From NCBI GenBank assembly GCA_937936325.1, contig CALGWV010000136.1, forward strand, positions 1 to 32,441: a DNA stretch of 32,441 nucleotides, in the 5' to 3' direction. Below are positions 1 to 32,441 of the stretch, piece by piece. The translations under genes were made by a program, and so were the position numbers. Below the pieces are notes generated by a model. That model saw only the letters and a list, made by a program, of their open reading frames with translations. It had not been told where the DNA came from and did not search any database. This stretch comes from an uncultured Bdellovibrionales bacterium. GTDB lineage: Bacteria > Bdellovibrionota > Bdellovibrionia > Bdellovibrionales > UBA1609. The first letter of the stretch is position 1, and the number at the start of each line of letters is the position of its first letter.

Positions 1-110
1 AGAAACACAGTGCTTGATAGAGCTCATAAATGATCAGAAACTGGCCGAAAAAGCCGATCACTTGGGCGCTTGCCTGTTTCAGCTGGTCCGAGCTCTGAAA
101 GCTCAGACAG

Positions 111-140
111 GGGGCTGACCCCCAATTTCAGAAGAGAACC
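111..140 (-). repeat. Solo terminal inverted repeat of an ISL3-like IS (GGTTCTCTTCTGAAATTGGGGGTCAGCCCC on minus strand)
   Basis: Same motif as the right end of the IS remnant at 22525-22550 and as a solo copy at 24578-24603. Confidence 0.55.
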
Positions 141-453
141 ACCTTTCAAATGGCTCCAGCAACAACTTTCAACTTTGCTGAGATATTCGTTTGAGGCACA
201 GTACTTGAGCTACTTTTTAAAAATACCACGCAACTCTTGGGTTAAACTCAGCTCCAAGAGTTTCTTAGGAGTGCCATTTTGTTAGCTCGGCAGCAGATAA
301 AAAGAGAGTACATGAATATACTTAAGCTCGCGTGAGATTTTCTGCTGCACTCATTAAAATATCTGTACAGACTAAATTCAACTCGTATTTGCTTCAAGCT
401 AAAAACCCTCACACTCCATTGAATAATTTTTGGGAAAAAGTATTAAAATAAAG

Positions 454-538
454 TGGTGCCCGCGGAGGGAGTCGAACCCCCACGCCTCGCGGCACTAGAT
501 CCTAAGTCTAGCGTGTCTGCCAATTCCACCACGCGGGC
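454..538 (-). tRNA. tRNA-Leu (anticodon TAG), CCA encoded
   Basis: Reverse complement GCCCGCGTGGTGGAATTGGCAGACACGCTAGACTTAGGATCTAGTGCCGCGAGGCGTGGGGGTTCGACTCCCTCCGCGGGCACCA; complementary acceptor arms, GGTTCGACTCC T-arm, class II variable arm. Confidence 0.96.
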
Positions 539-685
539 ATGATATAAAATTAACCCCATGGCAATGGGTTAAATATTTGGATTTCAAAATTCATTTGATT
601 TTTGAAACTGCTTAAAAATTATATTAAGGCTTTGGAAATTTCAAGTCCTTAAAGTTAAGTTTATAAATTTATTATAATTGCTAAA

Positions 686-1072
686 TTATTGAGCAGTGAG
701 TTTTTTATACTCGGAGGCTTTAATTAAAGAAGATAATTCATTTTCTTTATCCATCTCAATTTTAATTAACCAGCCATCTTCCCATGGGTTATCATTAAGA
801 CGACCTGGGTTATCTACAAGTGCGGCGTTGGACTCAACAACGGTTCCAGATATTGGGGCTATTAAATCACTCACAGCTTTTACGCTTTCCACAACACCAA
901 ATGGTTCTTGAAAAGACACTTTTTGGCCTTCGTCAGGAATCTCAAGGTAAACGACTTCACCTAAGGCATCCAAGGCAAATTCAGTCACTCCAACAGTCAC
1001 AATGTTCTCTTCAACAAGAGCCCACTCATGATCTTTTGTATAATAATATTCTTCAGGGACTTTAAAAGCCAC
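686..1072 (-). CDS. gcvH: Glycine cleavage system H protein
   Basis: VPEEYYYTKDHEWALVEE...GEVVYLEIPDEGQKVSFQEPFGVVESVKAVSDLIAPISGTVVESN, lipoyl-K motif ESVKA. GTG start at 1072 is preceded by GGAGG; the track ORF extends to 1123. Confidence 0.95.
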   Translation of the reverse strand: MAFKVPEEYYYTKDHEWALVEENIVTVGVTEFALDALGEVVYLEIPDEGQKVSFQEPFGVVESVKAVSDLIAPISGTVVESNAALVDNPGRLNDNPWEDGWLIKIEMDKENELSSLIKASEYKKLTAQ

Positions 1073-1130
1073 AAAAACCTCCAAGTAAGAATGCCTATTT
1101 TTAGACAATCCTAAAGAGAACAAATATAGT

Positions 1131-2198
1131 CTATGATTTATAGAAGGGCAAAGCCTGTCTCATAAATTTCATCTCACGCCCTCGGGCTCGAACCCAAAGC
1201 TCCCCACCCAAACCGACCTCTGATACTTTGACCAGTGCCATGGCAATGGGCTTGTCCAATGTGGGAGACAAAGTCCCACTGGTCACATGGCCAATCTCTT
1301 TTTTGTCTTTATTCAAGATGATGTATTTTTCTCTAGGAATGAGCTTCTCATCTGTAGTGATGGCAATGAGCTCGAACTCTTTGTTTTTTTTAATTAATGA
1401 TGCTTTCCCTATGAAGTCAGGCTTGTCCAGTTTAATGGTCCAACCCAACCCGGCTTCCAGAGGGTTCATATCTTCCCCCAGCTCTTGGCCGTAAAGGGGA
1501 TAGCCGGCCTCAATGCGGAGGGTGTTTCTTGCCCCTAAGCCACAAAGCATTCCCATAGGCAAAATCTGATTCCAGATCTCAAGGGCTACATCATGGGTCA
1601 TAAAAATCTCAACCCCGTCTTCTCCGGTATAGCCGGTTCTGGCGACCATCACTTTAGATCCATATTTTTTGAGCTCATACCATGAAAATCTTTTGAGCTC
1701 AAAAAGTTCTGGGAACTGGGCTATGAGTTTTTCCATGGCTTTGGGGCCCTGGATGGCCACCTGGGCCCACTTGTCTGATTCGTGAATCACTTCACACTTT
1801 GTAACATTTTTTTGAATCCAACTTAAGTCTTTATCAATATTGGAGGCATTCACACAGAGTAAATAGTTTTTATTTTCTTCAATGCAATAAACGATGAGAT
1901 CATCGACAACCCCACCTTCATCGTTAAGCATGAGGCTGTACTTTGCCTTTCCCGCTTTAAGCTTTGAAAAATCTTGAGTTAAAAGGTTTTGGATCTCTAC
2001 TAGCGCCCCTTCACCTAAAATACGGATTTCACCCATATGAGACACATCAAACAGACCCACATCAGATCGCGTGGCTTTATGCTCAACTTTCAAACCATGA
2101 CTAGCGTATTCCACAGGCAAAGACCAACCCGCAAATGGGACCATCTTCCCTTTGTGTTTTACATGCTCATCATAAAAAATTGTTTTTTTAGTTTCCAT
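1131..2198 (-). CDS. gcvT: Aminomethyltransferase (glycine cleavage T protein)
   Basis: MVPFAGWSLPVEYASHG...FDVSHMGEIRILG...ARTGYTGEDGVEIF...LRIEAGYPLYGQEL typical GcvT motifs. Confidence 0.95.
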   Translation of the reverse strand: METKKTIFYDEHVKHKGKMVPFAGWSLPVEYASHGLKVEHKATRSDVGLFDVSHMGEIRILGEGALVEIQNLLTQDFSKLKAGKAKYSLMLNDEGGVVDDLIVYCIEENKNYLLCVNASNIDKDLSWIQKNVTKCEVIHESDKWAQVAIQGPKAMEKLIAQFPELFELKRFSWYELKKYGSKVMVARTGYTGEDGVEIFMTHDVALEIWNQILPMGMLCGLGARNTLRIEAGYPLYGQELGEDMNPLEAGLGWTIKLDKPDFIGKASLIKKNKEFELIAITTDEKLIPREKYIILNKDKKEIGHVTSGTLSPTLDKPIAMALVKVSEVGLGGELWVRARGREMKFMRQALPFYKS

Positions 2199-2203
2199 AA
2201 CTT

Positions 2204-3079
2204 TTACCCCTTTAGCATGGCCAGCTTATTTTGAGCGGCTTCAAAAGTATGTACGATAAGCCTGGCTACTGTCATGGGCCCCACTCCGCCAGGTACTGGG
2301 GTATAATGAGAAAGATGCCCCTCTAGGCCTTGGCTCCTCACATCCCCGACTAATTTACCATCGACTCTGTGTATCCCCACATCTACAACTATAGTCCCAG
2401 GCTTAAAATCATCTTGGCCCAAAAATCCTGGTTTACCTGCAGCCACTACCACAATATCTGAATCTAGAGTGATCTCTTTGAGGTTCGAGGTTCGGCTATG
2501 AGCCAGAGTAACTGTGGCGTTAGCTCTCGTTAGCATTGCCGCCATAGGGCTTCCTACAGAGGCACTTCGCCCCACCACGCAGACTTTCTTGGACTCAAGC
2601 GAAATCCCAGCTTCATGCAAAAGCTTCATCACAGCTTCTGGGGTGCAGGGTTCAAACAGGGCTTGATTATGAAACATCAGTCCCATGTTGAGAGGGCTTA
2701 AACCATCCACATCTTTATCTGGAGCTATAAGGTGAGTCGGAATAAACCCAGCCAAGCTTGCAGGCAGTGGCAGTTGAACTAAAAACCCATCCACCGTGGG
2801 ATCAGACTGAACCTCATCCATACTTTGCAAAAGCTGCTCCCTGGAGGTGTCTTTTGGTTTTATAATTATTTGGGATTCAATCCCCACTTTTTCACAAGCC
2901 TTAGCTTTGTGTTTTACATATACATGACTGGCAGGATCCTCTCCAACAAGGAGAACTACGAGCTTAGGGGCTCTACCAAGCTCCTCGGTGAGTTTTTGCA
3001 CCTGGGGTGCAAGCTGGGAGTAAGTCTTTTGAGCTAAATCTGTACCACTTAACTTCATCGTTTGAATCATTGGACCCAC
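2204..3079 (-). CDS. folD: Bifunctional methylenetetrahydrofolate dehydrogenase/cyclohydrolase
   Basis: LVGEDPASHVYVKHKAKACEKVGI, DGFLVQLPLP, KDVDGLSP, VVGRSASVGSPMA, TPVPGGVGPMTVA. Confidence 0.96.
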   Translation of the reverse strand: MGPMIQTMKLSGTDLAQKTYSQLAPQVQKLTEELGRAPKLVVLLVGEDPASHVYVKHKAKACEKVGIESQIIIKPKDTSREQLLQSMDEVQSDPTVDGFLVQLPLPASLAGFIPTHLIAPDKDVDGLSPLNMGLMFHNQALFEPCTPEAVMKLLHEAGISLESKKVCVVGRSASVGSPMAAMLTRANATVTLAHSRTSNLKEITLDSDIVVVAAGKPGFLGQDDFKPGTIVVDVGIHRVDGKLVGDVRSQGLEGHLSHYTPVPGGVGPMTVARLIVHTFEAAQNKLAMLKG

Positions 3080-3236
3080 CTTTTTTTATCAATATGCCCT
3101 TGTCTAATCCTTTATCAAGATCTAATCTGTAAAAAGTTTTTAGGGTTTTCTTGCCAAGTATTGTCGGATTGGATAAGAAAAACAAGACTTTAAAACTTTA
3201 AGATTATGTTAAGTCAGCTCCAGCAAGAGGTTTAAA

Positions 3237-3440
3237 TTGAGTAAAGTAAAAGTATCCAACACAGGTAAGATTGATTTTGTTCAAGCTGAAACTCTTCCAA
3301 GAAGCATAAAAAAATTTCGTCAAAGCCCTGAGATTGAAGCTTTCTACCGTTTTGTTTACGAAAACGACCTTCAAGAAGAAGCCTATGAAGTCATTGCTGC
3401 CATCATTCAGCAACGCAAACTCTCTCCAAAGAAAAAATAG
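3237..3440 (+). CDS. Small conserved-looking hypothetical protein (67 aa, TTG start)
   Basis: ORF with charged C-terminus; TTG start preceded by CAAGAGG. Confidence 0.6.
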   Translation: MSKVKVSNTGKIDFVQAETLPRSIKKFRQSPEIEAFYRFVYENDLQEEAYEVIAAIIQQRKLSPKKK

Positions 3441-3525
3441 TTTTAACAAAAAAAACCTAGCGATCTATTTAAACTCAAATATATTGAGTTCATAAATACA
3501 GCACCCCCCAATAATCAGTGGTACT

Positions 3526-3560
3526 TTTCCTGGCTTAAATCAGCTTCTATTTCCAGGAAA
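3526..3560. promoter_or_regulatory. 8-bp inverted repeat TTTCCTGG-N19-CCAGGAAA upstream of the pilin-like gene
   Basis: Perfect arms read directly; located upstream of the possible -24/-12 element at 3628-3641. Confidence 0.35.
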
Positions 3561-3672
3561 TATCAATTTTTCTCGGACAAGGTTTCGGAGACTTATTTTT
3601 ATAAGCTCTTTTGTAAGACCTGAACACGGCCCCTAAAATGCAACTTCGACTCTTAACATGAGGAGAGTTGAA

Positions 3673-3927
3673 ATGAAAAATAAATTAAAATCAAAAAAAG
3701 GCCAGGGACTCATTGAGTATTTAATTCTTGTGGCTACAATTGCCGTTGTCACAATGGGAGTAGTGCGCGTTATGGGGCATTCACTGCAGAATCAGTTTGC
3801 TCGAGTCACTGGCGCGCTGAACGGTCGCACAAATAGCAGAGCTAAATCACAAAGAGTCGATGATAAGTACTTTAGTCAAAAGGACCTCTCGAACTTTGAT
3901 CGACATATTAAAACTAAATCTAAGTAA
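3673..3927 (+). CDS. Flp/type IVb pilin-like protein
   Basis: MKNKLKSKKGQGLIEYLILVATIAVVTMGVVRVMG; class III leader with GQGLIEY cleavage motif; AGGAGAG SD upstream of ATG 3673 (track start 3658). Confidence 0.85.
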   Translation: MKNKLKSKKGQGLIEYLILVATIAVVTMGVVRVMGHSLQNQFARVTGALNGRTNSRAKSQRVDDKYFSQKDLSNFDRHIKTKSK

Positions 3928-3934
3928 CCTTAAA

Positions 3935-4288
3935 TTGAAGACCATCAACCCAAGACAAAAAGGGCAAGCCCTATTTGAGTTTTTGATAGCAACCGCTTTA
4001 GGCTTAATTTTATCCAGTGGGGTTTTGTTTTTATTCCTTTCTATTTGGATTAAAATTTGGGTGAGCCATTGGGCGTATGAAGCTAATCTCTGCTTAGCGG
4101 CATCTCAAACTAAAGTACATTGCAAAAAAATGGTTTTCAGATCCTTAAGCCGTGGTCTGCCATCAGATTGGATCCACAAAATTTATCTTAGAAAAAATTT
4201 ATTTTACAACAAAACACAAATTAAACTGCAATGGGAGAGCTGGTCTTGGACACACACAAAAAAAACTTACAACAAGGTCAGGCTTTGA
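3935..4288 (+). CDS. Prepilin-like / TadE-like minor pilin
   Basis: TTG at 3935 gives MKTINPRQKGQALFEFLIATALGLILSSGVLFLFLSIW, a short basic leader plus G/QALFEF hydrophobic helix; track ORF starts at 3860. Confidence 0.7.
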   Translation: MKTINPRQKGQALFEFLIATALGLILSSGVLFLFLSIWIKIWVSHWAYEANLCLAASQTKVHCKKMVFRSLSRGLPSDWIHKIYLRKNLFYNKTQIKLQWESWSWTHTKKTYNKVRL

Positions 4289-4893
4289 TTTTTACACTCG
4301 GCCTATCAAGCCTATTAATGGTTTCAAGCTTAGGTCTCTATTCAATGATCCACACTCTTTTTGAAAGAAAGAAAAAAATTCATTTCTGCAGGAAAGCTCT
4401 TGTTGATATTCAAACTGAGCTCTCTCATTCAATGGTGGAGTTGCTAAAGTTAAACCCTCAAGCTAAAAAATTAAGACGAAAAAAACTATTAGCACTCCAC
4501 GCTGTAAGCGCTGCACCTGAGCCTATATCAAAATCTATTGCCTTAGCTCACCTGGCCAAAGTCCAATTAGAACAAAGCCTTTTTAGAACTCAGCAAAAAT
4601 CTATTATTTTTAAAGCTAAGGCCAAAGCTCAAAATAAAAAACTCTACTACAAACTTAAAAATAAATTACAATTTGGCCCCACTCCTTTTGCTCTCAGACC
4701 CAAGCTGCCTTTTTCTTTTTCCCCTAGCTATCAACTGGCAACTTCGTTCACACGTAAACAAGAAATCAAAGCTCAAATCTTTAGCCCACACGTATCTCAA
4801 CTGACTTGTCGTGTGAGCCTAAAAAAAAGTTTTGGATTTTTATTAAAATTTAAACCCCAGGTCTATGAGGATCAACTTGAAACCTCGTCATAA
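4231..4893 (+). CDS. Prepilin-like / TadG-like protein
   Basis: MGELVLDTHKKNLQQGQALIFTLGLSSLLMVSSLGLYSMIHTLF, GQALI plus TM helix followed by a basic exported region. Confidence 0.6.
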   Translation: MGELVLDTHKKNLQQGQALIFTLGLSSLLMVSSLGLYSMIHTLFERKKKIHFCRKALVDIQTELSHSMVELLKLNPQAKKLRRKKLLALHAVSAAPEPISKSIALAHLAKVQLEQSLFRTQQKSIIFKAKAKAQNKKLYYKLKNKLQFGPTPFALRPKLPFSFSPSYQLATSFTRKQEIKAQIFSPHVSQLTCRVSLKKSFGFLLKFKPQVYEDQLETSS

Positions 4894-5026
4894 AGGCCAA
4901 TCCCTGATTGAAGTTCTTATTTTTATTACAGCGACAGGAGCCCTCTGGCTTTGTCTGCTGGATAAAAATCAAATCACTCAAAATAATAAAAGGCTAGAGT
5001 ATTATGAATACAGAAAACTTCCATGA
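4865..5026 (+). CDS. 53-aa prepilin-like protein (not in ORF track)
   Basis: MRINLKPRHKGQSLIEVLIFITATGALWLCLLDKNQITQNNKRLEYYEYRKLP; KGQSLIE motif; overlaps both neighbouring CDS. Confidence 0.7.
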   Translation: MRINLKPRHKGQSLIEVLIFITATGALWLCLLDKNQITQNNKRLEYYEYRKLP

Positions 5027-5567
5027 TTTCTTTAACTCACCCATTGTATTTAGAAAAAAAGTACTTGGGCCTCGTTGGATATGGATTGGCTCTTTGTTTT
5101 CCATCCTTGCCACACTCCTCCTACAAAATAGTCCTAACGCTCAGGTTCCAGAAACTGTAAAAAGAGCGACAGCCTATAGCTACATCCCAAAAGGTTACAG
5201 CTTGGTACCCATTGATATTATAAATCACGAATCCGTGAATGCCCTTATAGAATCCAGCGCTGTGGCTAATCTCTATTCATCCAACGAACAAATGAAAAAA
5301 TCGAGGCTCTTAGTTAAAAAAGCTCGAATTCTACGTGCTCCACTGAATCCAGAGCAGTTTGGCGTTCTTGTCCCTGAAAGTTTTACAGACAGCTTGATGT
5401 CATTTGGTGCAAGCTTTATAGTCACCCTACAAAAAGATGAAGAAAGTCACCCGATACTTGTAGCCCCTAAAAAAAGTCCAAAAAAAACAAAAATCAGAGC
5501 ATTTAAACTGACCGTTGGCATCTCTAAGTCTTCTTTAGTCAATAAGGATAAAAATGAAAACTTATAA
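5004..5567 (+). CDS. CpaB/RcpC-like SAF-domain protein of Flp/Tad pilus assembly
   Basis: N-terminal TM, YSYIPKGYSLVPIDIINHESVNALIESSAVANLYSS resembles the SAF/CpaB core. Confidence 0.6.
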   Translation: MNTENFHDFFNSPIVFRKKVLGPRWIWIGSLFSILATLLLQNSPNAQVPETVKRATAYSYIPKGYSLVPIDIINHESVNALIESSAVANLYSSNEQMKKSRLLVKKARILRAPLNPEQFGVLVPESFTDSLMSFGASFIVTLQKDEESHPILVAPKKSPKKTKIRAFKLTVGISKSSLVNKDKNENL

Positions 5568-6603
5568 CTTAACAATGACAAAGAAAAAAAAATCACTCCT
5601 ATTTTTCATCTGTTATATGGCTTTGCAATTAGGTTTTGGATCTATTGTTTTAAAGCCCTCATCACAAAGCTCTCTCCCAGACTACTTTGAATTTCTAAAG
5701 AAAAATAAAAATTTTTACATCTCTTGGGTTCAGGCCTGGTCTCTTCAAAATAAATCCAACTTGAAAACCCTCAAGTTGGAGAGAAATTTTAGGGCAGCTG
5801 AAGAACATTTTATTGTAGGTGAAATTCAAAAAGCACAGAAAATATATATTAGTATAGTTCAATCCCAACACTCACACGATTGGCCTCAGGCACAACATCA
5901 AAAAATTTTTGAAAGTTTTTTTAGGTTAGCCCAAATTGAACCTCATCATCATAATTTTTGGATTGAAAAAGCCTTTAATTTTCACCCAGGAGCTCAAATT
6001 CTAAACCCTAAAATTCCGCAAAGCTTTCGTGACAAATGGGAAGAAATTAAAAGCAAAAAAACCACATTACTGATCTCCCCCACGCCGGGCTACAAAGTCT
6101 ACGTAAATGGGTTAAAGCTACCCCAAAAACTTGAACCATTAAGCCCTTACCGAGTCACCTGGGTTTCAGAAAAAAGCAGAGCCTTCACTAAAACTTTAAA
6201 TGGCAGCCACATTCCAAGCTTTAGCCCACCGCTGCTTTTTCACGCCACAGGGAACTGCAAAAAACCCAAAGGTAAGGATAAAGGTTCAGCTCAAATTTTT
6301 TTCTCTTCTATTTGTGTGAGCCAAATTAATGATCTGAAGCGCATATATAGCTCAAAAAACAAGCCCTTTACAAGCTTTAAAAAAGAAGCTCAAGATAAAG
6401 CTTACAAACTGGCACACTATAGTTTTAATGATGGATTAGTGATTCAAGAACTTGATCCTAAAAAAAGTTTCTGGTCTAAAAAATCAAGTTGGATTTACAT
6501 TGCATCAGGACTCATGGCTAGTTATGGGATTTATTTTTTGGTTCAACGAAATTCCGAGCCCAATGACAACAGTTATTCTCCTCCCGCCGTTCTCAACTTC
6601 TAA
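5554..6603 (+). CDS. Membrane-anchored protein with PEGA-like segment
   Basis: N-term TM; TTLLISPTPGYKVYVNGLKLPQ resembles PEGA; C-term TM SSWIYIASGLMASYGIYFLV. Confidence 0.6.
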   Translation: MKTYNLTMTKKKKSLLFFICYMALQLGFGSIVLKPSSQSSLPDYFEFLKKNKNFYISWVQAWSLQNKSNLKTLKLERNFRAAEEHFIVGEIQKAQKIYISIVQSQHSHDWPQAQHQKIFESFFRLAQIEPHHHNFWIEKAFNFHPGAQILNPKIPQSFRDKWEEIKSKKTTLLISPTPGYKVYVNGLKLPQKLEPLSPYRVTWVSEKSRAFTKTLNGSHIPSFSPPLLFHATGNCKKPKGKDKGSAQIFFSSICVSQINDLKRIYSSKNKPFTSFKKEAQDKAYKLAHYSFNDGLVIQELDPKKSFWSKKSSWIYIASGLMASYGIYFLVQRNSEPNDNSYSPPAVLNF

Positions 6604-6732
6604 ATATCTTTATATTCATCATATTGGCTTGATTTCAAATATAATTTATCATGAGCGAAACTATTTTTGCGCTTCAAGGTTCTTAAGAAAACAAGAACTT
6701 CAGACATTAATGTTTCTACATAAAGGATAATA

Positions 6733-7554
6733 ATGAAAACTTTAAGCCTTCTTCTTATTTTGACACTAGCTTCATGCTCCACATGGAATGAAAAAAAATG
6801 CGTCCAAACTAACTGGAATAGCCTTGGACTTTCTGATGGACAGCAAGGCAAAGCTGATAAATCAAATTACTATGTAGATAAGTGCTCGGAATACAGTTCA
6901 GTAAACATTACAGCCTATAAGGCGGGCCATGCTTCTGGTAATAAAAACTTCTGTGAAAGTTCACAAGGCTATAATCAAGGAAAATCAGGAGCGCCTAAAG
7001 ACCAGACCTGCCTTCACAGTGGAGTTTATCAAAGAAACTACTCTAAGGGCCTAGATGTCTTTTGCTCCTACGATAAAGGCTATGAAGTCGTATTTGAAAA
7101 CCAGGCACCTATTAGCATCTGTGAAGCTAACCCTAAATATGCCCAAGGGCTCAGAGCTGCACAAAAAAGCTACTGCTCTGAGAACAATGCTTTTGAAGTG
7201 GGCAAAAAAGGTGAAGCCATGAATAACATCTGCTCTTCACAAGAAAAACACTCTTTAGACAGGGCCTATAAAAAGGGCTATGACATATATCTAGAAAATA
7301 GAATATCTTTACTTCAAGAAGATTACCAAGAAATTGAATACAAACTTTCAGAAGTGGAGCGACAAATCAGTGGTACGAATCGCACTCTTTCCAGACTTTC
7401 ACCCTACTCTTCAGATCCTAATGTTCAGAGCTTAAGACGTGAACTTTTATCTGATTTAGACGGATACAGACAAGATCGTATCAGATATGAAAACGATCTA
7501 AGCAGCCTGGCTTCAGAGGTTAAAAAACTCAGGAGAGAAGCTACTCTTTTATAA
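6733..7554 (+). CDS. DUF2799-like lipoprotein
   Basis: Lipobox LTLASC; NWNSLGLSDGQQGK; repeated Cys/Gly motifs; C-terminal coiled coil. Confidence 0.8.
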   Translation: MKTLSLLLILTLASCSTWNEKKCVQTNWNSLGLSDGQQGKADKSNYYVDKCSEYSSVNITAYKAGHASGNKNFCESSQGYNQGKSGAPKDQTCLHSGVYQRNYSKGLDVFCSYDKGYEVVFENQAPISICEANPKYAQGLRAAQKSYCSENNAFEVGKKGEAMNNICSSQEKHSLDRAYKKGYDIYLENRISLLQEDYQEIEYKLSEVERQISGTNRTLSRLSPYSSDPNVQSLRRELLSDLDGYRQDRIRYENDLSSLASEVKKLRREATLL

Positions 7555-7583
7555 ATAAAACTTAAACGAGTGTTCCTATATTT

Positions 7584-7750
7584 TATACTGGACGCACTTA
7601 GGTTTTCCCTATTTCTGAGGAAGTGATTTTTTAATCAAATTTGATGCGAGAGCCTGAAATACTTGCCAAAGCACATTTGAAGGTGATCAAGTTAAATTTG
7701 ATAAAAAAGCGCTCCTCAGAAATTGGGAAAACCTAAGTGTGTTCAGTATA
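7584..7750. repeat. Long-hairpin element A, copy 1
   Basis: 38-bp arms TATACTGGACGCACTTAGGTTTTCCCTATTTCTGAGGA vs (rc) TATACTGAACACACTTAGGTTTTCCCAATTTCTGAGGA, inner stem and conserved loop. Confidence 0.93.
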
Positions 7751-7769
7751 TCTACGAATCACTTCAGAC

Positions 7770-9872
7770 TTATATCAAACGCCCCATAGACTTTAGAAGT
7801 TCTGTTTGGTTTTTTTCAGGGAGTTTTTTATACTCTTTAAAGCTCATGGTAAACTGGGCACGCCCCTGGCTCAAAGAACGCATATCTGTAGCGTAACCAA
7901 ACAAAGTGACCAAAGGCACTTCCGCTTTAATGATCTGCCGATCGGATTCAGCCGACATGCTTATAATTTTTCCACGTCTCGAATTTAGATCTCCCACTAT
8001 GCTCCCTAAAGAGTCTTCCGGCGTACTCACATCTAGAGAAAATATAGGTTCCAGCAAGTTCACCATTTTAGCTTTTAAAGCTTTTCTCACTGCTTGAGAT
8101 GCCGCTATTCTCAAAACTCCAGCAGTCAAAACACCCAAATCATATTTGATATCAATAATATTTATTTTCACAAAAACCAGTGGATATCCAGCAAGTGGAC
8201 CTGATAAACAGGCATCCATGGCCCCATCTCTTAAAGCAGACCAGACTTCTGCTCCAATTTTATCTTCAGTTTCAAAACTTTGTACATAACCCACATGGCT
8301 TTCATCACAGGGTGACAATTCAACTGAAACCTCTGCCCACTCTAGAGTTCCACTCACGTCACGTTCAAACCTAGAAGACCCCTTAGCTTTAGATGAAATA
8401 CTCTCACGGTAACTCACCTGTGGGGCTCCCACGGAGACGTTGGCTTTGTGTTCTCTTAATAATCTGTCCACTAGAATTTCAAGGTGTAGCTCTCCCATAC
8501 CTGATAGCAAAGTCTGACCCGTATCAGGATCTTCAGTCACAGAACATGAGGGATCCTCTAGCTTTAGCGCATCCAATCCTGTTAAAAGATTTTTTTTATC
8601 ACTAGATGATTTGGGCTCAATAGCCACAGAAATCACAGGGTTCGGAAATGTAATACGCTCCAAAGCCACTGGCCTTTTCGAGGAACACAAAGTGTCCCCG
8701 GTTGCTGTACTTCTTAATCCAATGACAGCACCAATATCCCCGGCTTTGAGCTCGTCAATTTCATTTCGACTTTTTGAATGGAGTTTAAAAAGCTTTTGGG
8801 CTCTTTCTTTTTTACCAGTTCTGGGGTTAAGAATACTATCACCCAATTTTAATATTCCAGAGTAAACCCTTACGAATGTCATCGTTCCAGCAAAAGCATC
8901 GCTTGCGACTTTAAACGACAGTGCCGCCAGTGGGCTCTCAAAACCTAAAGCGCACTCTACAGCGCGGTCTTCTTTATTGGGATCAAAGCCTTTGACAGCA
9001 CCTCTATCCAGAGGTGAGGGCAAATAATCCACGACACCATCTAACAAAGTTTGCACACCTTTATTTTTAAAAGCAGAACCACAAAACACAGGACACAAAG
9101 CTTTATTTATAACGGCTTCTCGCAGAGTTCGTTTGATTTCAGCAATGTCTAACTCTTTTCCTTCGAAATACTTTTCCATCAAAGCATCATCATACTCACA
9201 AATTTTTTCAATTAATTCTGTACGATATTTTTTTGCTTTTTCTTTATGGGACTCAGGTATGTCTAAAACCTGAAATTCAGCACCTTGATCTTCATCTTTC
9301 CAAAAAAAATACTTTTCAGAAACCAAATCAATCATGCCGTTAAATTGGGCTTCAGCACCCACCGGAATCTGTACCGCTATAGCGTCGGCATCGAGCTTTT
9401 TGACTAAGCTTTCCACACTTTTATGAAAATCAGCTCCCATTCGGTCCATTTTATTGATGAAGGCGATTCGGGGGACATTGTATTTATTAGCTTGCCTCCA
9501 TACTGTCTCGGATTGAGGTTCAACACCATTAACCCCATCAAATACAGCAACGGCCCCGTCTAAAACTCTTAACGAACGCTCAACTTCTACGGTAAAATCC
9601 ACATGCCCCGGGGTATCGATGATATTGATTCTATGGTCCTTCCACTCACACATCGTGGCTGCAGAGGTAATCGTAATTCCACGCTCTTGCTCTTGCTCCA
9701 TCCAGTCCATGACGGCATTGCCCTCATGCACCTCACCCATTTTGTGACTTTTACCTGTATAAAATAAAATCCGCTCAGTAGTAGTGGTTTTACCGGCATC
9801 AATATGGGCAATAATGCCAATATTACGAGTCCACTTTAGATCTTCAATTTTTTTAGGAGTCTTCGAGCTCAA
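7770..9872 (-). CDS. fusA: Translation elongation factor G (paralog status unresolved)
   Basis: [55 protein letters not shown]; ~700 aa. Confidence 0.95.
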
Positions 9873-10060
9873 GGTTCACCTCAACCATTAGTTTTAGTGA
9901 TTTTTCCATTTATAGATGCCTTTGCCAAGGCAAGAGGGGGTTGATGCGGTAATAAACTTGTATTTCAGTTATTTTGAAAATAGTCTATGGTTGCGCCACT
10001 TTAGTGATGTTTATGCTCTAGACCATGTACAAATGTAATTAGCTTGATAGCTTCTCTTTA

Positions 10061-10246
10061 CCCAGATCCGTGGATAAGCGGCGGTAAAAACCCATGAAAG
10101 AAACGCCCCCCCTCAGCGTCGTGCTCAAAATGTTTTCTTTTCACCGTACACGTGAGTACGATTCAAGAAAAAATTTCTGCGCTAGACACTGCTGAAACAC
10201 GTTTGATGGGTTTTCCCTCGCCGCTTATCCGCGAACCTGGATCTTT
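10061..10246. repeat. Long-hairpin element C (full copy)
   Basis: Arms CCCAGATCCGTGGATAAGCGGCGGTAAAAACCCAT / ATGGGTTTTCCCTCGCCGCTTATCCGCGAACCTGGATCT. Confidence 0.88.
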
Positions 10247-10263
10247 AATAGAAAGGAGAAGTT

Positions 10264-10635
10264 ATGAAGTCCATTTTTTTTTACTGTATTATATCTGTTG
10301 GCCCCCTTTTATCTGCCGATTTAATGGTAGTATATGATAATAACACAACCGACTGCTCCAAATCTTTTAACGAGTTATCTTTAGATTTTGATCCGCAAAA
10401 TGGAGGGAGCCTAACTTTTAACTTTCCTGTAGAGAGACAAAATTTAGCATTTTGTAAAATCGAAAGCGATCTAGCAAGTCAAACTGGACTCAACCTTTTA
10501 ATTCTAGCACACCTATTTCAAGAAAAAAAAATAAATATAAAATGTAGCGTAGAAGGCGACTCAATAGTTGCCACGAGAGTGCAAGTAGAGTTTTTCTCCG
10601 AAGAAACTACGACATTGTTTTCATGTAAAGATTGA
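10264..10635 (+). CDS. Hypothetical secreted protein
   Basis: GAAAGGAG SD, N-terminal signal-like hydrophobic stretch MKSIFFYCIISVGPLLSA. Confidence 0.65.
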   Translation: MKSIFFYCIISVGPLLSADLMVVYDNNTTDCSKSFNELSLDFDPQNGGSLTFNFPVERQNLAFCKIESDLASQTGLNLLILAHLFQEKKINIKCSVEGDSIVATRVQVEFFSEETTTLFSCKD

Positions 10636-10641
10636 AGTCAG

Positions 10642-11568
10642 TTATATAGTTTCTTTGTATAAACTTTTGGATAACAGAAGGTAAAATATCCATAGAAAAA
10701 AACCACCTATGAAACCGCCTAGATGGGCGGCGTAGGCGACTCCGCCCCAGCCTGTGGGTGTGGACAGGAGTCCGGAGAGATCTGAGATCACCCACAAGAA
10801 GACAAAGTATAGCACCGGTAGAGATACAAAGCCTTGATAGTCTTGGCTTGGAAGTAGCCAGTAGAAGTGTCTGATTTTCTCTCGTCCCAAGACTAAGGCT
10901 ACCAATAAAGACTGGGTGCAGACCACCCCACTTAACCCCACTAATGGAATATGAGATAAGCCGGAGATAAATTGGTAGAAAAATGCAGCCGTAAGAGCTC
11001 CAACAAGGAGGCTCGCAAAGCACATGAGCGAACCTAATTTTTGTTCAATAAGGCTTGAAAACAAAAAGAAGAAAAACAAGTTAAATATCAGGTGAATCCA
11101 GGTGCTATGAATTAAAGCATAGCTCAAGTATTGGACTCCTCCTGAAGAAGACTTTAATCCCCAACGATGAGCTACTGAGTTTTTTTCATATTCGAGATAC
11201 TTCTGAAAGCCCTTGTTCCATATTCCAAATTGAATAGGATCTCCTTTTTTTGCATAACGCAAAACAGAACTCATAAAATCTTCATCTTTGAAAGATAAAT
11301 TATAAAGTGTGCCATCTTTAACCTGGTGAAGATGCTCTTGAAGTTTTTTTTGGAACTGAGTCTTCGATTCTTCTTCAAGATAAATTTTGTAGCTTCTTAT
11401 CTGCCATTTATAAAATACACTTTCTTTTTTGAAGTTCAGCTCTGAGTTCATTTTTTGACTTTTATGAAAATGAAACATAAAAACACTTAAACAAAAGCAC
11501 ATCACACTTAAAGTCACATGCTTAAACTCATTCTTATGAAAGACTGATGGGAAAGGTAAAAAAATCAT
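10642..11568 (-). CDS. Rhomboid family intramembrane serine protease
   Basis: ALIHSTWIHLIFNLFFFFLF, PLVGLSGVV (GxSG serine), AAHLGGFIGG (catalytic His). Confidence 0.92.
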   Translation of the reverse strand: MIFLPFPSVFHKNEFKHVTLSVMCFCLSVFMFHFHKSQKMNSELNFKKESVFYKWQIRSYKIYLEEESKTQFQKKLQEHLHQVKDGTLYNLSFKDEDFMSSVLRYAKKGDPIQFGIWNKGFQKYLEYEKNSVAHRWGLKSSSGGVQYLSYALIHSTWIHLIFNLFFFFLFSSLIEQKLGSLMCFASLLVGALTAAFFYQFISGLSHIPLVGLSGVVCTQSLLVALVLGREKIRHFYWLLPSQDYQGFVSLPVLYFVFLWVISDLSGLLSTPTGWGGVAYAAHLGGFIGGFFLWIFYLLLSKSLYKETI

Positions 11569-13244
11569 TGGTTCAAAAAACCTAGACTGACAAAGTTCTC
11601 ACCTTGATAGTGTTGCTTAAGATATTCAAGCACACTTGGACTTCCTTGCTCCCATTTTTGTGTTGAATACTTAGAGCTTAAAAGCTCACCTATGAAGCGC
11701 CAAGACCTATCCCTATCTGTGACCCTTATCCACTCACTTTTAAGTGCTTGTATTTCTTCTTCTGAATCAGAATACTCTATGACTTTTTTTAAAGCGAGGT
11801 CTCGCATGCGCCTTGGCAATCCTGAGTTCTGAGCCATAACTTTATTCTTTTGATGAGATTTGGAGGCTAAACTACGCTTGTTTTGAAACAATGATTTTGG
11901 AAATTCAGAATTCTCCGAGAGCCCCTTCACACAGGCTTCTGTATTTGATTTCATAAATTTTGAATCCAGATCGAGCACATTCAAATCCTCTAACTCTTTT
12001 AACAATGGTGAACAAGCGTCTCGCAGCTCTTGACTACAATAGCTTAAGGCTTTCTCAGAACACCTCCACAGCTTAAGCTCTGTGACTTTAATGGGATCTT
12101 TAAGACTATACTCAATGACATCAATAATTTCATTTTCAGTTTTATTTTGAGCAATATGATTTTTATATTTTTCAATGAAGTAAAAGTTCTTGAGTTGAGA
12201 TGATTTTGGAATTTGGTTCAGTATTTCCTCAGATTTTTTATAAAATCCAAGATCAAAGTTTCTTCGTACTTCGAACAACTCATCTAGTATTGAGGACTCA
12301 TCTTTTTCAAAAGTAGAAAATGGCCAATTCACATAGGACTCAGCCCAATTACACTCGACAGATGAAGGCTCTGAACTACATATATGATTCAAAATTTTCT
12401 GAGAAATTTCTGGTTGCTTCGACACCAGCATCAACCCAAGAGCCAGCTGTGCACGGGTGTCTTTTTGATTGGCTCTTTGAGCGAAGTCAATTTCTTTAAC
12501 CAAGCAGTCTACAGATTCAAAGCCACTGAACCACAAAGCCAAAGTAGTGTTCACACGATTATGAATTTTTCCTGTTTGTTTTTGAATTTCAGATTTCAGT
12601 TTCGAGACCGCGGGACATGCCTGAGACTGAAGGTTCGATTTAGAATCAAAATCAAAAGATCTTTTTTGAAGGTAAAAAGTACCTACACTTAAAAATAAAA
12701 AAATATTTAAAAGAAAACCTAAGCCTGCTCCCTGAAAAACATCTTTTAAAATGAGTCTATGAGATGAGCTAATAGGTTTTTTTTCTGCAGCTGAATAAAC
12801 CTGAGTGTCTATGATTTTATCAAATTGAGTTTGTTTTTTTGAATTCCATATGAGAGACAAAAAAGGAAAGAGAACTGTAAGAGATAGAGACCTATAAACT
12901 GCTCTAAAAAATGACTTTAAAAAACCTAGTGGTTTCTTATTTTGGTCTAAAACAAAGAGCTTATAAACTCTCTGGCCTATTGTGCCTGACATGAAATAGT
13001 AGCTCAAAGAATCAATTATGACGTTAAGTAAAAAACAAGCCCAAAAAACGGACCATAAATTAATAAAGACCCCTATGTCTAAGTTTAGTATGGCTGCAAG
13101 TTGAAAGTCTCTATAGAAAAATGCAGCAAAAAGTTTAAAAATTGGAATCTTATAGATTAAATCTATAGAAAAGGCCCCTAGACGCTTTAGGCTTGAGTAC
13201 TCGGAATGAAGCTCACCAATTGGCGAAGATGTAAATATAGTCAC
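11565..13244 (-). CDS. RDD-family membrane protein with C-terminal helical-repeat-like region
   Basis: SLKRLGAFSIDLIYK..., SGTIGQRVYKLFVLDQNKKPLGFLKSFFRAVYRS; overlaps the rhomboid gene by 4 bp. Confidence 0.8.
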   Translation of the reverse strand: MTIFTSSPIGELHSEYSSLKRLGAFSIDLIYKIPIFKLFAAFFYRDFQLAAILNLDIGVFINLWSVFWACFLLNVIIDSLSYYFMSGTIGQRVYKLFVLDQNKKPLGFLKSFFRAVYRSLSLTVLFPFLSLIWNSKKQTQFDKIIDTQVYSAAEKKPISSSHRLILKDVFQGAGLGFLLNIFLFLSVGTFYLQKRSFDFDSKSNLQSQACPAVSKLKSEIQKQTGKIHNRVNTTLALWFSGFESVDCLVKEIDFAQRANQKDTRAQLALGLMLVSKQPEISQKILNHICSSEPSSVECNWAESYVNWPFSTFEKDESSILDELFEVRRNFDLGFYKKSEEILNQIPKSSQLKNFYFIEKYKNHIAQNKTENEIIDVIEYSLKDPIKVTELKLWRCSEKALSYCSQELRDACSPLLKELEDLNVLDLDSKFMKSNTEACVKGLSENSEFPKSLFQNKRSLASKSHQKNKVMAQNSGLPRRMRDLALKKVIEYSDSEEEIQALKSEWIRVTDRDRSWRFIGELLSSKYSTQKWEQGSPSVLEYLKQHYQGENFVSLGFLNQ

Positions 13245-13340
13245 AACTTATTTATCGGAACCTCAAACCCAATCCCAGAGTCAGTCTACACACATAAACC
13301 GAGATCAAGACTTTAGTCTTTACACTAGAAAGCTTATGAC

Positions 13341-13622
13341 ATGATACGCCGACAAGATGTTATGGGAAAACTCATTCAACTCCCCGGAGTTAAAAAAAAC
13401 ACAAAGCCAGAACTCAAATCCACTCTTCATCTTTGGATTGTAGGCTGCCTCTGTCTTATCACGTTGAGCAGTGGTCTTTACATTCAAAACAGCAAACAAA
13501 GCTTTCGAAACCCTGCAAGCTTCAGCAATCAAGAATGGGTTTCTGCCGAGCAACTAAAAATTATCAACGCTCAGTACTTACTAAGCTTAGAGCAAAATAA
13601 TGTTCAGTTTTCAAGAAATTGA
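13341..13622 (+). CDS. Hypothetical single-TM protein
   Basis: Good ORF with one TM segment; alternative start MGKLIQLPG. Antisense ORF 13320-13553 judged less likely. Confidence 0.5.
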   Translation: MIRRQDVMGKLIQLPGVKKNTKPELKSTLHLWIVGCLCLITLSSGLYIQNSKQSFRNPASFSNQEWVSAEQLKIINAQYLLSLEQNNVQFSRN

Positions 13623-13623
13623 A

Positions 13624-14808
13624 TTATTTTAAATATTTGTAATAGTAGCTGAGATAGTTGTCAGCAGCTGACTTTAAATGAGCCACTTGAGTTTTAATTG
13701 TGTAATCAGGATAGACCCCAATACCTTCCAGGTAACGTCCAGAAGCTGTTAGAATTTGGGCTCTAGGAATAATAAGATAGTACTCTGGATGATTATTGAT
13801 GAAAGGATACCAAACAGCTACTTGTGTTTGCCCGGCAGTGACACTCCCTACGACCTGAGCTCTTTTTAAGTCTTGTAAGCTTCCTGCAAAAAACTCCGAA
13901 GCCGACGCACTCCATTTATCCACGAAAACTATGAGTTCATTATTTAAACAAAACTCTGTTTTTTGAGTCACTATATCCAAATTAGAATCTTGATCCACCT
14001 GGGAAATCATGTCTATATGGTCGAGCTTAGGTACAAAAGTTTCTGTTTTCTCTATGTTGGGCTTTTTAAACTCCCCCAATTTTGTTTCTTCACAAAAAAA
14101 ATACGACATCATATTGATGGCCGCACTCATATTCCCCCCAGAGTTTCCTCTTAAGTCTATAATTAAGGGTTTATCTTTATTAATTGAGCCCATGAGTTTC
14201 TTGAGGGTTTTCTCCGAAAATCCTTCTTTTCTAAATGCCGGGATTTGAATCAAAGTCCAATCATCAGCCGTTAACTTCCTCGGCCAAAGACTCCAACTGA
14301 CCTCTTTAGGATTGAGATCTAGAGTTAACTCTTTGTTTTTGCGCTTTATTGCTAATCTGCCCGACAAAAAGTAAATGTGTTCAACAGAAGTCAAATCTTG
14401 GACAGAGACCCCATTCCAAGAGATCAATTCATCTCCTTTTTGAAGAATATGATCCTCAGTCTGGGTTTTATGAACAAAGTATCTTTTACTAAATTGAGTC
14501 ATACGAAAGCCATTTTCTTTAGCCTTCCCTTCCCATAATAACTGAGATCCTTTTTTACCAATAAGGAATAAATGAGACTCGTTAAAACTCTCTAGCCACT
14601 TACTTCTATTTTCCCACCACTGACTAAATAGCAAATCTGTATCAGGTATATTTTGACAGTCCTCTACCTGCTTAGAGCTCAGACCATAAAGAAACTTTTC
14701 ATCAATTAATTGACAAAATTTTTGTGAAGATGTTTTTCTGTGTTGATATAAAGAATAGAAGATCGTTAAAAAACAGATTATGCTTGATAATAAAAAATGT
14801 TTTTTCAC
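13624..14808 (-). CDS. S41-family (tail-specific/tricorn-like) peptidase
   Basis: PLIIDLRGNSGGNMSAA, FVDKWSASASEFFAGSLQDLKRAQVVGSVTAGQTQ, GRYLEGIGVYPDY; PDZ-like segment upstream. Confidence 0.88.
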   Translation of the reverse strand: MKKHFLLSSIICFLTIFYSLYQHRKTSSQKFCQLIDEKFLYGLSSKQVEDCQNIPDTDLLFSQWWENRSKWLESFNESHLFLIGKKGSQLLWEGKAKENGFRMTQFSKRYFVHKTQTEDHILQKGDELISWNGVSVQDLTSVEHIYFLSGRLAIKRKNKELTLDLNPKEVSWSLWPRKLTADDWTLIQIPAFRKEGFSEKTLKKLMGSINKDKPLIIDLRGNSGGNMSAAINMMSYFFCEETKLGEFKKPNIEKTETFVPKLDHIDMISQVDQDSNLDIVTQKTEFCLNNELIVFVDKWSASASEFFAGSLQDLKRAQVVGSVTAGQTQVAVWYPFINNHPEYYLIIPRAQILTASGRYLEGIGVYPDYTIKTQVAHLKSAADNYLSYYYKYLK

Positions 14809-14824
14809 AATCTATTCGTACAAC

Positions 14825-15259
14825 TTAGGCTGCACGTCGCCTTCGTGCTAAATTTGGATCTATATTATACTGTTTTACTTTTCTATATAGTGTGGCTCTT
14901 CCAATCCCTAAAGCCTTGGCAGCTTCGGTTAAGTTTCCACGATACTCATGTATCGCGTTTTCGATGGCTACACTTTCAAGTTCCTCAAGAGACTGAACTT
15001 TCTTATGGGAGCGCTGTGGGTTGGATTGAGACTTGAATGCAAGAACATTATTATCTTTAGGTTTCGCATTAGGATTGAATTGTCCAAAACCAGTAGGAAG
15101 AATCCCGCCACTGACTTGAAGTTTGTCTTTACGACTTCTTTCTTCCCATTGAGATACGGAGTAGATTTCTAGTGTGAGGCCTTGACTATAGGCAAACTGC
15201 CTTGCTTTTTGAGTCACCTCAGAATCATCAGAAATTACAATTACTACAGATCTAGCCAT
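14825..15259 (-). CDS. Fis-type HTH protein with N-terminal receiver-like segment
   Basis: MARSVVIVISDDSEVTQKARQFAYSQG...LESVAIENAIHEYRGNLTEAAKALGIGRATLYRKVKQYNID. Confidence 0.85.
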   Translation of the reverse strand: MARSVVIVISDDSEVTQKARQFAYSQGLTLEIYSVSQWEERSRKDKLQVSGGILPTGFGQFNPNAKPKDNNVLAFKSQSNPQRSHKKVQSLEELESVAIENAIHEYRGNLTEAAKALGIGRATLYRKVKQYNIDPNLARRRRAA

Positions 15260-15290
15260 GATTATAAACCCCTCAAGAAATTTGCTGTTG

Positions 15291-15453
15291 TACTGAGCTC
15301 ACTTAAGATTTTACGATGTCTGACGAAGTGATTTTTTAATCAAATTTGATGCAAGAGCCTGAAATACTAGCCTTAGCTCATTTGAAGGCGAACAAGTTAA
15401 ATTTGATAAAAAAACGCTCGTCAGACATCGTAAGGTCTTAAGTGCGTTTAGTA
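15291..15453. repeat. Long-hairpin element A, copy 2
   Basis: Same loop as copy 1 (GATGCAAGAGCCTGAAATACTAGCC...CATTTGAAGG) with different but mutually complementary arms ACGATGTCTGACGA / TCGTCAGACATCGT. Confidence 0.93.
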
Positions 15454-15686
15454 TGTATTCTTTATCGGTTCAAAACGAGGGAGATTGAGATAATGTTTAA
15501 AAAAAAAGAGGATTTTTGAATATTCAGGTAAAAACTGACAACAGTTCAACACCACTGTGACTAAGTATTAGTCACTTCAGAATTTAACATTAGTTTAGTT
15601 ATTTACTTCTGAAGGACATTTAAAGAACCAAGCTGATGCCTGCTTCCTTAAAAAGAAATAGTGATTTTTCTAAATATTTAGAAAAA

Positions 15687-16151
15687 TTATCTACGGCCTG
15701 ATTTGATTTTTTTCTGTAGACGAGTGATTAAATGTACTGCCATTTTTTCATGGACACGACACATTTTAAGCTCGTCTTTTTTATAAGAGCGTTGGCTCGG
15801 AGTAAGAGTTCCGGTTTCAATTTCCATCTCATAGTCCAACTTATTAGCACGGATAGTTTCTAGCTCTTTAGACTGATGCTTAAAAAGTTTGCTCACACCA
15901 GCGAGTGGGGCAACATCAATCCACTCTTCTTTGCTTCTATACCAAGTGAGCATCCTTAGAAATCGCGCTTTGTTTTTAGCTAAAGTGAATTTAGGATAAT
16001 TCTGCTCTTCGAGCTCTAAAAGGTTTTCAATGCTTTCTAAGTCAAGATCGTCTTCCATGGGACTTGACTGATTAGATATAATTTCCAAACGTGACCTCCG
16101 TGATCGGCTAAGCATAGTTGCGTGACTGTCTAATTTCAAGTCGCTTCCCAA
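15687..16151 (-). CDS. Hypothetical protein
   Basis: 154-aa ORF, helical, charged. Confidence 0.65.
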   Translation of the reverse strand: MGSDLKLDSHATMLSRSRRSRLEIISNQSSPMEDDLDLESIENLLELEEQNYPKFTLAKNKARFLRMLTWYRSKEEWIDVAPLAGVSKLFKHQSKELETIRANKLDYEMEIETGTLTPSQRSYKKDELKMCRVHEKMAVHLITRLQKKIKSGRR

Positions 16152-16255
16152 AATTAAAACTCTACTCCACCCAGAAGCTACAATATCGACAATTTAATGA
16201 CAAAATTGTAAATTATTCAACTCCCAAGCCTATTTTATCGCAATTTTAAAAGGAC

Positions 16256-16433
16256 AAGCATCAATCCAAGAGATTTTCAGCGCGTACGCCTAAAAAAAAA
16301 ACTATAAACGTCGCGACAGCGCGTATCGTGGTGTGTGATATGTACCCATAGCACATTCCAGGAGACACGCTGCGGTCGAAAATGAGTTTTTTTTTATAGG
16401 CGTACGCGCTGAAAACCTCTTGGATTGATGCTT
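16256..16433. repeat. Long-hairpin element B
   Basis: ~46-bp arms AAGCATCAATCCAAGAGATTTTCAGCGCGTACGCCTA(A)n / rc with one mismatch and short indel. Confidence 0.93.
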
Positions 16434-16444
16434 TCCACAAAAAA

Positions 16445-16786
16445 CTAATTGAGATAAAGCCTAAATGTGTGGCCTAGCATAAAACACCCCAGGCATAAAA
16501 GATTCATTAAAACCGTATATCCTAAAACCTCTAACCATCGCCCCTCTTGAAGCCAAGAAAACAATTGAGTGTTGTAGGCCGAATAAGTAGTAAGTGCTCC
16601 AAAAAGCCCTATGCTTAATATTTTAGAAATTTCAGTATGATCAAGGAATATAAATCCAGCCCCTAAACAACCAAGACCATTTACGATGATTAAAGCTAAA
16701 GCTGATGGCGAAATCAGAGTCACCATAAGGTATCTTATTCCGACACCGATAAGAGCCGCCAGGCCTAAGCTTATAAAAAACTTCAA
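16445..16786 (-). CDS. crcB: CrcB/Fluc-family fluoride channel-like protein
   Basis: ALIGVGIRYLM, LIIVNGLGCLGAGFIFL, GLFGALTTYSAYNTQ, 4 TM, 113 aa. Confidence 0.8.
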   Translation of the reverse strand: MKFFISLGLAALIGVGIRYLMVTLISPSALALIIVNGLGCLGAGFIFLDHTEISKILSIGLFGALTTYSAYNTQLFSWLQEGRWLEVLGYTVLMNLLCLGCFMLGHTFRLYLN

Positions 16787-16824
16787 AGCGGACCCTTTTT
16801 CAATTTTAAATTAACAATCATAGT

Positions 16825-18054
16825 TTAAAATAAATCTTTGACTTTTATTCTTTGATCAATAATGACAGCACCCACACTGTCAGACCAAACATTTGTAGCA
16901 GTTCTAGCCATGTCTACCACACGATCCACAGCCCAAATTAAGCCTGTAGCTTCGATAGGTAAATTGAGGGCCTCAAGTATTATGATCATCATAACAAGAC
17001 CAGCATGGGGAATTCCAGCAGCCCCAATACTGGCTACTAGTGCTGTAATCAAAACTAAAAACTGTTGGGAAAGAGCTAATTCGTAACCTAAAACTTGAGC
17101 AATAAACAAAACAGCCACACCTTCGTATAAGGCTGTCCCATCCATATTCATCGTTGCCCCAAGGGGCAGAACTATGCTGGAAACTTTTTTTCTCACTCTC
17201 TTGTTTTTTTCCGCGCACTGCATAGTAAGGCTGAGTGTAGCCGCACTAGAAGCTGAAGAAAAAGCAGTTAAGAGAGCCGGCATCATTTGGTACATATACG
17301 TATATGGATTTTGGCGTGTCACTGTGTAGAACAAGAAAGGCAGAACTGCAAAGAAATGAAAACCTAATGCTAGAAAAACTGTTATCAAATACCAGGTTAA
17401 AGGTTTGAAAACTTCAACTCCAGACACAGCTACGATTTGCGCCACAAGACAGAAAACCCCAATTGGAGCTAGCAAAATAATCGCATTCACAATATGGGTC
17501 ATAACATCATTAATAGCAGAAGCAAAATCTACAAGGGGCTTTCGTTTATCTTCAGTGAGCTTCATTGAAAAGAAACCAAAGACAATGATAAAGAATAAAA
17601 TACCCATCATATCAAAAGGCACTTCAGCTAAAGAGCCCAGCGGATTCACTGGAATCATATTCATAAAAATATCAAAAACACTATTAGGTTGCTTAAGTTC
17701 TTTTTGAACTCCGTCACCAATGACTAAATTAGATCCCACTCCAGGCTGCAGGAGATTTACAAAAAACAAACCCACAATAATTGCGATAAGACTTGTGAAA
17801 ATATAGTAGAGACCGGTTCTGGAACCAATGACTCTGAGCTCACTGGCCGACTTCACATTTGTCATTCCAATGTATAAAGAAGCAGCTACTAAGGGGACCA
17901 CAACCATCTTTAAAAGCCTTACGAAGAGATCTCCACCAAACTTTAAGGCTGGGTTTAAAACAGTGATATCAAAATGATTTAGAAATAACCCAAGTGCAAA
18001 CCCAAAACTTAAACCTAGGAGAATATACCAATGGAGATTTTTTTTAATAGACAT
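16825..18054 (-). CDS. Dicarboxylate/amino acid:cation symporter (DAACS)
   Basis: FVRLLKMVVVPLVAASL, FSSASSAATLSLTMQC, VLPLGATMNMDGTALYEGVAVLFIAQ. Confidence 0.94.
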   Translation of the reverse strand: MSIKKNLHWYILLGLSFGFALGLFLNHFDITVLNPALKFGGDLFVRLLKMVVVPLVAASLYIGMTNVKSASELRVIGSRTGLYYIFTSLIAIIVGLFFVNLLQPGVGSNLVIGDGVQKELKQPNSVFDIFMNMIPVNPLGSLAEVPFDMMGILFFIIVFGFFSMKLTEDKRKPLVDFASAINDVMTHIVNAIILLAPIGVFCLVAQIVAVSGVEVFKPLTWYLITVFLALGFHFFAVLPFLFYTVTRQNPYTYMYQMMPALLTAFSSASSAATLSLTMQCAEKNKRVRKKVSSIVLPLGATMNMDGTALYEGVAVLFIAQVLGYELALSQQFLVLITALVASIGAAGIPHAGLVMMIIILEALNLPIEATGLIWAVDRVVDMARTATNVWSDSVGAVIIDQRIKVKDLF

Positions 18055-18548
18055 TAAATAGACTCTGAACTGTTTTTAAGAGGGGCTTCTGACTGCTGAA
18101 CGAAAAGAGGCAACCTGAAATTACCTATGAGTTTAGGATCAGTAGAAATGATATGAAACTTCTCTTCACCCATGGGTATTTTGAACTCAAGCTCTTCATA
18201 CTTTCCAGGAGCTATTAATTTGGTTTTAAGCAAATAAGTCTCTTTGGGAGGTATAAAGTTATGCCCTATTCCCCTTTGTAAGCCTAGATGGGCAACAACC
18301 GTTGGATCATGCTGACCTGAAACTACAAAAAAACGATGGGGAACTTGGTGTCGATTATAAAACCCTATCTTATAGACTTGGCCTGGCTTTAGATCTTCAA
18401 TTTTGTCAGGGCTCATGTAGGGGGACTTATCTAAGCTGGCCACGCGAATTTGGGCCTTATCATGATTCACCCCCATCTTCGATTTGAAGCATGAGGTTAG
18501 CAGAAATAAAAGCCCGAGTAGTTTTAATGTAGATAAAGTTTTAGACAT
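18054..18548 (-). CDS. Hypothetical lipoprotein
   Basis: Lipobox LFLLTSC; ends adjacent to the symporter start. Confidence 0.7.
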   Translation of the reverse strand: MSKTLSTLKLLGLLFLLTSCFKSKMGVNHDKAQIRVASLDKSPYMSPDKIEDLKPGQVYKIGFYNRHQVPHRFFVVSGQHDPTVVAHLGLQRGIGHNFIPPKETYLLKTKLIAPGKYEELEFKIPMGEEKFHIISTDPKLIGNFRLPLFVQQSEAPLKNSSESI

Positions 18549-18632
18549 CTTATTAATGTGGCTGAGTTTCTAAGCTCGGGTCACTGCACAGCGTCCTGTA
18601 GTCCGCCTGTGGAGTTTCACCAAAGAGTAGAA

Positions 18633-19118
18633 TTATCTCTCCGACAATAAAAAGTCGGTTGTGTGACCGAAGTCATCCCCAGTAAACTTTAAACCTGAGT
18701 TTGAAGCCATTTGCTTAAAGACATCATTATGCCCAGTTTGAAACTTTTGATCTTGACCTGAAGACCAAATTATAAGCTTGGCTTTATTACTTTCATCAGA
18801 TTTTTTAACAAGGTAGTTCATGGTGTTGCCCCAAGGATCTAAACCAAACTGACCTTCCAAAACTTGTTTTGTAGATTTACTTACACTAGCCAATCCCCTT
18901 GAAGTGCTATTGCTCAAAGGAGCTTTGTCTTCATTTAAGAAGTTTGAGTTAATTAAAGCTTGCGCATACTTTGGTGCACGATCTGCAAATCTCTTTTGAG
19001 GAGATGAAGCCACATCAGAAGGTTTTCTAAATTGGCTTACAATCAAACCTAGGACAAAAACTCCTACCACAACACCACAAACAAAGAGTAAGTTTTTTTT
19101 ATTTTTTTCTTGCATCAT
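18633..19118 (-). CDS. TM-anchored protein with GspG C-terminal-like domain
   Basis: N-terminal TM; QFGLDPWGNTMNYLVKK...LIIWSSGQDQKFQTGHNDVF...FTGDDFG. Confidence 0.65.
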   Translation of the reverse strand: MMQEKNKKNLLFVCGVVVGVFVLGLIVSQFRKPSDVASSPQKRFADRAPKYAQALINSNFLNEDKAPLSNSTSRGLASVSKSTKQVLEGQFGLDPWGNTMNYLVKKSDESNKAKLIIWSSGQDQKFQTGHNDVFKQMASNSGLKFTGDDFGHTTDFLLSER

Positions 19119-19149
19119 ATCCTCTATATATAAAGTACATTTATTTTAT

Positions 19150-20964
19150 TTAGTTTCCACAACAGTAGTTCATTTCAACTCTATCACCTGGTCCAAGTAC
19201 AGGATGAAAGAACACACTTCCCTCATTAGTCCAAGCATTTTGCTGTTGTTGTCCTGAGGAAATATTCAAACTTTGAACACGACTGGGTTCACAAGTTAAT
19301 GGTATTGAACTTACGCAACGACTCACCTGTGTGCTTATCAATTGAAAAGAGTTTGCAAAGTTTGTATCACATATACTGCCCACATGCCCGTGAATGACAC
19401 TAGGGTCATTCAGATATGCTAAATTTTTATAAGTCCAACCATAAAAGGCTTTACTCCCTTGAGCATCTTGAATACTTTTACAGCTTGAATCATTTACGAT
19501 GATTGCATTTGTCACCATCTGTTTACTGTAAGTTCCACCTGAAGCTAAGTTACGATCTGGAAACATAGACCTTAAAGTATTAGGTACAGACTGAGGAGTA
19601 TTCAAATAAGTTAACTGCTTATACTGCTCGGTAGACCAACTTGATCTGCCACCCACACTGCGTTCGTCTTCATCAGAAACAATCACAAAAGCGGCTGCTG
19701 CATATTGTCTGAAACAATTGAATTCAGAGTTTCTCTGCATCACACGGTTAATGGATTTTATAGCTTGTTCGTCTTGGCTAAAGCCGTGTCCAATTCGGGC
19801 CACTGTGTTTACAAAAATTTGACTTAAGTTGCCATCATTTTTGGTCAAAACTTTTCGCCCTAAGCCCTCCCAAGTTACGGGAGCTCCGTCATAATAGCCC
19901 ACATCTGTACTTGTTATACACATTCTCCAATCTAGCTTAGCAGCATTCATTTGCTGAACCAATAAATGAAGCTGTTGTGAGAAACGAATATTGTCTTTGC
20001 TCACAGATGGCGAATCATCCAACACCACTAAAACATCCACACTGTTTTTACCCTGTGGAGCAACGTAGCTTAACTGTTGCGGGTTCACACATTGATTAGG
20101 ATCTGGAGTGGTCGGACAAGCACTTGCATTACAAGCTTGAGTTAAACTTGGTTTTTGACCTGCGTCACAATAAGCATGAGTGACAAAAACTCCATCATTA
20201 CGTTTACAACCTAAAGAGCGTGGAGCAACACAAGTAGAGCCCACTGTTTCACAGGCTCCAGGCTCTCCCGTTTCCCAAGAGTATGTATACTCACAAGCAT
20301 TGCTCGAACAGGCTCTAGTTGTAGTTGGAGCTGCAGAACAGTTTGAAGCTAAAGTAGTTAAGCCTGTTCGATCTGAACGACATTGAATAGTACGTGTCTG
20401 ACTGACGCTGGTCCCACACTCACTAGGACAAGCAGATGGACTCCAAGCCCCTATCACCCAAGAAAAAGCATCAGGTGCAGTACAAGCTCCAAGGTTGCAA
20501 GCCTGAGTGGCTGCAGGGCGAGTTAAGTTTTGTCCAGTACAAAATGTATCTGCGACAGTGGCATTGCTTGAGTCCAAACACCTTACTGTTCGTGTCTTCA
20601 CTCCGGCACCACAACTTTTTGAACATGTAATATCACTAAAGTTCTGAGCATCGAAGCGGTAAGTATTTGCAGTACAATCTGTAGACGAAGTACAAGTCGA
20701 ACTTGCAGAGGGCTTAATCCCAGAACACTGACTGTCAGTGACCCGTGTGCCGTCTTGATCCCGACATTCCACTGTTTGTGTCACATCCACTGTTCCACAA
20801 CTGGTTGGGCAAGTCTTAGGAAACCCGCTTTGAAACCAAGTGAACACCTGTTGGTTAGAGCAATCAGCCTGATTGCTTTGATTACACTCTCCCACCACAC
20901 TGAACTCACTGTTATTACACGAGCTCATCCCCACTAAAAACATAATTACAAAAATAAGTTTCAC
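19150..20964 (-). CDS. Lipoprotein with thrombospondin type-1-like repeats and vWA domain
   Basis: MKLIFVIMFLVGMSSC lipobox; CSKSCGAGVKTRTVRC, WSPSACPSECGTSVSQTRTIQC; VDVLVVLDDSPSVS MIDAS (DxSxS). Confidence 0.8.
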   Translation of the reverse strand: MKLIFVIMFLVGMSSCNNSEFSVVGECNQSNQADCSNQQVFTWFQSGFPKTCPTSCGTVDVTQTVECRDQDGTRVTDSQCSGIKPSASSTCTSSTDCTANTYRFDAQNFSDITCSKSCGAGVKTRTVRCLDSSNATVADTFCTGQNLTRPAATQACNLGACTAPDAFSWVIGAWSPSACPSECGTSVSQTRTIQCRSDRTGLTTLASNCSAAPTTTRACSSNACEYTYSWETGEPGACETVGSTCVAPRSLGCKRNDGVFVTHAYCDAGQKPSLTQACNASACPTTPDPNQCVNPQQLSYVAPQGKNSVDVLVVLDDSPSVSKDNIRFSQQLHLLVQQMNAAKLDWRMCITSTDVGYYDGAPVTWEGLGRKVLTKNDGNLSQIFVNTVARIGHGFSQDEQAIKSINRVMQRNSEFNCFRQYAAAAFVIVSDEDERSVGGRSSWSTEQYKQLTYLNTPQSVPNTLRSMFPDRNLASGGTYSKQMVTNAIIVNDSSCKSIQDAQGSKAFYGWTYKNLAYLNDPSVIHGHVGSICDTNFANSFQLISTQVSRCVSSIPLTCEPSRVQSLNISSGQQQQNAWTNEGSVFFHPVLGPGDRVEMNYCCGN

Positions 20965-21069
20965 TATCTCTACCCCATTTTTTCTTGTACTTTATTATCC
21001 TCATGATGGGAGCTTGTAACAAAGAGAAGCTAGCCTTAAGTGTGGAACATTTTAAAGGAAACCGAAGTT

Positions 21070-21711
21070 ATGTCTAAAAACTTAGAAATATTAGAAAGCT
21101 ATAATAACGTCATTTGGGATTGGAACGGGACCTTGGTGAATGATCTCTCCTACGCGGTCAAAGTGGTTCAAAGTCTTTTAGAAAGCCATGGTCTAGATAC
21201 GATTTGTGAAAAGGTTTACAAAGAGAGTTTTTCTATTCCCGTGATTGATTTTTATAATCGCTTGGGATTTAAAACTAAGGGACAAAGTTTTGAAGAGATC
21301 TCAAAACATTTCATGCAAAAATATTATGAGGGGTTTGATCAGCTCCAGATTTATGAGGAGGCTCTGGCTTCCATAAAAGCTCTTCACAAAAATGGAACCT
21401 CCCAGTCTGTTCTATCTGCGGCTCAAGAAAATGATTTAATTTCCTGGGCTAAGAAGTTTCAGCTCGACTCCTATTTTGATTTTATTTCAGGACAAAGTGA
21501 CCACTCTGCAGGATGTAAAGTAGACCAAGCTCATATGCTTAAAGCTCAGTTACCTCAAAACACAAAAGGACTGTATGTGGGCGACACCTCTAATGATGCC
21601 CAAGTGGCGGAAGCCTTAGGTTTTGATTTTGCTTTTATCACAAATGGGCATCAGAACCTCAGTCGCCTTGATGGTTTTAAAGTACATCATACTATTACTT
21701 GGGGGAGTTAA
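21070..21711 (+). CDS. HAD-family hydrolase (phosphoglycolate-phosphatase-like)
   Basis: VIWDWNGTLVNDL, SVLSAAQENDL, LYVGDTSNDAQVAEALG. Confidence 0.85.
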   Translation: MSKNLEILESYNNVIWDWNGTLVNDLSYAVKVVQSLLESHGLDTICEKVYKESFSIPVIDFYNRLGFKTKGQSFEEISKHFMQKYYEGFDQLQIYEEALASIKALHKNGTSQSVLSAAQENDLISWAKKFQLDSYFDFISGQSDHSAGCKVDQAHMLKAQLPQNTKGLYVGDTSNDAQVAEALGFDFAFITNGHQNLSRLDGFKVHHTITWGS

Positions 21712-21838
21712 CTCGAAACTTGAGTTGACTTAAGCTCAGCTAAGCTCAAAGACTCAAGGAAATGAATTTAGTCTGTTACCTAAGGAGGTCAGCTTTAAAC
21801 TCACCCCCTTAAGAAACTATTTATTAATTCAATTTTTT

Positions 21839-22201
21839 TTAATCAATCCATTTCATCATGATGAAGCGCTGGACCTTGATAAATAAATTGAATTTTATAT
21901 CACCATTTTCTAGTTTTTTCTGAAATTCTTGGTCCTCTCTTGGGCCTTTACCTTTACTCACTGCTAAATAATCTCTACCAGAATCATTAATACTTACTAC
22001 ATTAGGTATTTTGCTAATCATTTGAAGAATTTTAGCACCTTTTACAGGCTGACTTAGAAGACGTGCTATAGACTCATCAGAGTGTAAGCCAAGGAAGCAA
22101 TGATAACCTTCCGATGCTTTGTTTTTACACATTTCCTCCGTCAATTGGACTGTAACTGTTTGTTGAACTACTGGTATTGTAGCTTTAATACGGTTCAACA
22201 C
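21839..22201 (-). CDS. Hypothetical protein, start lies within IS end
   Basis: 120-aa ORF; GTG start and first codons overlap the IS-end repeat at 22190-22218, so it may be 5'-truncated. Confidence 0.4.
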   Translation of the reverse strand: MLNRIKATIPVVQQTVTVQLTEEMCKNKASEGYHCFLGLHSDESIARLLSQPVKGAKILQMISKIPNVVSINDSGRDYLAVSKGKGPREDQEFQKKLENGDIKFNLFIKVQRFIMMKWID

Positions 22202-22550
22202 TGAAATTGGGGGTAAGCCTATTCAATAGTCTAGTTTGAGCCACTAAGAGTACGCATCATTTTGAAGCTGAACGACCTCAGAAATACACTTTTTATTAGA
22301 ACTAAAATAAGAGGTGAAAGAATGAACCAAAAAGACATCGTTGAAAGAATATTTGATCTGCACAAGTCTAATTTTATTGTTAAAGACGTGAAGGTATTTA
22401 AAGATCATATCGTAGTTTAGGTGGCTCTAGATCCTTCAAAATCTCGCATCTGCTCAAAGTGTAAAGCCAAAGCCAAATCCGTCCACGACTACAATACGGT
22501 TCAACACTGAAATTGGGGGTCAGGCTGGGACCCAATTTTAGAAGAGAACC
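22192..22550 (+). mobile_element. Decayed ISL3-like insertion sequence remnant with terminal inverted repeats
   Basis: GGTTCAACACTGAAATTGGGGGT left, GGTTCTCTTCTAAAATTGGGTCC right (rc); contains a transposase N-terminal fragment. Confidence 0.65.
22322..22510 (+). pseudogene. ISL3-like transposase N-terminal fragment with in-frame TAG
   Basis: MNQKDIVERIFDLHKSNFIVKDVKVFKDHIVV*VALDPSKSRICSKCKAKAKSVHDYNTVQH*; CxxC zinc-finger-like part typical of the ISL3 N-terminus. Confidence 0.6.
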
Positions 22551-22637
22551 TAAAATTTATCACTAGCCAGTTCTAAAAATAATGTACCCCATTGGATCAA
22601 GCGCCCTAAAAACCCTTAGAACCAGTGCTCAACTTAT

Positions 22638-22668
22638 TTCAAACTGTCAAAAATCTTTACAGTTTGAA
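22638..22668. promoter_or_regulatory. Inverted repeat TTCAAACTGT-N11-ACAGTTTGAA (possible activator site)
   Basis: 10-bp perfect arms about 45 bp upstream of the -24/-12 element. Confidence 0.5.
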
Positions 22669-22699
22669 CTCCTCTTCAGGCTCTCAGCCTCGTCTTAAG

Positions 22700-22716
22700 T
22701 GGCACAGTCCTCGCAT
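22700..22716 (+). promoter_or_regulatory. Putative sigma-54 (-24/-12) promoter TGGCACAGTCCTCGCAT
   Basis: TGGCAC with GG-N10-GC spacing, 27 bp upstream of ATG with GGGGGAG SD. Confidence 0.6.
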
Positions 22717-22742
22717 TTATTGACAGTAACGGGGGAGAACCT

Positions 22743-23663
22743 ATGAAACATTTAATACTATCAATATTTGTGAGTTTATTAGTCACTGCATGTGGAGATA
22801 ACCTGTCTTCAAACATTGCGACGCATATCTCGAACACTCCAAATACTACAACAACTCAAATTGAGACACCCAACTCACTTGAGCATCTTACTCAGGATTA
22901 TGAAGGCACTGACGGTTATGGCGTAAAAGTCCATAACGAAGCAGCCACTGCCAATGGAGATACGTTTTATTTTTCAATGAATATTAGAAATCTTTTTGGG
23001 GCTACTTATAGTGACCCGTTCTCAGCTGACACTTCGGCTCGCCAAGGCGGACATGTCGTTTTGAGACATGAGCGTGGTGGAAAGATTATTAAAACACAAG
23101 TTTTTGATACTGGTGATAACTCTAGAGATCAAGCTTATCCCAACAGATGGTTTTCTTTTGCACAAAACACCAAAAGAGGATGGGTTGGTCTTTTCCAAGG
23201 AGAAGAAGGCGCCACTCTTGTCATTATCGATTCCTTTTTTAACGCTGGCGATGGCGGCGGTGAAGAGCTCGTATCTGGAACTGTTTATCATAGATTTTTT
23301 AGACAAGACCTTCCGGTTTGTCCAGCAGGAACTGATGCTTTTGAGAACTCTGGATTCAGCACTGCTGATGTTCAACAGGCAGACGGAAACCTGGATGCTC
23401 TGAGACCCACATGTATTGCGGCAAAGCCTCCTATCTTGAAATGTTGGGAAGTGACACGAGGTCCTTACGACTGTCGATTTCTAGCTAACGAAAACACAAG
23501 TTTCTCTGAAAGTAATATTAATGAAGAGGCTTTTCATGTAAGAAGCGGAGACGGTGGACATAATCCATCAGCCTGGAAAAAAATCGGAAGATTCGTCAAT
23601 TTAAGCAAAACAAAAGCTTTTAACGAAGTTTCACAGAACTCAACTTTTAACAGTAATTTTTAA
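22743..23663 (+). CDS. Hypothetical lipoprotein
   Basis: Lipobox LLVTAC; GGGGGAG SD upstream. Confidence 0.8.
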   Translation: MKHLILSIFVSLLVTACGDNLSSNIATHISNTPNTTTTQIETPNSLEHLTQDYEGTDGYGVKVHNEAATANGDTFYFSMNIRNLFGATYSDPFSADTSARQGGHVVLRHERGGKIIKTQVFDTGDNSRDQAYPNRWFSFAQNTKRGWVGLFQGEEGATLVIIDSFFNAGDGGGEELVSGTVYHRFFRQDLPVCPAGTDAFENSGFSTADVQQADGNLDALRPTCIAAKPPILKCWEVTRGPYDCRFLANENTSFSESNINEEAFHVRSGDGGHNPSAWKKIGRFVNLSKTKAFNEVSQNSTFNSNF

Positions 23664-23691
23664 ATAAAATAATTTTTTAAAGGAGATAACA

Positions 23692-24423
23692 ATGAAAAAA
23701 CAAATTTTATTAATAGCTGCAGGCCTGATGATTTTTTCGGGATGCGGGGACGAAGACAACACTCAAGGAGCACAGTATGGTGTTTTGAGACAAAACATTA
23801 CTTACCAGGGAACGAGCATAACTAATGCGAATTTAGCACCTGTGTTTACTAAAGCTCAAGTGAACGAGTCCTATGTGATGAGTACTCAATATCAACAGTG
23901 GCACAACAACACTTCGAGTTATCAAACAATTCAACTTGGTGCCTCGGCTCAATTGTCATGGAATATTGGTGGTGGATTTAACAGTGGATATGTTCCAGAT
24001 TATAATAATACATCTCTATATTCTCAAACCTCAAATGCTATCGGTCGCACCCATATTGAACTCTATCGACATAAAACAACGAATAACCAATATGTTGTGG
24101 GAGGAACTTTAGTCCTCACTCAAGACTTTATTTGTAGTAACGCAAGACTTCCAGCAGGAACTTATACTCTTAATACACTAGAAGTTGGACATACTTACTC
24201 AAGCCATGGCATTATTATCGGTTTAGTTGTACAACTTATAGGACATGGAAAAAAGTATGTTACAAGTATGGGTAGCTTAAGGTTTTCAAGCTTTGCTAAT
24301 AATACACTAAACCCTGAAATTGCAAATTGGACTTTTATGGATCAAAGCACAAGACAGACATGCACTTATAGCTCAATGGTAGTTTCAGAGCCAATCAGCA
24401 CTTATAACAATTATAATATATAG
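23692..24423 (+). CDS. Hypothetical lipoprotein
   Basis: MKKQILLIAAGLMIFSGC lipobox; AAAGGAG SD; 28 bp after previous CDS. Confidence 0.8.
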   Translation: MKKQILLIAAGLMIFSGCGDEDNTQGAQYGVLRQNITYQGTSITNANLAPVFTKAQVNESYVMSTQYQQWHNNTSSYQTIQLGASAQLSWNIGGGFNSGYVPDYNNTSLYSQTSNAIGRTHIELYRHKTTNNQYVVGGTLVLTQDFICSNARLPAGTYTLNTLEVGHTYSSHGIIIGLVVQLIGHGKKYVTSMGSLRFSSFANNTLNPEIANWTFMDQSTRQTCTYSSMVVSEPISTYNNYNI

Positions 24424-24451
24424 ACCCCAAGACGAAAACCGATCTTAACTT

Positions 24452-24484
24452 AAGCCACTTTTATCTTGTAAGTGGCTTTTTTTA
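24452..24484 (+). terminator. Rho-independent terminator
   Basis: AAGCCACTTttatcttgtAAGTGGCTTTTTTT. Confidence 0.88.
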
Positions 24485-24577
24485 ATTATTAACAATGCCT
24501 AGGTGCTTACGGAAGGTTCTTATTGGTTTTAGATGGTTTAAGTTTAACTCAAGTTCAACTGAGCTCAGACTCAACTT

Positions 24578-24603
24578 GGCTCTCTTCTGAAAATGGGGGT
24601 AGC
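24578..24603 (+). repeat. Solo ISL3-like terminal repeat GGCTCTCTTCTGAAAATGGGGGTAGC
   Basis: Matches IS ends at 111-140 and 22525-22550. Confidence 0.5.
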
Positions 24604-24818
24604 ACTTTTTGCAGATAGAGCCTGGAGTTGCCTCAATGAGATTTTAGGTTACCACAGTTCAAGTTCTTTAAAGATGAAACTTTTAAAATCAACTGAAATC
24701 TTCCACACCCCCTAGAGTTATACTTTTCTTAAAAATAATTTTAAATAGTCTGAAAAAAAATTTTCCACTACTCAGAATAAAACTAGCGCGATCCCTAAAT
24801 TCTATTTACACTGATCTT

Positions 24819-25703
24819 ATGTTACCTTATTTTGTTGAATTTTTTGAAGAGCTCCAAAATGTCCGAGGAAGATCTCGCAATACCATTTTGGCCTATAAAA
24901 GAGACCTCAAACTCTATGAGAAGTTTTTAACCCGGCACTCCAACCTCAGTTTTATTTATGAATTCCTAAAGAAAGAAGGTCTCAGCGAACGCTCAGGTTC
25001 AAGAGTGATCAGCAGCCTCAGAACATACTTTAAATTTTGCGAACGCCAAGGGGAAAAACGCACAGAGCTCCAGTTTTTAAAAACACCAAAGGTGCATCGC
25101 AAGTCCCCTAAAGCCCTCACAGCAGATGATTTTTTTAAAATCTTAAAAGCGGCCGATATTCCCAACTCTCCACATAAAACCTTTAGAAATAAAATTTGTT
25201 TACTCCTTCTTTATGGCATTGGCTGTCGCGTGACTGAGCTAATCAGTATTGATTTAAACTCAGTAGATTTAGAGGAAGGTGTCATTCGCATTATAGGAAA
25301 ACGTCAAAAACAAAGACTGCTTCCCCTGCCCGAGCATTTAGGCACTCCCCTTAAAGTCTACCTCAGAGATCATAGAGAGGCTCTTATAGGCAAAAAATCT
25401 GAAAAAGCTTTACTCATTAACGATAGAAGATCCCGCCCCTCAAGAGTAGATATTTGGAGATGGCTTAAAGCTTGGTCGGAAAAAGCTGGATTTCCAGATG
25501 TCGTCTCCCCCCATCAGTTTAGGCATGGCTGTGCCACAGCACTTCTTGAAGGTGGTACCGATCTTAGAGTCATCCAAGAACTTCTAGGACATTCAAGCAT
25601 TCAAACCACACAGATTTATACCCATGTCTCAAGCGAAAGGCTTTCACATATACTCGATGAAAAAAGCTTGCTGAACCACATAGATTTAAAGCCTCTCACT
25701 TAA
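24819..25703 (+). CDS. Tyrosine recombinase (XerC/XerD-like)
   Basis: YGIGCRVTELISIDL, HQFRHGCATALLEGGTDLRVIQELLGHSSIQTTQIYTHV (R..HxxR..H..Y). Confidence 0.93.
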   Translation: MLPYFVEFFEELQNVRGRSRNTILAYKRDLKLYEKFLTRHSNLSFIYEFLKKEGLSERSGSRVISSLRTYFKFCERQGEKRTELQFLKTPKVHRKSPKALTADDFFKILKAADIPNSPHKTFRNKICLLLLYGIGCRVTELISIDLNSVDLEEGVIRIIGKRQKQRLLPLPEHLGTPLKVYLRDHREALIGKKSEKALLINDRRSRPSRVDIWRWLKAWSEKAGFPDVVSPHQFRHGCATALLEGGTDLRVIQELLGHSSIQTTQIYTHVSSERLSHILDEKSLLNHIDLKPLT

Positions 25704-25828
25704 GTAAAAAAATAGAAGGCATGGCATAAGTTAAAATCCAAAATCCGTTCTGGATTTCGGATGCTCTCATCTAGAGTTAGAGTGACTTGGCATTTAGAGA
25801 TGGTCCTTAATTTGTAATACTTCATGAT

Positions 25829-27304
25829 ATGAAAATTTTAGGTATTAATAAATTAGGTTGGAATATAGAGCTCTTAGAAATTGAAACCACTTTTTTACGT
25901 GGTCGCCCCATTATTCAAATAGTGGGCTTACCCGATGTCCATGTGAAAGAGGGGCTCTTAAGGATGAGGTCCGCATTGGAGCATCAGGGTTATGCTTGGT
26001 CTTCGACCAAACAAGTTTTGATTAATTTGTTACCTCAAAAACTTAAGAAGCTCGGATTAGGTTTGGAGCTCTCAATGTGCCTTTCTTATTTGATAAAGTC
26101 TGGACAAATTAATGAGCCACCCAAAACAGCTGATAAAAATTTTCTTGTGGTCGGAGAACTAGGCCTTGAAGGAGATATTAAAACCCCATCAATATTAGAG
26201 TCCTTAACACCTGAACAATTTTCAGGAACTCTTATCACTGGATTTGGGGTAGAGCTTAAAGTCCCGGCCTGTAGATTTAAAAATATAGGAGAGCTCAAAG
26301 ACCCTGAAAAATGGATTCTTGAGGAACCTCAAAAAAAAAGAACGTCTCTCAGTTTTCTAAAAGCGACACCACCGCAAGATGATAAGGACTGGCCCACATC
26401 AATGAAGCGGCAGATGAACTTACTCGCTTTAGGTAAGCATTCCGCTTTACTTGCGGGTCCAGCAGGTCATGGGAAAAGCACTTTCTTAAAATCTCTTTGG
26501 AGTCAGTTACCTCAGCCCCAAGCTGAAGATTATAATGACTGGCTCCGCCTAGAATACGATATACCTGAAATGAAACATCTGAATTGGGCTCCCCTTGTCG
26601 CCCCACACCACAGCATAACGGCAACGGGTTTAACTGGAGGCGGACCTCAGTGCCAACCCGGTGAGATCAGCCGTGCTCACAAAGGACTTTTAGTTTTGGA
26701 TGAGCTATTAGAGTTTCAACCCAAAGTTCTTGAAAGTTTGCGAGAGCCCATTGAAGAAAAAAAAATACGACTCACAAGAGGGGCACAGAGTAAAACTTGG
26801 CCTTGTGATTTCCAGTGTTTAGCCACAACAAACTTATGCCCTTGTGGAAAGTGGATGCCTGGGCAAAATGTCTATTGCGGACGAAGCCTAGGGAGGTGTA
26901 AATCTTATTTAAACCGTCTTTCCGGACCTCTTTTAGATCGTTTTGAAATTCTGATATTTTTTAATCAAAAAATTTTTCATAACTTCGAAGAAAATAACCC
27001 ATTGAAACCCACAGAAGTCAAAACACAAGAATCACTTAAGGAGGCCATTAACTTTAAGGAACAAAGACTTAAGGAAGATATGAGAACGATCTGTGAAACT
27101 GAAAATAAGTCCACCCATATCGCCGCCAAGGATCTCAAGTTTTATATGACAGGCATAAGCTCAGCTCGACGTCTTAAGGCCTTTAAAAATATTTCAAGAA
27201 GCCTCGCAGATCTGGATTTAAGTGACACAATTAAGCCTAAGCATATGGATGAAGCCTATACTTATAGCATTGAAAACTTTGAACAGCTCCAAAAAATGAG
27301 CTAG
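25829..27304 (+). CDS. ComM/YifB-like Mg-chelatase-type AAA ATPase
   Basis: GPAGHGKST Walker A, GLLVLDELLEFQPKVLESLREPIEEKKIRLTRG, ATTNLCPCG, YLNRLSGPLLDRFEI. Confidence 0.92.
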   Translation: MKILGINKLGWNIELLEIETTFLRGRPIIQIVGLPDVHVKEGLLRMRSALEHQGYAWSSTKQVLINLLPQKLKKLGLGLELSMCLSYLIKSGQINEPPKTADKNFLVVGELGLEGDIKTPSILESLTPEQFSGTLITGFGVELKVPACRFKNIGELKDPEKWILEEPQKKRTSLSFLKATPPQDDKDWPTSMKRQMNLLALGKHSALLAGPAGHGKSTFLKSLWSQLPQPQAEDYNDWLRLEYDIPEMKHLNWAPLVAPHHSITATGLTGGGPQCQPGEISRAHKGLLVLDELLEFQPKVLESLREPIEEKKIRLTRGAQSKTWPCDFQCLATTNLCPCGKWMPGQNVYCGRSLGRCKSYLNRLSGPLLDRFEILIFFNQKIFHNFEENNPLKPTEVKTQESLKEAINFKEQRLKEDMRTICETENKSTHIAAKDLKFYMTGISSARRLKAFKNISRSLADLDLSDTIKPKHMDEAYTYSIENFEQLQKMS

Positions 27305-27361
27305 ACACTGCTGAAGCAGGTTTGATGGGTTTTCCCTCGCCACTTATCCGCGGATCTGGGG
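27300..27361 (+). repeat. Solo half-copy of long-hairpin element C
   Basis: GCTAGACACTGCTGAAGCAGGTTTGATGGGTTTTCCCTCGCCACTTATCCGCGGATCTGGG matches 10181-10243. Confidence 0.9.
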
Positions 27362-27441
27362 CAGGATGGCCACTCTATGATGCCGAGCCAGATTGCAAAA
27401 CTCAAAAGATCCAGATAGATTGAAGATCTACTTAATACTGA

Positions 27442-27515
27442 GGTGGTGTAGCCAAGTGGTTAGGCAGCGGCCTGCAAAGCCGTCTACGCCGGTTCGAGTC
27501 CGGCCACCACCTCCA
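27442..27515 (+). tRNA. tRNA-Cys (anticodon GCA), CCA encoded
   Basis: GGTGGTGTAGCCAAGTGGTTAGGCAGCGGCCTGCAAAGCCGTCTACGCCGGTTCGAGTCCGGCCACCACCTCCA. Confidence 0.97.
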
Positions 27516-27623
27516 AATCATTTCAATATTCATTTTGACACCAAATGAATCTCATTCTTTAAATGCTCAAATCAGTGACAGCTTCTTAAATTTATATATT
27601 ATAGCGATTTAATAATGACTTAA

Positions 27624-28742
<1,119 letters not shown>

Positions 28743-28779
28743 ATCCACAACAAATAAGTTAATTTGGAATAAAGGGTTC

Positions 28780-28946
28780 TATACTGAACGCACTTAGGTT
28801 CTCCCTGTTTCTGAGAAGTGCTTTTTGATCAAATTTAATTTGATCACCTTCAAATGTGCTAGGGCAAGTATTTCAGGCTCTCGCATCAAATTTGATTAAA
28901 AAATCACTTCCTCAGAAATAAGGAGAACCTAAGTGCGCCCAGTATA
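28780..28946. repeat. Long-hairpin element A, copy 3 (core inverted relative to copies 1 and 2)
   Basis: TATACTGAACGCACTTAGGTTCTCCCTGTTTCTGAG arms; core AAGTATTTCAGGCTCTCGCATCAAATTTGATTAAAAAATCACTT is the reverse complement of the copy 1 core. Confidence 0.93.
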
Positions 28947-28978
28947 TATGAGAACCTAAAATTTAATTGAGGATCATC

Positions 28979-29809
28979 ATGAAAATTAACGAAACGAAAT
29001 CCATCAAAACATTTGGTGGAGCCACAAAGTACTTTGAACATGCTTCGGGTATAACAAAAACTCAGATGAAATTTTCAACGTTTCTCCCAGAACAAAAAGT
29101 GGAGAATGCCATCATATGGTTATCGGGCCTGACCTGTACTGAAGAAAATTTTATAACAAAAGCTGGGTCTCAAAAACTCTTAAAAGATTCTAAAACTATG
29201 ATCATTTGCCCTGATACCAGTCCAAGAGGTTTAGATCTACCAGGAGAACATGAGTCCTATGATTTTGGCAGTGGCGCTGGGTTTTACATAAACTCCTTAA
29301 CCGAAGGCTATAAAGATCATTACAATATGTATGATTATATCAAAGATGAAATTGTCACAATTTTAAAAGAGCATTTTAAAGTCAAAAATATTTCTATCAT
29401 GGGTCACTCTATGGGTGGCCACGGGGCCCTTGTCCTAGGTCTAAGAGAAAAAAAACTTTTTAAATCTGTCTCCGCTTTCTCACCAATTGTGAATCCGCTC
29501 CAGTCCCCATGGGGACAAAAAGCATTTAAGGGCTATCTGGGTGAAGAGCTCACCGGCGCAAGGCTCTTTGATACAACAGAACTCATTAACAGTGGAGTCA
29601 TTAGAAAAGACACTCTTCTGGTTGACCAAGGGACTGACGATGAGTTTTTAAAAGAAAACTTACTCACAAGCCACCTCTCTCAAGCCTGCGAGCAAGCTGG
29701 TCAAAAATTAGAAGTAAAATACCGCGAAGGCTACAATCATAGCTATTTTTATATTTCAACATTTATTGATGAACATATAGAGTTTCACTTAAAGGCCTTA
29801 GAGGCTTAA
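28979..29809 (+). CDS. fghA: S-formylglutathione hydrolase
   Basis: WLSGLTCTEENFITKAGSQ, DTSPRGLDLPGE, SIMGHSMGGHGALVLGLR, FSPIVNPLQSPWGQKAF. Confidence 0.96.
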   Translation: MKINETKSIKTFGGATKYFEHASGITKTQMKFSTFLPEQKVENAIIWLSGLTCTEENFITKAGSQKLLKDSKTMIICPDTSPRGLDLPGEHESYDFGSGAGFYINSLTEGYKDHYNMYDYIKDEIVTILKEHFKVKNISIMGHSMGGHGALVLGLREKKLFKSVSAFSPIVNPLQSPWGQKAFKGYLGEELTGARLFDTTELINSGVIRKDTLLVDQGTDDEFLKENLLTSHLSQACEQAGQKLEVKYREGYNHSYFYISTFIDEHIEFHLKALEA

Positions 29810-29820
29810 AACCCAGAACC

Positions 29821-29899
29821 AAGGCGGCACCACTCATGTTGGGGGCTGTAAAATCATACTGATTTTATACAAGCCTCCCTTTTGAACTAGGTGCTGCTT
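29821..29899. terminator. Stem-loop between convergent genes, possible bidirectional terminator
   Basis: AAGGCGGCACC / GGTGCTGCTT outer arms; GGGGGCTGTAAAATCA / TGATTTTATACAAGCCTCCC inner arms. Confidence 0.5.
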
Positions 29900-29960
29900 A
29901 ATCCCTGTATACCTTGATTAAAACCACTCTCTACAAGAAACGTATCAAATCCGTGATCAC

Positions 29961-32132
29961 TTATTTAAAAATTTCTGAAAAGCTAAGATCTTCACCTTCT
30001 AGAACATACAGTACTGTTTTTAGATTGGACGTCGATTTAAGCAGGTTTATGTAATAGTCCTGATACTCTTTACTGTCTTCAGGAGTTTTCAATCCTAAAA
30101 ATACAATTTCTGAATTTCTAGATTTTTCTTGTATAATACTAAACGGATCTAAATGGCTATCAATGTAGATCTCTTGGTGAGCAGGGATTCGACTGCTACT
30201 AATAAAGTTTTCCAAACTCTTTTCAATTCCGGCTTTGTCTTTTTCGTTTTTAGCGATTGACCTTAAAACTAAGTTGGCTTTTTTCCATTTTTTTGACGTC
30301 TTCAGCATATAGGCCAGAGTCAACATGAGATTGACGTTTTCACCACTGCCACGCCACCAGATATCAATACTGCTTCCGCCTCTTTGCATGACTTGTTCCG
30401 TGGTAGAGCTATCTTTAGCAATAACAATGTTTTTCTTTCTTTTGTAAGTTGTGTCAATAATTTTTATGTACTCATCTAATTTTGAGATATCTGATGTGTC
30501 CCCCAAAAGAACTGTATTTGGTTTAATCTCACCAAGTCCATAGGTGTTGATCAGCTCTTTAGCACCTTCGTAAATAGAGTGGGCCTCTATTACTTTCGTT
30601 AAAGAGAGCACTCCCTGTTTTTTCAAAAATGCTCTTGTGGAGTCTTCAAAGGAGAACAGCTTTTCAGGATTAATGTCTTTTTCAGTAATAATGGAGGCCA
30701 CTGTCATAAAACCTTTTTGATGACTGATTTGATAGGCTAAGTCTATAAGATGAAATCTAGATTTAGGGGCACCACTTAAAATCAAAAAGTTGGGCCTCCA
30801 ATTACGAGCATCTTTTGAAAGCTCATTTAATGTATAAATAGACTCTCTGGCCACACGCATAGTTAACCCAGTTCTAATATCTGAGTGCTTGGATTGAACA
30901 TTTCTACGTTTTATAAAATAGTAAACACCAACGATGGCAGCTAGAGCCACAAACGTGGCTCCTGAATCAATCATGAACATGGCTCCAAAGCATAAGAATG
31001 CCCCTAGCAGTGAAACAAACCATGAAATTCGAAAAGTGGGTCTCCACGAGGGATTATCAAGTAGACCCTCTAGCCCTGAAACAAGATTTAGAGCCCCGTA
31101 AGAAGTCAGAAAAAACATAGATAATATTGTAGCGATTGAATTTAAATCCCCTAACAAAACCCCTAAACCCGCAATAACAAAAGAGACCACCGTTGCAGCT
31201 CTGGGGTCATTACTTTCTTTTGATCCCTTAGCTAAAAACGCAGGCAGGACCTTATCCTTGGCCAAGGCTTGCATGGTTCTAGGCGCCCCTAAAAGGGCAC
31301 CCATTGCACTGGAAAGCGTGGCTCCCCAGAGACCTATAAAAATAATTATGGAAACTGCGGCCACACTCGTCATAACAAGTGAGTTTGTGATAAGCACATC
31401 AGTCGGAGCCAAAGTCGATAACATATAAGCCGAAAACATATAAACAACATAACCCACAACAACGGCAGCAATTGTAGCCACCGGAAGGGCTTTTCGAGGG
31501 TTTTTCAAATCCCCCGACATGGAAATACCCGCTTCAATCCCCGTCACAGCAGGGAAGAAGACTGCAAAAATCTCCCAAAACCCAAAACTTCGCACAATAG
31601 ATTCTGGCGCGTTGCCCACCTCCGGAAGAGGAGTCCCAAACCAAAAAGAAAGTAAAGACAAAACAATAAGTGCTAAAATAAAAATCTGCATTTTTAATGC
31701 TAAATCTGATGAAAAAAACGTCACTGCCGTGAGAAAAACCAATGTCCCAAAGGCCACAGTGGTTATGGGCAGGCTAGGAAAAAAAAGCTGCAAAGACTCC
31801 GCAAAACCCACAACATAAAATGAAATTCCCAAGGCTTGAGCTAAATACAAAGGTAGACCTACAGCGGCCCCAGGCTCTACCCCAAAACATCTTGAAATTA
31901 AATAATAAGATCCTCCAGCACCCAGCTCTGTATTTGTCGCTGTGGATGAAATCGAAAGTGCAGTTATAAAAGTGATCACAGATGAAAGGGTAATAATGAG
32001 AAAGGTGGTACTTAAACCCGCCTGACCAATCACCCAGCCTAGTCTTAAAAATAAGATCACACCTAGAATTGTGAGAATACTAGGGACAAAAACCCCTTTA
32101 AAAGCCCCAAATTTATTTGCGTCGCTACTCAT
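29961..32132 (-). CDS. APC-superfamily transporter, SLC12/cation-chloride-cotransporter-like
   Basis: FGAFKGVFVPSILTILGVILFLRLGWVIGQAGL, ELGAGGSYYLISRCFGVEPGAAVGLPLYLAQALGISFYVVGFAE, TGIEAGISMSGDLKNPRKALP; long C-terminal cytosolic domain. Confidence 0.9.
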   Translation of the reverse strand: MSSDANKFGAFKGVFVPSILTILGVILFLRLGWVIGQAGLSTTFLIITLSSVITFITALSISSTATNTELGAGGSYYLISRCFGVEPGAAVGLPLYLAQALGISFYVVGFAESLQLFFPSLPITTVAFGTLVFLTAVTFFSSDLALKMQIFILALIVLSLLSFWFGTPLPEVGNAPESIVRSFGFWEIFAVFFPAVTGIEAGISMSGDLKNPRKALPVATIAAVVVGYVVYMFSAYMLSTLAPTDVLITNSLVMTSVAAVSIIIFIGLWGATLSSAMGALLGAPRTMQALAKDKVLPAFLAKGSKESNDPRAATVVSFVIAGLGVLLGDLNSIATILSMFFLTSYGALNLVSGLEGLLDNPSWRPTFRISWFVSLLGAFLCFGAMFMIDSGATFVALAAIVGVYYFIKRRNVQSKHSDIRTGLTMRVARESIYTLNELSKDARNWRPNFLILSGAPKSRFHLIDLAYQISHQKGFMTVASIITEKDINPEKLFSFEDSTRAFLKKQGVLSLTKVIEAHSIYEGAKELINTYGLGEIKPNTVLLGDTSDISKLDEYIKIIDTTYKRKKNIVIAKDSSTTEQVMQRGGSSIDIWWRGSGENVNLMLTLAYMLKTSKKWKKANLVLRSIAKNEKDKAGIEKSLENFISSSRIPAHQEIYIDSHLDPFSIIQEKSRNSEIVFLGLKTPEDSKEYQDYYINLLKSTSNLKTVLYVLEGEDLSFSEIFK

Positions 32133-32441
32133 GTTTTTTCCTGTATTAATTTAAGAGAACAAACTCTTTCACCAAATAATATGTAAAAGTCTGGCTCTCT
32201 AAGCATAAAATCTTTAGACTAAAAAATCACCTACTTTGGCTCCGATGAAAAGGCCTAGGAAACTTAAATCATTGTGATGGATATATATTCTATGCGCATT
32301 CATAAAACAATGGACAAGCTCGGCTTAAACTACAAGTGATAGGACATATTCTTGCACTTTAAGATGACTTGTGAAGTAATGAACTATGTCTAAAATTATA
32401 TTTTTTATATTCCTCTACAGTTCACATGGACAAACTGCCCC

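Follow-up and report, generated by a model that had tools for sequence, protein, structure and literature searches.

A dispersed long-hairpin element with a conserved folded core and interchangeable self-complementary arms in a bacterial phylum, probably the Bdellovibrionota

The window, meaning the whole 32,441-nt stretch analysed from an uncultured Bdellovibrionales bacterium, contains three copies of a 167-bp hairpin element (element A; Table 1), a span in which the outer TA dinucleotides are included. Element A is very probably a dispersed element with a maintained fold, and this fold is probably one of RNA rather than of single-stranded DNA. The favored and narrowly probable explanation is that of a MITE-like, non-autonomous element that would be moved in trans and would carry a structured module whose fold, as sense-strand RNA, would be under selection. 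More tentatively, element A may belong to a class of elements, probably in the Bdellovibrionota, that is defined by a folded tip and not by sequence. In this class, an RNA or single-stranded DNA core read by a putative partner would sit on interchangeable self-complementary stems, and mobile families that expand would exist alongside single host loci that are conserved.

A covariance model of the core matches the window at exactly three places (E 4e-15 to 1e-13), while all remaining matches, including those to the reverse strands of the three copies, have E values of 0.12 or above. The initial annotation had already listed three copies, and these are present, although its span for copy 2 (15291-15453) was too short by two bases at each end. 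The arms of the window copies measure 36-38 nt and are 86-92% complementary. As had been noted, they vary in sequence yet stay complementary: CTGAGGA/TCCTCAG in copy 1 corresponds to CTGACGA/TCGTCAG in copy 2, and TTTTCCC/GGGAAAA in copy 1 to TTCTCC/GGAGAA in copy 3. The earlier description of the inner stem and loop is likewise correct. Plain recent identical duplicates are ruled out by the identity to copy 1, which is 82% for copy 2 and 92% for copy 3. When folded as RNA, copy 1 reaches -88.8 kcal/mol against -32.0 +/- 4.0 for shuffled sequences (z -14.1) and copy 2 reaches -82 (z -15.4), so that both are far stabler than shuffled sequence; copy 1 folded as DNA gives z -12.6. The genes for a DUF2799 protein and for EF-G converge on copy 1, the gene downstream of copy 2 encodes a Fis-type HTH domain, and an alcohol dehydrogenase gene and an esterase gene flank copy 3.

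Table 1. Positions of element A and its parts in the window.
Feature	Positions	Strand	Remarks
Copy 1, whole element	7584..7750	+	model R1 195 bits, E 8e-46
Copy 1, left outer arm	7584..7621	+	38 nt, 92% complementary to right arm
Copy 1, conserved core (AT-rich inner stem, tandem G.A steps, capping stem)	7626..7709	+	core model R3 E 3.6e-15
Copy 1, right outer arm	7713..7750	+	pairs with left arm
Copy 2, whole element	15289..15455	+	re-paired arms of different sequence; TG flanking both sides
Copy 2, conserved core	15332..15414	+	core model R3 E 1.3e-13
Copy 3, whole element	28780..28946	-	orientation opposite to copies 1 and 2
Copy 3, conserved core	28821..28903	-	core model R3 E 6.3e-15

In the source genome, a draft assembly of 2.06 Mb in 138 contigs (99.3% complete), element A occupies about 35 places, partial and decayed copies counted, all of which are intergenic. 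Many contigs break within a copy, as is expected of a repeat. The ends are sharp to the base, the flanks are unrelated between copies, and the unit has the structure TA / TACTGRRCRCACTTAGG ... CCTAAGTGYGYYCAGTA / TA. TA stands outside both ends in 10 of the 15 readable full copies, which, together with the number of places and the sharp ends, bears out the TA termini and transposon-like dispersal first proposed from the window. Among the exceptions are one copy flanked by AA/AA and copy 2, flanked by TG/TG, and these fit a 2-base target duplication better than a TA belonging to the element. Both the 2-bp duplication and transposition are inferred from ends and flanks. The insertion context in genome G022 is CTAG. 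Duplications longer than TA are limited to a single subfamily in genome G029 and are partly explained by remnants of element ends in the flank. At two G029 loci (L141 and L142), the flank outside the 5′ end resembles the 3′ end of the element, giving flanking repeats of 9-12 nt that could be the abutted ends of an older copy. At another locus (L160, G210), an element is bracketed by a perfect 16-bp inverted repeat (GATCAAGTTCAAGGTT ... AACCTTGAACTTGATC), the two halves of which lie about 37 bases beyond the element's ends, as if the element had inserted in a terminator-like palindrome.

Several general features of bacterial MITEs are found here, namely a length below about 200 bp, multiple copies, lack of coding sequence, sharp ends, unrelated flanks, and terminal inverted repeats. 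None of 71 copies from 15 genomes overlaps a gene. In the same set, 26 copies share the orientation of the upstream gene and 38 oppose it, with 31 and 32, respectively, for the downstream gene. In view of this lack of orientation bias, a role in cis for one neighboring gene was rejected.

The initial annotation had raised, as not shown, an assignment to the IS630/Tc1-mariner type. Element A would then be an ordinary MITE: its arms would serve a DDE transposase as long terminal inverted repeats, its interior would be a relic, and its fold would have no function. This explanation can point to the TA target, the terminal inverted repeats, the CTAG context in G022, and one IS630-type transposase gene in the source genome. 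That gene, the only one of its kind there, is truncated, adjoins other IS sequence, and differs in its ends. However, a scan of the draft assembly for the element's ends, with up to three mismatches allowed, found no longer element with matching termini, and DDE_3 was not found in 8 of the 11 other carriers, among them genomes that contain 8-12 copies. The assignment is therefore not upheld, and the explanation is improbable. Many MITEs have no resident partner.

Other candidate partners fare no better. Y1_Tnp, the RAYT domain, was not found in the source genome. RVT_1 was found neither there nor in G022, G026, G206, and two other carriers, on which grounds mobility by reverse transcriptase was rejected, and DDE_Tnp_1 was not found in G026, G206, and G305. 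Judging from these incomplete assemblies, none of the four families (IS630-type, Y1_Tnp, RVT_1, and DDE_Tnp_1) looks like a common partner. Carriage by phages was rejected, as none of 10 inspected IMG/VR pattern matches is such a hairpin and further IMG/VR scans were empty; carriage by plasmids was rejected on zero plasmid matches. One match to the element ends in Desulfobacterales is isolated.

Distant relatives of element A are detected in further families of the phylum when its covariance model is used. The arms of these relatives bear no sequence relation to those of element A, and mostly none to each other, but pair near-perfectly, and it is the inner part that the relatives and element A have in common. 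The core reads GCGCGACGACGAAGGACTAGC-loop-GCTAATTCGAGGAGGAGC in most relatives and GCGAGAGCCTGAAATACTTGC-loop-GCACATTTGAAGGTGATC in element A. It is laid out as two or three tandem GA/GA steps with pairs between them, followed by a small capping stem. The core covariance model, which spans this inner part of about 84 nt, matched 21 of 369 genomes of the phylum in its first version and 52 of 369, in 31 genera, after refinement; the latter prevalence is an estimate, since the refined model was built from the finds of the first. The matches in 52 genomes agree with the earlier view of the loop as a shared conserved module. Across the phylum the interior is the best-conserved part and the ends are not conserved, which counts against an ordinary IS630-type MITE. 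A search of Rfam 15 returned no family at the gathering threshold, the only matches being shape-like ones to miRNA precursors far below it.

Pairing in the core is supported by covariation. In a set of 43 distinct cores, each of the 25 modelled pairs has undergone compensatory change on both sides, and the cells with both-side changes number 238, compared to 85.6 after shuffling and at most 116 when the partners are slid. The strongest covarying column pairs mostly fall in one helix register, and 6 of 10 RNAalifold core pairs reach E<0.05 against a tree-aware null. Across genomes, 83 double changes on the same branch were counted where 11 were expected. One pair of the capping stem is G.U in 29 of the 43 cores and A.C in none.

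Within element A, both-side changes occur at 19 pairs against 10.0 expected by shuffling, a comparison that disregards relatedness. For this reason, changes were also reconstructed on a tree and redistributed at random, a procedure of the authors' own used in place of R-scape itself. Under this tree-aware null, double changes that keep the pair on one branch amount to 21.6 where 4.5 +/- 2.0 are expected. Compensatory change beyond phylogenetic expectation, as claimed from the window, thus holds within the genome and also has tree-aware support across genomes. A stricter per-pair test on 27 similar element A sequences found no single significant pair, their divergence being too small.

Excess double changes could in principle arise by mutation alone, given that template switching can create and maintain stems (PMC8794818). 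If switching between the arms kept these quasi-palindromes paired without selection on the fold, the abundant same-branch double changes in element A and across genomes would follow. However, such a process should affect both strands equally, whereas the tree-aware reconstruction of element A shows changes from Watson-Crick pairs to G.U at the neutral rate (43.7 vs 41 expected), with changes to A.C depleted (26.9 vs 42), as are those to other mismatches (59 vs 78.5). It would also wipe out the conserved G.A mismatches, and it leaves both the conservation of the core and the identity across species unexplained. Mutational maintenance on its own is thus quite improbable, though template switching probably contributes to the abundant same-branch double changes. 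The hairpins resemble those attributed to template switching (PMC8794818) in their multibase compensatory stem changes, but this form of maintenance covers the arms at most and leaves core, strand asymmetry, and mobility unexplained.

A G.U pair in one strand corresponds to A.C in its complement, so the asymmetry points to selection on the sense strand. G.U outnumbers A.C by 94 to 33 in 19 element A copies and by 88 to 36 over all copies in other genomes, where copies are not independent of one another. The latter count comes down to only 9 genomes against 5, and the asymmetry is reversed in G026 and weak outside the source genome. The RNA reading draws on the asymmetry in the source genome together with the one conserved G.U capping pair. 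Because of the 9-to-5 split and the reversal in G026, a DNA hairpin read by a recombinase is a serious rival, albeit an unlikely one. According to this alternative, extruded single-stranded DNA of the sense strand would be read by its shape by a recombinase or HUH-type nuclease, as in attC sites, and the fold would be a signal for mobility and not an RNA. The stability of tandem G.A steps and G.T wobbles extends to single-stranded DNA, and this counts for the alternative, as does the lack of any orientation preference relative to genes. Further support comes from G029, in which several subfamilies within one genome have unrelated arms and nothing in common except the core and the hairpin shape, making a sequence-specific, end-binding transposase an awkward common partner.

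As would hold for the element under this alternative, integron attC sites fold in a strand-specific manner, have arms that are free in sequence but paired, and are recognized by structure. In the present element, however, conservation is confined to the tip instead of the ends of the stem, and the elements are single and dispersed. The attC boxes RYYYAAC and GTTRRRY are absent from the stem ends and no cassette array was seen in the window; the missing boxes, like the missing Y1_Tnp gene, argue against a DNA-level signal. A single-copy orthologous hairpin that is apparently non-mobile bears on the same question. In genus g37, where copy number per genome is low, the copy at about 2.087 Mb is identical in 111 of 112 columns in all three of G171, G174, and G037, while its surroundings show 87% identity over 6.6 kb. 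This copy is under strong constraint, which better fits a function in the host than a signal for mobility. Its coordinates match none of 8 attack-phase sRNAs (PMC3627812), provided that G171 is Bdellovibrio bacteriovorus strain HD100. At a second orthologous site of the genus, G185 has the complete hairpin, whereas G183 has the same stem but lacks 45 core bases. A copy common to G183 and G185 occupies a third site, where its arms differ at a few positions, partly in paired fashion. The element also exists in a Y-shaped form of about 290 bases, in which two hairpins, their cores inverted relative to each other, sit on one outer stem that surrounds both; it was found at L156, L166, and L167 in G206, at L127 in G227, and at L249 in G351.

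The remaining alternative is a coding role, in which a short peptide (M-R-E-P-E-I-L-A...) would be read from the loop through the right inner stem, in the manner of certain palindromic elements of Rickettsia and enterobacteria. A frame is indeed open from the loop ATG to the right-arm CCTAA in several element A copies. However, the frame is broken by stops (copy C126a), lost starts (the C48a group), and differences in capping-loop length between genomes, while the structure is kept. These frame-breaking changes in otherwise well-kept copies refute peptide coding of the loop, leaving it scarcely credible.

Under the favored explanation, the element would be moved in trans by a separate enzyme and inserted at TA, or CTAG in G022, where 2 bp would be duplicated at each insertion. 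Folding to the hairpin would take place in the sense strand, most likely at the RNA level, and a putative partner would bind the hairpin's core of tandem G.A steps and capping stem. The arms would need only to pair, such that their sequence drifts and their complementarity stays. This pairing would be kept via selection, probably with help from template switching during replication.

Several known families share parts of this description. Like element A, the Correia/NEMIS, ERIC, and RUP elements are non-coding and mostly intergenic, span 100-200 bp, carry terminal TA and terminal inverted repeats, and form a stable stem-loop if transcribed (PMC2229807). However, each is defined by sequence and belongs to one genus or family, whereas the present structured core occurs in 31 genera with wholly different ends and arms. 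RUP also has IS630-Spn1, while no IS with ends matching the present hairpin was found. Compared by description, YPAL/RU-2 of Yersinia is likewise a long hairpin (168 bp), intergenic, dispersed, and of low to moderate copy number, but it lacks terminal TA, has internal repeats, and makes target duplications of 3-26 bp where mostly TA alone is seen here (PMC2229807). None of these elements is described in that survey as having interchangeable arms around a structured core that recurs across a phylum (PMC2229807). REP/REPIN sequences with RAYT are dispersed palindromes moved in trans, as element A would be, though REPs measure 20-40 bp against 167 bp here, and no Y1_Tnp gene accompanies element A in its genome (PMC2817692; PMC3116915). 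A review of MITEs does not mention Bdellovibrio (PMC10969869), and a search of the open literature on inverted or palindromic repeats in Bdellovibrio found no matching description.

Bacterial MITEs are usually recognized by the sequence of their ends, whereas here ends and arms change freely provided that they pair, and what the 31 genera have in common is a small structured tip. Should recognition of the tip take place in RNA or in folded single-stranded DNA, there would be a partner protein to look for. As the arms have been rewritten many times in unrelated genomes, the family offers a natural test of whether palindromes are maintained by selection or by template switching. Its absence from Rfam means that genomes of this phylum, which consists mostly of predatory bacteria (the phylum being inferred), are unannotated for the element.

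Other repeats accompany element A. An unrelated second long hairpin lies at window positions 16256-16433, with 46-nt arms that are 96% complementary and 86 nt apart; it has no match to the core model. A 63-nt direct repeat containing CTTATCCGCG occurs at 10178-10240 and 27297-27359 (90% identical), and the similar CTTATCCGCGGATCTGGG is found just outside an element copy at L011:2532 and near an end fragment in L051. A dispersed short repeat around GGTTCAACACTGAAATTGGGGGT is present in both orientations at 113-140, 22187-22220, 22493-22526, and 24573-24606. Finally, very short palindrome-like remnants, TACTGGACACACTTCAGTA and TACTGAACACACTTCAG, lie upstream of genes in L055 near 2280 (contig C45) and L057 near 3417 (contig C72), looking like the element cut down to its two ends.
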